From Nocardia yamanashiensis NBRC 100130 (GTDB taxonomy: Bacteria > Actinomycetota > Actinomycetes > Mycobacteriales > Mycobacteriaceae), in NCBI RefSeq assembly GCF_001613325.1, contig NZ_BDCD01000026.1, positions 1 through 64,000 of the forward strand: 64,000 nt of DNA, given 5' to 3'. Under the pieces are notes generated by a model. It searched no databases. It saw only the letters and a list, made by a program, of their open reading frames with translations, and was not told the origin of the DNA. Below, piece after piece: positions 1 to 64,000 of the stretch; position 1 is the first letter of the stretch; each line of letters begins with the position of its first letter. The position numbers and the translations under genes were made by a program.

Positions 1-60
1 GGCGGCAACGGCGGCGGTAATGGGAACGGCAACGGCAATGGGGGAACGCGCGGTCGGTAG
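1..60 (+). CDS. C-terminal tail of an upstream protein (partial), possibly PonA1-type PBP
   Basis: The frame open from base 1 encodes a 19-residue Gly/Asn-rich tail ending in TRGR and a TAG stop at 58-60, nine bases before the next start. No domain is visible. In mycobacteria the gene just upstream of the Rv0051-type GT87 gene is ponA1, a bifunctional penicillin-binding protein with a low-complexity C-terminus, so this is probably the end of that gene. The identity rests on synteny only. Confidence 0.5.
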   Translation, partial: GGNGGGNGNGNGNGGTRGR

Positions 61-69
61 CCTCAGGCC

Positions 70-1857
70 GTGATCGAGCAGGAACTCGTGCCGCAGCCGC
101 CGGCCAGTGACGGGCCGGCCGGCGATACGGAAACGGGTGGGTCCGCCCCCGGTGCCACCGGGGGCGCGCCCGCGCCCGACAATGCTGGGGGGCAGCACAT
201 TTCAACGCAGCGCTACGACTCGCCGGCGCCGCTGGCGCGGGATCTGCGCTCGGCCGACGATCGCGACAAGCCGAGCCGCACCGATGCCATGTCCGCGCAG
301 CTGGCCGATCTCATCGGCGGCCCGGTGGGCGATCACGCGCTGATCGGGCGGGCCCGCTATTGGACGCCGGTGCGCGTCATGCTCGCGTTCGCGGTGCTGT
401 TCCTGGCGCTGAGCTGGTTCGGCAAGGCGGGCTGTATTCAGCAGCGGCCGGACGAGAACGGGCTGCTCGGCCTGGATTGGGACAACGGCCGCCAATACGT
501 GGCCATGTGCTATTCGGACACGGTGCCGCTGTACGGCGCGGAACGCTTGAACGAGGGCGCTTTCCCGTACAAGAAGAAGTGGATCGATATCGACGCCAAT
601 GGGAAACCGCAGGCGCGATACATGGAATACCCGGTGGTGTCGGGGCTCTACCAGTACGCGGCCATGGGCATCGCCAAAGCCTGGAAGGCTGCCTCGCATC
701 CGGGGCCGGTGACCGGCGACGGCGAGAAGCGCTACGCCGGACCGCGACTGCCCGACGCGCTGGAAGTGGTCATCTACTTCAATGTGGTGGCCGTCGGCCT
801 GGCGCTGGCGTGGCTGGTGACGGTCTGGGCGTCGGCTCGGCTGGCGGGCAGCCGCCGGGTCTGGGATGCCGCGCTGGTGGCGCTGTCACCGCTGGTGCTG
901 GTGCACGCCTTCACCAATTTCGATGCCCTGGCAACGGCTTTCGCGGCGGGCGGGCTGCTGGCCTGGGCGCGGCGGCGGCCGGTGCTGGCCGGTGTGCTGC
1001 TGGGTCTGGGCGGGGCGGCGAAGCTGTATCCGCTGCTGTTGCTGGGCCCGATCCTGGTGTTGTGCCTGCGGGTCCAACGCCACGACGAGGACGATGATCC
1101 GGCGTGGGGCGGGCTGCGGCCGCTGCGCGCGGCGTGGGCGGCGATCGCGGCGGCGGCCATCACCTGGCTGGCGGTGAACGCGCCGATCGCGTGGCTGTAT
1201 CCGGCGGGCTGGCGAGAGTTCTTCCGGCTCAATACCGAACGGCACGCCGACCCGGATTCCATCTACAACGTGATCACCTCGTTCACCGGCTGGACCGGTT
1301 TCGACGGGGTGCTCGCACCGGGCCGCGCGCCCACCATCCTGAACATCCTGTCGCTGCTGCTGTTCCTGGCCTGCTGTGCGGCGATCGGCTGGATCGGCCT
1401 GACCGCCGCCCGCCGCCCCCGCCTGGCCCAATTGACCTTCCTGGTGGTGGCGGCGTTCCTGCTGACCAACAAGGTGTGGAGCCCGCAGTATTCGCTGTGG
1501 CTGGTGCCGCTGGCGGTGCTGGCGCTGCCGCAGCGCCGAATCCTGCTGGCCTGGATGACGATCGACGCCCTGGTGTGGGTGCCGCGCATGTACTACTACC
1601 TCGGCACCGATCACAAGGGCCTGCCCGAGCAATGGTTCACCGGCACGGTGGTGCTGCGCGATATTGCGGTGATCGCCCTGTGCGTCTTGGTGATTCGCCA
1701 GATCTACCGCCCCGACGACGATCCGGTGCGCCGCGACGGCGCCGACGATCCCAGTGGCGGCCTGCTCGATCGCGCCGCCGATCCGGTCTATCCGTGGCTG
1801 CCGCCGTTCTGGCGGCCGCGGACCCCGGTCAGTGCGGGAATCGGCGCGAGCCGGTGA
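70..1857 (+). CDS. GT87-type (DUF2029) membrane glycosyltransferase, Rv0051-like
   Basis: Polytopic membrane protein of 595 aa. About 95 hydrophilic residues come first, then many membrane segments from residue ~100. It carries the motifs remembered from mycobacterial Rv0051: LRSADDRDKPSRTD near residue 60, CYSDTVPLYGAE near 150, FPYKKKW, and NKVWSPQYSLWLVPLAVL near the C-terminus. GT87 enzymes are GT-C mannosyltransferases using polyprenyl-phosphate-mannose outside the membrane; the substrate here is unknown. The GTG at 70 follows the upstream stop by nine bases. The GTG start gives a longer N-terminus than in mycobacteria, so a later start is possible. The 3' end overlaps the convergent gene at 1829 by 29 bases. 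Confidence 0.8.
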   Translation: MIEQELVPQPPASDGPAGDTETGGSAPGATGGAPAPDNAGGQHISTQRYDSPAPLARDLRSADDRDKPSRTDAMSAQLADLIGGPVGDHALIGRARYWTPVRVMLAFAVLFLALSWFGKAGCIQQRPDENGLLGLDWDNGRQYVAMCYSDTVPLYGAERLNEGAFPYKKKWIDIDANGKPQARYMEYPVVSGLYQYAAMGIAKAWKAASHPGPVTGDGEKRYAGPRLPDALEVVIYFNVVAVGLALAWLVTVWASARLAGSRRVWDAALVALSPLVLVHAFTNFDALATAFAAGGLLAWARRRPVLAGVLLGLGGAAKLYPLLLLGPILVLCLRVQRHDEDDDPAWGGLRPLRAAWAAIAAAAITWLAVNAPIAWLYPAGWREFFRLNTERHADPDSIYNVITSFTGWTGFDGVLAPGRAPTILNILSLLLFLACCAAIGWIGLTAARRPRLAQLTFLVVAAFLLTNKVWSPQYSLWLVPLAVLALPQRRILLAWMTIDALVWVPRMYYYLGTDHKGLPEQWFTGTVVLRDIAVIALCVLVIRQIYRPDDDPVRRDGADDPSGGLLDRAADPVYPWLPPFWRPRTPVSAGIGASR

Positions 1858-2254
1858 CCGACCAGACCTGAACCAGCGCCCCGTCGGCGGTGTCGAACAT
1901 GTCGATGCCGCTGACGGTCTTGCCGTCCGGGAACTCCGCGTACCAGCGGCAGGCCGAACTGCCGTGCCCCACTTCCGGATTCGCGCCCACCGCGGAGCCT
2001 TCGATGCCGAACCGGACGCCGGGCCGGGCGGCGTGGAACTCGTGCAGGAATGCGACGAAGGCGTCCGGGCCGATGACCGCGTCGCCGCGGTGCGTGCCGT
2101 CCGCGTCGCCCGCCCCGGCGAACGCGATGCGGAAGTCCGGGGCGCAGAGTTCGCGCGCCAGTGCGAAATTCCCGTTCCACAGGTCGGTCCAGCGGGCGGC
2201 GATCAGGTCGGCGGTGGTGTCGGTGACTGGTGTGGTGGTCATGGCGTCGAGCAT
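1829..2254 (-). CDS. SnoaL-like / NTF2-fold polyketide-cyclase-type protein
   Basis: Small soluble protein of 141 aa with the NTF2-like alpha+beta pattern: helix DLIAARWTDLWNGNF, then DFRIAF, FVAFLHEFHAARPGV, the CRWYAEFPDGKTVSG strand and IDMFDTADGALVQVWSV. SnoaL-like proteins range from cyclases and isomerases to ligand binders, so no reaction is assigned. Its ATG directly follows the TGA of the WYL regulator (TGAATG), so it probably belongs to that operon by coupling; a second ATG lies four codons later at 2242. It converges on and overlaps the GT87 gene. Confidence 0.65.
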   Translation of the reverse strand: MLDAMTTTPVTDTTADLIAARWTDLWNGNFALARELCAPDFRIAFAGAGDADGTHRGDAVIGPDAFVAFLHEFHAARPGVRFGIEGSAVGANPEVGHGSSACRWYAEFPDGKTVSGIDMFDTADGALVQVWSVTGSRRFPH

Positions 2255-2971
2255 TCAGGCGTTGCGCGACAACGGTATGTCGGTGATCGCGGTCACATCG
2301 ATGAGCCGGCCGTCGCCCATCCGGATGGCCGAGGAGTCGAGTCCACGATCCGGCGCGACTTCGGCCAGCACGGTGGCGGACCGGACCCGATCCAGCCGGA
2401 AACCCCGGATACCGTCGCGCAACCGGCACCACGCCGACAGATACCAGTGCTCGCCGGCGAGCAAGGCCAGCGGTTCGACCTCGCGCGCGCTGGCCCGGCC
2501 CTCACCGTCGACGTATTCCAGGCGCAGCACGCGGCGGCCGAGCACGGCTTCCAGCACTGCGGGCGGTGCGGGCGGAGTCTCGTTGGGCAGCAACCGGATT
2601 CGGTCACTGAGCTGAGCGGCGAGCTCACGATCATGCTCGGTCAGCACGGCCAGCACCTTGTGCACGGCCGAGCGCGCGGCCGCCGCGAAGGGCGTACCGG
2701 CCAGCTGCGGCAGCGCCACCAGCAGCGCGGTGGCCTCGGTCGCGGTCAGCGAGACCGGTCCCAGCGTGCGCGCCCGCTCCAGCGCGTATCCGCCATTGCG
2801 CCCGGGCAGGGTGATGATCGGCAGCCCCGCCTGCTGCAGGGCGGCGATATCCCGCACGATGGTGCGCGCGGTGACCTCGAATCGCGCGGCCAGCTGCCGC
2901 GCGGTCCGGGGCCGCGGACTGTACGCGCGCAATTCCTCCGCCAGCGCGTACAGCCGCTCGGTCTTGGTCAC
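2255..2971 (-). CDS. WYL-domain transcriptional regulator (HTH_11 + WYL)
   Basis: DNA-binding regulator of 238 aa. The N-terminal helix-turn-helix (residues 1-60) has the order expected in DeoR/HTH_11-WYL proteins, with TARQLAARFEVTARTIVRDIAAL and then the wing IITLPGRNGGYAL. A WYL ligand-sensing domain follows (LEPLALLAGEHWYLSAWCR, then GIRGFRLDRV). The start is the GTG at 2971, whose GTGA overlaps the stop of the upstream lyase-family gene. That overlap implies co-translation and argues against the longer frame starting at 3127. The regulator probably controls its own operon or the dha genes, but the target is not visible. Confidence 0.75.
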   Translation of the reverse strand: MTKTERLYALAEELRAYSPRPRTARQLAARFEVTARTIVRDIAALQQAGLPIITLPGRNGGYALERARTLGPVSLTATEATALLVALPQLAGTPFAAAARSAVHKVLAVLTEHDRELAAQLSDRIRLLPNETPPAPPAVLEAVLGRRVLRLEYVDGEGRASAREVEPLALLAGEHWYLSAWCRLRDGIRGFRLDRVRSATVLAEVAPDRGLDSSAIRMGDGRLIDVTAITDIPLSRNA

Positions 2972-3723
2972 TGCCAGGGCAGGAAGAGCCGGTTCGCCTC
3001 GGCGGTCAGCGCGCGCTGCAGGAACGGGCCGAAACTGACTCGCGCGACGCCCATTCCGGCGAATTGCACCCGGCTGCCCTGTTCGGGGAAGCCGATGGCA
3101 TTGACCGGCAGCGGCAGTTCCCGGCACAGGGTGCGCAGCACTTCGGGATCGCGGACGCCGACGGGGTAGAGCACATCGGCGCCGGCGGCGGCCGCCAGCC
3201 GCAAACGGGCGAGCCCGCTTTCGAGCCGCTCCTGCGGTTCACCGCCGTCCGGCCGCAGGAAGACGTCGGTGCGCGCGTTGATCACCACGTGCACCTCGGT
3301 GGCGTCGGCGGCCTGGCGCAGTTCGCCCACCAGGTCGGCGTGTTCCTGTGGTTCCCGCAGCCGCCCGCCCTCCTTGTGCACGGTGTCCTCGAGGTTGAAC
3401 CCGACCGCTCCGGCCTGCAGCAGCCCGTCGATGAGGTCCGCGGGCTTGACCCCGTACCCGGATTCGAGATCCACCGACACCGGAATATCCACGGCCGCGG
3501 TGATTTCCCGGACCCGGCCGAGCACCTCGGTGAACGCCATCCCCTCCCGGTCCTCTTTGCCCATGGAGTCCGCCAGCGGATGGCTGCCGATGGTGACGCC
3601 GGCGAATCCGGCTTCCTGCACCGTCTTGGCCGACCAGGCGTCCCATACGGTCGGCAGGATCACCGGATCGCCCGGCTTGTGGAGCTCGCGGAACAGAACG
3701 GCTTTCGCGCTGAGGCTGGTCAT
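2968..3723 (-). CDS. Isocitrate lyase / PEP mutase family protein
   Basis: TIM-barrel enzyme of 251 aa. Family motifs are LPTVWDAWSAKTVQEAG near residue 22, DIPVSVDLESGYG near 80, GFNLEDTVH near 107, VINARTDVF near 145 and the late PVNAIGFP. The superfamily cleaves or forms C-C or C-P bonds of small 2-oxo or phospho acids with Mg2+. The classical KKCGH loop of isocitrate lyase is absent, so the substrate is open. The ATG at 3723 has GGAGG almost touching it. It lies 57 bases after the nucleotidyltransferase and overlaps the WYL gene by four bases. Confidence 0.7.
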   Translation of the reverse strand: MTSLSAKAVLFRELHKPGDPVILPTVWDAWSAKTVQEAGFAGVTIGSHPLADSMGKEDREGMAFTEVLGRVREITAAVDIPVSVDLESGYGVKPADLIDGLLQAGAVGFNLEDTVHKEGGRLREPQEHADLVGELRQAADATEVHVVINARTDVFLRPDGGEPQERLESGLARLRLAAAAGADVLYPVGVRDPEVLRTLCRELPLPVNAIGFPEQGSRVQFAGMGVARVSFGPFLQRALTAEANRLFLPWQ

Positions 3724-3779
3724 CCTCCGATCCTGCCCCGCGTGCCGGGCCGGCGGTAGCACCCGCACTGCTCGATTCG

Positions 3780-4247
3780 TCACAAACCGGCGAGTTTCCG
3801 GACGGCCGCGATGCGCGCGCGGTCCTGGGCGCTGTCGCGGGCCGCCATCAGCGCGATGAGATGGGCGGGAGCCGCGACCGGAATCCCGGCGTGGAGTTCG
3901 GCCGCGGCCTCCGCCTCGGGCCAGGTGACGGCATCGTATTCGTAAGTGGCGTCGATGATTCCGTTCCCAAGTGTGGCGCGCAGGTAGTAGCGCCCGGCCA
4001 GCATTTCGAGATCGAGCGGCGGATGGACGTCGTCCTGCCAGGACCGCACCCGCCAGCCCCGGGCGCGCAGGGCGGCGGTGCAGGCGTCCGGTCCGATCGC
4101 CACGGAGGGCAGCAGCAGATCGCAGTCGCGGACGGGCAGATCGAGCTGTGCGCCGTAGCGCAGGTGCAGGGCGAGGCCGCCGATCACCACGTAGGGCACC
4201 CCCGCGGCCCGCAGGGCGCGCAGGGCGGCCAGGTAGGCGGCGATCAT
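3780..4247 (-). CDS. Nucleotidyltransferase-fold protein
   Basis: Protein of 155 aa of the nucleotidyltransferase superfamily. It begins MIAAYLAALRALRAAG, followed by YVVIGGLALHLRYG and RDCDLLLP, which match the helix-G-G-x-A and D-x-D elements of minimal or AbiEii-like nucleotidyltransferases. The ATG overlaps the expected TGA of the radical SAM gene (ATGA), so the two were built to be co-translated. Substrate unknown; the association with a radical SAM enzyme suggests modification of a small molecule or RNA, but this is inference. Confidence 0.6.
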   Translation of the reverse strand: MIAAYLAALRALRAAGVPYVVIGGLALHLRYGAQLDLPVRDCDLLLPSVAIGPDACTAALRARGWRVRSWQDDVHPPLDLEMLAGRYYLRATLGNGIIDATYEYDAVTWPEAEAAAELHAGIPVAAPAHLIALMAARDSAQDRARIAAVRKLAGL

Positions 4248-5295
4248 CCGGCGGTGCGCAGCAGCACGGCGGTCTCGGATCCCAATCGGCGCAGAGGTTT
4301 CCGTTCGCGTGATAGATCATCTTGTAGACCCGGTCGGAGTGGTGGCGCGCCTTCATCAGCTCGTAGTCGGAGGTTTCGAAGGTGACGTCCACCGCGTCCC
4401 GCCAGCGGCAGCGCAGGTTCCAGTAGTAGTACCCGCGGGTGTGCCGGATCGGTGTGAAGCCGGCGACGGGATTCCCTGCGGCGGACCAGATTTCGTCGAT
4501 CAAATCCTCGATCGGCACCCGATCCCGCGCGATGGTGCGCAGCGGCGCGTTCGGCTTGTACAGGTCGCCGAGCCGGGAGAACTCGCGGAAGACCACATCG
4601 GTCACCCCCAATTCGTCACGCGCCCAAGCGAGATAGCCCTCCACCCCGGCCAGATCGTGCACGCCGGTGCGCTGGATGACGCAGACCAGCCGCACCGGCA
4701 GCGCGGCGCCCAGCTCCCGCACCGTGCGTTCGAACACCGCATTGCCGGCGACCGGTTTGCCGTCCCGGAATCGCATGATCAGATCGTTCGCGGCCTGCTC
4801 CCGGTGGTGGCGCGAGACCTCCGCGCGGTCCAGCCCGAAGCGCGCGAGTCGCGGAATCAGCCGCGCCCCATGGGTTTCGCGGGCCAGCCCGGCGGTATTG
4901 GTGTAGAGGACCTTCTCGGTGATCGGCCCGTCGTGCGCGTCGAGCAGATCCAGGACGCGTTCCAGCCAATCCGGATCGTCGGTCGATTCCAGTCCCGACA
5001 GCGAGAGCCCGAAGGGCAGGCCGCGCAATTCCGCCAGGGCGCGCGCCAATCCTTCGAAATAGCCCGCGCCGGGCCGCAATCCGGCCGAGAGCACGGTGGC
5101 GTCGCGATGCCGCAGGGTCTCCGAGCAGAAGACGCAGCGGGCCGAGCACGGCTGGGCGGAGGCGAAGGGGGTGAAGGTCACCGGCAGCGAGAAGGTCCGG
5201 TCGATGCCGCCGATCCGGTGCTGGACCAGTTCGGCCCCTTCGTCGATCCGATCGTCGATCTCCACGCCCGGAAACCGTTGCTCGATGGTGGTCAT
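4244..5295 (-). CDS. Radical SAM protein with an apparent one-base deletion at its 3' end
   Basis: Radical SAM enzyme of about 350 aa. The iron-sulfur motif is C50-X3-C54-X2-C57, followed by SLSGLESTDDPDW and a long partial TIM barrel. It reads normally to NLCADWDP near residue 341, after which the frame runs on out of register through the nucleotidyltransferase gene and into the lyase gene. Restoring one G (GATCCGAGACC to GATCCGGAGACC at about 4277) gives the natural ending DPETAVLLRTAG and a TGA at 4244-4246 that overlaps the next ATG. I annotate the repaired end. The start has GGGGAGGAA upstream. The reaction is unknown. Confidence 0.7.
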
Positions 5296-5322
5296 CTGGA
5301 GTTCCTCCCCGCCCTACTGTTT

Positions 5323-5337
5323 TAGTCCTGACGACTA
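5323..5337. promoter_or_regulatory. Palindromic operator-like site upstream of the radical SAM operon
   Basis: The site reads TAGTC-CTGAC-GACTA, two perfect 5-bp arms inside a T-rich/A-rich flank, 28-42 bases before the start at 5295. Position and symmetry fit a repressor site over a promoter or leader. The WYL protein of this operon is one candidate binder, but this is inference. Confidence 0.45.
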
Positions 5338-5378
5338 CAATAGCGGGTGCGAGGTGGGACGGCTACCCGGGAAGGGTT

Positions 5379-6101
5379 TCAACGGCCGGAGGTCACCGCC
5401 CGCACCTGCTCGATCGCCAGGGCCGCCTCGGGTCCGGTGGCGGCGACTTCGAGGCGATGACCGGGCAGGACGCCGAGGGTGAGCACCCGGGTCAGGCTGT
5501 TGCCGGGCACCGGGCCCGCGCCGGTGGTGGCATTGCGCAGCAGCACTTCGGCATCGAGAGCGCCGAGCGCGGAGACCAGTTCGGCGGCGGGGCGGGCGTG
5601 CAGGCCGTGTTCGTTGGTGACCTCGAAGACGGCATCGGCCTGCGGGCGGCCGATCAGGGTGTCGGAGCCGGCGTGGTCGTCGGCGGCGGGGCCACCGGGC
5701 GGTGCGCCGAGCTGGGCGCGTTTGGCGTCCAGGGCGTGTTCGGCCTCGCGGGCGGTGGCGGCGAGATCCGCGCCGCCCCCGGCCGCCGCCAGGGCGGCGA
5801 CCAGGCCCTCCACCAGCGGGGCGGCGCACAGGCGCACTTCGTGCGGCGCGTCGAGCAGCTCCAGGGCGGTCTCGGCGGACAAGATGGCGCTGCCGAGATC
5901 CATCAGGAGCAGCACGCCCGCACCGGAGTCGGCGGCGGTGATCGCGTCGGCCACCGCGACGGCGTCGGTGCCGAGGGTGTGGTCGTCGAGTCCGGCGGCG
6001 ATCTCGACGCGAACAGGTTGGGCCGGAAGGAGTTCCGTGGCCAGCGCGACCGCGGCCCGGGCCAGGGGACGGCTGTGCGAGACGACTACGAGACCGATCA
6101 T
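5379..6101 (-). CDS. dhaM: Dihydroxyacetone kinase phosphotransfer subunit DhaM (EIIA-HPr fusion)
   Basis: Protein of 240 aa that relays phosphate from the PTS to the DhaL-bound ADP. The EIIA-man-like domain (1-~130) has VVVSHS with the acceptor His9 and a GSAILSAETALELL segment. After a linker comes an HPr domain with EVTNEHGLHARPAAEL and the acceptor His168. No enzyme-I-like domain follows, so this is the shorter DhaM form that needs PTS enzyme I from elsewhere. It overlaps dhaL by an ATGA. Confidence 0.88.
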   Translation of the reverse strand: MIGLVVVSHSRPLARAAVALATELLPAQPVRVEIAAGLDDHTLGTDAVAVADAITAADSGAGVLLLMDLGSAILSAETALELLDAPHEVRLCAAPLVEGLVAALAAAGGGADLAATAREAEHALDAKRAQLGAPPGGPAADDHAGSDTLIGRPQADAVFEVTNEHGLHARPAAELVSALGALDAEVLLRNATTGAGPVPGNSLTRVLTLGVLPGHRLEVAATGPEAALAIEQVRAVTSGR

Positions 6102-6723
6102 CGCAGCGCCTGCCGGGCGGCGCGGACGAGCAGGGCGGCGCTGGTCGCGCCCGGATCCTGATGTCCGGCACTGCGTTCGCCGAGATAGGAGGCGCGACCC
6201 TTGCGGGCGACCATGGGAACGGTTGCGTTCCTACCGGTTTCGGCGGCGGCGACGGCCGCGTCCAGCGCCTCCTCCGATGCGGATTGTGCCGCCACCGCTT
6301 TGTCGAGCGCGTCGGCGGCGGGTTCGAGGACGTCGACCATGGTCTTGTCGCCGGGTTCGGCCTTGCCGCGGGCCAGCACGCCGTCCAGTCCGGCCCGGAA
6401 GGCACGCGCGAAATCGCTTACCTCCGAACCGGATCCGATGGCGGGCGCGCAGCGCAGGAAGAACGTGCCGTACAGCGGCCCGCTCGCGCCGCCGATGGTG
6501 CGGATCAGCACCATGGCCGTCTGCTTGAACACCTCGGTGGGGGTGAGCGGCTCGTCGGCGGTGGCCGAATCGTCCAGGGCCGCAACGGCTGCCATCAGCC
6601 CTCGCTGCATGTTCGTACCGTGGTCGGCGTCGCCGATGGCCGCGTCCAGGGCGTTCAGTTCATCGGCGTGCTCGTTCACCAGGGCGGCGAAGGCGCGGAT
6701 CCAGGCCGCGGGATCGACGCTCA

Positions 6724-6724
<1 letters not shown>
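6098..6724 (-). CDS. dhaL: Dihydroxyacetone kinase ADP-binding subunit DhaL
   Basis: Protein of 208 aa. The metal/nucleotide motif LDAAIGDADHGTNM (26-39) carries the conserved aspartates that hold two Mg2+ and ADP. TIGGASGPLYGTFFLR and GDKTMVDVLEPA are also conserved. In PTS-type kinases DhaL keeps ADP bound; DhaM rephosphorylates it and DhaK presents dihydroxyacetone. The start overlaps the dhaK stop (TGATG). Confidence 0.9.
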
Positions 6725-7725
<1,001 letters not shown>

Positions 7726-7824
7726 CGGCTGCTCCCTCGGCAGGCTGGGACGAATTCCTAGGCCAGACTGGCACTCCGGTCCGGGCCGCGGTGCGCTTTC
7801 GGGCTATGCGGTGTGCTTTTCGGG

Positions 7825-8559
7825 CTACTCGGGGGCGCCGTCCTCGAGCGAACGGGCCAGTTCGATATCGGTCACCAACTGCACCATGAGATCGCGCAGT
7901 TCGCAGTCGGGCAGGTGTTCGGCGGCGAATTCGAAGGGTTCGGAGACGTCCAGTCCGCCCTGGGTGGCGGCCAGGATCACCCACGGGATACCCACTTCGG
8001 CCACGCCGAGTCGTTCGCGCACCAGGTCGGTGGTGTCGTCCATGAGATCGTTGCGGCGCGTGACCAGGGTCATCAGCTGTTCGTCGAGTTCGGCGCGGCG
8101 GGCTTCCAGCAGACCGGGATCCGCGCCGCTCTCCTGGGCAGGCGTGGTGCGCACCGAACCGTCGTCGTACACCTGGAAGCCCTCGTTGACGGCGGTGGTG
8201 CCGAGCGAGACCTCGGCTTCGGTGAGGTCGGGCAGGCTGCGCAGGCAGTCCAGCACCGCGTCCAGGGCGGCGACCAGGCGATCGCGAATATCGCGGCGGC
8301 GCAGCAGTTCCCGTTCGGCTTCCTCGCGTTCGGCGAGCGCCTGTTCGACGGCGCGGCCGATCTGGAACGCCATGGCGGTGGATTCCGGCGCCCAGCCGCC
8401 CTGCGGGACGAATTCGCCGTCGCGGGGCGTCACGGTGTCGAGGAAGCCGTTGACCGCGTCGAGCAGTCCCTGCAATTGGCCGCGCGACACGGCGGGGTGC
8501 CGGAACGCGCGCAGATACTGTTCGTGCGCTTGTGCGGAATCCACCTCGCCGTCACTCAC
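7825..8559 (-). CDS. Uncharacterised coiled-coil protein next to AIM24 genes
   Basis: Hydrophilic 244-aa protein with no recognised domain. Long charged helices (about 65-105 and 150-190, for example AEREEAERELLRRRDIRDRLVAAL interrupted by short turns) predict coiled coil. No signal peptide or membrane segment. It is on the same strand as, and 53 bases downstream of, the last AIM24 gene, so it probably belongs to the Ter/AIM24 group, with a scaffold role by inference only. Confidence 0.55.
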   Translation of the reverse strand: MSDGEVDSAQAHEQYLRAFRHPAVSRGQLQGLLDAVNGFLDTVTPRDGEFVPQGGWAPESTAMAFQIGRAVEQALAEREEAERELLRRRDIRDRLVAALDAVLDCLRSLPDLTEAEVSLGTTAVNEGFQVYDDGSVRTTPAQESGADPGLLEARRAELDEQLMTLVTRRNDLMDDTTDLVRERLGVAEVGIPWVILAATQGGLDVSEPFEFAAEHLPDCELRDLMVQLVTDIELARSLEDGAPE

Positions 8560-8612
8560 GTACCCGATACTGCCACGCGTTCGCGGCCCATCGGTGCAAT
8601 GACAGTTAACAA

Positions 8613-9374
8613 CTAGTAATTCTGCTGGGTACCCAATTGCTGCTGGATTACTCCCTGCAGGCGCTGCAGTCCGATGGGGGTGACGCCGCTCTGCAGCTGG
8701 CCCTCGATGGTGCGCACCAGGTGCGCGTCGTCGAGGATCTTCTCGCTGGACTGGATGAGCACCGTGCCCGCGCCGGTGAAATCGAACTGGCGCTCCTCGC
8801 CGGAGGTCACCCCGAAGCGGGCCGCGCCGGCCGCCAGGAAGCTGCTCACCCAGCGCTGATCATAGTGATGACTGGGGGACGGGCAGTCCGCCCAGCCGAC
8901 CAGCGATTCCGGATCCACCCGCAGCGGCGGTTCGGCGAACATGACCGGGCCGTTGGAGGAGGCCAGGAACTTGCCGGTGCCGATCAGGGTCAGGAAGCCC
9001 GGCACGATGGACTGTTTCAGTGCCAGTTCGGGTTCGAACGCCAGCAGGTTGGCGGCCCGCACCGTGAGGTTGCCGTTGTCCAGGTCGAAGCTGTTGATGT
9101 TGTAGCCGCGGTCGCCGATCAGCAGCTTTCCCTGCCCCTCGGCAACCACGTAGTCACCGCCGAAGAGCGGGGCCGAGAACTGTTGCGCCACCATGTGCAA
9201 CAGCCCGCCCTGCAACCCGTGGGTGAGCGCCTGGAACCGCATCTCGCCGTAGTGGGCGATCATCGCGCCCTTGCGCATGAACCACGGTTTACGCAGATCG
9301 ATGCAGTAGGCGTAGTCGTTGCCCGGAACATTGTCGCTCTCACCGAGATTCATCGGATTCAGAATCTGGCTCAC
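8613..9374 (-). CDS. AIM24 family protein (third of three)
   Basis: Protein of 253 aa of the AIM24/TIGR00266 beta-sandwich family. It has the core FMRKGAMIAHYGEMRF, LIGDRGYNINSFDL, a hydrophobic SIVPGFLTLIGTGKFLAS and FTGAGTVLIQSSEK near the C-terminus. Function in bacteria is unknown; the family recurs beside TerD genes. GTG start overlaps the stop of the preceding AIM24 gene (GTGA), so the two are co-translated. It is the longest of the three paralogues here. Confidence 0.75.
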   Translation of the reverse strand: MSQILNPMNLGESDNVPGNDYAYCIDLRKPWFMRKGAMIAHYGEMRFQALTHGLQGGLLHMVAQQFSAPLFGGDYVVAEGQGKLLIGDRGYNINSFDLDNGNLTVRAANLLAFEPELALKQSIVPGFLTLIGTGKFLASSNGPVMFAEPPLRVDPESLVGWADCPSPSHHYDQRWVSSFLAAGAARFGVTSGEERQFDFTGAGTVLIQSSEKILDDAHLVRTIEGQLQSGVTPIGLQRLQGVIQQQLGTQQNY

Positions 9375-10078
9375 AGCTTCTCCTCGCTGGCCTGCACGTA
9401 CACCACGCCCTGCCCGACGCAGTGCAGCTGCATGGCCTCGCCGGAACCGCGGCCGACGGCGTCGCGCCAGCTCAGTGCCGTCTTCAATTCGGTCTGCACA
9501 TTGCCGTAGGCGGCCACGAACGCCTGCGGATCCACCACCACCGGGTACTGGCCGCCGACCTGGAGTTCCAGGAACCCGCCGTGCGCCAGCAGCACCGCGC
9601 TGCCCTGACCGGACAGCTGGGTGGTGAACATGCCCGCGCCGGTGAGCATTCCGCTCGCCGCGCCGCGCAGCGCACCCATCAGGCCGCCGCCGCGCCCACC
9701 GCCGCCACCGCCGCCCGAACTCGCCACGGAGACGATCGAACTCTGCAATTGCGCGGTATTGGCCAGCAGCCGTGAGGCTTCCACCCGCAGCACCGCGCCC
9801 GGCTGCATGTGCACGATGTGGGTCTCCAGACCCGCGAAACCGTAATGCACTTCGCCGTTGCCGGTGGCCAGCATGGTGCGCTCGTGCTCGCCGGCCATCA
9901 TGCGCCCGGCCATGCCCATCAGGCCGCCCATGCCGCCCATCTGGCCCGCGCCCGGAATCTGGTGCGGCTGGAAGGACACGTCGCCGGTGTAGAAGAGCAT
10001 GGACCCGGTGCGGGCCACCACTCCCCCGGCCCGTCCGGCGTGCACCTTGACGACTTTCCCGTTCACCTGCTCGAACAT
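9371..10078 (-). CDS. AIM24 family protein (second of three)
   Basis: Protein of 235 aa with an AIM24 fold: VVARTGSMLFYTGDVSF near residue 20, VEASRLLAN near 105, then a glycine-rich loop ([12 protein letters not shown]) and the C-terminal QLHCVGQGVVYVQ. The glycine-rich loop is a visible difference from its neighbours. GAGGGA lies six bases before the ATG. It starts ten bases after the first paralogue and overlaps the third. Confidence 0.75.
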   Translation of the reverse strand: MFEQVNGKVVKVHAGRAGGVVARTGSMLFYTGDVSFQPHQIPGAGQMGGMGGLMGMAGRMMAGEHERTMLATGNGEVHYGFAGLETHIVHMQPGAVLRVEASRLLANTAQLQSSIVSVASSGGGGGGGRGGGLMGALRGAASGMLTGAGMFTTQLSGQGSAVLLAHGGFLELQVGGQYPVVVDPQAFVAAYGNVQTELKTALSWRDAVGRGSGEAMQLHCVGQGVVYVQASEEKL

Positions 10079-10088
10079 CAGCGGTCCC

Positions 10089-10712
10089 TCACCGTTCCGC
10101 GGGCTGGATCAACACGACGCCGTGCCCGTCGTAGCGCAGCGAGAACGCTTCTCCGCCATCCTGTCCCAGCGCCGAGCGCCACGACACGTCGGTGACGAAG
10201 GACTGGTTCAGATTGCCGCGCGAGGCCACGAACGCGTCCGGATCCACCACCAGCGGGTACTGCGGGGACACCTCCAGATGGATGAGCGGCCCGCCCGCCG
10301 ACAGCAGCGCGACCTGACCGGTGCCGCTGACCGTGGTGGTGAAAAGGCCCGCGCCGGTGGAGGCTCCGCGCAGGCCCGCGAACGCCACATTGGTGCGCAA
10401 CTGCCCGGCGAAGGCCAGCAGCTGCTGCGATTCCACCTGCAGCGTCTCGTTGTTCAGGTTCACCACGGTGACGTGCTGGCCGTTGACGGCGAAGAACACG
10501 CGCCCATTGCCGGTGCATTCCATGAGGGACAGCGATTCTCCGGTGGCGCGGCGTTTCAGTCCCGCCAGCACCCCGTCGCCCCCGCCGAAACCGGCGCTCT
10601 TGAACTGCACATTGCCTTCATAGGCGACCATGGAACCCGCGATCGCGCGGAGGCTGTCCCCCGCGAGATGGGCTTCGATCACCTTCTTGGATTTCTCGAA
10701 CAGCTGCGCCAT
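10089..10712 (-). CDS. AIM24 family protein (first of three)
   Basis: Protein of 207 aa, shortest of three tandem AIM24 paralogues. It shows IAGSMVAYEGNVQFKSAGFG, FFAVNGQHVTVVNL, VESQQLLAF and a C-terminal LRYDGHGVVLIQPAE. I take the ATG at 10712 with GAGG upstream; a GTG one codon earlier is possible. It heads the minus-strand AIM24 group and is divergent from the double-TerD gene, sharing a 111-base upstream region. Confidence 0.75.
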   Translation of the reverse strand: MAQLFEKSKKVIEAHLAGDSLRAIAGSMVAYEGNVQFKSAGFGGGDGVLAGLKRRATGESLSLMECTGNGRVFFAVNGQHVTVVNLNNETLQVESQQLLAFAGQLRTNVAFAGLRGASTGAGLFTTTVSGTGQVALLSAGGPLIHLEVSPQYPLVVDPDAFVASRGNLNQSFVTDVSWRSALGQDGGEAFSLRYDGHGVVLIQPAER

Positions 10713-10823
10713 CACTGCCTCGTACTCGTATTTGCGGCAACCCTAACCGATCAGGTCAACGGCTGGTGTCCGAGTTTTCCCCTAGAGTGGCGTGCGTCAG
10801 CATCGACAAGCGAAGGGTCAGTC

Positions 10824-12041
10824 TTGTCCGCAGTACTGGTGAAGGGCCAGAACGGCCCTTTGAACGTCAATGATGTGGTGATCGGCATCCAGGTCGCGGC
10901 CCCCGCGGACCTGTCCGCGCTGCTGGTCACCGAGAGCGGCAAGGTGCGCTCCGACGCGGATTTCGTGTTCTTCAACCAGCCCACCGGTCCCGGCGTGCAG
11001 TTGCAGCCCGGCGCTCCCGGCCAGTCCGGCGTGCTGGCGGTGTCGCTGGGCGCGGTGCCCGCCGATATCGCGCAGTTGCGCGCGGTCATCACCCTCGACG
11101 ATCCGAGCACCAATTTCGGCCGGATCGCGCCGCCGGTGGTGACGGTGTCCGACAGCGGCGGAAATCCGTTGTACGAGTACCGCATCGAGGGCCTCACCAC
11201 CGAATCCATCGTGATCGCCGTGGAGTTGTACCGGCGCGGATCGGATTGGAAGGTGCGCGCCATCGGCCAGGGGTACGCGGGTGGTTTCGCGGCCCTGGTC
11301 ACCGATCACGGCGTGAACGTGAACGAGCCCGCCGCGCAGCCCGCGCCCGCGAGCTATCAGCAGCCCGCGCCGACGGGTGGTCCGGGCTATCCGCCGCCCG
11401 CGGGCCCGGGCTATCAGCAGCCGGCTCCCGAGCCGTTCCCGGATCGCGACCTGCCCAAGAACCATGCCGTCAGCCTGGTGAAGGGCCAGCGCGTCAACCT
11501 CCGCAAGGAGGGCGGCAGCGCGCTCACCTACGTCAAGATGGGTCTGGGCTGGGATCCGGTCAAGCGCGGCGGCCTGCTGGGCAGCCGCGCCGTCGATATC
11601 GATCTGGACGCCTCGGTCATCCTCTTCGCCGATATGAGCCCGGTGGATGTCGTCTACTACGGGTCGCTGGCGTCCAAGGACGGCTCGGTCCGGCATCAGG
11701 GCGACAACCTCACCGGTGAGGGCGCGGGCGACGACGAGGTCATCCTGGTCGATCTCACCCGGATCTCCCCGCAGGTGACCACGCTGCTGTTCACCGTGAC
11801 CTCCTACAAGGGTCACACCTTCGAACAGGTCGCGAATGCCTTCTGCCGCTTGGTGGACGGCGCGTCCAATGCCGAACTGGCCCGCTACACCCTGGCCGGC
11901 GGCATGCCCTTCACCGGCATGGTGATGGCCAAGGTCTACCGCTCGGGCGGGGACTGGAAGCTGGAGGCCATCGGCGAGGGCATCCAGGCCAAACATCCCG
12001 GCGAGGCCGTCCCGCAGCTGGGGCGCTTCGTCGGCGCCTGA
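10824..12041 (+). CDS. Double TerD-domain stress protein
   Basis: Protein of 405 aa with two TerD-like domains: the first about 1-175 (DFVFFNQPTGPGV, VELYRRGSDWKVRAIGQGY), a Pro/Gln/Tyr-rich linker (about 176-225), and the second about 226-405 (GLGWDP, DIDLDASVILF, HQGDNLTGEGAGDDEVILVDL, VYRSGGDWKLEAIGEG). The second keeps the acidic calcium-binding loops of TerD; the first has lost most of the acidic residues. The TTG at 10824 is preferred because AAGGG lies upstream and the frame before it has no family similarity. A TAGAGT box at 10783-10788 could be its -10 element. Cytoplasmic by sequence. Confidence 0.8.
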   Translation: MSAVLVKGQNGPLNVNDVVIGIQVAAPADLSALLVTESGKVRSDADFVFFNQPTGPGVQLQPGAPGQSGVLAVSLGAVPADIAQLRAVITLDDPSTNFGRIAPPVVTVSDSGGNPLYEYRIEGLTTESIVIAVELYRRGSDWKVRAIGQGYAGGFAALVTDHGVNVNEPAAQPAPASYQQPAPTGGPGYPPPAGPGYQQPAPEPFPDRDLPKNHAVSLVKGQRVNLRKEGGSALTYVKMGLGWDPVKRGGLLGSRAVDIDLDASVILFADMSPVDVVYYGSLASKDGSVRHQGDNLTGEGAGDDEVILVDLTRISPQVTTLLFTVTSYKGHTFEQVANAFCRLVDGASNAELARYTLAGGMPFTGMVMAKVYRSGGDWKLEAIGEGIQAKHPGEAVPQLGRFVGA

Positions 12042-12054
12042 CCCGCGCACGAGA

Positions 12055-12085
12055 ACGGGCCCGCACCGGATCGGTGCGGGCCCGT
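12055..12085. terminator. Bidirectional terminator hairpin
   Basis: Perfect 14-bp stem (ACGGGCCCGCACCG / CGGTGCGGGCCCGT) with the 3-base loop GAT, in the 57-base gap between the convergent double-TerD and mycolyltransferase genes. There is no long T tract, as is common in actinobacteria. Confidence 0.8.
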
Positions 12086-12098
12086 CGCGTCGAATCAC

Positions 12099-13100
12099 TC
12101 AGCCCTGCAAGCCCATGCCCTGGGCCAGCACCGGCCAGGATCGGTGCAGGTCGTCTTCCCAGTACGGCCAGTAGTGGGTGCCCACCGGATTGAAGTGGTA
12201 GGTGGCGGGGATGGCCAGGGAGTCCAGTTTGGTCTTCAGGTTGGTGGTGCAGCCGTTGACGGCGGCTTCGATGCCCATACCGAGACCGAGGTTCACGCCG
12301 CCGGTGATGCCGGGCGCGTTGGACAGGTAGTACTGGATGTCCTCGGGCGTGGGGATGCCGTTCCCGGTGGCGACGTAAAGGTTGGTGCCGCGCAGCTTTT
12401 CGGCGTGGATGACCGGATCGTTCTCGGCCCACAGCGGACTGTCGTCGGGGCCGTACATGTTCTGGGTGCTGCCGCCGGACCAGGTCTCGACCACGAATTT
12501 CACGAACTGGCGGCCGATGGGATCGGCGATCTGCGCGCAGCCGCTGTAAGCGGCGACGGACTGCCACAGCCCGGGTTTGGCTTCGGCGAGTTGCAGCACC
12601 GAGGTGCCGGTCATGGATACCCCGGCCAGCGCATTGCGGCCGGTGGAGTTCAGTTGCCGGTCCAGCAGCGGGGGCAGTTCCTCGGTGAAGAACGTCTTCC
12701 ACTTGTTGACACCGAGTTTGGGATCCTCCTTGATCCAATCGGTGTAGTAGCTGCCGCGCCCGCCGATGGGCAGCACCACGTTCACCGGCTTGTCGGCCAG
12801 CCATTGCAGCGCGGTGGTCTGGCCCTGCCAGCTCGCCTCGCCCTCACCGGCGTCGAGGCCGCTGAACAGGTAGAGGTTCGGGGCGGGTTGCGATTCGTCG
12901 GCCGGCCGCTGCACGTCGACGGCGACTTCCTTGTCCATCGCGGCCGAGTACACCTTCAGATGCCAGGTGCGGCCGTCCTTGTCGACGGAGGTGATGGCCG
13001 AGGCCTTGGCCGGGGCGGCGGTGGCGGCTCCGGCCACCACCCCCGCGGACAGGGCGGCGGTGAACACGGCGGCGGTGATACGGCGCAAGGAAGTTTTCAT
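12099..13100 (-). CDS. Secreted mycolyltransferase / antigen-85-type esterase at the end of the Ter operon
   Basis: Alpha/beta-hydrolase of 333 aa. A signal peptide ends near AATAAPAKA (~30). The nucleophile elbow is GVSMTG (160-165, Ser162), and a late VGTHYWPYW holds the likely catalytic His309. Antigen-85 proteins transfer mycolic acids between trehalose mycolates or to arabinogalactan outside the membrane. The ATG at 13100 lies one base after the TGA of the HAD gene, so it is translationally linked to the cytoplasmic Ter operon. I chose MKTS because it gives a standard signal peptide. Confidence 0.8.
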   Translation of the reverse strand: MKTSLRRITAAVFTAALSAGVVAGAATAAPAKASAITSVDKDGRTWHLKVYSAAMDKEVAVDVQRPADESQPAPNLYLFSGLDAGEGEASWQGQTTALQWLADKPVNVVLPIGGRGSYYTDWIKEDPKLGVNKWKTFFTEELPPLLDRQLNSTGRNALAGVSMTGTSVLQLAEAKPGLWQSVAAYSGCAQIADPIGRQFVKFVVETWSGGSTQNMYGPDDSPLWAENDPVIHAEKLRGTNLYVATGNGIPTPEDIQYYLSNAPGITGGVNLGLGMGIEAAVNGCTTNLKTKLDSLAIPATYHFNPVGTHYWPYWEDDLHRSWPVLAQGMGLQG

Positions 13101-13101
13101 A

Positions 13102-13953
13102 TCAGGCGGCGACCTCCGGGGTGGCGTTGTGGAACCAGTCGAGGATTTCCTCACCGGCGAGAATGCCCGCCGCACTGGTGATGGTCAGGTTGGGCGAGGT
13201 CCAGGCGAGTTGTTCGAGTTCGCCGTGCCGGGGCCGGATGGCGGCGTCGGCGGCGCGCAGCATCTCCGCGTCCAGCGCGCCGTCACCGGCGGCCAGCACT
13301 CGCGAATCGGCTTCCAGCACACCGGATTCGATGAGCCGGCGCCGCACCTCGGCGACCGCGCGGCTCTTGCAGACGGCATCGGGCATGGTGTAGATCTTGC
13401 GGCCCTGCTGGGAGGCGGACCAGCCGCGGGGGCGGCACCAGGCATCCCAGGCGGCGAGGAAATCGGCGGGCAGGGCGGCGGTGTCGACCACCAGGTAGTT
13501 GAAGAGGTGGTCGGCGACCCGGAACTTCTTGACGAAGGAATCGCTGATGCGGGACCGGAGTTCGGCGTTCACCTGCGAGAGGGTCGCGCTCGTGGTGCGG
13601 ACCTCGGTGTCGAGGTCGATGCGCCAGCGCAGATCGGGCTTGCCGTGGTGCAGGATATTGCCGCCGTTGGTGGTGATGGCGTACGGCCACGGCGCGCCCG
13701 GTAGCCGGATCCGGTTGAACTGCTTGATGGTTCGCGTGGTGGTGGGGATGACCGCGGCCGGGACGGTGAGGGCTCGCATGCGATCCGCGGCGGCGGTGGT
13801 CATATAGGAGAGCGGGGAGCCCTCCAGGTGTTCCACCACCACCGTGGACGGCTCGGGCGCGGCGCCGAAGGCATTGCGGGAGTAGATCATGGTGCGATCG
13901 AGATCCGTCGCCACCAGCACGGATCTCGGGGACAGGCGTCTTCGGTGCGGCAT
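13102..13953 (-). CDS. HAD-family phosphatase of the Ter operon
   Basis: Protein of 283 aa. The HAD motif I is DLDRTMIYS (17-25), with the two catalytic aspartates. Motif II lies in VIPTTTRTIKQF and the late motif in VLAAGDGALDAEML. The cap region resembles Cof/sucrose-phosphatase-type HAD enzymes. Start ATG overlaps the stop of the PRTase fusion (TAATG). HAD proteins in Ter biosynthetic clusters are predicted to remove phosphate from a nucleotide-like product; the substrate is unproven. Confidence 0.8.
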   Translation of the reverse strand: MPHRRRLSPRSVLVATDLDRTMIYSRNAFGAAPEPSTVVVEHLEGSPLSYMTTAAADRMRALTVPAAVIPTTTRTIKQFNRIRLPGAPWPYAITTNGGNILHHGKPDLRWRIDLDTEVRTTSATLSQVNAELRSRISDSFVKKFRVADHLFNYLVVDTAALPADFLAAWDAWCRPRGWSASQQGRKIYTMPDAVCKSRAVAEVRRRLIESGVLEADSRVLAAGDGALDAEMLRAADAAIRPRHGELEQLAWTSPNLTITSAAGILAGEEILDWFHNATPEVAA

Positions 13954-16352
13954 TACTTCTTCACGTCCTTGATCAGGCCCATACAGGCGTAGGCGAGGTC
14001 GGGCACGACCTCGACCGGCACGCCCCGGGCGGCGGCGAGCAGACGGATGTGGGCGTGCTCCGGCGCGTCCGCGTCGCGCACCAGCACCCGCCAGGGCAGC
14101 CGGCGCAGCAGCACCCGGGTGGTCTCGCCGACACCGGGTTTCACGAAATTGACCGAGGCGATGCCGTACTCTTCGCGCACCTTCTCCACCGAGGCCCAGC
14201 CCGCCCAGGTGGGCGTGCGATCCGCGGCTTGCACGGCGGCGACCTGCGCGGCCACCTGCGGGCGGACGGCGTCGAAGCTCGCGCTCACCCGGTCCAGCAG
14301 GCGCGCGGACACATCGTCGGGGATCAGGTCGCGGTAGTACTTGGCGCCGTGGAAGTCCCGGGGGCCGATCAGGGTGTCGTTGAGCACGGTGCGCGAAACC
14401 AGTCCGGACACAGTGGAATTCAGGCAGGCCGAGGCGATGAGGAAATCGTCTCGGGTGCCGTAGGTGCGCACGCAGCCGCCGGGATCGGCGAGCACCACCA
14501 GTTCGTCGTCGAAACGCGCGCCGCCCGCGGCCTCGTACGCCCGCAGCGCCTCGGTCAGTTCCCGGGTGATCGCGCCCTTGCCGGTCCAGCCGTCCACGAA
14601 CACGATGCTCGCCGGATCATGGTGCTGGGCCAGGTAATCCAGCGCGACCGGGTCGATGCCCCGGTCCCGCACGATCGACACCGCGTAGTGCGGGACGTCC
14701 AGCCCGCGGGTCGCCAGCCAGCGGCGCATCAGGATGCCGACCGGCGTGCCCGCGCGGGCCAGCGAGACCAGCACGATATCGGTGCCGCGCTGCGCCACCA
14801 CGAGTTCGGACACCGTCGCCACCGCCAGCGCGAGACGGTCGGCGCTGTCCTCGAGCACCCGGTCGAACAGCTCGCGATAGGCGGCGTCGGGCTGGTATTC
14901 GATGGGCAGCGATTCCGCGTAGTGCGCGACGCCGGACTGGATGCGCTGTTCGCGCTCGGCCACCTCGGCTTCCAGATCCACCGCCGACAGGTCCTTGAGC
15001 AGCCAGGTCACCTCGTCGGCGGCATAGGACCCGAATTCCGTTCCGCGCAACGGTTTCGGCAGTTCGGTGCGCGCGGCGGCGAGGGCGCGCGGATCGGCCT
15101 CGGGGAGCACGGCCAGCACCACGTCCGCGCCGGACGCGGTGAGCACGTCGAGCAGCCCGCCGTCGGCGGTGAGCCGGTCGGTGTCGGCGGGTTCGTCGAT
15201 GACGACCAGCAGGATCGGCGCCGCGGCGGCCGGTTCCGGCCAGGCCGCGTTGTAGACATAGCGGGCCGCGTCCTCACCGGCTTCCGGTGCGGTGAAACGG
15301 AATCCGCGCCGCAGCGGGTAGCCGGGCTCGTCCAGCACGTACGCCGGGGAGCGGGTGGTGGTCTGGTAGCGGGTGGGGATGCCGCCGTCGGCGAGGGTCG
15401 CGGCCAGCCGCAACGGCAGGTACATGAGCTCCTCGTGACCGAGCACGATGATCGGCCGGGTATGCCGGTCGCCGGCCGCGCCGCCCCAGGGCAGCGCGTC
15501 CAGTCCGCGCCGCAGGGTCCCGGCGGCGGCGGTCAGCGCGGCCTCGAAGGCGCGCCCGTCCGAGCGCAGGATGCCGTGCCGTCCGCCTTCGGGAACGCCT
15601 GCGGGCCAGGGCAGTTCGATCCGGGCGAGCTGGCCGCGACCGGCCGCGACCGGGTTCAGCTCCGGCTCGGGCAGCGCCTGCACGGAATCGACCAGGTTCG
15701 CCGGCAGCAGCGTCTCACCGGCGGCCAGGCAGACGGTGTCGATGCGCGCGCCGAGTTCGGCGGCGGCCGCGTCGAAAGCCGCCTTGTCCGCCTCGGTGCG
15801 CATGTCCACCAGCGAGGCCAGCACGTAGTGGGTGCGCGGGGTGAACTCGTGCAGCGCCCGGATGGCGTCCAGCGCCGTTGCGCCCGTGGAGATCTCGTCG
15901 TCGACCAGCACCATGGGCAGCGCATTCAGGAAGATCCGCGCGGGCGCGGGCTGCAGCAGATGCGAGGTGGCGTGCGAATGCCCCTCCTCGAACCCGGTGA
16001 GCGTCTCGGCGGTCGGCACCTCGCGCCGGGTGGAGTGCAGGTAGCACTCGGCGTCCACGCGCGCGGCCACGCAATGCCCGAGTCCCGTTGCGGTCTCGGC
16101 GAATCCGAGCACCACCACCGGACCGGTCACCACCTCGCGCACCAGCTCGCCCAGCCGGTTCCCGGCCTCGATCACCCGGTGCGGATCGGTCGGCAGATGC
16201 TTGCCCAGCACCGTGGACACCAGCAGGTGCGCCCGGCGCGGATTGCGCCGCAGCCCCGGTTCGACGAGCGCGGGGATCTCCCACTCCGCCACGTACGAAT
16301 TGCCGTGCCGCAGTCCGAGTCCCAGCTCCCGGGTGGCCCAGGGCGAGCTCAC
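13953..16352 (-). CDS. Four-domain fusion: phosphoribosyltransferase, TRSP, StiP/PRTase_1 and PELOTA RNA-binding
   Basis: Protein of 799 aa. (1) Residues 1-~200: orotate-type PRTase with the PRPP loop VLVDDEISTGAT (148-159). (2) ~230-455: TRSP domain ending in EFGSYAADEVTWLLKDLS. (3) ~465-720: StiP-type domain (also named PRTase_1), beginning near EREQRIQSGVAHYAESLP and containing VSLARAGTPVGILMRR and VFVDGWTGKGA. (4) ~724-799: PELOTA RNA-binding domain with AHIRLLAAARGVPVEVV. These modules are known from Ter-linked clusters, usually as separate genes. GTG start in a GTGA overlap with the CitE-like gene. The pathway is predicted to make a nucleoside-like metabolite. Confidence 0.8.
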   Translation of the reverse strand: MSSPWATRELGLGLRHGNSYVAEWEIPALVEPGLRRNPRRAHLLVSTVLGKHLPTDPHRVIEAGNRLGELVREVVTGPVVVLGFAETATGLGHCVAARVDAECYLHSTRREVPTAETLTGFEEGHSHATSHLLQPAPARIFLNALPMVLVDDEISTGATALDAIRALHEFTPRTHYVLASLVDMRTEADKAAFDAAAAELGARIDTVCLAAGETLLPANLVDSVQALPEPELNPVAAGRGQLARIELPWPAGVPEGGRHGILRSDGRAFEAALTAAAGTLRRGLDALPWGGAAGDRHTRPIIVLGHEELMYLPLRLAATLADGGIPTRYQTTTRSPAYVLDEPGYPLRRGFRFTAPEAGEDAARYVYNAAWPEPAAAAPILLVVIDEPADTDRLTADGGLLDVLTASGADVVLAVLPEADPRALAAARTELPKPLRGTEFGSYAADEVTWLLKDLSAVDLEAEVAEREQRIQSGVAHYAESLPIEYQPDAAYRELFDRVLEDSADRLALAVATVSELVVAQRGTDIVLVSLARAGTPVGILMRRWLATRGLDVPHYAVSIVRDRGIDPVALDYLAQHHDPASIVFVDGWTGKGAITRELTEALRAYEAAGGARFDDELVVLADPGGCVRTYGTRDDFLIASACLNSTVSGLVSRTVLNDTLIGPRDFHGAKYYRDLIPDDVSARLLDRVSASFDAVRPQVAAQVAAVQAADRTPTWAGWASVEKVREEYGIASVNFVKPGVGETTRVLLRRLPWRVLVRDADAPEHAHIRLLAAARGVPVEVVPDLAYACMGLIKDVKK

Positions 16353-17566
16353 GACGCCAGCGCTTTCAGCAGATCCACGAACGAAACCCCTTTGTTGGTG
16401 ACACCGAATACCTTGGCCCGCAACAGCGTCTGGCGGGCCCAGCTGCGATGCGGCTTCATCTCGTTCATCTTGTTGCGATACTCCGAGGCCGCCACGCCGC
16501 CCGCGTCCTGCTGCAGGATGTCGAGCGCGTCGGAGTATTCCTCGTGGGTGACCACCGACAGCGCGTGCACCACCGCCACGTGCGAGGGATGGATGACGGT
16601 CTTGCCCTGGATGCCGTTGGTGCGATCGAGCGCGATCTCCCGCAGCAGCCCGTCCAGATCCCGGCTGACCAGGTACTCCCGGAACGGCACCGCGTCCACC
16701 TCGGCGAACGGGGAGGTGCGCAGCATGGGCCGGAACATGCGCTCGTGGTCGGCGAAGTACTCCCAGACCGGGCCGGTGATGGTGAAGCCGGTGCCGTCGG
16801 TGCGGCCCAGATAGTTCACGATGTCGGCGATCACGTCGGCGACCACCCGCACGTCGTAGATGGTCAGGTCGCGGTCGCGCCGGATGCCGAAGGTGGAGCA
16901 CATGTCGGTGGCCCCGATGCGCACCGCCAGCACCTTGTCCCGATGCGCGGTGAGCATGTCCTGGATGCGATGCAGTTCCAGATCCCGGGTCTGCCGGTGC
17001 ACCAGCGCGGGCGATTCCAGCACCGGCATGCCGAACACGGTGCGCCCCAGGCGTTCCGACGCCGCTTCGATGGCAGCCAGGTATTTCTCGCCGGACGCGC
17101 TGTCGAACTTGGGGAAGATGAAACCGGTCAAAACCCTTGCGCCGGGCCCGATCCAGTCGATGATCTGGCCGATGGTCTCGGCGTCGCGCACCCGCACGAA
17201 CAGCAGCGGGAACAGGTCCACGCCCGCGCCGATCTCGTCCAGGGTGGCCGCGGCCTGGCGCTTGCCGAACTCCAGATCGTGGTCGGCGACGGCATCCTCG
17301 AGGTCGATGACCATCGAGCACACCCCGCGCTGGGCCCGTTTGATGATGGCGGCGGTGAGGTCGTCACGGGTGGCGGGCACGTACAGCGTCGCGCCCAGCG
17401 CCATCGCCAGGGTGTCGCGGTCGTGGGATTCGCCGAAGGGTTCGGGCAGGCGGTGGAACAGCAGGCGTAGCTCGGGTCCCGGTACCTGCCGGTGATGTCG
17501 CATGGGTATGCGCTTGTGCAGCGATACGGGAGCGACGTCCGGCCTGGTGGTGATAATCGCGGTCAT
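16349..17566 (-). CDS. CitE-like HpcH/HpaI-family C-C lyase of the Ter operon
   Basis: Protein of 405 aa. TIM-barrel landmarks are ALGATLYVPATRDDL, CSMVIDLEDAVADHD (metal-binding acidic residues), VRIGATDMCSTFG and GIQGKTVIHPSHV. CitE-like lyases cleave or form carbon-carbon bonds of acyl-CoA or 2-oxo acids with Mg2+. In Ter gene groups a member of this family is part of the predicted metabolite pathway. GGGGG lies just before the ATG at 17566. Overlaps the following fusion gene by four bases and is 32 bases after the coiled-coil gene. Confidence 0.8.
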   Translation of the reverse strand: MTAIITTRPDVAPVSLHKRIPMRHHRQVPGPELRLLFHRLPEPFGESHDRDTLAMALGATLYVPATRDDLTAAIIKRAQRGVCSMVIDLEDAVADHDLEFGKRQAAATLDEIGAGVDLFPLLFVRVRDAETIGQIIDWIGPGARVLTGFIFPKFDSASGEKYLAAIEAASERLGRTVFGMPVLESPALVHRQTRDLELHRIQDMLTAHRDKVLAVRIGATDMCSTFGIRRDRDLTIYDVRVVADVIADIVNYLGRTDGTGFTITGPVWEYFADHERMFRPMLRTSPFAEVDAVPFREYLVSRDLDGLLREIALDRTNGIQGKTVIHPSHVAVVHALSVVTHEEYSDALDILQQDAGGVAASEYRNKMNEMKPHRSWARQTLLRAKVFGVTNKGVSFVDLLKALAS

Positions 17567-17598
17567 CGTCCCCCATTTCTCCTACAAAGCGGTCGGTT

Positions 17599-18804
17599 CT
17601 ATCTATCGGTATTTCGCATGCGTTCGACCACACCCGTGATGAACGCCGTAATGGCGTCGAGCTCGGAGACATAGGCCCAGTAGTCGGGATGCCGGCCCTC
17701 GGCGAGGCCGGCGGTGGCCCGATCCAGGCGGTCGGACTGGGCGTCCAGTACCGATCCCCATTGCGGGACGAGACCGCTGTTGACCGCCAGCATCTGCGCG
17801 TCGCGCAGTTTGAACCGGACGGCCTTGGCCTTGTCCTGCGGCTTGTCGCGAACCTCTCGCAAGAGGGTGAGCCGGTCGGTAACCGCGTCGGCTTTCTCCT
17901 CGGCGACAGCGAGCTGTCCGCGGGCGGATGTGGTCAGTTCAAGCGTTTGCTCCGGGTCGTTGTTCTGCAATGCCGCCCGGGCACGGGACAGATCCGCGTC
18001 GGCGGCGTCGATGGCCCGCAGGGCTTCGCGTTCATTGTTGGTCAAATCGGACGAACTCGCAGCGTTGAACTCCCGGAGCAGGGCGGACAGCGCCGGCGGG
18101 ATCCGATCCAGCCGATTGCGCGCGGCGGCCAGCCGGGTACCCGCCGAGGCCAGTGCGGTGGTGGCCGAATGCTGTTTGCCCGGTGCGTCTTCCAGGGCCC
18201 TTGACAAGGTTCTGGTGCGGGTCTCCAGGTGGGTTGCGGCCTCACGCGCCGCCCCCGCGCCGGACCCCGCCAGCACCCCCTCCAGGGTGATCAATCCCTC
18301 ATCCACGGCCGCCGCCGCGGCCCGCACCGACGGATACCCGGCGTACGGCGAAGCCGCCGCCGCTTCGCACGCCGCCTGGGCCGCCGACCGCACCTGATTC
18401 ACCAATTGCGGCACCGTCCCGTACACCGCGACCGCGTGCTCCAGATGCGCCTGATTGCCCCGATAGAAATCGTCCACCGCGCGCGCCGCGTCCCCGAGCC
18501 GGCGGATCTGGGTGTCGACCTCCGGCTGCGCCACCGTGCCGCCGTCCCGTTCCACCTGGTCCAAACGCTCGGTCAGCGCCAGATACGCGCCCGCCGCGTC
18601 GTAGCAGCGCGCTCGCACCGGCTCCCACGCGGCGGCCATCCCGCGCTCCGGGAACACCGCCGCCGAGGCCGCCACCGCCGCCTCGGCGATGCTCTGCCGC
18701 TTGTCCATGTCCAGGAAGGCCGCGGTCAGCGCCGAGCGCGCCTGCTGCACCCATTCGGTGTTCCGGGAGGATCCGCGAAACCATCCCCGTCTACGGCCTG
18801 TCAC
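17599..18804 (-). CDS. Uncharacterised coiled-coil protein heading the Ter biosynthetic operon
   Basis: Protein of 401 aa, almost wholly helical and Ala/Arg/Glu/Asp-rich, with no recognised domain. Repeated heptad-like stretches lie around 30-160 and 215-330. No signal peptide. It is the first gene of the operon that ends with the mycolyltransferase. Start is GTG at 18804, six bases after a TACGAT box, which suggests a leaderless mRNA. A scaffold or membrane-peripheral role is possible but not shown. Confidence 0.6.
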   Translation of the reverse strand: MTGRRRGWFRGSSRNTEWVQQARSALTAAFLDMDKRQSIAEAAVAASAAVFPERGMAAAWEPVRARCYDAAGAYLALTERLDQVERDGGTVAQPEVDTQIRRLGDAARAVDDFYRGNQAHLEHAVAVYGTVPQLVNQVRSAAQAACEAAAASPYAGYPSVRAAAAAVDEGLITLEGVLAGSGAGAAREAATHLETRTRTLSRALEDAPGKQHSATTALASAGTRLAAARNRLDRIPPALSALLREFNAASSSDLTNNEREALRAIDAADADLSRARAALQNNDPEQTLELTTSARGQLAVAEEKADAVTDRLTLLREVRDKPQDKAKAVRFKLRDAQMLAVNSGLVPQWGSVLDAQSDRLDRATAGLAEGRHPDYWAYVSELDAITAFITGVVERMRNTDR

Positions 18805-18810
18805 GCCCCG

Positions 18811-18816
18811 ATCGTA
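18811..18816 (-). promoter_or_regulatory. -10 box of a probable leaderless promoter (TACGAT-N6-GTG)
   Basis: On the minus strand TACGAT is followed by exactly six bases and the GTG at 18804. With a start site seven bases after the box the mRNA would begin at the GTG. No Shine-Dalgarno sequence is present. Confidence 0.6.
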
Positions 18817-19015
18817 GGAGACTGTTCACATCGTCGGCCACGTCCGCGATCGTGTGGGTGACAAGTCGTGCCACAGGAGTGTCCCGTTCCTTGTCCTCGG
18901 TTTGTTCCTGCACGAGGGTCACACTTGCTACTAGTGTCGTAGTGGCGGACCCGGCAAATCGGACATGCCGCGAACCAACAACGCTAGAACGCTTTCCTAC
19001 GAAAGGGATTCCCGC

Positions 19016-19591
19016 ATGGGTGTCAGTTTGTCCAAGGGCGGCAACGTTTCGCTGACGAAGCAGGCGCCGAACCTGACCCAGGTCGCCGTCGGCCTCGGCT
19101 GGGATGTGCGCACCACCACGGGGACCGACTTCGACCTGGACGCGAGCGCCATCGCGACCGGCGCCGACAAGAAGGTCGTGTCCGACAAGCACTTCGTCTT
19201 CTTCAACAACCTGTCTTCGCCCGAAGGCGCCATCGTGCACGCCGGTGACAACCGCACCGGTGAGGGCGAAGGCGACGACGAGGTCATCAACGTCGACCTG
19301 GCCGCCACCCCGCCGACCATCGAGTCCATCTTCTTCCCGGTCTCGATCTACGAGGCGGAGGGCCGCGGCCAGAGCTTCGGCCAGGTCCGCAACGCCTACA
19401 TCCGCGTGGTGGATCGCGCCAACGGCAACGAGCTGGCCCGCTACGACCTGTCCGAGGACGCCTCCACCGAGACCGCCATGGTCTTCGGCGAGCTGTACCG
19501 CAACGGCGCCGAATGGAAGTTCCGCGCCATCGGCCAGGGGTACGCTTCCGGACTGGCCGGTATCGCCCGCGACTACGGCGTCACCGTCTGA
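19016..19591 (+). CDS. terD: TerD family calcium-binding stress protein
   Basis: Protein of 191 aa matching TerD over its full length: MGVSLSKGGNVSLTK, GLGWD, the acidic loop FDLDASAI, HAGDNRTGEGEGDDEVINVDL, VRNAYIRVVDRANG and GAEWKFRAIGQGY. TerD proteins bind calcium and form a membrane-linked complex with TerC-type proteins in resistance to tellurite and other stress. GAAAGGGA precedes the ATG at 19016. It is divergent from the Ter biosynthetic operon (211-base spacer) and 100 bases upstream of the DUF475 gene. Confidence 0.92.
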   Translation: MGVSLSKGGNVSLTKQAPNLTQVAVGLGWDVRTTTGTDFDLDASAIATGADKKVVSDKHFVFFNNLSSPEGAIVHAGDNRTGEGEGDDEVINVDLAATPPTIESIFFPVSIYEAEGRGQSFGQVRNAYIRVVDRANGNELARYDLSEDASTETAMVFGELYRNGAEWKFRAIGQGYASGLAGIARDYGVTV

Positions 19592-19691
19592 GACGAAGCA
19601 ACACGCACCAGGGGGGCTCGGGCGTCGGGCCCCTCTACGTGCGAGCATCACCCGACCTGACTGACCCGGCACTACGAAAGGCCCCATTGCG

Positions 19692-20807
19692 GTGCGTATT
19701 TTCGGCCTCTCCATAGTCGTCACGATCGCATCGCTGATCGCGGCGTTCCTCTACGGCGGACCAACGGCGTTCGCGCTGTGCGCGATTCTGGGCATCCTCG
19801 AGGTGTCACTGTCCTTCGACAACGCGGTCATCAACGCCTCCATCCTGCAGAAGATGAGCGACTGGTGGCAGAAGATCTTCCTCACCGTCGGCGTGCTCAT
19901 CGCCGTCTTCGGTATGCGCCTGGTGTTCCCGCTCGCCATCGTGTGGGTGACCGCGGGCCTCAACCCGGCCAAGGCCTTCGACCTGGCCATGAACCCGCCC
20001 GCGGACGGCGCGCTCGAATTCCCCAACGGGGACCCGAGTTACGAGAAGCTGCTGACCGACGCGCACCCGCAGATCGCGGCCTTCGGCGGCGCGTTCCTGC
20101 TGCTGCTGTTCCTGAACTTCATCCTCGAAGAGCACGAGATCACCTGGCTGGGCTGGCTGGAGCGCCCGCTCGCCAAGCTCGGCAAGCTCGACATGCTCTC
20201 CGTGGTCATCACCCTGCTCGGCATCGTGCTGGCCGCCGAATTCCTGGCCAAGGACAAGGATGTCAGCACCGTGCTGCTGGCCGGCATCCTCGGCGTGGTC
20301 ACCTACATCGTGGTCGACGGGCTCGGCTCCATGTTCCACACCGAGGAGTTCGAAGAGGAGAACGCCTCCGGGCCTTCGGAATTGGTGAAGGCCACCGGTA
20401 AGGCCGGCTTCTTCCTGTTCCTGTACCTGGAAGTGCTCGACGCCTCGTTCTCCTTCGACGGCGTCATCGGCGCCTTCGCCATCACCTCCGACCCGATCCT
20501 GATCGCGCTGGGCCTGGGCCTGATCGGCGCCATGTTCGTCCGGTCCATCACCGTGTACCTGGTGCGCAAGGGCACGCTCTCGGAGTATGTGTACCTCGAG
20601 CACGGCGCGCACTGGGCCATCGGCGCGCTGGCGGTCATCCTGCTGGTGTCGATCGGCGTGCACATCAACGAGCTCATCACCGGTCTCGTCGGCGTCGGCT
20701 TCATCGGCGCGGCCTTCCTCACCAGCATCATCCGCAATCGTCGCGAAGGCGATGACGACGGCGGCGCCAAAAGCCTGAGCGAGCAGGAAGTCACGCCGGT
20801 AGGCTGA
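19692..20807 (+). CDS. TerC-superfamily integral membrane protein (DUF475)
   Basis: Protein of 371 aa with about nine membrane segments. The duplicated acidic signatures LEVSLSFDNAVINA (near 38) and LEVLDASFSFDGVIGAF (near 246) mark the TerC/DUF475 superfamily, whose members are linked to metal (often manganese) transport and to TerD proteins. GTG start at 19692 after GAAAGG. It follows terD and ends in a strong terminator, so terD and this gene probably form one unit. Confidence 0.85.
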   Translation: MRIFGLSIVVTIASLIAAFLYGGPTAFALCAILGILEVSLSFDNAVINASILQKMSDWWQKIFLTVGVLIAVFGMRLVFPLAIVWVTAGLNPAKAFDLAMNPPADGALEFPNGDPSYEKLLTDAHPQIAAFGGAFLLLLFLNFILEEHEITWLGWLERPLAKLGKLDMLSVVITLLGIVLAAEFLAKDKDVSTVLLAGILGVVTYIVVDGLGSMFHTEEFEEENASGPSELVKATGKAGFFLFLYLEVLDASFSFDGVIGAFAITSDPILIALGLGLIGAMFVRSITVYLVRKGTLSEYVYLEHGAHWAIGALAVILLVSIGVHINELITGLVGVGFIGAAFLTSIIRNRREGDDDGGAKSLSEQEVTPVG

Positions 20808-20818
20808 GTTCCGTCGCG

Positions 20819-20866
20819 ACCCGCGCCCGTCCCACGCATTCGCGAGGTGGCGGGCGCGGGTTTTTC
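20819..20866 (+). terminator. Intrinsic terminator after the DUF475 gene
   Basis: An 11-bp perfect stem (ACCCGCGCCCG / CGGGCGCGGGT) with a 21-base loop is followed directly by TTTTC, 11 bases after the stop codon. The region also lies just before the next TerD-like gene. Confidence 0.85.
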
Positions 20867-20897
20867 GTTATCCGAATCCCTGAGGGGGGAAGTGCGT

Positions 20898-21521
20898 ATG
20901 AGCTCCAACCAGCCCGGTGGGGTCAACCTCGGCAAGGTCACGCTGTCCAAGGCCACGCCATCGGTGAACCTCACCAAACCCGGTGACAGCCAAGGCGCGA
21001 TGCGGGTCAACCTGAACTGGTCTCAAGGCGTCAAGCGCGGGCTGTTCCGGCGCTCCAATGCCGTCGACCTGGACCTGGGCTGCCTGTACGAGCTCTCCGA
21101 CGGGCGCAAAGGCGTGGTGCAGGCGCTCGGAAACGCTTTCGGCTCATTGCAATCCGCGCCGTACATCCAGCTCGACGGCGACGACCGCACGGGCGCGGCC
21201 ACCGGCGGCGAGAACATGCACATCAACCTCGCCAAGCCGGATACCTTCCGGCGCATCCTGATCTACGCGTTCATCTACGAGGGCGTGCCGAACTGGGCGG
21301 CGGCCGACGGCGTGGTGACGCTGTTCCCGACGCACGGGCCACAGGTCGAGGTGCGGCTGGATTCGCCGGTGGACGGGGCGCGCTCATGCGCGGTCGCGCT
21401 GTTGCAGAACAGCGGCGGCGGGCTCACCGTGCACCGGGAAGTGCAGTACATCAACGGTTCCCAGAGCGCGATCGACAAGGCGTACGACTGGGGCTTGAAC
21501 TGGACGCCGGGGCGCAAGTAA
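20898..21521 (+). CDS. TerA/TerD-like stress protein
   Basis: Protein of 207 aa. It starts with KVTLSKATPSVNLTKPG, has NLNWSQG (aligned with TerD's GLGWD), AVDLDLGCLYELSDGRKG and YIQLDGDDRTGAATGGENMHINL in place of the TerD calcium loops, and ends DKAYDWGLNWTPGRK. The acidic loops are partly kept. The ATG at 20898 has GAGGGGGGAA upstream. It is the last gene of the Ter island on the plus strand and has a hairpin after it. Confidence 0.8.
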   Translation: MSSNQPGGVNLGKVTLSKATPSVNLTKPGDSQGAMRVNLNWSQGVKRGLFRRSNAVDLDLGCLYELSDGRKGVVQALGNAFGSLQSAPYIQLDGDDRTGAATGGENMHINLAKPDTFRRILIYAFIYEGVPNWAAADGVVTLFPTHGPQVEVRLDSPVDGARSCAVALLQNSGGGLTVHREVQYINGSQSAIDKAYDWGLNWTPGRK

Positions 21522-21535
21522 CACCCTTCCGGGGG

Positions 21536-21556
21536 TTCGGGGGCGCAGCCCCCGAA
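21536..21556. terminator. Bidirectional terminator hairpin
   Basis: TTCGGGGGC-GCA-GCCCCCGAA, a perfect 9-bp stem with a 3-base loop, between the convergent TerA/TerD-like and DUF389 genes. Confidence 0.75.
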
Positions 21557-21577
21557 AGCCCCCCGACCTTGCTCGGC

Positions 21578-22540
21578 TCAGAGCATTCGCCTCGGCGCGG
21601 CCATATGGCGGTGGCGCCGCACCGAGATCCGGGACCACAGGTGCTGCTGGATCAGCAGCGTCAGCCAGCCCGCGATGGCCATGCCGGCGATGTTCACCAG
21701 CAGCTGCGCCACGCTGCCCCAGATGGTGGAACCGTCGCCGAAGGCCACGCCGAGCGCGATATTGCCCGCCGCCGGAACCGTCGTCACCGAGATGAAAACC
21801 CCTGCCAGGCCCAGGGATTTCGCCGAGGTGATGGCCAGTACGCCCGCCGCGCCCGCGATCACCGCCACCACGAACGACCATTTGTCCGGGGTGTAGATGA
21901 ACGCGGTCCCCGGGCGCGGGCCGATCACGTCGTCGAGGGTGATCCAGCCCAGGCCGCGCGCCGCCAGCGCGAGCAGGATGGTGATGCCGATGGCCACCGC
22001 GAAACCGGCGACCAGGGTGCGAATCGCCAATTGCAGCAGCATGAATCGCCGCCGCACCAGCGCCACTCCCAGCGCTGCGATCGGGCCGAACTCCGGGCCC
22101 AGCACCATGGCCCCGACCACCAGGATCTGCGAATCGGTGATGATGGCGATGGCGGCGATCAAGGTGGCCAGGGTGAGGAAACTCAGGTAGGTCCAGTTCA
22201 ATTCGGTGTCGTCGTAGGCGCGTTGCGCCACCTCCGCCCACACCACCGCGTCGGCGCTGCTGCCCGGCGTGCGCACCTCGGCCTCGAAACCCTTGCGCGA
22301 CAACCAGGTATCGACCTGTTCGAGTTCGATACTGCCCACCTGGTGCACCCGCATCGCGCGCAATTGCTGGACCAGGTCGTTCGCGCCCTCCCGCGCCACC
22401 TGGGCGGTGATCAGGTCGCCGGCCGGGCGGATCGCCGCCCCGCGGAAAACCGCGAGGCCGGTGACGGCGCATTCGTCGTCGAACAGGGCCAGGATGTCGT
22501 CGGTCATCGTGGCGGGGGCCATGATTCGCAGGTGCAGCAC
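21578..22540 (-). CDS. DUF389 membrane protein
   Basis: Protein of 320 aa. A soluble N-terminal domain (1-~110; FDDECAVTGLAVFRGAAIRPAGD) precedes about six membrane segments. Conserved DUF389 signatures are DSQILVVGAMVLGPEFGPIAALG and VFISVTTVPAAGNIALGVAFGD. The function of the family is unknown. The first ATG (22540) is used; an internal ATG (22522, MAPATMTDD) is possible. Same strand as the EamA transporter, with a 37-base gap. Confidence 0.75.
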   Translation of the reverse strand: MLHLRIMAPATMTDDILALFDDECAVTGLAVFRGAAIRPAGDLITAQVAREGANDLVQQLRAMRVHQVGSIELEQVDTWLSRKGFEAEVRTPGSSADAVVWAEVAQRAYDDTELNWTYLSFLTLATLIAAIAIITDSQILVVGAMVLGPEFGPIAALGVALVRRRFMLLQLAIRTLVAGFAVAIGITILLALAARGLGWITLDDVIGPRPGTAFIYTPDKWSFVVAVIAGAAGVLAITSAKSLGLAGVFISVTTVPAAGNIALGVAFGDGSTIWGSVAQLLVNIAGMAIAGWLTLLIQQHLWSRISVRRHRHMAAPRRML

Positions 22541-22577
22541 AAGGGACAGTGTGCCGTGCGCGCGCCGGCGGGACCGG

Positions 22578-23510
22578 TCAGCGACCGGCGGCGACCACCG
22601 GTGTCGCGCGTGGCGCGGTCTCCAAGTCGCGGTCGGCGGCAGCGGTTCCGGCCGGGACCGCGCGCCGCGAGGCCAGGACCATGCCGAGGATGCCGAGCGC
22701 GAGACCCGCGACGGTCACCGGACCGACCGGCTGGTCGATGATCAGCCACGCCATGATCGCGGTGACCACGGGGGTGGCGAAGAAGAAGCGGCCGACCCGG
22801 GTGGTGTCCCAGCGCAGCAACATGGTGTTGAGCAGCAGGAACGCGGCCATGGAATTGATCAGCACCATCCACACCATGGAACCGGCGAAGCGGCCCGGAT
22901 CGGAGATGTGGAACGCGTCGGTCGCCAGGGCCAGCGCGCCGGCGAAGGGCGCGCTGATGGCCACGTGCACCGCGGTGCCCGCCTTGGGATCCACGCCCGG
23001 GGTGAAACGCTTCTGGTAGACGGTGCCGAGGCTGAGCCCGGCCAGGCCGAGCAGGCACAGCAGGACGCCGGTGAGCGAGAAGCTGGACTGGTCGGCGACC
23101 GCCAGCCCGACGCCGAGGCCGCCGATGCCGAAGCCGAGCCATTGTCGGGGCGTGACGCGCTCGCCGAGCAGGCCCGCGAAGACCGCGATCACCAGCGGGC
23201 TCAAGCCCTGCACCAGGGAGATGACGGCAGCGCTGACGTGTTCGCTCATGGCCGTGTAGAACGCGCCGAACTGCACCATCTGCATGAGCAGGCCCGCGAC
23301 GACGGTGTGGCCCAGCACTTTTCCGCGCGGCCAGACCGCGCCGGTGGCCAGGGCGAGCAGGATCAGCAGGGCACCCGCGATGGCGAACCGCGCGAACAGC
23401 ACCAGCATGGGCGGCGCCGCGCCGACGCCGATGATGCCCGCGATGAAGGCGCTGCTCCACATGAGGATCAGCGCGGGCGGTCCCGCCAGTTCGAAGAGCC
23501 GGTTGTTCAT
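22578..23510 (-). CDS. EamA/DMT-family membrane transporter
   Basis: Protein of 310 aa with ten predicted membrane segments arranged as two EamA repeats (about 5-140 and 150-290). Typical features are the N-terminal LILMWSSAFIAG, the loop VWPRGK and, in repeat 2, FFFATPVVTAIMAWLI. The ATG at 23510 has GGGAGG four bases upstream, which decides it over the GTG/ATG farther out. Divergent from the CGNR regulator at 23594, which probably controls it. Substrate unknown, likely small-molecule efflux. Confidence 0.8.
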   Translation of the reverse strand: MNNRLFELAGPPALILMWSSAFIAGIIGVGAAPPMLVLFARFAIAGALLILLALATGAVWPRGKVLGHTVVAGLLMQMVQFGAFYTAMSEHVSAAVISLVQGLSPLVIAVFAGLLGERVTPRQWLGFGIGGLGVGLAVADQSSFSLTGVLLCLLGLAGLSLGTVYQKRFTPGVDPKAGTAVHVAISAPFAGALALATDAFHISDPGRFAGSMVWMVLINSMAAFLLLNTMLLRWDTTRVGRFFFATPVVTAIMAWLIIDQPVGPVTVAGLALGILGMVLASRRAVPAGTAAADRDLETAPRATPVVAAGR

Positions 23511-23581
23511 GATGCCTCCCGCGCTAACCATCTTGACCGGTTACTACCGTGGCATCGCCGTGGATAACCTGTCAAGGGGGT

Positions 23582-23587
23582 TACTAT
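23582..23587 (+). promoter_or_regulatory. -10 box of a probable leaderless promoter (TACTAT-N6-GTG)
   Basis: TACTAT is followed by six bases and the GTG at 23594. A direct repeat GGTTACTA occurs here (23579-23586) and at 23539-23546, about 40 bp apart, and could bind the CGNR regulator itself. Confidence 0.55.
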
Positions 23588-23593
23588 GGCGGG

Positions 23594-24127
23594 GTGTTCA
23601 CCTTCGTCAGCGGCAACCGCACCCTGGACTTCATCGGCACCGTGAAGTCCCGGCGCGCCGAATTCGACGACCTCCTCACCAGCCCAGCCGAACTGGGGAA
23701 ATGGCTGACCGAGGCCGGAATCCTGGATACGGCGCCCGAGGTCGGCGCGGACACCCTGCGGCGCGCCACCCGGCTCCGCGAAGCCGCCTGGCACCTGGCG
23801 CTCGCAGAAACCGACGGTGCCGACCTGCCCGCCGCGGACCTACGGATCGTGAACGAACTCGCGCACGGCGAACCCATCCGGGCGACCCTGAACCCGGACG
23901 GGACGGTGCGGCGCACCGGCACCGCCGAACAGGCGCTCACCGAAATCGCCAGGGACGCCATCGAACTGTTCGGCGGCGCGGACCACGCGCGAATCAGGGA
24001 ATGCGGGCGACCGGAATGCACCCGGCTCTATATCGACACCTCACGCGGCGGTTCGCGCCGCTGGTGCGATATGACCATCTGCGGAAACCGGGCCAAGAGC
24101 GCGGCTTTTCGCGCCCGGCAGAGCTAA
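23594..24127 (+). CDS. CGNR zinc-finger (ABATE-domain) regulator
   Basis: Protein of 177 aa. The ABATE domain opens with FVSGNRTLDFIGTVKSR (1-~20) and runs to about 110. The C-terminal CGNR treble-clef zinc finger has C-X4-C (CGRPEC), [15 protein letters not shown] and ends FRARQS. Such proteins are transcription regulators, often beside transporters. GTG start at 23594 fits the leaderless promoter; no Shine-Dalgarno sequence. Divergent from the EamA gene. Its 3' end overlaps the convergent GT87 gene by 87 bases. Confidence 0.8.
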   Translation: MFTFVSGNRTLDFIGTVKSRRAEFDDLLTSPAELGKWLTEAGILDTAPEVGADTLRRATRLREAAWHLALAETDGADLPAADLRIVNELAHGEPIRATLNPDGTVRRTGTAEQALTEIARDAIELFGGADHARIRECGRPECTRLYIDTSRGGSRRWCDMTICGNRAKSAAFRARQS

Positions 24128-25459
24128 CAGCCCGCCCCGGCGCGGATGCGCCCAGACGAACATGAAGAAGAACAACACCAGCAGCGCGGCCCGGCCCCAC
24201 ACGCCGAACTGCACGATGCTCTCCTCCAGATCGGCATTGTGGCCCTGGCCGAGAGCATAGAAATAACGGAAGACGCCGATGCCGATGGCGGCATCGGCCA
24301 GCAGATACACCCCGATCAGCGACCACGGGATCTCCAGCAGCACCAGAAACGGGATCAGCCACAGCGTGTACTGCGGCGAATGCACCTTGTGGAACAACAG
24401 GAATCCGCACAGCATGGCGGCGCTGACGCCGATCCACGGATAGTTCCCGCGAATCTGGAAACGCTTCCAGCCGATCCACACCGCCAGCGCGAACGAAGCC
24501 AGCACCAGCGCCGGCGAGGCCACCGACACCACGTTCTGGAAAGTGTTCTCGGCATCGGGCGCGTTGCCGAACAGCGGCCGCAGACCCCAGTACCAAATGG
24601 AATTGGTGGTGATATCGGCCTGGCGCAATTGCTGGAAGGTGATGGACGCGCGCCAGCCCTCGTAACCGGCCAGCGCGAACGGCAGATTCACCGCCACCAC
24701 CGTGCCCAGCGCCGCGCCCGCCACCGCCAGCGCGCCGCGCACGTCGTATTCCCGCCGCTCCCGGCCGTTCTCGCCGACCAGCACGTGAATCAGCAAGGGC
24801 AGCACGAAGATTCCCGGATACAACTTCAGGCAGAAACCGATGCCCAGCAGGATCGCGGCGATGATTCCCCTGGTGCGCAACGAATATCGCGGCAGCGCGG
24901 CCACCACGTACACCGCCGCCACCGAGGTGCACACCACCGGCAGTTCCCAATTGTGGAACGCGTACAGCACCAGCGGCGGCCCCGCCGCCCACAACAGCGC
25001 CGGCCATCCCGACAATTTCCCCAGCAGATACGCGGTCAGCAGCGCGAACGGCACCAGCAGCCAGGCGCTGTGCAGCAGGAACTGCGCGTCATTGCGCGCA
25101 CCCAGCCCGCCCAGCCACATGAAAAGGCCACTGAGCACCGGATATTCGACCACGCCCCCGGTCAGCGTCCCGTCCGGCGTGATCCCGCCGTTCACGTACG
25201 GGAAAACATGCTCGTTGATATCCCGCCCCAGCCAGAGGAACTGGATATCCGAATAACAGACGTCGGAGTCCTTGATCCGATCGAAGATCAGACTCCGCCC
25301 GTTGCCGTCGAACGGCGACCCGGCACAGCGCGCCTTGTTGAAATACGCGAACAACAGCGTGACCCAGCACACCAGCACGGCGATGACACCGATAGTTCCC
25401 GGATCCCGCGGCAGACGACGCCCGGTGACCGGTGCGCTGGCGACGGGTCGGTTCGACAT
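24041..25459 (-). CDS. Second GT87-type (DUF2029) membrane glycosyltransferase
   Basis: Polytopic protein of 472 aa, a paralogue of the one at 70-1857: [17 protein letters not shown] matches [21 protein letters not shown] matches [21 protein letters not shown] matches KLYPLLLLGPIL, and [17 protein letters not shown] matches KVWSPQYSLWLVPLAVL. It probably uses polyprenyl-phosphate-mannose; the acceptor is unknown. The start could be the ATG at 25459 or the TTG three codons upstream (25468), which is better spaced from GGGAGG. Divergent from rpsF. The last ~29 residues overlap the CGNR gene. Confidence 0.75.
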
Positions 25460-25596
25460 GGGGACCAATGTAAGCGGACCTCCCGCGTGTCGGCTTCCTT
25501 TACCCTCATCGCGCCCCGAACCCCGCACGTCAACACGCCCTCGGCAGCACCCGCGCCCCACACCGCCCGGTGGGTCCGCCCTCCCCTGCTTTTCCC

Positions 25597-25624
25597 GGCG
25601 CCCCGCACGTCAGTGCGGGGCGCC
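25597..25624. repeat. Perfect inverted repeat upstream of the rpsF operon
   Basis: GGCGCCCCGCAC-GTCA-GTGCGGGGCGCC, a 12-bp stem with a 4-base loop, between the divergent GT87 gene and rpsF. CCCCGCACGTCA also occurs at 25521-25532. It may be a terminator or a DNA site, and it lies upstream of the probable rpsF -10 box. Confidence 0.6.
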
Positions 25625-25656
25625 TATCCGCTTTTCGGCCGCGCAACAGCCCCATG

Positions 25657-25662
25657 TACTCT
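25657..25662 (+). promoter_or_regulatory. Probable -10 box of the rpsF operon
   Basis: TACTCT (TANNNT type) at this position would start the mRNA near 25669 and leave a ~76-base leader containing the S6:S18-type hairpin. No clear -35 element. Confidence 0.4.
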
Positions 25663-25692
25663 TGTCGGGTTGCTGACGCAACGAACCCTCCT

Positions 25693-25713
25693 GCCCACGG
25701 ACCGTCCGTGGGC
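25693..25713 (+). promoter_or_regulatory. S6:S18-type ribosomal protein leader hairpin
   Basis: GCCCACGGA-CCG-TCCGTGGGC, a perfect 9-bp stem with the apical loop CCG, 14 bases before the Shine-Dalgarno sequence of rpsF. The known autoregulatory motif bound by the S6:S18 complex in rpsF leaders presents CCG in an apical loop. rpsF and rpsR are both in this operon, so feedback control is likely. Confidence 0.6.
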
Positions 25714-25744
25714 CGTTTCCAGTCCACAGGAGGTGATGAGGTCC

Positions 25745-26035
25745 GTGCGTCATTATGAAGTGATGGTCATTCTCGATCCGAGCCTGGACGAGCGCACCGT
25801 CGGCCCGAATCTGAACACCATGCTCGGTGTTGTCGGGACCGAGGGCGGCAAGGTCGACAACGTCGACATCTGGGGCCGCCGTCGTCTGGCCTACGAGATC
25901 AACAAGCAGGCCGAGGGCATCTACGCGGTGGTCACGCTGACCGCCGAGTCCGCGACCGTGAGTGAGCTCGACCGCCAGCTGGGCCTGAACGAGTCGGTGC
26001 TGCGCACCAAGGTGCTGCGCCTCGACAAGAAGTAG
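25745..26035 (+). CDS. rpsF: 30S ribosomal protein S6
   Basis: Protein of 96 aa beginning [19 protein letters not shown], then [12 protein letters not shown] and [14 protein letters not shown]. It binds 16S rRNA and pairs with S18 in the 30S platform. I chose the GTG at 25745: AGGAGG (25728-25733) is 11 bases upstream, whereas the ATG at 25736 would be only two bases away. The 96-aa length and the start of the mature sequence also match mycobacterial S6. First gene of rpsF-ssb-rpsR-rplI. Confidence 0.93.
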
Positions 26036-26100
26036 TCCAGTCCTCCCGCGACGTCGCTCGTAAATCGTCGGTCCCTATCTCTAGGCTGACTGGCAAACCG

Positions 26101-26135
26101 TGCGCTGAGCCCGAATTCGGGCGCTGTCGGCGCAC
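26101..26135 (+). repeat. Hairpin-forming palindromes between rpsF and ssb
   Basis: The 14-bp palindrome GCCCGAATTCGGGC (26109-26122) sits inside an outer pair TGCGC / GCGCA. It lies in the 144-base gap before ssb and may tune the relative expression of rpsF and ssb. Role unproven. Confidence 0.45.
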
Positions 26136-26179
26136 GGGCGCGAGCGAGTTGCGGACTGCACCGGAAAGCAGGAGGAACC

Positions 26180-26743
26180 ATGGCCCAAGGCGACACGGTC
26201 ATCACCGTCATCGGAAATTTGACGGCTGACCCCGAGCTTCGATTCACGCCCGCGGGAGCGGCCGTCGCGAACTTCACGGTCGCGTCGACTCCCCGTGTGT
26301 TCGACCGTAATACCAATGAATGGAAAGACGGCGAAGCGCTTTTCCTGCGCTGCAACATCTGGCGTGAAGCTGCGGAGAATGTCGCCGAGAGCCTGACCCG
26401 AGGCTCGCGAGTGATCGTGAGCGGTCGACTCAAGCAGCGCTCCTACGAAACCCGCGAGGGTGAGAAGCGCACCGTGGTCGAACTCGAGGTCGACGAAGTC
26501 GGGCCCTCGCTGCGCTACGCGACCGCGAAAGTCAACAAGACCACCCGTGGCGGTGGTGGCGGCGGCTTCGGCGGTGGCGGTGGCGGCCAGCAGGGCGGCG
26601 GCGGAGGCGGTTTCTCCGGTGGCGGCAGCAGTGGTGGCGGCGGAGGTCGCGGCGGCCAGAGTGCCGGCGACGACCCGTGGGGCAGTGCGCCCGCGGCCGG
26701 CTCCTTCGGGGGCGGCCAAATGGACGATGAACCGCCGTTCTAG
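26180..26743 (+). CDS. ssb: Single-stranded DNA-binding protein
   Basis: Protein of 187 aa. OB fold 1-~115 ([56 protein letters not shown]), then a glycine-rich linker and the acidic tip MDDEPPF that docks partner proteins of replication and repair. AGGAGGAA is upstream of the ATG. Second gene of the rpsF operon, as in mycobacteria. Confidence 0.95.
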
Positions 26744-26802
26744 CGAACGGCTTTCCTAGGAATCCACCAGGCTGGGTTCCCGAAATTACGGAGTGAAAGA
26801 CC

Positions 26803-27072
26803 ATGGCCAAAGCACCGGCACGCGAAAAGGTGCTGAAGAAGAAGGCTTGCACCTTCTGCAAGGAAGACAAAGCCGGCAAGAAGAACAACACCCACGGCGC
26901 CAAGATCGATTACAAGGACACCGCGCTGCTGCGCAAGTACGTGTCCGATCGTGGCAAGATCCGCGCTCGCCGGGTGACCGGCAACTGCGTTCAGCACCAG
27001 CGCGATATCGCCGTTGCCGTCAAGAACTCGCGTGAGGTCGCTCTGCTGCCTTACGTGTCCACCGCTCGCTGA
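26803..27072 (+). CDS. rpsR: 30S ribosomal protein S18 (cysteine-containing form)
   Basis: Protein of 89 aa with [41 protein letters not shown] and a late EVALLPY, all typical of S18. The N-terminal C16-X2-C19 pair and a later cysteine mark the zinc-type (C+) paralogue; the zinc-free copy used in zinc starvation should be elsewhere. A charged insert of about ten residues ([10 protein letters not shown]) follows the CXXC pair. Confidence 0.95.
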
Positions 27073-27089
27073 GAAGGGAAGGCACAGCA

Positions 27090-27545
27090 ATGAAGTTGAT
27101 CCTCACCGCTGATGTCGACAACCTCGGTGCGCCCGGCGACACCGTGGAGGTCAAGGACGGCTACGGCCGCAACTTCCTCCTGCCCCGCGGCCTGGCCATC
27201 GTGGCCACCCGCGGCGCGCAGAAGCAGGTCGAGGGCATTCGCCGGGCGCAGGACGCCCGCCGCGTGCGCGACCTGGACCACGCGAACGAGCTGAAGCAGG
27301 CCCTCGAGGGCCTGACCGGCGTGGCGCTGTCCGTGAAGACCGCGGGCACCGGCAAGCTGTTCGGTTCGGTCACCGCCGCCGATGTGGCCGCCGCGATCAA
27401 GACCGCGGGCGGTCCGGTCGTCGACAAGCGCAGCATCGAGCTGCCGAAGGCCCACATCAAGACCACCGGCAAGCACAACATCGTGGTGCACCTGCACCCC
27501 GACGTGGCTGCCAAGGTCGAGCTGCAGGTCAGCGCAGCCGAGTAA
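27090..27545 (+). CDS. rplI: 50S ribosomal protein L9
   Basis: Protein of 151 aa with the L9 N-domain [36 protein letters not shown], a long central helix and the C-domain with [16 protein letters not shown]. It binds 23S rRNA near the L1 stalk base. GAAGGGAAGG upstream of the ATG. Last gene of the operon, followed by a terminator hairpin. Confidence 0.95.
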
Positions 27546-27556
27546 TTCGGCCATTC

Positions 27557-27591
27557 GGAGGTCATCGCCGCAGTGCGCGGCGGTGGCCTCC
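27557..27591 (+). terminator. Terminator of the rpsF-rplI operon
   Basis: A 15-bp stem (GGAGGTCATCGCCGC / GCGGCGGTGGCCTCC, with two G-U pairs) and a 5-base loop, then GATGTTGTTT. It starts 12 bases after the rplI stop. Confidence 0.8.
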
Positions 27592-28092
27592 GATGTTGTT
27601 TGCGGCCTGTGGAAGAAAAATCAAACCAACCTTCCGGCTTGTGTGACAGGTCACCTATCGGCGATCAACTGTTCACCCAACACGCGCGGAAGCGTGTGCC
27701 GAGCGACACGCCGCACCAAAATGATCCACAGTTGCGAACACTGAGAATCAGGCCACTACCAGCAGATTGACAAGCACTGTCCGCTGTTGTCCCCAAGTAA
27801 TACACAGGGGGTGCACAACAGTGGGTGAACAATACCCAGATTGTCCACAGGTGTGTGCACAGCTCGGTTTGGCGAGTGCCCTCCCGGTCGCCTAGGTTCG
27901 CAGACATTGTCGTGACCACAGTCCGGGGACGGCACGACTCCGCTTACCCTGCCTTGTAGCCACGGGTTTGCCGACCACCCAAGCCTTTTCGGCGTGTCGG
28001 CTCCGCGTGGCAGCCCGAACATGTCGGTGCGCAGGCGTAGAACGAGTCATGGACGTCGTTCCGGGCACGAGGAGAGAGGACGGTCGAGCCAG
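27592..28092 (+). other. 501-base AT-rich region with DnaA-box-like sites upstream of dnaB
   Basis: No coding frame is supported on either strand. Three sites resemble the DnaA box TT(A/G)TCCACA: TGATCCACA at 27722, TTGTCCCCA at 27787 and an exact TTGTCCACA at 27841. Other TGTGCAC-type words lie around 27810-27860. The dnaB promoter must lie in this stretch; no convincing -35/-10 pair stands out. Confidence 0.5.
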
Positions 28093-30738
28093 ATGGCAGT
28101 CATCGACGATCGCGGCCACGATGAACACGGGCCCTCCGAATACCCCGAAGCCCCCGGCGAGGACTTCGGCCGCCAGCCCCCGCACGACATGGCCGCCGAA
28201 CAGTCCGTCCTGGGCGGCATGCTGCTGTCCAAGGACGCCATCGCCGACGTGGTGGAGGTGCTGCGCCCCGGCGACTTCTACCGCCCCGCGCACCAGGCCG
28301 TCTACGACGCCATCCTCGACCTCTACGGCCGCGGCGAACCCGCCGACCCCGTCACCGTCGCCGCCGCCCTCGACCGCAAGGGCGAACTCAAGCGCATCGG
28401 CGGCCCGCCCTACCTCGTCACCCTGACCCAAACGGTGCCCACTGCGGCCAATGCCGGCTACTACGCCGAAATCGTCGCCGAGAAGGCCATCCTGCGCCGC
28501 CTGGTCGAAGCCGGCACCCGCATCGTCCAATACGGCTACGCCGGCGCCGACGGCCAGGACGTGGCCGAAGTCGTGGACCGCGCCCAAGCCGAAATCTACG
28601 AGGTCACCGAACGCCGCTCCACCGAGGACTTCGCCCCCCTGGAGGAAATCCTCCAGCCCACCATGGACGAACTCGACTCCATCGCCTCCCGCGGCGGCAT
28701 CTCCCTCGGCGTCCCAACCGGATTCACCGAACTCGACGAACTCACCAACGGCCTGCACGCCGGCCAGATGATCATCGTCGCGGCCCGACCCGGCGTCGGC
28801 AAAGCGCTCGCGTTGGACACTCCGCTGCCGACGCCCACCGGATGGACCACCATGGGCGAGGTCCAGGTCGGTGATGATCTGCTGGACGCACACGGCCGCC
28901 CTACCCGTGTAGTGGCCGCAACCGAAGTGATGACCGGTCGCCCGTGCTTCGAGGTCGAATTCTCCGACGGCACAGTGATCGTCGCAGACGAACAGCACCA
29001 ATGGCTCACCGAGACCAGGGCGTCGCGCCGCTCGGCGCAGCAGGCCGCGTCCGGCAAGAACCGCTACCGCAGCCAGCAGACTTTCGCCGAGGTCCGGACG
29101 ACCGCCGAGATCGCAACGACCCTTCGTTGCGAAACGGCCGATCGCCGACTCAATCACTCGGTTGTGAATACCGAGCCGCTGAATTTGCCCCAGCGCGAAT
29201 TGCTCGTGCCGCCCTACACTCTCGGCGCTTGGCTCGGTGACGGTAGTTCCGCCTGCGCTCAATTGACCAGCGCGGACCCCGAAGTCATCCTCCACATCGA
29301 AAACGAAGGCATCGTCGCGGTGCACTCCGAGAGTGTGGCGCTGCGGTACAGCCTGCAGCTGCCCACGGAGGAACCCATCGCTCCTCGCGATTGTGTCGTG
29401 TGTGGCAAGGAGTTCGTGCCTTGCACGAGCGAAGTGCGCACCTGCGGCCGATCCTGCGGCGGCAAGGCACGTTTCCTGTCGGGTCCGGTCCCCGCTCCGA
29501 CCTGTTCACACTGCGGTGGCCCATCGATCGGCCTGCGAATGTGCCAGGAATGCCGGAACAGCATCGGATCCGTCCAGGCTCGGCTGCGCACCATCGGTGT
29601 CCTGGGGAACAAGCACATTCCGATCGACTATCTGCGCGCCTCGGAAGCACAACGCCGCGCCTTGCTGGCCGGCCTGCTGGATACCGACGGCACCGTCACC
29701 AAGGGCGGATCGGTTCAATTCTCGGTGACCAATGCGCGTCTCGTCCGGGATGTCGAAGAACTCATCGTGGGCCTCGGTTACCGCTGCCAGCTGTCCACCA
29801 AGCGAGTGCGCGGCCGGACCGAAGATTCCTCGACCGCCTACACACTGACGTTCCAGACCGAGGACGAAGTCTTCGGCCTGAGCCGAAAAGAGCTGCTGCA
29901 CAAGCAACGTCGTGGCGCAACGAATACCACCCGCTCCGGTTCACGTTTCGTTGTCGACGTCCGCCCGATCCCCAGCGTCCCGGTGCGCTGCGTCGAGGTC
30001 TCGAACTCCGAACACCTCTATCTCGCGAGCCGGTCGATGATCCCGACCCACAACTCCACCCTGGGTATGGATTTCATGCGCAGCTGCTCCATCAAGCACG
30101 GCCTGGCGAGCGTCATCTTCTCCCTGGAAATGAGCCGCACCGAAATCGTCATGCGTCTCCTATCCGCGGAAGCGAAAATCAAACTGGGCGATATGCGTTC
30201 GGGTCGGATGAGCGACGACGACTGGACCAAGCTCGCCCGCCGAATGAGCGAAATCAGCGAAGCGCCTTTGTTTGTGGACGATTCGCCGAACCTCACCATG
30301 ATGGAGATTCGAGCCAAGGCCCGCCGGCTCAAGCAACGGCACGACCTCCGCCTCGTCGTCGTCGACTACCTCCAGCTGATGACATCGGGCAAAAAGGTCG
30401 AATCACGCCAGCAGGAAGTCTCCGAGTTCTCCCGAAGCCTCAAGCTGCTGGCCAAGGAACTCGAGGTGCCCGTGATCGCAATCTCGCAGCTCAACCGTGG
30501 TCCCGAGCAACGAACAGACAAACGTCCGATGGTGTCAGATCTTCGCGAATCGGGCAGCCTCGAGCAGGATGCCGACATGGTCATCCTGCTCCACCGACCC
30601 GATGCGTTCGAGCGCGACGACCCACGCGGCGGCGAGGCCGACATCATTGTCGGCAAGCATCGAAACGGCCCGACAGCGACGATCACGGTCGCACACCAGC
30701 TGCACCTGAGCCGGTTCGTCGATATGGCTCGCGGATAA
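28093..30738 (+). CDS. dnaB: Replicative DNA helicase DnaB with intein
   Basis: Precursor of 881 aa; 464 aa after splicing. N-terminal primase-interacting domain (PPHDMAAEQSVLGGMLLSKDAI, from ~33), then the RecA-type ATPase with the P-loop ARPGVGKS split by the intein between Lys237 and Ser655. After the intein come the DYLQL Walker B motif, ISQLNRGPEQRTDKRP and the late VGKHRNGPTATI. It is the hexameric fork helicase. The ATG at 28093 is favoured because MAVIDDRG is the usual N-terminus in relatives and a GAGGAGAGAGGA run lies upstream. Gene order with rplI is as in mycobacteria, minus Rv0057. Confidence 0.93.
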   Translation: MAVIDDRGHDEHGPSEYPEAPGEDFGRQPPHDMAAEQSVLGGMLLSKDAIADVVEVLRPGDFYRPAHQAVYDAILDLYGRGEPADPVTVAAALDRKGELKRIGGPPYLVTLTQTVPTAANAGYYAEIVAEKAILRRLVEAGTRIVQYGYAGADGQDVAEVVDRAQAEIYEVTERRSTEDFAPLEEILQPTMDELDSIASRGGISLGVPTGFTELDELTNGLHAGQMIIVAARPGVGKALALDTPLPTPTGWTTMGEVQVGDDLLDAHGRPTRVVAATEVMTGRPCFEVEFSDGTVIVADEQHQWLTETRASRRSAQQAASGKNRYRSQQTFAEVRTTAEIATTLRCETADRRLNHSVVNTEPLNLPQRELLVPPYTLGAWLGDGSSACAQLTSADPEVILHIENEGIVAVHSESVALRYSLQLPTEEPIAPRDCVVCGKEFVPCTSEVRTCGRSCGGKARFLSGPVPAPTCSHCGGPSIGLRMCQECRNSIGSVQARLRTIGVLGNKHIPIDYLRASEAQRRALLAGLLDTDGTVTKGGSVQFSVTNARLVRDVEELIVGLGYRCQLSTKRVRGRTEDSSTAYTLTFQTEDEVFGLSRKELLHKQRRGATNTTRSGSRFVVDVRPIPSVPVRCVEVSNSEHLYLASRSMIPTHNSTLGMDFMRSCSIKHGLASVIFSLEMSRTEIVMRLLSAEAKIKLGDMRSGRMSDDDWTKLARRMSEISEAPLFVDDSPNLTMMEIRAKARRLKQRHDLRLVVVDYLQLMTSGKKVESRQQEVSEFSRSLKLLAKELEVPVIAISQLNRGPEQRTDKRPMVSDLRESGSLEQDADMVILLHRPDAFERDDPRGGEADIIVGKHRNGPTATITVAHQLHLSRFVDMARG
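28804..30054 (+). mobile_element. Class 3 intein with LAGLIDADG endonuclease and cysteine clusters in DnaB
   Basis: In-frame element of 417 aa (precursor 238-654) in the DnaB P-loop. It begins with Ala, not Cys/Ser. The class 3 triad is visible: Trp at intein position 67 (EQHQWLT, block B), Cys396 (VRCVEV, block F) and Thr415 (PTHN, block G), then Asn417 and extein Ser+1. LAGLIDADG motifs: LGAWLGDGSS (~377-386) and LLAGLLDTDG (~524-533). Between them are C434-X2-C437 with C451-X3-C455 and C471-X2-C474 with C484-X2-C487, two likely zinc sites. It should splice out itself; endonuclease homing is likely but unproven. Confidence 0.9.
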
Positions 30739-30947
30739 CAACCACCCTCGATATGGCAACGGTGCACCATTCCTTCCGTAAATGATGCACCGGTGTATCC
30801 GAGGTGAACTCTCGGAACCGAGATGCCGTTGTCCTGTATATGGTTTCGACTGTGATGTTTACAACAGTGTTGCGGTGATATCTGTTCGTGATATTCATTC
30901 AGCGTTCGATCGAACTAGTCGGTCGTTCAGTTGATGAGGAGTTCCAA

Positions 30948-31139
30948 ATGAGCAAGATGCGCGTGCTCGGTGTGGCCGCTGTGGCCACCGGTCTGATCTT
31001 CGGTGCGACCGGCGTTGCCAATGCCGCCGATCCGGCGCCGGTGCCGGCCACCGGTTCGTCCGCTGGTTCCGCCGACCTGGTGTCGAAGAACCTGGGCGCG
31101 ATCCTGAAGTCGCTGTCGACCGGTTCCGCCACCAAGTAA
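30948..31139 (+). CDS. Small secreted protein
   Basis: Protein of 63 aa. Signal peptide MSKMRVLGVAAVATGLIFG, then GATGVANA; cleavage near residue 26. The mature part is about 37 residues, Pro/Ala/Ser-rich, then KNLGAILKSLSTGSATK, an amphipathic helix. No cysteines. The ATG at 30948 has GAGGAG upstream. It is alone between dnaB and a strong terminator. Function unknown. Confidence 0.7.
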   Translation: MSKMRVLGVAAVATGLIFGATGVANAADPAPVPATGSSAGSADLVSKNLGAILKSLSTGSATK

Positions 31140-31149
31140 TTCTTGGGGG

Positions 31150-31188
31150 AGCACCGCATGCCCTGTGCGAGGGCGGGCATGCGGTGCT
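31150..31188. terminator. Bidirectional terminator hairpin
   Basis: A perfect 14-bp stem (AGCACCGCATGCCC / GGGCATGCGGTGCT) with an 11-base loop in the gap between the small secreted gene and the convergent gene ending at 31194. Confidence 0.85.
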
Positions 31189-31193
31189 TGGGA

Positions 31194-31754
31194 TTATTTG
31201 GCTTGGGCTTTCGCGCCGGTGGGGGCTACGGCGAACCAGGTGCCGCCGACGCCTTGGCCGTTGAGGTCGCCGGGGGTGCGATCCTTCGAGAAGTAGTAGA
31301 CAGGCCAGCCGCCGATGGTGATCTGGCAGGAGCCGTCGGCGCGTTCGATGAAACTTGTTTTGGCGGGGTCGATTCCGTCGAGGTAGAGGGCTTGACCGCG
31401 GGCGACGAGGAGCGGGGGCCAGGTGGTGGCGCAGTCGCCGGCGCAGTTGGAGGCCGAGGGGTTGGCCGTGTCTTTGTCGAAGCGGTAGAGGGAGCGGCCT
31501 TCGCGGTCGGTCACGCGCTGGCCGACTTTGGGGTCGGTGACCACTTTGAGCTGGACCGCGTTGACGCCGTCGGGAGCGGTGCCGGTGTAGATCTTGAGCC
31601 AGCCTTGGGTGCGGGCGGGGGTCGGCGTCGCGGATGTACCGGGGGCGGTGTCGGCCAGCGCGGGGGTCGCGGTGAGGGTGAGGATGCCGGTGGCGGCCAG
31701 GGCGAGGGTCGCGGTGGCGAGGAGGGTTTTGAGTTTCGGCGCGGGGGTCGTCAC
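31194..31754 (-). CDS. Secreted protein with PF03640-type repeats
   Basis: Protein of 186 aa. Signal peptide LKTLLATATLALAATGILT-LTATPALA, then two tandem repeats of the secreted-repeat type: GRSLYRFDKD...CAGDCATTWPPLL and GWPVYYFSKDRTPGDLNGQGVGGTWFAV. The two cysteines of CAGDC are conserved in the family. Function of the family is unknown; members are often lipoproteins, but no lipobox is seen here. GTG start at 31754 with AGAGG eight bases upstream. Confidence 0.75.
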   Translation of the reverse strand: MTTPAPKLKTLLATATLALAATGILTLTATPALADTAPGTSATPTPARTQGWLKIYTGTAPDGVNAVQLKVVTDPKVGQRVTDREGRSLYRFDKDTANPSASNCAGDCATTWPPLLVARGQALYLDGIDPAKTSFIERADGSCQITIGGWPVYYFSKDRTPGDLNGQGVGGTWFAVAPTGAKAQAK

Positions 31755-31869
31755 GGTGGTTGCCTCTCGGGAGCTGCGGGCTGTTGGAGGCAATTGTTCG
31801 GTTTTCCGGCCGAAAGTACTGTTCGCGCAGCGACATCCGTTGTGTAAGCGCGCCGACACAAGGCGAGCG

Positions 31870-32385
31870 TCAGGCTTCGTGCACGCGCACCAGGCGGAGC
31901 GGGGCGGGGCGGCCGAAGGGGATGATGCGGGCGGTGCCGGAGACGTAGAGATCGGGCCGGACGCGCGCGGGATGGGTTGCGTGCGCATCGGTTTCGGGCA
32001 TGTCGACGACGATCCAGGATTGCGCCAGCAGGCAGGCGAAGGCGATGAGCGCCCCGGCGGTCCAGGCGATCGGCCCGTGCAGGCCGAGATGCGCCGAGGA
32101 CCAGGCGATTCCGAAGGCGAGCAGTGCGCCGGCGGGCGTGATCAGGTACCAGGTGGCGGCGGCGCGGCGGGGCAGCAGCGGGTCGCAGATGGTGAAGCCG
32201 AGGCCGAGCCACCAGAACGGGTTGGCGAGTACGGGCGTCCCGGCGAGCCACAGCAGGGTGGGCCAGTCGGGTGGCGGGTGGTGGGCGGTGGACCAGCCGC
32301 CGAGCACCGCGTCCATGACCGATAGCGGCATGGCGATGAGCATGGCGGTGACGGCGATGCGTACCTGCCAGATTCGCCATTTCAT
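31870..32385 (-). CDS. Uncharacterised four-helix membrane protein
   Basis: Protein of 171 aa with four membrane segments: about 10-28, 47-70, 80-102 and 105-128 (for example WLAGTPVLANPFWWLGLGFTI split by short turns), then a ~40-residue cytoplasmic tail with ARIIPFGRPAPLRLVRV. No family recognised. The ATG at 32385 has GAGGAG upstream. It lies between the PF03640-type gene and the mycolyltransferase on the same strand, after a terminator. Confidence 0.55.
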   Translation of the reverse strand: MKWRIWQVRIAVTAMLIAMPLSVMDAVLGGWSTAHHPPPDWPTLLWLAGTPVLANPFWWLGLGFTICDPLLPRRAAATWYLITPAGALLAFGIAWSSAHLGLHGPIAWTAGALIAFACLLAQSWIVVDMPETDAHATHPARVRPDLYVSGTARIIPFGRPAPLRLVRVHEA

Positions 32386-32408
32386 GATGCGCTCCTCGCT
32401 TAGATCTC

Positions 32409-32447
32409 GGGCCGGCCGGATGCCGCTGGAGGACACCCGGCCGGCCC
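32409..32447 (-). terminator. Terminator after the second mycolyltransferase
   Basis: A perfect 11-bp stem (GGGCCGGCCGG / CCGGCCGGCCC) with a 17-base loop begins 19 bases after the stop of the mycolyltransferase gene, before the next gene on the strand. Confidence 0.7.
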
Positions 32448-32466
32448 GTTGCCGGTGGATGGCCGA

Positions 32467-33522
32467 CTAACCGATATTGGCGGAGAGGTCGGGGATCATC
32501 CGGTGGGCCTCGTCCTGCCAGTTGTTCCAGGCGTGTATTCCGTATTCGGGGAACGACCAGGCGGCATTACCACCGCCGAGGGTGGCGAGGCGCACTTGGA
32601 AGGCGCGCGTGTTGGCGAGGGCCAGTGCTTCCAGGGCCATGCCGTTGACGGTGCCCATATTGGGGCCGTCCATGGCGGTGGGCCGGCCGCTGGCAGCGGC
32701 GATGTAGAGCCGGGTGTTGTTGGCGACCAGGTTGGGTGCGAAGACGAAGGGGTCCATGCGCAGCCATTGCGGTCCCCAGGGCGGGGCCATGGAGTCGACG
32801 TTGTAGCCGCCGGCGTCGATCATGCCGAGCCGGATGGCTTCGCGCATACCGGGTCCGGAGTTGTTGAGGTAGCCGGAGAAGGAGCCGGCGAAGCTGAACT
32901 GGTCGGGATGGTAGGCGGCCAGGGTGAGTGCGGCGCTGCCGCCCATGGAGAGTCCGAACACGCCGTTACGATTTGGGTTGAAGCCCAGCCGATCTCGCAG
33001 TGCCCAGCGCAGGTCGCGATTGAGGAAGGTTTCCCAGTCGTACCGGTAGCTCTTGCCGGGTCCGCCGGAGAGCGCGTCGGTGGCGCCGGATCCGGTGTTG
33101 GCGGAACCGGTTCCGGGCGGGATGCCGAAGAAGGAGCTGGGCGCGTTCCAGTCGGCGTAGAAGCTGGACTGCCCGCCGACGGGCATCACGACATTGATGT
33201 TCCAGCTCGCCAAGGTTTCGGCGATATTGGTTTCGATTTCCCACCCGTTGAGGTCTTCGCGGGCGCGCATACCGTCCAGCGCGTAGACCACGCGGTTGGT
33301 ATTGCCGTCGGCGGCGCGCATGATCCGGGTCTTGATGGGGCCCATGACCGGTGAGTCGACCCAGAAGTCGAAGGCGGCCGGATTGAACGCGGCCGTGGCG
33401 GAGGGCGCGCCGAGCACACTCACCAGGGGCGCCAGCAGCGTCAAGGCCACCAGCAGCACCGTCCGGCGGAGCCTGCCCGGGTTGGGTTGGGTCGAATTCG
33501 ATCTACCGGGAACCGATCTCAT
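32467..33522 (-). CDS. Secreted mycolyltransferase (antigen-85 family)
   Basis: Protein of 351 aa. Signal peptide with LRRTVLLVALTLLAPLVSV and cleavage near APSATA-AF (~45). The family's early ALDGMRAREDLNGWE, the GGQSSFYADWN loop, the nucleophile elbow GLSMGG (Ser192) and FPEYGIHAWNNW with His330 are all present, closer to classical antigen 85 than the copy at 12099. It attaches mycolic acids to trehalose or arabinogalactan. Start ATG at 33522. It has its own terminator, so it is probably monocistronic. Confidence 0.92.
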   Translation of the reverse strand: MRSVPGRSNSTQPNPGRLRRTVLLVALTLLAPLVSVLGAPSATAAFNPAAFDFWVDSPVMGPIKTRIMRAADGNTNRVVYALDGMRAREDLNGWEIETNIAETLASWNINVVMPVGGQSSFYADWNAPSSFFGIPPGTGSANTGSGATDALSGGPGKSYRYDWETFLNRDLRWALRDRLGFNPNRNGVFGLSMGGSAALTLAAYHPDQFSFAGSFSGYLNNSGPGMREAIRLGMIDAGGYNVDSMAPPWGPQWLRMDPFVFAPNLVANNTRLYIAAASGRPTAMDGPNMGTVNGMALEALALANTRAFQVRLATLGGGNAAWSFPEYGIHAWNNWQDEAHRMIPDLSANIG

Positions 33523-33721
33523 CGCTACCGATCCTTTCGTTCGAGCGGCCGGGTGAGCGGCCGCCGGTACTACGGATCCGGTCCCCGCACCGGACTGACA
33601 CGTGAGGGCGCGACCGCGGCCGGAAGCCGCTGTCGCGCTTGCTCGAATTCCCTATCGTTCACATCGAGAGTTTTGCTACGTGTTAGCCACAAGAGGTTTC
33701 GGTGCCTGGTATCGCCGCTGA

Positions 33722-34870
33722 TCAGGGCAGCCAATGGACCGGTGCGACCTCCTGGAAATGGATGATCGCGTCGAAGGCGGCGGGCAGCGCGGGCACGGTC
33801 AAGCGGGCGGCGGCATCCTGGGCGGGGTCGTAGATCCCGCTGACGACGCGCAGGGCCTCGGGTCCGGGGAGCTGCCCGGACAGGTCGCGCAGGTCCGCCC
33901 AGAGTGCCGGTAGCGGGAATTCGCCGAGGTAGGACTCGACCAGACCGGTCTGTGGTGCGGGCAGGCGGTGCAGTCCGAGATCGCCGTGATGGAAGGTGAC
34001 GGCGATGGACGCGTACCGCTCCCCCAGTTCCCGGCGCAGCACGCTGCCCGTGCTCGGGGCGGCCGGGTCGGGTGCGCTGTCGCCGTATCCGGTCGGAGCC
34101 GCGGCGGTGTGCGCTATCCCATCCCAGTAAACGATGGGCGAACCGAATCGGCGGTGATCGGCGAGCATCGATTCCGCCCAGGCGGCCTCGTCGGCGGCGA
34201 AACTCCCGCGCCCGGCGACGCTCCCCTCGTGGAAGGCGACGATCGAACGCACCCGCCGCAGCACGTCGTCGGGCAGCCCTGGCGCCGCACGCAATACCGC
34301 CTCGACCGCACGGGCGCGCGCCGCGAACGATCCACCCGGGTGCATGCCCCGCGCCTGCTGCACATGCTCGTCCACGGTGTGCGCGGAGCGAATCACGGTC
34401 AGCGGTGCCCGCACTTCCTCCAGCAGCGCGGGCGCGTGCTCGCCGATCGCCGCGAGCACGCTGTCGTAGTCCGCGACCTGCGCCTGCGCCGGTTTCACCC
34501 CGATGATCCGGACCCGATCGCCGGGATGCGCCCGATTGAAGTCGCGGAGCCAGTCCAGCGCCGCCGCCATCTCCCGCGTTCGCCAAGGACCCCAGGCGTT
34601 TTCGAGTGCTGCGTCGGCGCTGCCGCCGTCCCGCACGTACTCGTCCAGCCGGACTCCGACGTCCGCGCTGTCCTGCACCGCCAGCACCCGGAACCCGTGC
34701 GCCCGGACCAGTTCCCGGAACACCCGGTCCCGGGCGTCGAACGTCTCCCGCGAGAACCGAGTCGTCTCACCGATACCCACCACGGCCGCGCCGGCGACGG
34801 ATCGAGCCAGCGCCGCCGGGGCGTCCTGATCGAAGGGCCGAATGTCCAGGTCACGAAGTGTCGCAGTCAT
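33722..34870 (-). CDS. Erythromycin-esterase-family protein with altered catalytic motifs
   Basis: Protein of 382 aa of the EreA/PF05139 fold: VVGIGETTRFSRETFDARDR near residue 32, a YDSVLAAIGEHAPALLEEV segment, EAAWAESMLADHRRFG and VTFHHGDLG. In active erythromycin esterases the first motif reads G-E-x-T-H-G and the next strand ends in a glutamate; here the His is Arg (GETTRF) and the strand is LAVQDSADVG, with Gln. Hydrolysis of macrolides is therefore doubtful. ATG at 34870 chosen over an upstream frame without similarity. Confidence 0.7.
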   Translation of the reverse strand: MTATLRDLDIRPFDQDAPAALARSVAGAAVVGIGETTRFSRETFDARDRVFRELVRAHGFRVLAVQDSADVGVRLDEYVRDGGSADAALENAWGPWRTREMAAALDWLRDFNRAHPGDRVRIIGVKPAQAQVADYDSVLAAIGEHAPALLEEVRAPLTVIRSAHTVDEHVQQARGMHPGGSFAARARAVEAVLRAAPGLPDDVLRRVRSIVAFHEGSVAGRGSFAADEAAWAESMLADHRRFGSPIVYWDGIAHTAAAPTGYGDSAPDPAAPSTGSVLRRELGERYASIAVTFHHGDLGLHRLPAPQTGLVESYLGEFPLPALWADLRDLSGQLPGPEALRVVSGIYDPAQDAAARLTVPALPAAFDAIIHFQEVAPVHWLP

Positions 34871-34970
34871 ATCGGCGACGCTACGGCCGCCCGCCCGCGC
34901 CGCGCCTCTGTCGAATGACCGGGTTCGCGTCCGCGCGAACGAACCCATCGACCGCACGGTGGGCCGGGGT

Positions 34971-34976
34971 TACTGT
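34971..34976 (+). promoter_or_regulatory. -10 box of a probable leaderless promoter (TACTGT-N6-GTG)
   Basis: TACTGT is followed by six bases and the GTG at 34983; no Shine-Dalgarno sequence is present. Confidence 0.55.
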
Positions 34977-34982
34977 CGCCAG

Positions 34983-36953
34983 GTGGGTTTCGCGGTATAC
35001 GTCGATATGGCGGGAGCGGTCGAGATCGTCAGGGCCGCCCGGGACTTCAAATGGTCCTGGGGACCGGACAATGTGCGCGATTTCGCGCGCCGGGCGGGCT
35101 GGGGGAAGCCGGAACCGGTCGGCACCATGCGCCGCGGTCCGGTGTTCGCGCGGACCGGGCTCGGGGTGTGGTTCGACTCGGCCATGTTCTGGGGCAGCGG
35201 TTACGGCCTGCGCTATGTGCGCGTGACGGTTTCCGACGCGCCGGCCCCGGACGCCTTCGCCCGCGCGGAGCATCTGTCGGCCGCGTTTGCGCAGCTGCGG
35301 GACAAGTTCACCCGCCTGTACGGCGAGCCGGAACCGGGTGCGGGCCCGGACGACGGGGTGTCCTGGAATTTCTCGAACCTGATAGTGGGGTTGACCGATG
35401 CCGCGGGCACGGTCGATCTGCTGCTGGTGAATCCGATCGAGCAACGGTATTGGATGGAGCGCCGCCACGACGCGGTGCGCCGCCGGGCCGCCCTGGGCGG
35501 CTGGGGCCGGGTCGCCGAGGATCTGGCCGCGTTCCTGGAGCGGCTGCCGGTGGACGCGCGCGTGGTGCTGACCGCGCCGGGCGGCCGTTATGTGCAGTTC
35601 GCGGTGGACGAGACGGTCTGGCACGCCGAGCTGAGCCGCAGCGAATTCGTCGACCCCACTTGGCGTTACGGCGCGGAGGTGGAGCGGGTGCTGCGCGCGC
35701 ACGGCTGGTCGGATGCGCCCGACGCGAACTGGTGGCGCACTCTCCCCCGCGGTTCGGGCACGGCGGCGGTAAGCAATTTCGCGCTGCGTTCGGTGGAGGC
35801 GCTGCGTTCGCTGGGCGTGGCGGCCGCGACGGATCTGGTGGCGGACGCCTGGGTGGAGGGCGGCGCGGATATCGATATCGCGCCGCTGGGTGTGCCCGCG
35901 CATCCGACGTCGCGTTCGCAGCGCGCCGAATTCCTGCGCCAGCACGCCATTTCGGTATTCGATGCCGGCCCGCTGCGGGTGGATATCCCCGCCGGCGTCG
36001 AGATCGCCCGCGCCGCCCGCGATTTCGACTGGACCTGGACCCGCGCCGATGTGGATCGTTTCGCGGAGCTGACCGGCTGGCGCTGGGAGGGTGTGGTGCG
36101 CGGCCTGACCGGTCCCGGGGTGCGGGAGCAGCGCGGGACCGCGGCGGCGGTGAGCGCCTGGCCGCGCGATCGGATCGTGCGCGCGGTCACCGAGGTGCGG
36201 GTGGACGGCGCCCGGGCGCGGTTCTGTTTCGACGGCGATCGGCTGGAGGCGGTGTGCGTGAGCATCAGCGACAGCATCGAATCCGCGCTGTACGAGGACG
36301 GTTTGCCGGTGGAGGTGCGGGAGCAGCTGACGGCCGCGCACACCCGGGCGACCGAGGGGCTGCGGGAGGAGTTCGGCATGCCGGTGCACGGCACGCTGTG
36401 GCAGGCGCACGGTCCGGTGTGGGCGAACGCCCGGCTGACGCTGGGTTTGGTGGCCGGGCCGGACACGGTCGAGTTGTACATCGTCAATCCGGCCGAGCGC
36501 GCCCGCCGGCTGATTCCGGAGCAGCAGCACACCGCGCGCCGGGCGGGCAATCGGGAATGGCGGCAGTTCTTCGACGAACTGGCTTGTCTGGCGGGCGATT
36601 TGGCGCCGGGCGGGCATCTGACGGTGGATACGGATCTGGACGGCGGCGCCCGCATCGACCGGGATGTGGAGGGTGTGCGGGTGCGACTGGACGCCGTCGC
36701 GGGCAAGGAGCTGCCGCCCCGCGTCACCGAACTCATGACGGCCAATGGCTGGTCGCGCCCGGACAGCGGGAATCCGCATTGGCGGCACGGTATGCGACTA
36801 CCCGTGCTGTTCCGCGATTTCCGCTACTACGTGGAGTTCGCGCTGTGGCCGCTGTGCACCCGGATGCGTCCCGGCACGGTGCTGCGGGTGTGGCTGGACG
36901 GCGCCGATCAGGGCCTGCGCACCCCGTCGACGGGTTCCACCAGCAATGTGTGA
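34983..36953 (+). CDS. Internally duplicated DUF6301/TY-Chap-like protein
   Basis: Soluble 656-aa protein made of two copies of one unit. Copy 1 opens VDMAGAVEIVRAARDF (near 9) and copy 2 VDIPAGVEIARAARDF (near 337). Each has a LTLGL/LIVGL strand, TVDLLLVNP or TVELYIVNPAE, and a helix-rich second half (WGRVAEDLAAFLERLP; EWRQFFDELACLAGDL). This resembles actinobacterial DUF6301 plus TY-Chap proteins, which are uncharacterised. Start GTG at 34983 from the leaderless pattern; ATG at 35010 is an alternative. Divergent from the esterase-like gene. Confidence 0.6.
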   Translation: MGFAVYVDMAGAVEIVRAARDFKWSWGPDNVRDFARRAGWGKPEPVGTMRRGPVFARTGLGVWFDSAMFWGSGYGLRYVRVTVSDAPAPDAFARAEHLSAAFAQLRDKFTRLYGEPEPGAGPDDGVSWNFSNLIVGLTDAAGTVDLLLVNPIEQRYWMERRHDAVRRRAALGGWGRVAEDLAAFLERLPVDARVVLTAPGGRYVQFAVDETVWHAELSRSEFVDPTWRYGAEVERVLRAHGWSDAPDANWWRTLPRGSGTAAVSNFALRSVEALRSLGVAAATDLVADAWVEGGADIDIAPLGVPAHPTSRSQRAEFLRQHAISVFDAGPLRVDIPAGVEIARAARDFDWTWTRADVDRFAELTGWRWEGVVRGLTGPGVREQRGTAAAVSAWPRDRIVRAVTEVRVDGARARFCFDGDRLEAVCVSISDSIESALYEDGLPVEVREQLTAAHTRATEGLREEFGMPVHGTLWQAHGPVWANARLTLGLVAGPDTVELYIVNPAERARRLIPEQQHTARRAGNREWRQFFDELACLAGDLAPGGHLTVDTDLDGGARIDRDVEGVRVRLDAVAGKELPPRVTELMTANGWSRPDSGNPHWRHGMRLPVLFRDFRYYVEFALWPLCTRMRPGTVLRVWLDGADQGLRTPSTGSTSNV

Positions 36954-36972
36954 CCGGGCCCGGGGGCGCGCC

Positions 36973-36978
36973 TAGAGT
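36973..36978 (+). promoter_or_regulatory. -10 box of a probable leaderless promoter (TAGAGT-N6-GTG)
   Basis: TAGAGT is followed by six bases and the GTG at 36985, just after the previous stop codon. Confidence 0.55.
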
Positions 36979-36984
36979 CGTGGG

Positions 36985-37620
36985 GTGAACGAGATCGAGG
37001 ATGTGCGGATCACCCGGGCGGCTTACGACGAGGTGGCCGAGCTGTACACGGATATGGCCCGCCCGCTGCTGGGTGAGAACCCGTACGATCGCGCGCTGCT
37101 CGGTATTTTCGCGGAGCTGAGCGATGACGCGGCGGGTCCGATCGCCGATGTGGGCTGCGGGCCGGGTCGTATCACCGGCTACCTGAACAGCTTGGGCCAC
37201 AATGTGTTCGGCGTCGATATCTCGCCGGAGATGCTGCGGATCGCGCGCAGTGAGTATCCCGATCTCGTCTTCGAGCTCGGCGCGCTGGAGGAGCTGCCGC
37301 TGGCCGACGACTCGCTGGGCGGCCTGGTGGCCTGGTATTCGATCATTCACACTCCGCCGGAGCGGGTGCCCGCCGTGTTCGACGAGTTCGCGCGCGTAAT
37401 GCGTTCGGGCGCACCGTTGTTGCTGGGTTTCCAGGGTGCGGACACCGCACAGGGGGTGCAGGAGTACGACCACAAGGTCGCCCTCTCGTACAGATGGGCG
37501 CCGGATACCCTGGCAGAAGTGTTGGGCGGCAGCGCTTTCCAGGTGCAGTCCCGATTCGCCCGGGTCGCCCGCCCCGACGAGCGCACCCCGCAGGGCGCGC
37601 TGATCGCCATCCGGAACTAG
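36985..37620 (+). CDS. Class I SAM-dependent methyltransferase
   Basis: Protein of 211 aa. SAM-binding motif I is IADVGCGPGRITGYL (near 53), motif II VFGVDISPEML (near 73), then a FELGALEELPLADDSLGG acidic strand and VMRSGAPLLLGFQG. It belongs to the Methyltransf_11/25 group; the substrate is not predictable. GTG start fits a leaderless mRNA. Convergent with the HxlR gene, one base apart. Confidence 0.8.
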   Translation: MNEIEDVRITRAAYDEVAELYTDMARPLLGENPYDRALLGIFAELSDDAAGPIADVGCGPGRITGYLNSLGHNVFGVDISPEMLRIARSEYPDLVFELGALEELPLADDSLGGLVAWYSIIHTPPERVPAVFDEFARVMRSGAPLLLGFQGADTAQGVQEYDHKVALSYRWAPDTLAEVLGGSAFQVQSRFARVARPDERTPQGALIAIRN

Positions 37621-37621
37621 T

Positions 37622-38041
37622 TCAGCCGATCGGCGTCGGTTCCGCCGCCTGCCGTTCGTCGAATTCCGCTCGGGCGGTATCGAGTTCGTCGGCGTGCCGC
37701 AATGCCCACTGCCCCATCGCGTGGGTGATCTGGCCCAGTTCCGCGCCCAAGGCGGTGAGCGAGTATTCGACGCGCGGCGGCACGGTCGGGTAGACGGCGC
37801 GCCGCACCAGGCCGTTGCGTTCCAGATCGCGCAGGGTGCGGGTGAGCATTTTCTGGGTGATGCCGTCCAGCCGCCGCCGGAGTTCGTTGAACCGCACCGG
37901 CTCGCCGCTCGCGCGCAGGACGCCCAGCACCAGCATCACCCATTTGTCGGCGAGCACGGCAAGGGTGTCCCGCGCCGGGCAGCGCTGAAGGTAGCTCTCG
38001 ACCAGATTCGGGGATTTCGCCCAGTCGGAGACAGTATCCAT
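37622..38041 (-). CDS. HxlR-family transcriptional regulator
   Basis: Winged-helix protein of 139 aa: CPARDTLAVLADKWVMLVLGVL near residue 21, then RFNELRRRLDGITQKMLTRTLRDLERNGLVRR and YPTVPPRVEYSLTALG, all typical of HxlR. Cys21 lies where redox or aldehyde-sensing HxlR proteins keep their cysteine. ATG at 38041 with GAGG upstream. Divergent from the oxidoreductase at 38108, which it probably controls. Confidence 0.85.
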   Translation of the reverse strand: MDTVSDWAKSPNLVESYLQRCPARDTLAVLADKWVMLVLGVLRASGEPVRFNELRRRLDGITQKMLTRTLRDLERNGLVRRAVYPTVPPRVEYSLTALGAELGQITHAMGQWALRHADELDTARAEFDERQAAEPTPIG

Positions 38042-38086
38042 CGGGTACCTCGGGATCGTAATAGTGCCTTCTTCCCTCCGGATACT
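38033..38086. promoter_or_regulatory. Divergent HxlR operator candidate
   Basis: The inverted repeat AGTATCC (38033-38039) and GGATACT (38080-38086) brackets the HxlR start and the promoter space between the two divergent genes. It is a plausible regulator site; the wide spacing makes it uncertain. Confidence 0.4.
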
Positions 38087-38107
38087 ACCGAGCGCAGGAT
38101 CGAAGCC

Positions 38108-39010
38108 ATGAAAGCGATCAGTCAGCGCAGCGTCGGTGGACCGGATGTACTCGAGACCGTGGAGCTGCCCGTGCCGCGCCCCGCACCGGGCGAGGTGCTG
38201 GTGCGGGTGGCCGCCACCTCGGTGAACGCGGCGGATTGGAAATTGCGGGCGGGGCTCATCGACAAGCTGGGCGCACCGCCTTTCACGCTGGGATTCGATG
38301 TGTCCGGGGTGGTTTCGGAGCCGGGTCCGGGTGTGACGGAGTTCGCGGCGGGCGACGAGGTGTACGGGATGGTGCTCGGGCGGTCCGGCGCGTACGCGGA
38401 ATACGTGGTGGCACAGGCGGATCACCTCGCGCCGAAGCCGCGGACGCTGCCGCACACCGCAGCGGCCGCGCTGCCCACGGCCGCGCTCACGGCCTGGCAG
38501 GCGCTCGCGGAACTGACCGCGGGGCAGCGGATTTTGGTGCACGCGGCGGCGGGCGGTGTCGGTCACCTGGCGGTGCAGCTCGCCAAGGCGCGCGGCGCTC
38601 ATGTCATCGCGACCGCCCGCGCGGTCAATCACGACTTCCTGTCCGGCCTGGGCGCGGACGAGCTGATCGACTACACCACAACGGCTTTCGACTCGGTGCT
38701 CACCGATATGGATGTGGTGTTCGACCTGGTCGGCGACGATTACGCGCCCCGCTCCCTCACCGTCCTGCGCCCGGACGGCCGCCTCATCGACGCCCAGGGC
38801 GAGGAACCCCTCGACGACCCCCGCTATTTCCGCCACTACGTCACCCCGTCCGGCGCGGATCTGCGCGAGATCGCCGCCCTCGCCGACGCCGGCCGCCTGC
38901 GTCCCGCGGTCACCCGCGTCTTCCCGCTGTCGGAGGTGGCGGCGGCGCACGAGCTCGGCGAATCCGGCCGGGTCCGTGGCAAGCTCGTGCTGGTCCCCTG
39001 GGCCGCCTGA
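38108..39010 (+). CDS. NADP-dependent quinone-oxidoreductase-type MDR enzyme
   Basis: Zinc-free medium-chain dehydrogenase/reductase of 300 aa: GroES-like N-half (GEVLVRVAATSVNAADWK, GFDVSGVV), nucleotide fold VHAAAGGVGHLAVQLAK (near 150) and the C-terminal GRVRGKLVLVP. Reduces quinones or enones with NADPH. AGGA precedes the ATG at 38108. Partner of the divergent HxlR regulator, a common pairing for stress by electrophiles or quinones. Confidence 0.85.
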   Translation: MKAISQRSVGGPDVLETVELPVPRPAPGEVLVRVAATSVNAADWKLRAGLIDKLGAPPFTLGFDVSGVVSEPGPGVTEFAAGDEVYGMVLGRSGAYAEYVVAQADHLAPKPRTLPHTAAAALPTAALTAWQALAELTAGQRILVHAAAGGVGHLAVQLAKARGAHVIATARAVNHDFLSGLGADELIDYTTTAFDSVLTDMDVVFDLVGDDYAPRSLTVLRPDGRLIDAQGEEPLDDPRYFRHYVTPSGADLREIAALADAGRLRPAVTRVFPLSEVAAAHELGESGRVRGKLVLVPWAA

Positions 39011-39106
39011 CGCGCACCTGCGCCTTCCTGCCCACCGGGACACTTGATGCATCACCGTCCGCGGCGCGCTTAGCGTCGGGCGGGGCGGACTATTCAGGGA
39101 GTTGCG

Positions 39107-40642
39107 GTGACGGACTGGAACGAAGAAGTCGATGTGCTGGTCGCAGGCTCGGGCGGCGGCATGGCCGGGGCGTACACGGCCGCGCGCGAGGATTTGACGG
39201 TGCTGCTGGTGGAGGCGACCGAGAAGTTCGGCGGCACCACCTCGTACTCCAATGGCGGCGGCATGTGGTTCCCGGCCAATCCGGTGCTGCGTCGCGAAGG
39301 CGTGGACGACACCGTCGAGGACGCGCTGGAGTACTTCCGGGCCGTGGTCGGCGATCGCACCCCCGCCGAGCTGCAGGAGACCTTCATCCGCAACGGCGCG
39401 AAGGTGATCGAGTACCTGGAGCAGGATTCCGATCTCGCCTTCCAGATGTTCCCGTGGCCGGACTATTTCGGTAAGGCGCCCAAGGCGCGGCTGGACGGCA
39501 AGCGGCATATCGTGCCCAAGCCGTTGCGGCCCGGCAAGCTGGGCGAGCTGAGCGAATCGGTGCGCGGCCCGCTGGGCACCGACCGGCTCGGCGAACCGCA
39601 ACCGGATCTGCTCATCGGCGGGCGGGCCCTGGTCGGCCGGTTCCTGCTGGCAATGGCCAAGTACCCCAATGCTTCCGTGCGTTTGAACACCCCGCTGGTG
39701 GAGCTGGTGGTCGAGGACGGCGCGGTGACCGGCGCGATCGTCGAGGACAACGGGGTGCGCAAGGCGGTGCGCGCGCGTAAGGGCGTGCTGCTGGCAGCGG
39801 GCGGTTTCGAGGGCAACGACGAACTGCGCACTCGTTTCGGCGTGCCGGGTGTCGCGCGAGACACCATGGGGCCGTGGGGGAATGTGGGCAAGGCCCTGGA
39901 GGCGGCGCTGGCGGTCGGCGCGGATACCGATCTGATGGATCAGGCCTGGTGGTCGCCGGGCATGGTGCATCCGGACGGGCGCGCGGCCTTCGCGTTGTGG
40001 TTCACCGGCGGCATCTTCGTGAATCAGTCGGGGGTGCGGTTCGTGAACGAGTCAGCGCCGTACGACCGGCTCGGCCGGGATGTCATCGAGGGCCTGAAGG
40101 ACGGTTCGGTGACGCTCCCGTACTGGATGATCTACGACGACACCGAGGGCACGGTGCCGCCGGTGAAGGCCGCGAACGTGCCGGTCGTCGAGACCGAGAA
40201 GTACGTGGACGCGGGGCTGTGGCACACCGCCGACACGCTCGAGGAGCTGGCCGCGAAGATCGGCGTTCCGGCCGATGCGCTGGTCGCCACCGTCGCGCGG
40301 TTCAACGAGTTCGCGGCCCAGGGCATCGACCCCGATTTCGGCCGCGGTGACGAGGCCTACGATCGCGCCTTCTCCAATGGCGAACCCCCGCTCACCCCGA
40401 TCGTGAAGGGCCCCTTCCACGCCGCCGCGTTCGGCATCTCCGATCTGGGCACCAAGGGCGGTCTGCGCACCGACACCGCGGCCCGCGTGCTGGACACCTC
40501 CGGCACGCCGATTCCCGGTCTCTACGCCGCCGGCAACACCATGGCGGCGGTCAGCGGCACCACCTATCCCGGCGGCGGCAACCCGATCGGCGCTTCGGTG
40601 CTGTTCAGCCACCTCGCCGCGCTGGACATGGCGGCGCGCTGA
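39107..40642 (+). CDS. FAD-dependent oxidoreductase, 3-ketosteroid delta1-dehydrogenase-like
   Basis: Protein of 511 aa. FAD-binding GSGGGMAGAYTAAR (near 15), FGGTTSYSNGGGMWFPAN (near 42), GVLLAAGGFEGN and the C-terminal GLYAAGNTMAAVSGTTYPGGGNPIG. The Tyr-Pro-Gly-Gly-Gly region is where KstD has its C-terminal catalytic Tyr/Gly pair. Family members dehydrogenate steroid A rings or act as flavin fumarate reductases; the exact substrate is unknown. GTG start at 39107 with GGGAG upstream. Confidence 0.8.
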   Translation: MTDWNEEVDVLVAGSGGGMAGAYTAAREDLTVLLVEATEKFGGTTSYSNGGGMWFPANPVLRREGVDDTVEDALEYFRAVVGDRTPAELQETFIRNGAKVIEYLEQDSDLAFQMFPWPDYFGKAPKARLDGKRHIVPKPLRPGKLGELSESVRGPLGTDRLGEPQPDLLIGGRALVGRFLLAMAKYPNASVRLNTPLVELVVEDGAVTGAIVEDNGVRKAVRARKGVLLAAGGFEGNDELRTRFGVPGVARDTMGPWGNVGKALEAALAVGADTDLMDQAWWSPGMVHPDGRAAFALWFTGGIFVNQSGVRFVNESAPYDRLGRDVIEGLKDGSVTLPYWMIYDDTEGTVPPVKAANVPVVETEKYVDAGLWHTADTLEELAAKIGVPADALVATVARFNEFAAQGIDPDFGRGDEAYDRAFSNGEPPLTPIVKGPFHAAAFGISDLGTKGGLRTDTAARVLDTSGTPIPGLYAAGNTMAAVSGTTYPGGGNPIGASVLFSHLAALDMAAR

Positions 40643-40687
40643 CCCCACCCCCGCCCGGGATGACGAGGGGGTGGCCCCCGCGCCGCA

Positions 40688-40693
40688 TAAGGT
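40688..40693 (+). promoter_or_regulatory. -10 box of a probable leaderless promoter (TAAGGT-N6-ATG)
   Basis: TAAGGT is followed by six bases and the ATG at 40700; no Shine-Dalgarno sequence. Confidence 0.5.
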
Positions 40694-40699
40694 CGGCGT

Positions 40700-42271
40700 A
40701 TGAGCGCACAGCGGAGTTCAGCGGTGCCGGCGCGGGTGCGATACGACGTCGTGGTCGTCGGCGGCGGCCACAACGGGCTGGTGGCGGCGGCGTATCTGGC
40801 GCGGGCCGGGCGGTCGGTACTGGTGCTGGAGGCCCGCGACCACACCGGCGGCGCGGCGGTGTCGGAACGGGTGTTCGACGGGGTCGATGCCCGGCTGTCG
40901 CGGTACTCGTATCTGGTGAGCCTGCTGCCGCAGCGGATCGTGCGGGAGCTGGGGCTACGGTTCGAGACCCGTAAGCGGCGCATCTCCTCCTACACCCCGG
41001 TGGGCGACGGCGGGCTGCTGGTGGACAACGGATCCGAGGCCGCGACCCGGGAGAGTTTCGCGCGGGTCACCGGCTCGGACCGGGATTACGCCGCGTGGCA
41101 ACGGTTCTACGCCATGACGGGCCGGCTGGCGGAGCGGGTGTTCCCGACGCTGACCGAGCCGCTGCCGACCCGCGCGGAACTGCGTGCGCGCGTGGACGAT
41201 TCCGTGGCCTGGGACGCGATCGTCGAACGGCCGCTGGGCGAATACGTGGAGGCCGCCTTCGCCGACGACACCGTGCGCGGCGTGGTGCTGACCGATGCGC
41301 TGATCGGCACCTTCACCCACGCCCATGATCCGTCGCTGTTGCAGAACCGCTGCTTCCTCTATCACGTGATCGGCGGCGGCACCGGCGACTGGGACGTGCC
41401 GGTCGGCGGCATGGGCGCGCTGACCGACGCGCTCGCCGACGCCGCCCGGGCCGCGGGCGCGGAGATCCTGACCGGGTGCGCGGTGACCGGCATCGAAACC
41501 GACGGCCGCATCGCGGAAGTCCTTTTCGACGGCGGCGCGGTGGCGGCCGGTCACGTGCTGGTCAATGCCGCGCCCTACGAACTGGCCCGGCTGCTGGGCG
41601 ACAGCGCGCCGAAACCCGAAGGCGCACAGCTGAAGATCAATATGCTGCTGCACCGGCTGCCCCGGTTGCGGGATGCGAGCATCGATCCGCGCACCGCGTT
41701 CGCCGGCACCTTCCATATCGCCGAATCCGCGACCCAGCTGGAACGCGCCTACCGCGAGGCCGCCGCCGGGAACATTCCGTCCGCTCCGCCGTCGGAGATC
41801 TACTGCCACACCCTCACCGACCCGTCCATCCTCGCGCCCGACCTGATCGCGCGCGGCATGCACACCCTCACCCTCTTCGGATTGCACACTCCCGCACGTC
41901 TTTTCACAAACGATCCACAGGCTGTGAAGAACCGTCTGGTGGATGCGACGCTGGCACAACTGGATTCGGTGCTGGCCGAACCCATCCGCGACTGCCTGGC
42001 CGTCGACGAGCACGGCAATCCCTGCCTGGAGGCCCGCACGCCGGTGGAGCTGGAGCAGGAGGTCGGGCTGCCCGGCGGTCATATCTTCCACGCGGACTTG
42101 AGCTTTCCGTTCCGCGACGAGGCCGCCGACAGCCCGGCGCAGCGCTGGGGCGTGGCGACCGCGCACGCCAATATCCTGCTGTGCGGGGCGGGCGCGGTGC
42201 GCGGCGGCGGGGTCAGCGGCATCGGCGGCCACAATGCGGCCATGGCCCTGCTCAGCGCAGCGACTGGGTGA
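40700..42271 (+). CDS. CrtO/phytoene-desaturase-like FAD oxidoreductase
   Basis: Protein of 523 aa. Dinucleotide-binding VVVGGGHNGLVAAAYLARAG (near 17) then EARDHTGGAAVSE. Late GHIFHADLSFPFRDE and LLCGAGAVRGGGVSGIGGHNAA match the C-terminal FAD site of CrtO/carotene-ketolase-like and NAD(P)/FAD amine-oxidoreductase proteins. Substrate could be a carotenoid or another isoprenoid; no other carotenoid gene is in the window. ATG at 40700 from the leaderless pattern. The 3' end overlaps the convergent methyltransferase by 20 bases. Confidence 0.75.
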   Translation: MSAQRSSAVPARVRYDVVVVGGGHNGLVAAAYLARAGRSVLVLEARDHTGGAAVSERVFDGVDARLSRYSYLVSLLPQRIVRELGLRFETRKRRISSYTPVGDGGLLVDNGSEAATRESFARVTGSDRDYAAWQRFYAMTGRLAERVFPTLTEPLPTRAELRARVDDSVAWDAIVERPLGEYVEAAFADDTVRGVVLTDALIGTFTHAHDPSLLQNRCFLYHVIGGGTGDWDVPVGGMGALTDALADAARAAGAEILTGCAVTGIETDGRIAEVLFDGGAVAAGHVLVNAAPYELARLLGDSAPKPEGAQLKINMLLHRLPRLRDASIDPRTAFAGTFHIAESATQLERAYREAAAGNIPSAPPSEIYCHTLTDPSILAPDLIARGMHTLTLFGLHTPARLFTNDPQAVKNRLVDATLAQLDSVLAEPIRDCLAVDEHGNPCLEARTPVELEQEVGLPGGHIFHADLSFPFRDEAADSPAQRWGVATAHANILLCGAGAVRGGGVSGIGGHNAAMALLSAATG

Positions 42272-42890
42272 CCCGCCAGAGCCGCCTGGGCAGCTCGCCC
42301 TCTTCCAGCGATTGCACATCGCGCAGTTCCCACCCCTGCGCGAGGGTGTTCACCAGATCGCGGGAGAAGAAGTGCACCGCGAACCCGCCGTGCTCGTAGA
42401 TGTCGTCGCCGAGCGCTTTGCCGGTCCCGTAGTGCGCGTCCTCGGTATTGCGCACCGTGTACACGAACACGCCGCCCGGCCGCAGCACCCGCCGGATCTC
42501 CCCCACCAGATCCAGGATTTCGCGGGTGCTGAGGTTCATGCACAGCAGCATGTGCGCGAACACCGCGTCCACGCTGTCGTAGCGCAGCGGAATCGGATGG
42601 CGCGCATCGTGTTCGAAGGCGTCCACCCGATCGGCCAGTCCGGCCTGCTCGGCGTTGGCGCGCAACTGCTCCAGTCCGACGGCGCTGAAATCGGTGGCGC
42701 GCACGTGAAAGCCCTGGCGCGCCAGGTGAATCGCGTCCCGCCCGTGTCCCGCGCCCAGTTCCAGCACCTCGCGCGCGCCCCGGTCCCGGAACAGCCGCGC
42801 GGCGTACACCGCCGCCTCCGACGGTTCGCCCCCGTACATGCCGGGGTGGCTGCGGTAGGTCTGCTGCCAGTGCTGGTGCTGGTCGCCCAT
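42252..42890 (-). CDS. Class I SAM-dependent methyltransferase
   Basis: Protein of 212 aa with the SAM motif VLELGAGHGRDAIHLARQG (near 41), VRATDFSAVGLEQL and AVFAHMLLCMNLSTREILDLV. C-terminal VNTLAQGWELRDVQ. Tellurite-resistance/thiopurine-type small-molecule methyltransferases look like this, but no substrate is assigned. Same strand as the LysR genes, 16 bases downstream, so it may be in their transcription unit. Confidence 0.75.
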   Translation of the reverse strand: MGDQHQHWQQTYRSHPGMYGGEPSEAAVYAARLFRDRGAREVLELGAGHGRDAIHLARQGFHVRATDFSAVGLEQLRANAEQAGLADRVDAFEHDARHPIPLRYDSVDAVFAHMLLCMNLSTREILDLVGEIRRVLRPGGVFVYTVRNTEDAHYGTGKALGDDIYEHGGFAVHFFSRDLVNTLAQGWELRDVQSLEEGELPRRLWRVTQSLR

Positions 42891-42906
42891 ACCGAAATGA
42901 TCGCAG

Positions 42907-43821
42907 CTAGCCGGGATCCGCGGCAGCGGCCCCGCCGCAGGTGGCGATGCAGCAGCGCACGAATTCGCGGACCGCGGGGTTGCCGTCGGCGCTGCCCGGC
43001 CAGGCCACCGCGACCCGGGTGGGGCCGATGCCGCGCACCGGGCGGTAGACCACGCCGGGCCGCGGGTAGTAGCGGGCCGACGATTCCGGCGTGAAGCTCA
43101 CGCCGTAGCCATTGCCGATGGCGGTGAGCCATTCGTCGGTATTGTGCGCGATGGCCCCGACCACCACGGTTTCGGCGGGGCGCGCGTCGGCGCCCACCCA
43201 GAAGTCGCGCCACCAGCCGTTTTCCGGCGGCGAGGCGACGAAGGGCTCATCCCGCAACGCCTCGAACTCGATCTCGGCGCGGTCCGCGAGCCGATGCCCG
43301 GCCGGCAGCGCCAGCCAACGCGGTTCGGCGAACAGCACTTCGGTGCGATAGGCGTCCGCCCCGGGGAACGGCAGCCGCACCAGCGCCGCGTCCACTTCCC
43401 CGTCGTCCAGCCCGGCCGTGGGATCGGTCCAGCCGAACTGCCGCATATCGACCTGCCAGCCGGGCCGCGCCGCCCGGAACGCCGCCACGATCGCGGGCGT
43501 GAATTCGTTTGCCGCACTGGCGATGAACCCGACCCGCAGCACCCGTGCCGCCCGGCTCGCCCCGGCCTTGGTCGCGCGCAGCATGAGATCCCACCCGGCG
43601 AGCAGGCCCGGCGCGTGTTCGGCGAAGATCCGGCCCGGTTCGGTCAAGGTCATTCCGGCGGGCGTGCGGGTGAACAATTCCACGCCCAATTGCTGTTCCA
43701 GCTGCCGGATCTGCTTGGTGAGGGCGGGCTGGGAGATGTAGAGCCGGGCCGCGGCCCGCGTCAGATGGCCCTCTTCGGCGACCGCCGTGAAGTACCGCAG
43801 CAGCCGCGTATCGATGTCCAT
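42907..43821 (-). CDS. LysR-family transcriptional regulator (copy A)
   Basis: Protein of 304 aa. HTH MDIDTRLLRYFTAVAEEGHL, AAARLYISQPALTKQIRQLEQQLGVELF; then a LysR substrate domain with VGFIASAANEFTPAIVAAF and the AVAWPGS C-terminus. A tandem paralogue of the next gene upstream, sharing the MDIDTRLLR start, DPTAGLD, RPVRGIGPTRVA and C-terminal VRxFxRCC patterns. The pair arose by duplication. Inducer unknown. Confidence 0.88.
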   Translation of the reverse strand: MDIDTRLLRYFTAVAEEGHLTRAAARLYISQPALTKQIRQLEQQLGVELFTRTPAGMTLTEPGRIFAEHAPGLLAGWDLMLRATKAGASRAARVLRVGFIASAANEFTPAIVAAFRAARPGWQVDMRQFGWTDPTAGLDDGEVDAALVRLPFPGADAYRTEVLFAEPRWLALPAGHRLADRAEIEFEALRDEPFVASPPENGWWRDFWVGADARPAETVVVGAIAHNTDEWLTAIGNGYGVSFTPESSARYYPRPGVVYRPVRGIGPTRVAVAWPGSADGNPAVREFVRCCIATCGGAAAADPG

Positions 43822-43842
43822 CCCCCCAGGTTAAGGACGCGG

Positions 43843-44763
43843 CTAGGAGGTGCGGCGGCCGTCCCCCGCCGACTGTCCCATGATGTCGGCGCAGCAGCGA
43901 ATGAAGTAGCGCACCACCGGATCCGCCTCGGAGGCGTCCGGCCATACGATGGCCACCCGGGTCGGCCCGATGCCGTGCACCGGCCGGAACACCACGCCCG
44001 GGTGCGCGTAGGCGGCGGCGGTGGAGGCGGGGGTGAAGCTCACCCCGAAACCGTTGGCGATGGCCCGCAGCCATTCCTCGGTATTGCGCGCGATGGCCCC
44101 GATGATCGCGGTATCGGCCGGTCGCGAGTCCAGGCCCATCCAGTAGTCGCGCCACCAGCCGGTCTCGGCGGGCGAGGCGACATACGGTTCGTCCCACAGT
44201 TCCCGGAACGCGATGTCCTCCCGTTCGGCGAGAAAGTGATTGTCCGGCAGGGCGATCCAGCGCGGTTCGGTGAACAGTTCCCGGACGTGATACTCCTGCT
44301 GTCCCGGGAACGGCAGCCGCAGCAGCGCCACGTCCACGTCCCCCTCGTCGAGTCCGGCGGTGGGGTCGGTCCAGCCGCCCTGATGGATATCGATCTGCCA
44401 GTCCGGGTGCAGCCGGTGGAACACCTGGATGATCTCCGGAATGTAGCCGTCGGCGGCGCTGTTGACGCAGCCCAGCCGCAGCACCCGCGCCGCCCGGCTG
44501 GCATCGCTCTTGGTCTCGCGCAGGATCCGGTCCCACGAGGCGAGCAGCCCCGGCACCTCGTCGGCCAGTACCTTGCCCGACGCGGTCAGCGTCCACCCGG
44601 CCCGGGAGCGGATGAACAGTTCCACGCCCAGCTGTTGTTCCAGCTGTTTGATCTGCGTGGCGAGCGTGGGTTGCGCTACGTGCAGCCGCTGTGCCGCTCG
44701 CGGCAGGTGTTCGGTTTCCGCGACTGCCATGAAAAAGCGCAGCAGTCGCGTGTCGATATCCAT
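43843..44763 (-). CDS. LysR-family transcriptional regulator (copy B)
   Basis: Protein of 306 aa. HTH MDIDTRLLRFFMAVAETEHL, AAQRLHVAQPTLATQIKQLEQQLGVELF, then the sensor domain beginning LGCVNSAADGYIPEIIQVF. ATG at 44763 is chosen from the match to copy A; upstream in-frame residues show no similarity. A TAATCT box seven bases before the ATG suggests a leaderless start. It is divergent from the ThrE-type exporter at 45024 (260-base spacer) and may control it, a common LysR arrangement. Confidence 0.88.
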   Translation of the reverse strand: MDIDTRLLRFFMAVAETEHLPRAAQRLHVAQPTLATQIKQLEQQLGVELFIRSRAGWTLTASGKVLADEVPGLLASWDRILRETKSDASRAARVLRLGCVNSAADGYIPEIIQVFHRLHPDWQIDIHQGGWTDPTAGLDEGDVDVALLRLPFPGQQEYHVRELFTEPRWIALPDNHFLAEREDIAFRELWDEPYVASPAETGWWRDYWMGLDSRPADTAIIGAIARNTEEWLRAIANGFGVSFTPASTAAAYAHPGVVFRPVHGIGPTRVAIVWPDASEADPVVRYFIRCCADIMGQSAGDGRRTS

Positions 44764-45023
44764 GCCACTCAGATTAAGAAGATGGCAACCGGTAGGCACA
44801 CCCCTGGCTTCACGAGGCGGGATGCCGGCACGGTCGCTCCTTCGATAGGTCCGGCTCCAGCATGACCGAGCGGGCGGGCGGACGCGGGCCGAACGCTCGC
44901 GAAATATTCGTTCGCGGTCCGTTCCGCGGGCGGATCGCGGGTGCGCGCTAGGGTGCAATGTGTTGCGAGGAATTAGCTGAACGGCTTCCCGGCCGCCCGC
45001 GTGCGGCGCCATCGAGGAGGCGC

Positions 45024-46502
45024 ATGGATACCGACAATTCGACACCGCACCCGCCGCAGCATCGCCGCCCGCCGCGGCCGCTGGCCGGACGCCTGTACGG
45101 GGCCACCCGCCGGGCCGCCGGATCGATGGATCGCTGGCTGCGCCGGGTCAGCACCGCGCCGCTGGAGACGCCCGCCGACGAAGCGCCCGAACCGGAGGAG
45201 CCGCCGGTCTCGGCGGAGCTGCTGGATCTGCTGCGATACGTGGGGGCGGCGCTGCTGTCCGCCGGTGAGACCACCAATCAGGTGCAGGCCATTCTCGACG
45301 ATCTCGCGCACCGCTACGACGCCGAGGAAGTGCACTTCTTCGTGCTGCCCACCGGAATATTCGTGCGCGTGCAGGATTCGCGCGGGTCGGCGGTGGATCT
45401 GCTGGAGGCCGGCGGGGACACGCTGCGACTGGACCAGATCGCCGACCTGTATCAGCTGATCGCGCAGATCAAACGGGAGGTGCCGCCCCCGACCAGGGCG
45501 ACCGCGAAACTCGAAGAGATCCTGGCCGCGCCGCCGCCGACGCCGGTGTGGCTGATGCTGCTGGGCAATGTGGTGCTGACCATCGGCCTGGGGCTGATGC
45601 TGAACCCGACCGCCAACGCGGTGCCCGGCTATATCGTGATCGGTCTGGTGGTGCAGCTGCTCATCATGGCCGCGGACCGGATGCCGCTGCTGTCCATGGG
45701 CCTGCCGGTGGTGGCGGGCGCGGCGGTGACCTTGCTGGCCTTCGGTTTTCCCGATGCGCTGGGCGGCGGGCATCCCTCCCAGCTGCTGGTGCCGGGGGTG
45801 TCGACGCTGCTGCCGGGTTCGATGCTCACCAACGGCTCCATCGAACTGGCCACCGGATCGATGGTGGCCGGCGCGAGCCGCACCATCTACGGCATGAACA
45901 AGCTGGCCCTGCTGGCGTTCGGCATTCTCATCGGCCTGCAGCTGCTCGGGCCGGGGCAGACCGAGGCGCCGGTGATCGTGCACCAATTGGGCTGGTGGGC
46001 GCCGTATCTCGGCGTACTGCTGATCGGCCTCGGGCATTCCTGGCGCTCCAGCGCGCCCCCGAAATCACTGCCCTGGCTGCTGGTGGTGCTGTACGCGGCG
46101 TTCGGCGCGCAGAAGATCGGCACCCTGCTCGGCGGCGGCCTGCTCGGTTCGTTCCTGGGCGGCCTGGTGGCGGTGCCGGCCGCATACCTGGTGCAGCGCA
46201 ATCACAATGCGCCCCCGACCCAGGTGGCGTTCCTGCCCGCCTTCTGGATGCTGGTGCCCGGCGGCATCGGCCTGACCGGGGTCTCGCAGCTGATCACCCA
46301 ATCCGATCCGAACGGCCTGCACGTGCTGGTCACCACCGCGCTCACGGTGCTGGCCATCGCCATGGGCGTGCTGGTCGGCTCGGGCCTGGCCAAGAAACGC
46401 GCGCCGCAGCTGGCGCCCATGCTGGAACAGTGGCTGGGCCCGGACACCGGAAAGCATTCGGCCCGCCGCCACGACCCCGGACACCGCGGCAAGCTGGAAT
46501 AA
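45024..46502 (+). CDS. ThrE-family threonine/serine exporter
   Basis: Protein of 492 aa. A ~60-residue proline-rich start, then the ThrE N-domain (LLDLLRYVGAALLSAGETTNQVQAILDDL, VHFFVLPTGIFV) and about ten membrane segments. SMLTNGSIELATGSMVAGASR and GLLGSFLGGLVAVPAAYLVQR are typical of the exporter family. It exports small hydroxy-amino acids or analogues by proton motive force. ATG at 45024 with GAGGAGG upstream. Divergent from LysR copy B. A hairpin follows the stop. Confidence 0.82.
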   Translation: MDTDNSTPHPPQHRRPPRPLAGRLYGATRRAAGSMDRWLRRVSTAPLETPADEAPEPEEPPVSAELLDLLRYVGAALLSAGETTNQVQAILDDLAHRYDAEEVHFFVLPTGIFVRVQDSRGSAVDLLEAGGDTLRLDQIADLYQLIAQIKREVPPPTRATAKLEEILAAPPPTPVWLMLLGNVVLTIGLGLMLNPTANAVPGYIVIGLVVQLLIMAADRMPLLSMGLPVVAGAAVTLLAFGFPDALGGGHPSQLLVPGVSTLLPGSMLTNGSIELATGSMVAGASRTIYGMNKLALLAFGILIGLQLLGPGQTEAPVIVHQLGWWAPYLGVLLIGLGHSWRSSAPPKSLPWLLVVLYAAFGAQKIGTLLGGGLLGSFLGGLVAVPAAYLVQRNHNAPPTQVAFLPAFWMLVPGGIGLTGVSQLITQSDPNGLHVLVTTALTVLAIAMGVLVGSGLAKKRAPQLAPMLEQWLGPDTGKHSARRHDPGHRGKLE

Positions 46503-46524
46503 CAGACACGCCGTACCGGTCTGT

Positions 46525-46556
46525 GAGCCGGGCACATCCGTCCGCGGGCCCGGCTC
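46525..46556 (+). terminator. Probable terminator after the ThrE-type gene
   Basis: GAGCCGGG and CCCGGCTC form an 8-bp stem with a 16-base loop, 22 bases after the stop. No T tract. Confidence 0.5.
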
Positions 46557-46669
46557 GGGTTACGGTTACCCGCGTGTCAGGTAGCGGGGGTTCCCGCCGC
46601 CCGCGCGATACTCAGACCAGCCGACATGGGACCGCAGCCGTTCCCACGATCCGAAAGCGCCTATAGGAC

Positions 46670-49186
46670 ATGCGAGTCGACGGACGGGAGATTCCCGTCT
46701 CCGGCAGCCTGCTGCAGCCGCGGATCCGGCGGACCAGCGACATCTTGCGTGTCGGACTGTCCGCCCTACTGGTGGCTGTGGTCATCGCGGGCTCGCTCAT
46801 CACCCGCCCGCAGTGGGAGAACCTGGAGAAGTCGGTCTCCGGCATCGTGGGTTTCCTCACGCCGGAACAGTCGAACCTGGTCTACATCATCTACGGCATC
46901 GCGATCCTGGCGCTGCCGTTCACGATTCTGGCCCGGTTGATCTGGCGGGGGCAGTGGAAACTGCTGGCCGGGTTCCTGTCCGCCGGGCTGATCGCGGTGC
47001 TGCTGTTCTCCATCACCGGCACCGGGTTCAACGCGCCGCGCTGGCATCTGTCGCAACCGCAGCAGGTCAATACCTTCCTGTCGCAGTTCCTCGACGATCC
47101 GCGCTGGATCGCCATGCTGGCCGCGGTGCTGACGGTCGCGAGCCCGTGGCTGCCCGCGGGCTGGCGGCGCTGGTGGTGGACGCTGCTGCTGGCCTTCGTG
47201 CCGATCCACCTGGTGGTATCGCTGGTGGTGCCGTCGCGGGCCATGCTCGGGCTGGCGGTGGGCTGGTTCGTGGGCGCGGTGATCGTGCTGGTGGTGGGCA
47301 CCCCGGCGCTGGAGGTGCCGCTGGACGCGGCGGTCCGGGTGCTGGCGCAGCGCGGCTTCCGGGTGACCGCGTTCAAGGTGCTGCGCCCGTCCGCCCGTGG
47401 GCCGCTGGTGATTTCGGCCACGACCACCCCCGCGCCCGAATTGGCGGCCGCACCGGAACCGGGCCTGACCTCGAAATTCATTGCCACCCCGGACAACCCG
47501 GAGGCGGACGGCGGGAGCGCACGGGAACAGCCGGCGGGGGCGGTGCTGACCGCGGCCGAGAACGGCCGGCGCGACGACGAGCTGATCATCGAGATGTACG
47601 GGGCGAATCTGCGCAGCCGCGGTGTGCTGCTGCAGTTCCGGCGCTGGCTGACCATTCGCAAGGGCGAGTATCCGGCGGCGTTCGCGTCCATGCGGCGCGC
47701 CGTCGAGCATCGCGCGCTGATGGGTTTCGCCATCGCCGATCTGGGGCTGGCCAGCAACAAACCGCTCACCGTCGCCGCCCTGGATCGCGGCTGGATGCTG
47801 TACGCGCACACCGTGCCCCAGGGCCGGCCGCTGGCCGCGAGCGACGGGGAGAAGACGCTCACCAAGGTCTGGCAGGCGCTGCACACCATGCACCAGGCCC
47901 AGATCTCGCACGGCGATCTGCGTGCCGAGGAGATCCGGGTGCTCGATGACGACACCGTGCTCTTCGGCGGTTTCGTGCACTCCGAATTCGGTGCGTACCA
48001 GGCCCGTTTCGACTCCGATATCGCGCAGCTGCTGCTGTCGGCGGCCGCGCTGTTCGGACCGGAGGTGGCGGTGCGCAATGCCCTGGAGGTGCTGGGCGAG
48101 GACCTGGTGCTCGACGCCTCCCGGCGGCTCACCAAGACCGCCATCCCCGCGCAGGTGCGCAAGGCGGTGCCGGACGTGGGCGAGGTCATGAAGGCCACCC
48201 GCGACGAGGTGGCGCATCAGACCGGGCAGGACAAGATCGAGGCCGCGCAGATCACCCGGTTCTCGCGCAATCAGATCATCCAGCTGGTGCTGCTGATCGG
48301 CCTGGTGTACGTGGCCTACCCGTACATCAGCGCGGTGCCGACCTTCACCTCCGAGCTGCGCAATATCAACTGGTGGTGGGCGCTGCTGGGGCTGACGGTG
48401 TCGGCGCTCACCTACGTCGGCGCGGCAATGGCGTTGTGGGCGTGCGCCTCCGAAGCGGTGAAGTTCCGCAACCTGCTGCTCATGCAGGTGGCCAATACCT
48501 TCGCCGCGACCACCACCCCGGCCGGTGTGGGCGGTCTGGCATTGAGCGTGCGGTTCCTGCAGCAGGGCGGCCTCGGGGCGGTGCGGGCCACCGCGGCGGT
48601 CGCCCTGCAGCAGACCGTGCAGGTCATCACACATCTGGTGCTGCTGCTGTTCTTCAGTGTGGCGGCGGGGGTTTCGACGGATCTGTCGCATTTCGTGCCG
48701 AACGCGACCGTGCTCTACCTGGTGGCGGGCGCATTGCTCGGGCTGCTGGGCGCGACCATGTTCATTCCCAAGGTGCGGCGCTGGCTGGTCACCGAGGTGC
48801 GGCCGCAGCTGGCCGAAGTGCTGGAGCAGCTCAAGGATCTGGGCCGGCGGCCCGCCCGGCTGGCCATGATCGTCGGCGGCTGCGCCACCACCACGCTCGG
48901 CATGGCGCTGGCGCTGTGGGCGAGCATCGAAGCCTTCGGCGGCAGTACGACATTCGTGACCGTCACCATCGTCACCATGATCGGCGGCACGCTGGCCTCC
49001 GCGGCGCCCACCCCGGGCGGTGTGGGCGCGGTCGAGGCGGCGCTGATCGGTGGTCTCGCGGCCTTCGGCGTGCCGCCGGGGATCGCGGTGCCGTCGGTGC
49101 TGCTCTACCGCGTGCTGACCTGCTGGCTGCCGGTGTTCTGCGGCTGGCCGATCATGCGCTGGCTCACCGCCAAGGACATGATCTAG
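46670..49186 (+). CDS. Flippase-like (LPG-synthase TM) protein with a degenerate kinase-like middle domain
   Basis: Membrane protein of 838 aa. Residues 1-~215 have six to seven membrane segments. Residues ~270-480 look like a degraded protein-kinase or ABC1-type fold (VWQALHTMHQAQISHGDLRAEEIRVLDD, FGGFVHSEF). Residues ~530-838 form the LPG_synthase_TM/UPF0104 domain (NTFAATTTPAGVGGLALSVRFLQQGGL; ASAAPTPGGVGAVEAALIGGLAAFGV). In the kinase-like part the HGDLR motif resembles HxD but the DFG aspartate is FGG. It probably acts on lipids or envelope precursors. Confidence 0.7.
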   Translation: MRVDGREIPVSGSLLQPRIRRTSDILRVGLSALLVAVVIAGSLITRPQWENLEKSVSGIVGFLTPEQSNLVYIIYGIAILALPFTILARLIWRGQWKLLAGFLSAGLIAVLLFSITGTGFNAPRWHLSQPQQVNTFLSQFLDDPRWIAMLAAVLTVASPWLPAGWRRWWWTLLLAFVPIHLVVSLVVPSRAMLGLAVGWFVGAVIVLVVGTPALEVPLDAAVRVLAQRGFRVTAFKVLRPSARGPLVISATTTPAPELAAAPEPGLTSKFIATPDNPEADGGSAREQPAGAVLTAAENGRRDDELIIEMYGANLRSRGVLLQFRRWLTIRKGEYPAAFASMRRAVEHRALMGFAIADLGLASNKPLTVAALDRGWMLYAHTVPQGRPLAASDGEKTLTKVWQALHTMHQAQISHGDLRAEEIRVLDDDTVLFGGFVHSEFGAYQARFDSDIAQLLLSAAALFGPEVAVRNALEVLGEDLVLDASRRLTKTAIPAQVRKAVPDVGEVMKATRDEVAHQTGQDKIEAAQITRFSRNQIIQLVLLIGLVYVAYPYISAVPTFTSELRNINWWWALLGLTVSALTYVGAAMALWACASEAVKFRNLLLMQVANTFAATTTPAGVGGLALSVRFLQQGGLGAVRATAAVALQQTVQVITHLVLLLFFSVAAGVSTDLSHFVPNATVLYLVAGALLGLLGATMFIPKVRRWLVTEVRPQLAEVLEQLKDLGRRPARLAMIVGGCATTTLGMALALWASIEAFGGSTTFVTVTIVTMIGGTLASAAPTPGGVGAVEAALIGGLAAFGVPPGIAVPSVLLYRVLTCWLPVFCGWPIMRWLTAKDMI

Positions 49187-49242
49187 CGCTCGCTCGCCGC
49201 CGACACCCTGCAACAGGTTTCACGAATGCCGGGCGATTGCAG

Positions 49243-49248
49243 CATGAT
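49243..49248 (+). promoter_or_regulatory. -10-like box of a possible leaderless promoter (CATGAT-N6-ATG)
   Basis: CATGAT, differing from TANNNT only at its first base, is six bases before the ATG at 49255. No Shine-Dalgarno sequence is seen. Confidence 0.4.
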
Positions 49249-49254
49249 CGCGGT

Positions 49255-50748
49255 ATGAGATCCCCCTTCTCGCGCAGCGTATTTCTGCGCGGTGCACTCG
49301 GAATCGCCACCGCTGCCGTGGGTTTCGCCGGGATCAGCCGCATCGCCACGTCCGGCGCGGCGCCCGGCGCGGGCGCCGCGGGCAGCGCGTCCGGTTCCGG
49401 CTCCGGTTCCGGCGGCGGCGATCCGACCTGGCACGAGCTGCGGGTCAGGATGCGCGGCCGGGTGCTGGTCCCCGGCGACTGGCACTATCCGGCGGCCCGG
49501 CAGGTCTTCAACACCCGCTTCGACGACGACCTGCCGGCAGCCGTCGTGCAGGTCGCGGACGAGAAGGATGTGGCGACCGCGCTGGCGTTCGCGGCCGAGC
49601 ACGGTCTCACGGTGTCGGCGCGCGCGGGCGGGCATTCCTACGCCGGACTCTCCACCGCGCCCGGCACGCTGGTGATCGACGTCCGGCGGCTGCGCGGGGT
49701 GCGCACCGACGGCCAGCAGGCCGTCATCGCACCGGGGCACAACCTCTACGAGGTGTACCGGGAACTCGACGGATCCGGTCGCAGCCTGCCGAGCGGCTCG
49801 TGTCCCGGGGTCGGTCTCGCGGGTCTCACGCTGGGCGGCGGACTCGGCATCGAATCGCGCGCCTACGGCCTCACCTGCGATCGGCTCACCGCCGCCACCC
49901 TGGTGCTGCCCGACGGCACCGTCACCGAGGTATCGGCCACCTCCCGCCCGGAGCTGTTCTGGGGGCTGCGCGGCGGCGGACCGGGGCTGGGCATCGTCAC
50001 CTCGATGACCTTCGACACCATCCCGGCGACGGCGAAAGACGTGGTGCGCCTGGCCTTCCCGGGCGATGCCGCGGAACGCGTCATCACGGGCTGGCAGGAT
50101 TGGCTGCGCACCGCCGCCCGCGATCGGTGGGCCCAGGTCAGTGTGGATGCCGACGGCTCGGGCGGCCTGACCTGCTGGATGCTGCTGGTCTGCCCGGCGG
50201 GCACCGGCGAAACCGTCACGGCCGAGCTGTCGGAGGCCATCGGCCAGCCGCCCGCCGAGACCGACTCCCGCACGCTCGGCCACCTGGACACCGTCATGTA
50301 CCTGGCGGGCGGCACCATCGAGCCGCCGCGCTGCGAATTCACCAACGGCTCCGATATCGTCGCCGCGCTCACGCCCGAGGTCATCGGCCGGGTACTGGAG
50401 GCCGTCACCCGGTTCTCCAGCGTCGGCGGCACCGGCTGGGTGCAGCTCAACACCCTCGACGGCGCCGTCCGGGACCTGTCCCCCACGGCGACCGCGTTCC
50501 CGTGGCGCGCGCATGCCGCCCTGGTGGAATGGGGCGCCTACGAACCGATTCCGCGCGCCGCCGCGGTGGCCTGGATCGCCGACGCCCATGCCACGCTCGC
50601 CGCCGATACGGCCGGGGCGTACGTCAACTACCTGGAGCCCGGCGATCCGCTGTCGCGCTATTTCGGCGGCAATCACCAGCGGCTGGCCGAGCTCCGCGGC
50701 CGGGTGGATCCGGACAACCGGATCCGCTCGGTACTGCGATCAAGCTGA
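49255..50748 (+). CDS. Exported FAD-linked (berberine-bridge-type) oxidoreductase
   Basis: Protein of 497 aa. Signal segment FSRSVFLRGALGIATAAVGFAG (~5-26, printed here to show its core only) lacks the second arginine of a classical Tat motif. FAD domain with ARAGGHSYAGLS (covalent His), SGSCPGVGLAGLTLGGGLG (second covalent Cys), and the BBE C-terminal segment ending in DPLSRYFGGNHQRLAELRGRVDP. Such enzymes oxidise sugars or alkaloid-like substrates with oxygen. Substrate unknown. The stop overlaps the convergent ligase gene by nine bases. Confidence 0.82.
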   Translation: MRSPFSRSVFLRGALGIATAAVGFAGISRIATSGAAPGAGAAGSASGSGSGSGGGDPTWHELRVRMRGRVLVPGDWHYPAARQVFNTRFDDDLPAAVVQVADEKDVATALAFAAEHGLTVSARAGGHSYAGLSTAPGTLVIDVRRLRGVRTDGQQAVIAPGHNLYEVYRELDGSGRSLPSGSCPGVGLAGLTLGGGLGIESRAYGLTCDRLTAATLVLPDGTVTEVSATSRPELFWGLRGGGPGLGIVTSMTFDTIPATAKDVVRLAFPGDAAERVITGWQDWLRTAARDRWAQVSVDADGSGGLTCWMLLVCPAGTGETVTAELSEAIGQPPAETDSRTLGHLDTVMYLAGGTIEPPRCEFTNGSDIVAALTPEVIGRVLEAVTRFSSVGGTGWVQLNTLDGAVRDLSPTATAFPWRAHAALVEWGAYEPIPRAAAVAWIADAHATLAADTAGAYVNYLEPGDPLSRYFGGNHQRLAELRGRVDPDNRIRSVLRSS

Positions 50749-52308
50749 ATACTGCTTGCGCAGTTCGAATTTCACGACCTTGCCGCTGGGATTGCGGGGC
50801 AGTTCGGAGACGATGACGAGATCCTTGGGGTGCTTGTAGCGCGCCAGGGAATCGTTGAGGAACGGCTCGAGCTCTTCCAGCGTCAGGTCCGCGCCCTCGA
50901 CCAGCGCGACCACCGCGACCGGCACCTCGCCCCACTTCTCGTGCGGCCGTGCGATGACCGCGGCCTCGTGGATCTTGGGGTGCGCGAACAGCACGTTCTC
51001 GACCTCGGCGCAGTAGATGTTCTCGCCGCCGGAGATGATCATGTCCTTCTTCCGGTCCACCACCCAGACGAAGCCCTCCTCGTCCTGCTTGACCAGGTCG
51101 CCGGAGTGGAACCAGCCGCCCGCGAAGGCTTCCGCGGTGGCCTCGGGCTTGTTCCAGTAGCCCGCCATCAGCGTCGGGCCCCGGTACACGATCTCGCCAA
51201 CCTCGCCCGGGGCGACATCGTTCATCTCGTCGTCGACCACCCGGGCCTGAATGGTCGGGATGGGCTTGCCGACCGAACCCAGCTTGCGCAGCGCGTCCTT
51301 GCCCTCCAGCACGCAGGTGATCGGCGACATCTCGGTCTGCCCGAACACGGCCACGTTCGAGGCGTCCGGGAAGCATTCGGCCATCGCGCGCAGCACCGAA
51401 TCCGATGCCGGGGCCGCACCCCACGACAGGCCGCGCAGGGCCAGCTTGCGCTCCTTCAGCGTCGGGTCCTCGCAGATGAGCTGCCACTGGGCGGGCACGC
51501 AGAACGCGGTGGTGGCCTGTTCGGCCTCGATGGCGTCCAGGAACGCGGTGGCGTTGAACGCGCCCAGCGGATGCAGCACGGTCTTGCCGCCGAGCAGGAA
51601 ATACGGGGTGAGACTGCCCAATCCGGCGATGTGGAACAGCGGCGAGGTGCAGAAGCCGACCGAGTCGGGGGTGACCTCGAGCGCGCGGATGCAGGTCAGC
51701 GCCTGGGCGTTCATGTTCGCGTGGGACAGCACCGCGCCCTTGGGGCTGCCGGTGGTGCCGGAGGTGTACATGATCAGGCAGGGAGTGTCTTCGGGAATGT
51801 CCAGCGGCGCATGGGGTTCGCCGGCCTCGGCGAGGAAGTCGTCGTAACCGATGGCGCCGTCGCCGGTTTCGCCGTTGATCACCACGATGGTGTCCAGGCC
51901 CGGCGCCTGCGCCGCCACCCCGGCCGCCAAGGGCCGCAGCACGCTGTCTGTGACGATGGCCTTGCCCCCGGAATCGGACACGATGTACGCGACCTCGGGC
52001 GGGGTGAGCCGGAAGTTCACCGGGACCGCGATGGCGCCGAGGGCGTTGATGCCCATGACGGCCTCGATGTACTCGGTGTAGTTGAGCGCCAGGATGAGCA
52101 CCCGATCGCCGAACCCGACCCCGCGGCGGGCCAGCGCGTCGGCGAACTTCTCCGACCGCTCGTGCAGTTGCTTCCAGCTGGTGTCCACGCCCTGGAAACG
52201 GAAGGCGACCTGGTCGGGGCGCATGGCCGCGTGGGTCGCGACTTGGTTGACCCAGTGATTGCGCCGCGACCGGATCGGCTCGTCGAGTGACTGGAATGCG
52301 GCGGTCAT
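50740..52308 (-). CDS. Fatty-acid-CoA ligase (FadD5-like)
   Basis: Adenylate-forming enzyme of 522 aa. ATP-binding P-loop YTSGTTGSPKGA (near 186), FGQTEMSP, the hinge GWFHSGDL and the late WVVDRKKDMIISGGENIY, ending NPSGKVVKFELR. The overall pattern, including RRNHWVNQVATHA and LSWGAAPASD, is close to mycobacterial FadD5, whose gene heads mce1; no mce gene is in this window. It activates fatty acids as acyl-AMP, then CoA ester. ATG at 52308 with GGGAGG eight bases upstream. Confidence 0.85.
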   Translation of the reverse strand: MTAAFQSLDEPIRSRRNHWVNQVATHAAMRPDQVAFRFQGVDTSWKQLHERSEKFADALARRGVGFGDRVLILALNYTEYIEAVMGINALGAIAVPVNFRLTPPEVAYIVSDSGGKAIVTDSVLRPLAAGVAAQAPGLDTIVVINGETGDGAIGYDDFLAEAGEPHAPLDIPEDTPCLIMYTSGTTGSPKGAVLSHANMNAQALTCIRALEVTPDSVGFCTSPLFHIAGLGSLTPYFLLGGKTVLHPLGAFNATAFLDAIEAEQATTAFCVPAQWQLICEDPTLKERKLALRGLSWGAAPASDSVLRAMAECFPDASNVAVFGQTEMSPITCVLEGKDALRKLGSVGKPIPTIQARVVDDEMNDVAPGEVGEIVYRGPTLMAGYWNKPEATAEAFAGGWFHSGDLVKQDEEGFVWVVDRKKDMIISGGENIYCAEVENVLFAHPKIHEAAVIARPHEKWGEVPVAVVALVEGADLTLEELEPFLNDSLARYKHPKDLVIVSELPRNPSGKVVKFELRKQYSA

Positions 52309-52344
52309 GCTGTGTCCTCCCAAAAGGATCGATGCTGATCGAGC

Positions 52345-52413
52345 GTGAGAATACTCGCTAACTTCTTGGCGTGACAAGGGTTACAGAGAAGGTTTCAGTG
52401 AGAAATTCTCACT
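52345..52413. promoter_or_regulatory. Palindromic operator sites between fadD5-like and nitronate monooxygenase genes
   Basis: The 17-bp palindrome AGTGAGAAATTCTCACT (52397-52413, single central A) and a related GTGAGAATACTCGCT (52345-52359) lie in the 291-base divergent region. Two similar sites in one promoter region suggest a dimeric repressor such as a TetR-type fatty-acid regulator. The regulator gene is not nearby. Confidence 0.6.
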
Positions 52414-52509
52414 CATTCATTCAGCAGGTCAGAGCGGCTGTTCCGATCTTCTTGCCCGTCCGTGTCTCACTGGTTTATCCCCAGGCAACCTGCAACGACA
52501 GGGTGATAG

Positions 52510-53571
<1,062 letters not shown>

Positions 53572-53649
53572 TTCACCGCTCGACCGTTCGGCTCCGTTGC
53601 AAAAGCATCGGCGCGAACAGCAATCCGGCGTGGTATGTCCGGAACGTCA

Positions 53650-53687
53650 GGGCCCCGGGCAAATGTGCTCGGGGCTCTTTCCATTTC
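53650..53687 (+). terminator. Terminator after the nitronate monooxygenase gene
   Basis: GGGCCCCGGGCA and GTGCTCGGGGCTC form a G-U-containing stem around AAT, followed by TTTCC, about 80 bases after the stop codon. Confidence 0.65.
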
Positions 53688-53753
53688 GGTTATCCGCACC
53701 CTCGAAATCCGTCATGCTTTCTCTATCCGATGGACATGGCGGAGGTGGCCGAA

Positions 53754-53936
53754 ATGGCAATCACTCGTATCTATCTCGATGACGACGCACTGCGGCGGAC
53801 CATGGCCATCTCGGGGGTGTACAGCGAACAGGACGCGGTGAATCTGGCGCTGCGCTTCTTCAGCTCGCACGCGCTACCGGCCGACTTCGACGAGGTCGTA
53901 CACGCCCGGCCCCATCCGCGGCCGGCCACCGCGTAG
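53754..53936 (+). CDS. VapB-like (type II antitoxin) small protein without a toxin
   Basis: Protein of 60 aa that fits the ribbon-helix-helix VapB/DUF2191 pattern: MAITRIYLDDDALRRTMAISG, then YSEQDAVNLALRFF. It would bind operator DNA and a PIN-type toxin. GGAGG lies eight bases before the ATG at 53754. No PIN-domain or other toxin gene follows on either strand, so it is an orphan or a stand-alone regulator. The C-terminal tail is short, Pro/His-rich. Confidence 0.6.
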   Translation: MAITRIYLDDDALRRTMAISGVYSEQDAVNLALRFFSSHALPADFDEVVHARPHPRPATA

Positions 53937-54081
53937 GCCGCGCACGACGCTGATCGCCCTCGCCGTCGGCGAGTCGGCCGAGCCGACTGGCCGAAAGGTC
54001 TTCTGAGCGCGGCGAATTCTTGGCAGAATTCCCGGAGGTACCGCGACGGGCCTCCGTCGCCGGACACGGGAGGGGCTCCCT

Positions 54082-57000
54082 GTGCGGCAGAGTACGACAG
54101 CGTCCAACGATTCCACCCCCTTCCCGCGGGTGTCGATCGTCGGTGTCGGCTGCCGGGCAGCCGACACCGAATTCGATCGCGACTGGTTCGGCATCAGCGC
54201 CACCGACGCCGCCGGCCTGGACCCGCGGCACCGGGTGAGTCTCGAGATCGCGGTGGAGGCCATCGACGACGCCGGACTCGGTTGCCTGGCAGCGGGTTCC
54301 GCCGCCGCGGTCATTCTCGGCGCGTCCGGCTTCACCACGCCCAATGCCGCCCGCCTGCTCTCCCGCGCCCTGAACCTGCACGGCCCCAGCCTGCTCGTCG
54401 ACAGCGAAGCCGACACCCCGCTCATCGCCGTCGACACCGCCGTCCGCCTGCTCGCCGACGAAGCCATCCCCTTCGTGCTGGCCGGCGGCACCGATCTCAC
54501 CGTCCTGCCGGACATCTCGGGCATCCGGCTCTCCGGCGACGGCACCCTCTGCACCGTCCTCGTCCTGCAACGCACCGCCGACGCCGCCCGCACCGGCACC
54601 CGCCGCTACGCCGACATCACCGGCCCCCGGCCCGAAGGCGGGCTGACCCGGATAGTCCTGCACGACCACACCGCCGTACCGGCCCGGCACCGATACGAAC
54701 TGGACGGTGGAACTCCCACTGCGGCAATAGCTTCCGGCCAATCAACCGGCACGCACGACGACAGCCCAGCCACGAACTCCGGCCCCGCCGCCGGCAAATC
54801 CGATGACGGCGGCACCCGCGCCACCCACCCCACCGCACCGCACCGCCCAGCACCGCCGACCCCGTTCCCCATCGTCCTCGGCGGCCCCGACGCCGCCGCC
54901 ATCCGGGCACTGGCCCTGCACTGGGCCGGCCGCGTCGGCGCCTACCGCAGCGTCCACGAATTCGCCACGGCCACCGCCCGTCTGCTCCCCGAACCCACCC
55001 GTGCCGCCGTCCTCGCCCGCGACACCGGCGACGCCGCCACCCAGCTCCGTATCCTCGCCGCCCGCATCCCCGCGGCGCCCGCTACCACCGTCGCGCCCCC
55101 GCAACACCCCGTGCGGCAGCACAATTCGGCGATTCAAGATGCCTCGGGCCGGTGGGAAGGCGTCGAACTGCCCGCATTGCGCTGGGCGATACCGGCCGAA
55201 GGGGACATCTTCGGCCCCGCGTCCGAAAAGCGGGCGGGCGGAATGCTTTTCCTGTTCTCCGGCAGCGGGTTTCATCCCCGCATGGGGCGAGGACTGGCCG
55301 GTCGATATCCGGTCTTCGCACGACGCCTCACGGAAGCGGCCGACGCGATCGCCGAAGCGGGCGGGCCGCGCGTCTGGACGCCGCGTCACGGCTTCGGAAA
55401 CGGTTCCACCGGTGTGGATTTCACGCAACCCGCGGTATTCGCCTACCAGGTGGCACTGGCCGCGCTGCTGGAGTTCTGGGGCGTGCTGCCCGACGCCCTG
55501 GCCGGGCACGGGGCGGGTGAACTCGCGGCGGCGGTGGCCGGTGGCGCACTGCCGCTCACGGATGCCGCCCGCATCGTGGTGACCCGCGGACGCCTGCTGG
55601 ACCGAGCCGCCGAGGAAAGCGCCGCCGCCGTGCTGGAAGCCACCCCCGCCGAAGCCCTGCGCCTGGTCGAGCCCATGCGCACGGCGGTCGGCCTGGCCGC
55701 CATCCACGGCCCCAGCTCGGTGACCGTCACGGGCGAGCCGCGCTATATCGACGCCCTCGTCCGCCGCGCCCACCGCCGCGCCATCTTCGCCCAGCGCATC
55801 GCCACGAACAATGTGGACGGCGCCGCCGCCACGATCGTCCACATACCGCGCGCGCGAACCATCGCGCCACAGTTGATCTCCACCCTCGCCGGGCTGGCCC
55901 CCGCCGTCCCCCATCTCCCCCTCTACTCGACCACCCACCGCGGCGCGCTGATAGCCGGCCCGCTCGCCGTTTCCACCGGCCACCGACCCGGCGACAGCCG
56001 CACCGGTGCCCCGGTGCCGACCTCGGTCGACGAAACCCGTTCCAGCACCGCGCGATACGGAACGCTCGGCCATCCCGCCGGGCTCGCACCGAAGAGCGGC
56101 GACCGAACCGAGTACGGCGATCGGCCGGAGACCCGGTCCGCCGTAATGGACGCCGACTACTGGGGTGCGAATGCCGCCGGTCCCGTGGAGTTGGCCGCGG
56201 CGCTGGAAATGGCCGTGGCGGATGGTATTTCGACCGTGGTGGAACTGTCGCCCCAACCGGTACTGGCGTCCGCGGTGCGGGATTACGGAGCGTTGCGGGA
56301 CGCCACCTATTCGACCGGGTCGACCACCGACGAGGCGGGAGCATTGCTGCGCATGCTGGCGCAGTTGCATGTGGAGGGCCGGCGGGTGGACTGGCCGGCG
56401 CTCGGACCGCATGCGGCGACGCCGCCGCGACGCCTGTGGCGACGCTCAGGGACGGCACGGGAACACGAACGGGCGGCCATCCCGATCATCTCCGGCGGGG
56501 AAATTCCTTGCGGCACCGGTCATTCGAACGCGTCGATGCGAGAGCGGCGGACCGCCGGACCCGGATTTCCGGCCGGACCGGAGGGTTGTCCCGACCCCAC
56601 GGAACCCGCGGATCGGCACGATGCGACGTTCACCGCTGGGGAACCGAACAGCGCGCGGGAAGCCTCCGCAGTCACGTATTCACTTCCGGGAGAGGGGCGT
56701 TGGCTCGGCCCCCTGCCCGGAGTGATGGTGCGGGCCGATGCGACCTACGTGGTCGCGGGCGGGCTCGGCGTCTACGGGGCCACGGCGGTGCGCTGGCTGC
56801 TGGACGCGGGGGCGCGGGATGTAGTGGTGCTGACGCGGGTGCCGCGAGCGCTGCCCACGCTGCTCGAGGGGCTCGAGGAGCGGGTGGTGATGGTGCGGTG
56901 TGATGTGGGAGATCGGCGGGATCTGGCGGGGGCGCTGCACGATATCCGGGAGTGCGGGTTGCCCATTCGGGGGGTGGTCTACGCGCGGGCGGAGCTGTGG

Positions 57001-57132
57001 GAACGGGTGGTGGCGGATCTGGCGGAGTTGACGGCGGACGATCCGGTCGAGTTCGCATGGCTGCTGGGGGACGGCGGGTGGCGGCGGATGCCCCGCGTGT
57101 CGGGTGGGGATGGGGTGGCGGCGCGGGAATGA
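54082..57132 (+). CDS. Degenerate type I PKS-like protein (KS-AT-KR remnants)
   Basis: Protein of 1016 aa. Residues 17-~200: ketosynthase-like start (VSIVGVGCR, FGISATDAAGLDPRHRVSLE), but the VDTACSS site reads VDSEADT, with Ala110 at the Cys position, and the second KS half is missing. Residues ~388-810: acyltransferase-like (LFLFSGSGFHPRMGRGLAGRYP), where GHSxG is GHGAG (Gly477 for Ser). Residues ~886-1000: ketoreductase Rossmann start (VVAGGLGVYGA) without a catalytic Tyr/Lys part. No acyl carrier domain. The frame is intact with GGGAGG before the GTG, so it is expressed as a pseudoenzyme or is recently decayed. Confidence 0.75.
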   Translation: MRQSTTASNDSTPFPRVSIVGVGCRAADTEFDRDWFGISATDAAGLDPRHRVSLEIAVEAIDDAGLGCLAAGSAAAVILGASGFTTPNAARLLSRALNLHGPSLLVDSEADTPLIAVDTAVRLLADEAIPFVLAGGTDLTVLPDISGIRLSGDGTLCTVLVLQRTADAARTGTRRYADITGPRPEGGLTRIVLHDHTAVPARHRYELDGGTPTAAIASGQSTGTHDDSPATNSGPAAGKSDDGGTRATHPTAPHRPAPPTPFPIVLGGPDAAAIRALALHWAGRVGAYRSVHEFATATARLLPEPTRAAVLARDTGDAATQLRILAARIPAAPATTVAPPQHPVRQHNSAIQDASGRWEGVELPALRWAIPAEGDIFGPASEKRAGGMLFLFSGSGFHPRMGRGLAGRYPVFARRLTEAADAIAEAGGPRVWTPRHGFGNGSTGVDFTQPAVFAYQVALAALLEFWGVLPDALAGHGAGELAAAVAGGALPLTDAARIVVTRGRLLDRAAEESAAAVLEATPAEALRLVEPMRTAVGLAAIHGPSSVTVTGEPRYIDALVRRAHRRAIFAQRIATNNVDGAAATIVHIPRARTIAPQLISTLAGLAPAVPHLPLYSTTHRGALIAGPLAVSTGHRPGDSRTGAPVPTSVDETRSSTARYGTLGHPAGLAPKSGDRTEYGDRPETRSAVMDADYWGANAAGPVELAAALEMAVADGISTVVELSPQPVLASAVRDYGALRDATYSTGSTTDEAGALLRMLAQLHVEGRRVDWPALGPHAATPPRRLWRRSGTAREHERAAIPIISGGEIPCGTGHSNASMRERRTAGPGFPAGPEGCPDPTEPADRHDATFTAGEPNSAREASAVTYSLPGEGRWLGPLPGVMVRADATYVVAGGLGVYGATAVRWLLDAGARDVVVLTRVPRALPTLLEGLEERVVMVRCDVGDRRDLAGALHDIRECGLPIRGVVYARAELWERVVADLAELTADDPVEFAWLLGDGGWRRMPRVSGGDGVAARE

Positions 57133-57139
57133 TGACGGG

Positions 57140-57529
57140 ATGGCAGAGCCGACTATTCAGGTGAAGTGGAAGGCGGAGCCGGACGAGCACGACTATCCGG
57201 CGGCCGCGGACTATCTGGAGATGCTCGCGGAACCGAAGGTCATCGAGACGGTAGTCGAGGAGTTGCGGCAGGTGAAGCTGGCGCACAAGAAGGCCAAGGA
57301 CATCCTGCGCGCCTCCGGGCTGGAGCTGGCGCCGGCATCGAATCCGTATGTGCGGCGGGATCTGGAGAAGATCGTGGCGGGCAAGGCTCTGTCGCCGATC
57401 CTGGTGGTGCGCGGGGATTTCCGTAAGGGCGTCCCGGCGGTGATCGCGGACGGCTACCACCGGGTGTGCGCCATCCACTATGCGGACGAGAACATCCAGA
57501 TTCCGGTGAAAATCGCGTCGATGCCGTGA
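57140..57529 (+). CDS. Small ParB-like protein
   Basis: Protein of 129 aa: a charged N-half (VKWKAEPDEHDYPAAADYLE, helix with KLAHKKAKDILRASG) and a C-half resembling the ParB/Srx N-terminal fold (SPILVVRGDFRKGVPAVIADGYHRVCAI), with the DGYHR stretch where ParB has DGxHR. Such folds bind nucleotides or DNA. Starts seven bases after the PKS-like stop and overlaps the antiporter (GTGA), so all three genes are one operon. Function unknown. Confidence 0.6.
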   Translation: MAEPTIQVKWKAEPDEHDYPAAADYLEMLAEPKVIETVVEELRQVKLAHKKAKDILRASGLELAPASNPYVRRDLEKIVAGKALSPILVVRGDFRKGVPAVIADGYHRVCAIHYADENIQIPVKIASMP

Positions 57530-58656
57530 ATTTCGAGATTCTCGCCCTGGTGACCGTGCTGGGGCTGGCGGGCCCGCTGCTGGCGTGGCGGCCGTCCTGG
57601 CACCTGCCGGTGATCCTGGGTGAGCTGATCGCCGGGATCGCGTTCGGCACCACCGGTTTCGGCGTCCTGCACCCCGAGGACCCGACCTTCACCTTCCTCG
57701 CCGACGTCGGTTTCGCGGTGGTCATGTTCGTGGCGGGCACGCACGTCCCGATCCGCGACGCGGCCATCCGCTCGGCGCTGGGCATCGGCGCGCTGCGGGC
57801 CGTCCTGGTCGGTGTCGCCGCCGTGGGGCTCGGGGTCGCGGTGGCGGCCTGGTTCGATACCGGGCACGGCCTGCTGTACGCGGTGCTCATCGCCTCCTCG
57901 TCGGCGGCCATCGTGCTGCCCATCATCGATTCGCAGGGGCTGAGCGGAAAACCGGTGCTGGAGTTGACCGCTCAGGTCGCCATCGCCGATGCCGCCGCGG
58001 TGGTGGCGCTGCCGCTGGTCATCGATACCGCGCACGCGGGCCGGGCGGCGCTGGGCGCGCTGGCGGTGTCGGCGGCGGCGGTCGGCATCTTCTTCCTGCT
58101 GCGCTATCTGGAGCGGTCCGGCCTGCGCCGGCGACTGCACAGGATCTCCGAGGACCGGCAGTTCGCCATGGAATTGCGGGTCAGCCTGGCGCTGCTGTTC
58201 CTGCTGTGCGCGATCGCCACCCGGGGCCACGTGTCGATCATGCTGGCGGGTTTCGCCATGGGTCTCACGGTGGCGGGCATCGGCGAACCCCGGCGGGTGG
58301 CGAAGCAGCTGTTCGCGATCAGCGACGGGTTCCTCGCGCCGCTGTTCTTCATCTGGCTGGGCGCGCGCCTGAACCTGCGCGAGTTCGGCGAGCACCCGTC
58401 GCTGATCCTGCTGGGCCTGGCACTCGGTGCGGCGGCGGTGCTCGCGCACATCGCGATGCGATTGCTCCGGCAGCCGGTTCCGCTGGGCGCGTTGGCCTCC
58501 GCGCAGATCGGCGTCCCGGTCGCGGCGGTCACGGTCGGCACCCAGATGCACGTCCTGAAGCCGGGCGAACCGGCGGCCCTGATGCTCGGCGCACTGATCA
58601 CGATCGCCGCGGCGGCGATCGGTTCGCGCCGCGCGGCCGCCAAGTCCCCCGCATAG
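57526..58656 (+). CDS. CPA2-family cation/proton antiporter
   Basis: Membrane protein of 376 aa with about eleven membrane segments. Family signatures: HLPVILGELIAGIAFGTTGFG, ADVGFAVVMFVAGT, ASSSAAIVLPIID and the helix-5-like QVAIADAAAVVALPLV with the conserved acidic residue; ISDGFLAPLFFIWLGARLN is also typical of KefB/NapA-type antiporters. No C-terminal RCK/TrkA domain. It exchanges Na+ or K+ for protons. GTG start overlaps the ParB-like gene. Confidence 0.82.
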   Translation: MNFEILALVTVLGLAGPLLAWRPSWHLPVILGELIAGIAFGTTGFGVLHPEDPTFTFLADVGFAVVMFVAGTHVPIRDAAIRSALGIGALRAVLVGVAAVGLGVAVAAWFDTGHGLLYAVLIASSSAAIVLPIIDSQGLSGKPVLELTAQVAIADAAAVVALPLVIDTAHAGRAALGALAVSAAAVGIFFLLRYLERSGLRRRLHRISEDRQFAMELRVSLALLFLLCAIATRGHVSIMLAGFAMGLTVAGIGEPRRVAKQLFAISDGFLAPLFFIWLGARLNLREFGEHPSLILLGLALGAAAVLAHIAMRLLRQPVPLGALASAQIGVPVAAVTVGTQMHVLKPGEPAALMLGALITIAAAAIGSRRAAAKSPA

Positions 58657-58670
58657 TCCCCGGGCGGGCG

Positions 58671-59066
58671 CTATTCGGCCGTCCTGCCCAGCAGCCGATC
58701 CGTCTCGCGCCGTTCGCGTTTGGTGGGCCGCCCCGAACCCCGGTCGCGGCGCGGCAGGGCGGCGACCAGCTGGGGATCGGGCGGGGGCGGGGACTTGTCG
58801 ATCATGCATTGCGCCGCGACGGGCGCGCCGACCCGCTTGGTGATCAACCGCTCCACGATCACGATGCGCTCCACGCCATTGACCCGGACCCGGATCTCGT
58901 CACCGGGTTTCAACGCGTGCGCCGGTTTCACCACCACCCCGTTGACTCGCACATGCCCGGCGCGGCACGCGGTCGCGGCGGCGGAGCGGGTCTTGAAAAG
59001 CCGAACGGCCCACACCCAAGAATCGACTCGGGCCTGGACCGGTTGGCTGGTGGGAGCAGGGGGCAC
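58671..59066 (-). CDS. S4-domain RNA-binding protein (Hsp15-like)
   Basis: Protein of 131 aa. The S4 domain (11-~85) opens VDSWVWAVRLFKTRSAA and has GHVRVNGVVVKPAHALKPGDEI; the basic tail is RDRGSGRPTKRERRETDRLLG. Bacterial Hsp15-type proteins bind stalled 50S subunits. GTG start at 59066 lies three bases after the NlpC/P60 stop and seven after a TATCGT box, so it can be read with that gene or from its own leaderless promoter. Confidence 0.8.
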   Translation of the reverse strand: MPPAPTSQPVQARVDSWVWAVRLFKTRSAAATACRAGHVRVNGVVVKPAHALKPGDEIRVRVNGVERIVIVERLITKRVGAPVAAQCMIDKSPPPPDPQLVAALPRRDRGSGRPTKRERRETDRLLGRTAE

Positions 59067-59069
59067 GCG

Positions 59070-59741
59070 CTACACGATACGGCGCGCGGTGACCACCTGG
59101 TCGGAGTTGAGGTTGGTGTAGGAGACCGGGGTACCGGACTGCACCGCGTTGAGCAGCTTGCCGCCGCCGGCGTAGATGCCGACGTGGCCGCCGCCGTTGG
59201 TGATCACGATGTCACCGGGCTGCAGGTTCTCGAAGGCGACGGGGGCGCCGACGTGGGACTGCTCGAAGCTGGTGCGCGGCAGGTCGATTCCGGCCTGCTT
59301 GTACGCCCACTGCACGAGGCCGGAGCAGTCGAAGCTGTAGGGACCCGACGCACCCCAGGAGTACTGGGCGCCGACCTTGGTGGCGGCCGCGTCCAGCGCG
59401 ATATTGCCGACCGAGTGGTTCTGCTGCTGGCCGCCGAAGACGTTGGGCAGCTGGAAGTCCTTACCGGGGGCCGCACCGACGGTGCCGCCCTGCGGGACCT
59501 GGAGCGCGGTGGCCGCGTCCTTGACCGCCTGGTTGAACTGGGTGACCTGCGGGGCGAATTCGTCCGGCACTTCGAAGCTGCCGAGCCCGGGTACATCCAC
59601 GGTGGCCGCCGTGGCGGTGATCGCCGGGAAGGCGCCGGTCGTCGTCGCGGCCATCGCACCCATGACGATGGCACCCTTCACGGAATTCGGTAGCCGAGAT
59701 TCCCGCTGCAAGCTGTGCTTACCCACCGAGCCGTTCTCCAT
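59070..59741 (-). CDS. Secreted NlpC/P60 peptidoglycan hydrolase
   Basis: Protein of 223 aa. Signal segment to about residue 46 (VKGAIVMGAMAATTTGAFPA, then ITATAA). A linker precedes the NlpC/P60 domain (~115-223) with the catalytic Cys139 (FDCSGLVQWAYKQAG) and His186 (GGGHVGIYAGGG). It cleaves D-glutamyl-diaminopimelate bonds in the wall. The long 5' leader holds a ydaO-type c-di-AMP riboswitch, so expression probably follows c-di-AMP and turgor, as for other actinobacterial wall hydrolases. Confidence 0.9.
   Translation of the reverse strand: MENGSVGKHSLQRESRLPNSVKGAIVMGAMAATTTGAFPAITATAATVDVPGLGSFEVPDEFAPQVTQFNQAVKDAATALQVPQGGTVGAAPGKDFQLPNVFGGQQQNHSVGNIALDAAATKVGAQYSWGASGPYSFDCSGLVQWAYKQAGIDLPRTSFEQSHVGAPVAFENLQPGDIVITNGGGHVGIYAGGGKLLNAVQSGTPVSYTNLNSDQVVTARRIV
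59074..59079 (-). promoter_or_regulatory. -10 box of a possible leaderless promoter (TATCGT-N7-GTG)
   Basis: On the minus strand TATCGT is followed by seven bases and the GTG at 59066. It lies inside the 3' end of the NlpC/P60 gene. Confidence 0.45.
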
Positions 59742-59756
59742 TTCTTCCTGAGCCTG

Positions 59757-59895
59757 CCGCCGACCGAGTTAGCTGACGGGTTCGGGCCAGGAAGTAGGCC
59801 CTACTCCTTCGGCTTGCGGCCGTGGGAGATTCACCCCAAACGAGACTGGGTCCCCGGTTCGATCGCGATGTGGTGGATCGCTCTCGATTAGGCGG
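59757..59895 (-). ncRNA. ydaO/yuaA c-di-AMP riboswitch
   Basis: Minus-strand leader 16 bases before the NlpC/P60 start. Family hallmarks in order: CCGCCTAATC (5' strand of P1), AACCGGGGACCCA, TTTGGGGTGAATC, GTAGGGCCTACTTCC, and the strongly conserved CCGAACCCGTCAGCTAAC, closing with GGCGG that pairs with the initial CCGCC. This is the standard order of the ydaO RNA. It should switch off the downstream gene on binding c-di-AMP; the decision hairpin was not traced. Confidence 0.88.
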
Positions 59896-60113
59896 TAACG
59901 TCGCGGGCTGCCTCTCCGATGAAGCAACAGACTCCGCTAAGTCACGAGAAGATTACGACGACCCGAGTGTGTTGTCCACCCCAACGCGCGGGCGTGTTGT
60001 GTCGTAGCTCAAATTCCCCGGTCGCCAAGCGAAATCAGGTTCGGGACGCCGGATCACGGCTCGATATACCTGATCGACATCGCCGTTATAGAAGCGTTCG
60101 GGAACAGCGCCGA
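59896..60113 (-). other. Upstream region of the riboswitch and small gene
   Basis: No coding frame is supported. It contains the promoter of the riboswitch RNA (59950-59978) and, nearer 60113, nothing recognised. Confidence 0.6.
59950..59978 (-). promoter_or_regulatory. Promoter of the riboswitch-NlpC/P60 transcript
   Basis: On the minus strand, TGGACA (59973-59978) and TAATCT (59950-59955) are separated by 17 bases, a good sigma-70 type spacing. Transcription would start near 59943, about 50 bases before the riboswitch. Confidence 0.65.
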
Positions 60114-60374
60114 TCACCCCCGATCGGACACCGCGCGCTCCAATTCCGCGATGCGCCGCCGGGCGTCGGCCAGCTCGACCTCGAGCTTGCCCAGCGCCAT
60201 CACCAGCGGTCCCACCGCGAGATCGGCCACCAGTTGCGGATCGTCGTAACCGCGTTCGATGGCCACCAGAATGTTCTTCCGGATCAGGGTGGCCACGGGG
60301 GCCTGCGCGGGCACGTCCCAGGATTCCACCACCTCCGCGACGGTGTGCGGCATTTGCGGCGTTTCCTCCGACAT
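60114..60374 (-). CDS. Small uncharacterised protein with C-terminal coiled coil
   Basis: Protein of 86 aa with no recognised family. A predicted helix (VAEVVESWDVPAQAP, then LIRKNILVAIERG) and an acidic coiled-coil tail MALGKLEVELADARRRIAELERA. AGGAGGGG lies before the ATG at 60374. It sits between the riboswitch region and a divergent AAA ATPase gene (189 bases), and may act with it; this is inference. Confidence 0.65.
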   Translation of the reverse strand: MSEETPQMPHTVAEVVESWDVPAQAPVATLIRKNILVAIERGYDDPQLVADLAVGPLVMALGKLEVELADARRRIAELERAVSDRG

Positions 60375-60563
60375 GTACCCCTCCTGGACTGGATCGTTCG
60401 CGAACCCGACATAAGGGTAGAGACCGCAAGGGACGCAAGGGGTGCGAACGCCGGCGCGCGGGTATGCCGATCGATAACTACCTCTACGACCAGCGCTATA
60501 CGGCCGGATAATCCGGAATCATCGCCCGACGCGGCCGGGATTCGCGCGCTACGGTTGGGCCGC

Positions 60564-61748
60564 ATGGACCCCGTCCGCAACCCGTACGCCCCCGGCGCCG
60601 GCCAGCGCCCGCCCGAATTGGCGGGCCGCGATCGCCAGCTCGACGCCTTCGACATCGTGCTGGAGCGGGTGGCCCGCGGACGTCCGGAGCGCAGCGTCAT
60701 GCTCACCGGATTGCGTGGCGTCGGAAAGACGGTGCTGCTCAACCAGCTTCGCTCGGCGGCCCGCGCGGCCGGTTGGGGCACCGGGAAATTGGAGGCGCGC
60801 CCGGATCAGGAACTGCGCCGCCCGCTCTCCTCGGCCCTGCACATGGCGGTGCGCTCGATCGCGGTGGCGCATCGCAATCCGGAGCAGGTGGACGATTTCC
60901 TCGGCATTCTCAAGGCTTTCGCGCTGCGTTCCACCGCGGACAAGGGCATGCGGGAGCGCTGGAATCCCGGCATCGACGTCCCGGCGGTGACCGGCCGCGC
61001 CGATTCCGGCGATATCGAGATCGATCTGGTCGAGCTGCTCATGGAGGCCGCGCAGCTGGCCCGCGATATCGGGGTGGGCATCGCGATCTTCATCGACGAG
61101 ATGCAGGATCTGGGCCCGGCGGATATCTCGGCGATCTGCGGCGCGTGCCACGAATTGAGCCAGGACGCCGCGCCTTTGATCGTGGTGGGCGCGGGCCTGC
61201 CGCATCTGCCCGCGGTGCTGTCGGCCTCGCGCAGCTACTCCGAGCGCCTGTTCTCCTATCACCGCATCGACCGGCTGGACCGGGGCGCGGCGGATCAGGC
61301 GCTGATCGCCCCGGCCGAGCGGGAGAACGTGAAGTACAGCGACGCCGCGCTGGCGGCGCTGTACGAGAAGGCCGACGGCTACCCGTATTTCGTGCAGGCG
61401 TACGGCAAGGCGACCTGGGACGTGGCGGCGCAGAGCCCGATCTCGGCCGAGGACGTGGAGGTGGCCGCGCCGCACGCCGAGGAAGAACTAGCGGTCGGTT
61501 TCTTCGGTTCCCGCTACGAGCGGGCGACCCCGGCGGAGCGGGAGTACATGCGCGCCATGGCCGATCTGTCCGGTGACGACGGACCGGTCGCCACCGCCAC
61601 CGTGGCCAAGGAGCTCAATCGCAAACCGGCCTCGCTGTCCCCGGCCCGCGACGGCCTGATCAAGAAGGGGCTCATCTATTCGGCGGAGCGCGGCACCATC
61701 GGTTTCACGGTGCCGCATTTCGGGCGTTATCTACGCGGCGTGCAATAG
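60564..61748 (+). CDS. AAA-type ATPase with winged-helix C-terminus
   Basis: Protein of 394 aa. Walker A GLRGVGKT (49-56), Walker B IFIDEMQDL (near 174-182), sensor region VVGAGLPHLP. The C-terminal ~80 residues (ATVAKELNRKPASLSPARDGLIKKGLIY) form a winged helix, so it resembles Orc1/Cdc6-like or STAND-type AAA ATPases in which an ATPase is joined to a DNA-binding module. A TACGGT box lies eight bases before the ATG. Partner unknown. Confidence 0.75.
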   Translation: MDPVRNPYAPGAGQRPPELAGRDRQLDAFDIVLERVARGRPERSVMLTGLRGVGKTVLLNQLRSAARAAGWGTGKLEARPDQELRRPLSSALHMAVRSIAVAHRNPEQVDDFLGILKAFALRSTADKGMRERWNPGIDVPAVTGRADSGDIEIDLVELLMEAAQLARDIGVGIAIFIDEMQDLGPADISAICGACHELSQDAAPLIVVGAGLPHLPAVLSASRSYSERLFSYHRIDRLDRGAADQALIAPAERENVKYSDAALAALYEKADGYPYFVQAYGKATWDVAAQSPISAEDVEVAAPHAEEELAVGFFGSRYERATPAEREYMRAMADLSGDDGPVATATVAKELNRKPASLSPARDGLIKKGLIYSAERGTIGFTVPHFGRYLRGVQ

Positions 61749-61874
61749 CGGAATGTTCGCTGCACCACCAAGATCATTGCGCGACAAGCCTTTTTGATCT
61801 TTGCTGACGTCTACCGGTGGGTAACAAAGGCTCCTACACTCGAATGTGATTGGCATCACCTCGAGGAGCACAGC

Positions 61875-63830
61875 ATGGCGACCACATCGAAAGTCGACGC
61901 CACCGAAGAGCAGGCCCGGGCACTGGTCGAGGAATCTCGCGAAACCACCTGGAACAAGCCCTCTTTCGCGAAGGAAATGTTCCTGGGACGCTTCCGGCTG
62001 GACCTGATACATCCGTTCCCGCAACCCAGCGCGGCGGACGCGGCCAAGACCGAGGCGTACCTGAAGCGGCTGGCGTCCTTCTGCGAGACCATCGACGGGC
62101 AGCGCATCGAAGCCGAGGGGCGCATTCCCGACGAGTACGTCAAAGGGCTGGCGGAACTCGGCTGCTTCGGCCTGAAGATCCCGGAATCCTATGGCGGCGT
62201 GGGACTCTCGCAGGTCGGCTACAACCGGGCGCTGATGCTGGTCGGCTCCGCGCACGCCAGCCTGGGCGTGCTGCTGTCGGCGCACCAGTCCATCGGCGTG
62301 CCCGAACCGCTGAAGCTGGCGGGCACGGCCGAGCAGAAGCAGGAATTCCTGCCGCGCTGCGCCAAGGGCGCGGTGAGCGCGTTCCTGCTCACCGAACCGG
62401 ATGTGGGTTCGGATCCGGCGCGCATGGCCTCGACCGCCGTGCCGACCGCCGACGGCGAAGCCTACGAGCTCAACGGCGTGAAGCTGTGGACCACCAACGG
62501 CGTGGTGGCCGAACTGCTGGTGGTGATGGCGCGGGTGCCCAAGAGCGAGGGGCATCGCGGCGGCATCTCCGCCTTCATCGTGGAAGCCGACAGTCCCGGC
62601 ATCACCGTGGAGCGGCGCAATTCCTTCATGGGCCTGCGCGGCATCGAGAACGGCGTCACCCGCATGCACGATGTGCGGGTTCCGAAGGCGAATCTGGTGG
62701 GCCGCGAAGGGGACGGCCTGAAGATCGCGCTCACCACGTTGAACGCGGGGCGACTGGCGATTCCGGCCATGTGCACGGCCGCCGCCAAGTGGTCGTTGAA
62801 GATCGCCCGCGAATGGAGCGGCACCCGGGTGCAGTGGGGCCGGCCGGTCGGCGAGCACGGGGCGGTCGGCGCCAAGATCTCCTTCATCGCGGCGAGCACC
62901 TTCGCGCTGGAATCGGTGCTGGATCTGTCCGCCACCATGTGCGACGAGAACCGCAACGACATTCGCATCGAGGCCGCGCTGGCCAAGCTGTGGGCTTCGG
63001 AGATGGCCTGCACCATCGCCGACGAGCTGGTGCAGATCCGCGGCGGGCGCGGGTACGAGACGGCCGCCTCGCTGGCGGCGCGCGGCGAACGGGCCGTGGG
63101 CGCCGAGCAATTGGTGCGCGATCTGCGGATCAACCGGATCTTCGAGGGCTCCAGCGAGATCATGCGCCTGCTCATCGCCCGCGAGATGGCCGACGCGCAC
63201 ATGGCCGCGGCGGGCGCGCTGGTGGATCGCAAGGCGGAGCTGAAGGACAAGGCCAAGGCGGCGGTCGGCGCGAGCGGCTTCTACGCCAAGTGGTTCCCGC
63301 AGCTGACCGTGGGTTCGGGCAGCGCGCCGGTGAGTTTCAGCGAATTCGGGCCGCTGGCAAGGCATATGCGGTTCGTGGAGCGGATGTCGCGCAAGCAGGC
63401 TCGCGCGCTCATGTACGGCATGGCGCGGTGGCAGGCGCGGCTGGAGTACAAGCAGGGCTTCCTGGGCCGGATCGTGGATATCGGCGCGGAGCTGTTCGCG
63501 ATGGCGGCGGCCTGCGTGCGGGCCCAATCCCTGCGTGTGGCGGGCGATCCCGACGGCATCGCGGCCGAGGAGCTGGCGGACGTGTTCTGCCGGCAGGCGC
63601 GGTTGCGGGTGGAGCGGCTGTTCGGGGCGCTGTGGGCCAATACCGACGACGCGGATGTGGATCTGACGCGCGGGGTGCTGGACGGCCGGTACAAGTGGCT
63701 GGAAGGCGGGGCGCTGGATCCGAGCGAGGGCACCGGGCCGTGGATCGCGGAATGGGAGCCGGGGCCGTCGACGGAGGAGAACGTGCTGCGGCCGTTCCTG
63801 CCCTCGACCCGGGCATCCGCGTCGACCTAA
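61875..63830 (+). CDS. Acyl-CoA dehydrogenase (FadE10-like)
   Basis: Protein of 651 aa, the long acyl-CoA dehydrogenase type with an extra C-terminal domain. FAD and substrate motifs are LTEPDVGSDPARM (near 173), LWTTNG, GREGDGLKIALTTLNAGRL (near 275) and IRGGRGYET then RINRIFEGSSEIMR near 420. The length and the N- and C-terminal texts match mycobacterial FadE10 as I remember it. It catalyses the first dehydrogenation of fatty-acid beta-oxidation or a related acyl-CoA. GAGGAG is upstream of the ATG. Confidence 0.88.
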   Translation: MATTSKVDATEEQARALVEESRETTWNKPSFAKEMFLGRFRLDLIHPFPQPSAADAAKTEAYLKRLASFCETIDGQRIEAEGRIPDEYVKGLAELGCFGLKIPESYGGVGLSQVGYNRALMLVGSAHASLGVLLSAHQSIGVPEPLKLAGTAEQKQEFLPRCAKGAVSAFLLTEPDVGSDPARMASTAVPTADGEAYELNGVKLWTTNGVVAELLVVMARVPKSEGHRGGISAFIVEADSPGITVERRNSFMGLRGIENGVTRMHDVRVPKANLVGREGDGLKIALTTLNAGRLAIPAMCTAAAKWSLKIAREWSGTRVQWGRPVGEHGAVGAKISFIAASTFALESVLDLSATMCDENRNDIRIEAALAKLWASEMACTIADELVQIRGGRGYETAASLAARGERAVGAEQLVRDLRINRIFEGSSEIMRLLIAREMADAHMAAAGALVDRKAELKDKAKAAVGASGFYAKWFPQLTVGSGSAPVSFSEFGPLARHMRFVERMSRKQARALMYGMARWQARLEYKQGFLGRIVDIGAELFAMAAACVRAQSLRVAGDPDGIAAEELADVFCRQARLRVERLFGALWANTDDADVDLTRGVLDGRYKWLEGGALDPSEGTGPWIAEWEPGPSTEENVLRPFLPSTRASAST

Positions 63831-63851
63831 GAATCTAGAGAAATCTAGTGA

Positions 63852-63923
63852 GATTGCTAGAAACCTGTAGAGAACTCTGATGATGGGCGGATCGTCATTG
63901 TTTTCTACGGGGTTCTAGCAATC
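63852..63923. repeat. Inverted repeat in an AT-rich CTAGA-rich stretch
   Basis: GATTGCTAGAA (63852-63862) and TTCTAGCAATC (63913-63923) are perfect inverted copies 50 bases apart, within 63831-63960, where CTAGA-type words recur. No coding frame is supported in the last 170 bases; the stretch is the end of the window. Confidence 0.6.
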
Positions 63924-64000
63924 CGCCGAGACTCTGGTAGATCCTCCGATCGGGCTGCATAGATCGACGGCGTCAGTTGGACAACTTGTCAATAACACCG

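Follow-up and report, generated by a model that had tools for sequence, protein, structure and literature searches.

A four-domain PRTase_2-TRSP-StiP-PELOTA_1 fusion in a Nocardia Ter island, with StiP as a candidate PRPP-dependent transferase

The Ter island in the window (the whole 64,000-nucleotide stretch of Nocardia yamanashiensis DNA that was analysed) includes a gene for a single 799-amino-acid protein in which PRTase_2, TRSP, StiP, and PELOTA_1 domains are joined (13953..16352, minus strand). The gene is real, coding, and conserved. Its product could be a PRPP enzyme with two phosphoribosyltransferase (PRTase)-fold catalytic domains, the second being StiP, that carries out successive phosphoribosyl transfers before dephosphorylation by a HAD enzyme; we give this reading an even chance of being correct.

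The frame has 799 codons, from a GTG start at 16352 to a TAA stop. The preliminary description had proposed four domains in one frame of this length, and the HMM check it called for recovered all four Pfam domains there, far above their cut-offs (E 1e-31 to 1e-105). In order, these are PRTase_2 (residues 29-213; 15714..16268; E 1e-64); TRSP, with the motif T-T-T-R-S-P (residues 255-403; 15144..15590; E 1e-31); StiP (residues 441-689; 14286..15032; E 1e-105); and PELOTA_1 (residues 716-795; 13968..14207; E 3e-35), all on the minus strand. The fusion junction (residues 404-440; 15033..15143, minus strand) is where split relatives have a 4-base NTGA gene overlap. The gene is present in a single copy in the genome; among the matches listed, its closest relative is from Nocardia crassostreae (87% over the StiP-PELOTA half). 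Set against Nocardia relatives, 37-43% of codons differ at the third position and 8-15% at the first two, and 22-25 of the 31 junction residues from 416 to 446 are kept, so the join is both translated and constrained. The full-length protein is well modelled as one chain (pLDDT 90.2, pTM 0.80). A plus-strand frame across 13953-16352 is also open, yet was rejected as a gene.

Immediately upstream is a gene for a CitE-like C-C bond lyase (16349..17566, minus strand; PF15617, E 7e-123), whose stop overlaps the fusion start (GTGA). Downstream is one for a HAD-IIB phosphatase (13102..13953, minus strand; MPGP NCBIfam match at E 7e-7, below the family's cut-off), whose start overlaps the fusion stop (TAATG). 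Because of these overlaps, the lyase, fusion, and HAD genes are read as a translationally coupled operon. The first gene of the apparent operon (17599..18804, minus strand) encodes a conserved protein without a Pfam family, and among 80 actinobacterial loci a homologue is found upstream of the lyase in most of those from Nocardiaceae. On the plus strand are genes for TerD (18965..19591; PF02342, E 3e-83), a DUF475/TerC membrane protein (19692..20807; PF04332, E 1e-133, and PF03741, E 4e-17), and a double TerD protein with two PF02342 stretches (10818..12041, given as frame bounds). With PRTase, TRSP, CitE-like lyase, HAD, and PELOTA all near TerD/TerC, this is a Ter biosynthetic cluster, and the Ter-linked setting first suggested for the fusion is borne out by the lyase, HAD, and TerD/TerC genes around it. 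PADLOC and PHROGs searches gave no matches.

In those parts of the literature that describe the Ter-linked biosynthetic cluster (PMC7824862, PMC5571608, PMC8115787), PRTase_2-TRSP, StiP-PELOTA, a CitE-like lyase, and HAD are found near TerD/TerC as they are here; the differences are that two of the genes are joined in the present case, and that the actinobacterial islands have no ATP-grasp gene. The ter cluster of an E. coli IncHI2 plasmid (CP090263.1) has the same enzyme set, with PRTase-TRSP and StiP-PELOTA encoded separately on either side of a HAD gene, and with an ATP-grasp gene at the head. The preliminary description rightly noted that the island here has no ATP-grasp gene, but this absence is not peculiar, since no Ter-type ATP-grasp gene was found in any of 80 actinobacterial islands either (the best 80 of at least 576). 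Such a gene is present in the ter clusters of E. coli and Pseudomonas plasmids. Elsewhere in the genome, the only strong ATPgrasp_Ter match is on another contig; it shares 27% identity with the enzyme of the E. coli ter cluster and adjoins a very large frame resembling a peptide synthetase. Among 59 congeneric genomes, only seven have a strong ATPgrasp_Ter match, versus 48 with PRTase_2 above cut-off. Taken with its absence from all 80 islands, this suggests that the actinobacterial pathway probably does without the Ter ATP-grasp enzyme.

By VIA alignment (rows spanning residues 18-221), PRTase_2 matches E. coli APRT with Z 12.0 (rmsd 3.0, 177 aligned), xanthine phosphoribosyltransferases with Z 11.6, and orotate enzymes with Z 10.5; the adenine and xanthine enzymes are thus closer, and the initial label of "orotate-type" is not supported. 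Its PRPP loop (D151-D152-E-I-S-T-G-A-T159; 15876..15902, minus strand) is intact, with D151, D152, E153, T156, G157, and T159 invariant in an alignment of relatives. Residues 25-215 combine the PRTase fold with a DDxxxTGxT PRPP loop, as in a type I phosphoribosyltransferase. In TRSP, the alignment of relatives shows R334, S335, and P336 as invariant. Profile comparisons among PRTase_2, TRSP, and StiP gave no significant links (for StiP against PRTase_2, hhalign P 0.15). PRTase_2 and TRSP do align in register at VLGxxE and TRR/TRSP (P 0.008-0.05), and there are hints of a possible internal duplication of the two.

Modelled on its own with AlphaFold, StiP gives a pLDDT of 86.9 and a pTM of 0.89. 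When this model was re-aligned by VIA to Foldseek's top 1000 PDB chains, most rows were PRTases. The best match was 8a0c, the PRPP-dependent ribofuranosyltransferase domain of Hib Bcs3 (Z 12.2, rmsd 4.0, 200 aligned); 8a0m, also Hib Bcs3, had Z 10.9, and 7shg, the Thermobacillus composti PRPP-dependent ribofuranosyltransferase, Z 10.7 (195 aligned), while PyrR, HGPRT, and XPRT matched with Z 8.2-9.2 over 113-155 residues. Foldseek alone returned nothing below E 0.001 for StiP, although PyrR and HGPRT nevertheless appeared at high probabilities, and a profile search of PDB sequences found no significant sequence similarity between StiP and solved PRTases or ribofuranosyltransferases. A Z of about 11-12 with an rmsd of 4 indicates a shared fold, not an activity. 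The PRTase-type alpha/beta fold is seen in the full-length and the StiP-only models alike, the VIA matches being those of the latter, and on this basis the assignment of StiP to the phosphoribosyltransferase fold is well supported, with moderate support for a closer kinship to ribofuranosyltransferases than to ordinary PRTases.

Conservation in StiP was assessed over 93 sequences, 86 of them actinobacterial and seven distant (from proteobacteria, phages, and viral contigs). The near-invariant residues (S530, R533, H555, S559, R562, D587, G591, K592, and G593) fall in three minus-strand motifs: a pyrophosphate-loop-like S530-x-x-R533-A-G-x-P-x-G539 (14736..14765), H555-Y-x-x-S559-I-x-R562-x-x-G-x-D567 (14652..14690), and a PRPP-loop-like F585-V-D587-G-W-x-G-K-G-A-I595 (14568..14600). 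The last has one acid rather than two: the vicinal acidic pair is absent, and D587-G588 stands in its place.

The current Pfam name for PF11202 and RefSeq product names would instead make StiP a cysteine protease, presumably one processing a partner. This is very improbable, as the modelled fold is that of a PRTase, the near-invariant residues form PRTase-like loops, and no cysteine column is conserved across the 93 sequences; among the papers searched, the protease name occurs in a single one. Positions 627 and 643 are cysteine in 85 of the 86 actinobacterial sequences, but in the seven distant ones read V, V, C, R, R, C, I and C, C, M, I, I, I, I, respectively. Assignment of StiP to the PRTases in fact restores an earlier view. 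In 2017, PRTase_1 was listed together with PELOTA_1 in E. coli, with Ter work cited for a PRTase joined to PELOTA (PMC5571608); a 2021 review described Ter as nucleobase PRTases plus HAD enzymes, and counted PRTases in the phage ME3 Ter system (PMC7824862); and the phage ME3 StiP protein itself carries the annotation "phosphoribosyl transferase." The link to ribofuranosyltransferases is the new part.

The best-matching ribofuranosyltransferases are enzymes of capsule synthesis. Among them, CriT takes PRPP as the donor for an O-linked ribose-5-phosphate and has the HAD phosphatase CrpP as its working partner (PMC10299916). Similar pairings of a gPRT with a HAD enzyme recur in O antigens and in Campylobacter capsule (PMC11127046, PMC12096443, PMC11231755). 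StiP has in common with Hib Bcs3 CriT-CrpP and the Thermobacillus enzyme (8a0c/7shg) a PRTase-like fold with flanking helices; in those enzymes PRPP is the known donor, and a HAD partner is found both in CriT-CrpP and beside StiP. In CriT, two acids on different loops, D680 and E818, take the place of the DD motif (PMC10299916). StiP likewise lacks the vicinal acid pair, with just one acid in its PRPP-like loop; by its place there, D587 may match CriT E818, and no acid matching D680 was found in the sequence of the pyrophosphate loop (loop 1). The HAD gene adjoins the fusion or StiP gene on its downstream side in all 80 actinobacterial loci (the best 80 of at least 576 relatives), lies between PRTase and StiP as a HAD-IIB-like gene in E. 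coli, Pseudomonas, and phage ME3, and adjoins StiP also in Rhizobium and in two IMG/VR viral contigs. There are differences as well: compared with CriT and the Thermobacillus enzymes, StiP has no detectable sequence similarity and no glycan locus, and is attached instead to an RNA-binding-type domain, while the neighbouring HAD resembles the MPGP/sucrose-phosphatase group and is likened to CrpP through its pairing. The StiP/HAD and CriT/CrpP likenesses should be taken as parallels, not proof.

StiP might also be a second ordinary PRTase forming N-glycosides, in which case the fusion would act at two base or intermediate steps to give a nucleoside-like metabolite, in line with the published Ter model. 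The pairing of PRTase_1 and PELOTA_1 in E. coli with the cited PRTase-PELOTA join, the description of Ter in terms of nucleobase PRTases and HAD enzymes, and the fold matches of StiP to PyrR and HGPRT (Z about 9) are all consistent with this. We nonetheless consider it possible rather than probable: the ribofuranosyltransferases match better, and over some 50 more residues, and the StiP PRPP loop has one acid where two are usual.

At the RNA level, PELOTA_1 resembles L7Ae chains (E 0.009 by sequence), and its K-P-G-V-G-E-T-T-R (residues 738-746; 14115..14141, minus strand) aligns with L7Ae K-K-G-T-N-E-T-T-K, placing G-E-T-T-R opposite the N-E-T-T-K of the NExxK RNA-contact motif. From this alignment we infer that PELOTA_1 would bind RNA. 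PyrR, an RNA-binding regulator with a PRTase fold, is the best ordinary PRTase match to StiP (Z 9.2); together with the L7Ae-like PELOTA and the non-canonical PRPP loop, this raises the question of whether StiP-PELOTA is a non-catalytic, PyrR-like sensor of PRPP or nucleotides, binding RNA to control the operon or an enzyme. Such a role seems unlikely, as the pocket-like motifs hardly vary between phage, proteobacterial, and actinobacterial sequences, which an active site fits better, and as the HAD gene travels with StiP.

The domains, the fold and its conservation, the operon, and the interchange of fused and split forms are observations; for the reading with two successive transfers, we infer the two reactions and the order between them, as well as acceptor and product, as follows. 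The APRT-like PRTase_2, whose DDExxTGxT loop is intact, would form a nucleotide by linking a base to ribose-5-phosphate, with TRSP as its obligate C-terminal partner. StiP would carry out another PRPP-dependent transfer, as an enzyme whose fold is related to that of the CriT-type glycan phosphoribosyltransferases, adding a second ribose-5-phosphate to a hydroxyl, either on the first product or on an RNA that PELOTA holds; that RNA could serve as guide, regulator, or acceptor. The neighbouring HAD phosphatase would then remove the 5-phosphate, and the CitE-like lyase may act on the base, or on an acyl or carbon substituent, by making or trimming it.

As to why the domains should be fused, distribution is informative. 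In a scan of one genome per species, relatives of the StiP-PELOTA half numbered at least 576; the best 80 were analysed: 59 are four-domain fusions, 13 are split, two look frameshifted or interrupted, five are cut by contig ends, and one is unresolved. The two seemingly interrupted loci (L069 and L073) first appear split, but look like frameshifts or a stop rather than gene pairs, and were excluded from the split count. The preliminary description had named two separate genes in relatives as a result that would count against the fusion. This proves true of 13 of the 72 intact relatives within these best 80, including two from Nocardia, and of Prescottella equi p1-WH99, which has the same gene order and 59-73% identity to the two halves of the fusion, but as two separate genes with an ATGA overlap; it is not true of the other 59. 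At 12 of the 13 split loci, a start for the second gene is available within an NTGA that overlaps the first gene's stop, and the remaining locus has CTGA as its overlap. The frame of the second gene stands in the same relation to that of the first at all 13, one frame apart, so that a small indel would suffice to fuse them. In a quick tree built from 93 StiP-PELOTA sequences, the fused or split state changes at least seven times, a rough figure given modest support on many branches. The four-domain form is the usual state in Streptomyces and Nocardia, and StiP is above cut-off in 92 of 395 genomes in a class-wide sample. The fusion is thus an ordinary, labile state in the phylum and a common variant of a known Ter module.

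The initial proposal was that the fusion serves channelling, with an intermediate passing from a base or nucleotide step into one bound to RNA, and the presence of all domains in one chain with a short linker could be cited in its favour. Split pairs are common, however, and interchange with the fusion those seven or more times, so channelling finds no support as the reason for it and is a rather doubtful explanation; the step order proposed with it also overlooks StiP as an apparent second phosphoribosyltransferase, to judge by the model, fold matches, and motifs. Since the two states interchange, the fusion looks instead like a means of keeping two partners at equal (1:1) dose. On this account it would mainly fix that dose, which split relatives would reach through their overlapping genes.

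A speculative and rather improbable extension is a stress-linked bacterial RNA O-ribosylation, spread by plasmids and jumbo phages. The analogy is with Rit1 of plants and fungi, a tRNA 2'-O-ribosyl-phosphate transferase that uses PRPP to modify a ribose hydroxyl in RNA (PMC7694415, PMC11301382); Rit1 is eukaryotic, and the likeness is in the proposed chemistry alone. The Ter island is among the commonest accessory stress loci on clinical plasmids. If StiP is a PRPP-dependent transferase and not a protease, then its current database name misdirects experiments, and the reassignment would provide a concrete assay, with the fused protein offering a single chain in which both steps could be examined. 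The reassignment of StiP, together with its HAD pairing, is a lead worth following.

The PRTase_2 and TRSP domains of the 799-aa fusion protein have a VLGxxE ... TRR/TRSP pattern in common (residues 77-110 vs. 301-337; window 15342-16124, minus strand), which is in register and, at P 0.008-0.05, not significant. Judging from this likeness in sequence, TRSP may have originated as a duplicate of the PRTase domain that has since decayed.

The lyase gene is preceded by a gene (17599-18804, minus strand) whose product matched no Pfam family. Among the loci of the best 80 of at least 576 StiP-PELOTA relatives, most of those from Nocardiaceae have a homologue of this protein in the same place, preceding the lyase gene, and those from Streptomyces have remoter matches at other positions. 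Downstream of the fusion operon are three AIM24-family genes in a row (8613-10715, minus strand); AIM24-like matches were found at 15 of these same 80 loci, for the most part in Nocardia.

An ATPgrasp_Ter-family gene is present on another contig of the genome (G000:C2:115503-115877; locus L098), with no Ter genes nearby. Its neighbours are a very large peptide synthetase-like frame and one that resembles an acyl-CoA dehydrogenase. In two Pseudomonas plasmid clusters, the ATP-grasp and PRTase genes have between them one annotated as a trypsin-like peptidase (L010, 7678-8817; L120, 3877-5016). Mesorhizobium (L118) and Rhizobium (L119) plasmids have several transposases near their StiP genes; in the latter, the adjoining genes, annotated as a PRTase of 280 aa and a lyase of 129 aa, appear shortened.

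Acinetobacter jumbo phage vB_AbaM_ME3 carries a compact PRTase, HAD, and StiP-PELOTA set (L094, 7171-10062) with Ter-like genes close by; both lyase and ATP-grasp are absent from the annotation of the surrounding 19 kb. The pathway may have its minimal core in these three: PRTase, HAD, and StiP-PELOTA.
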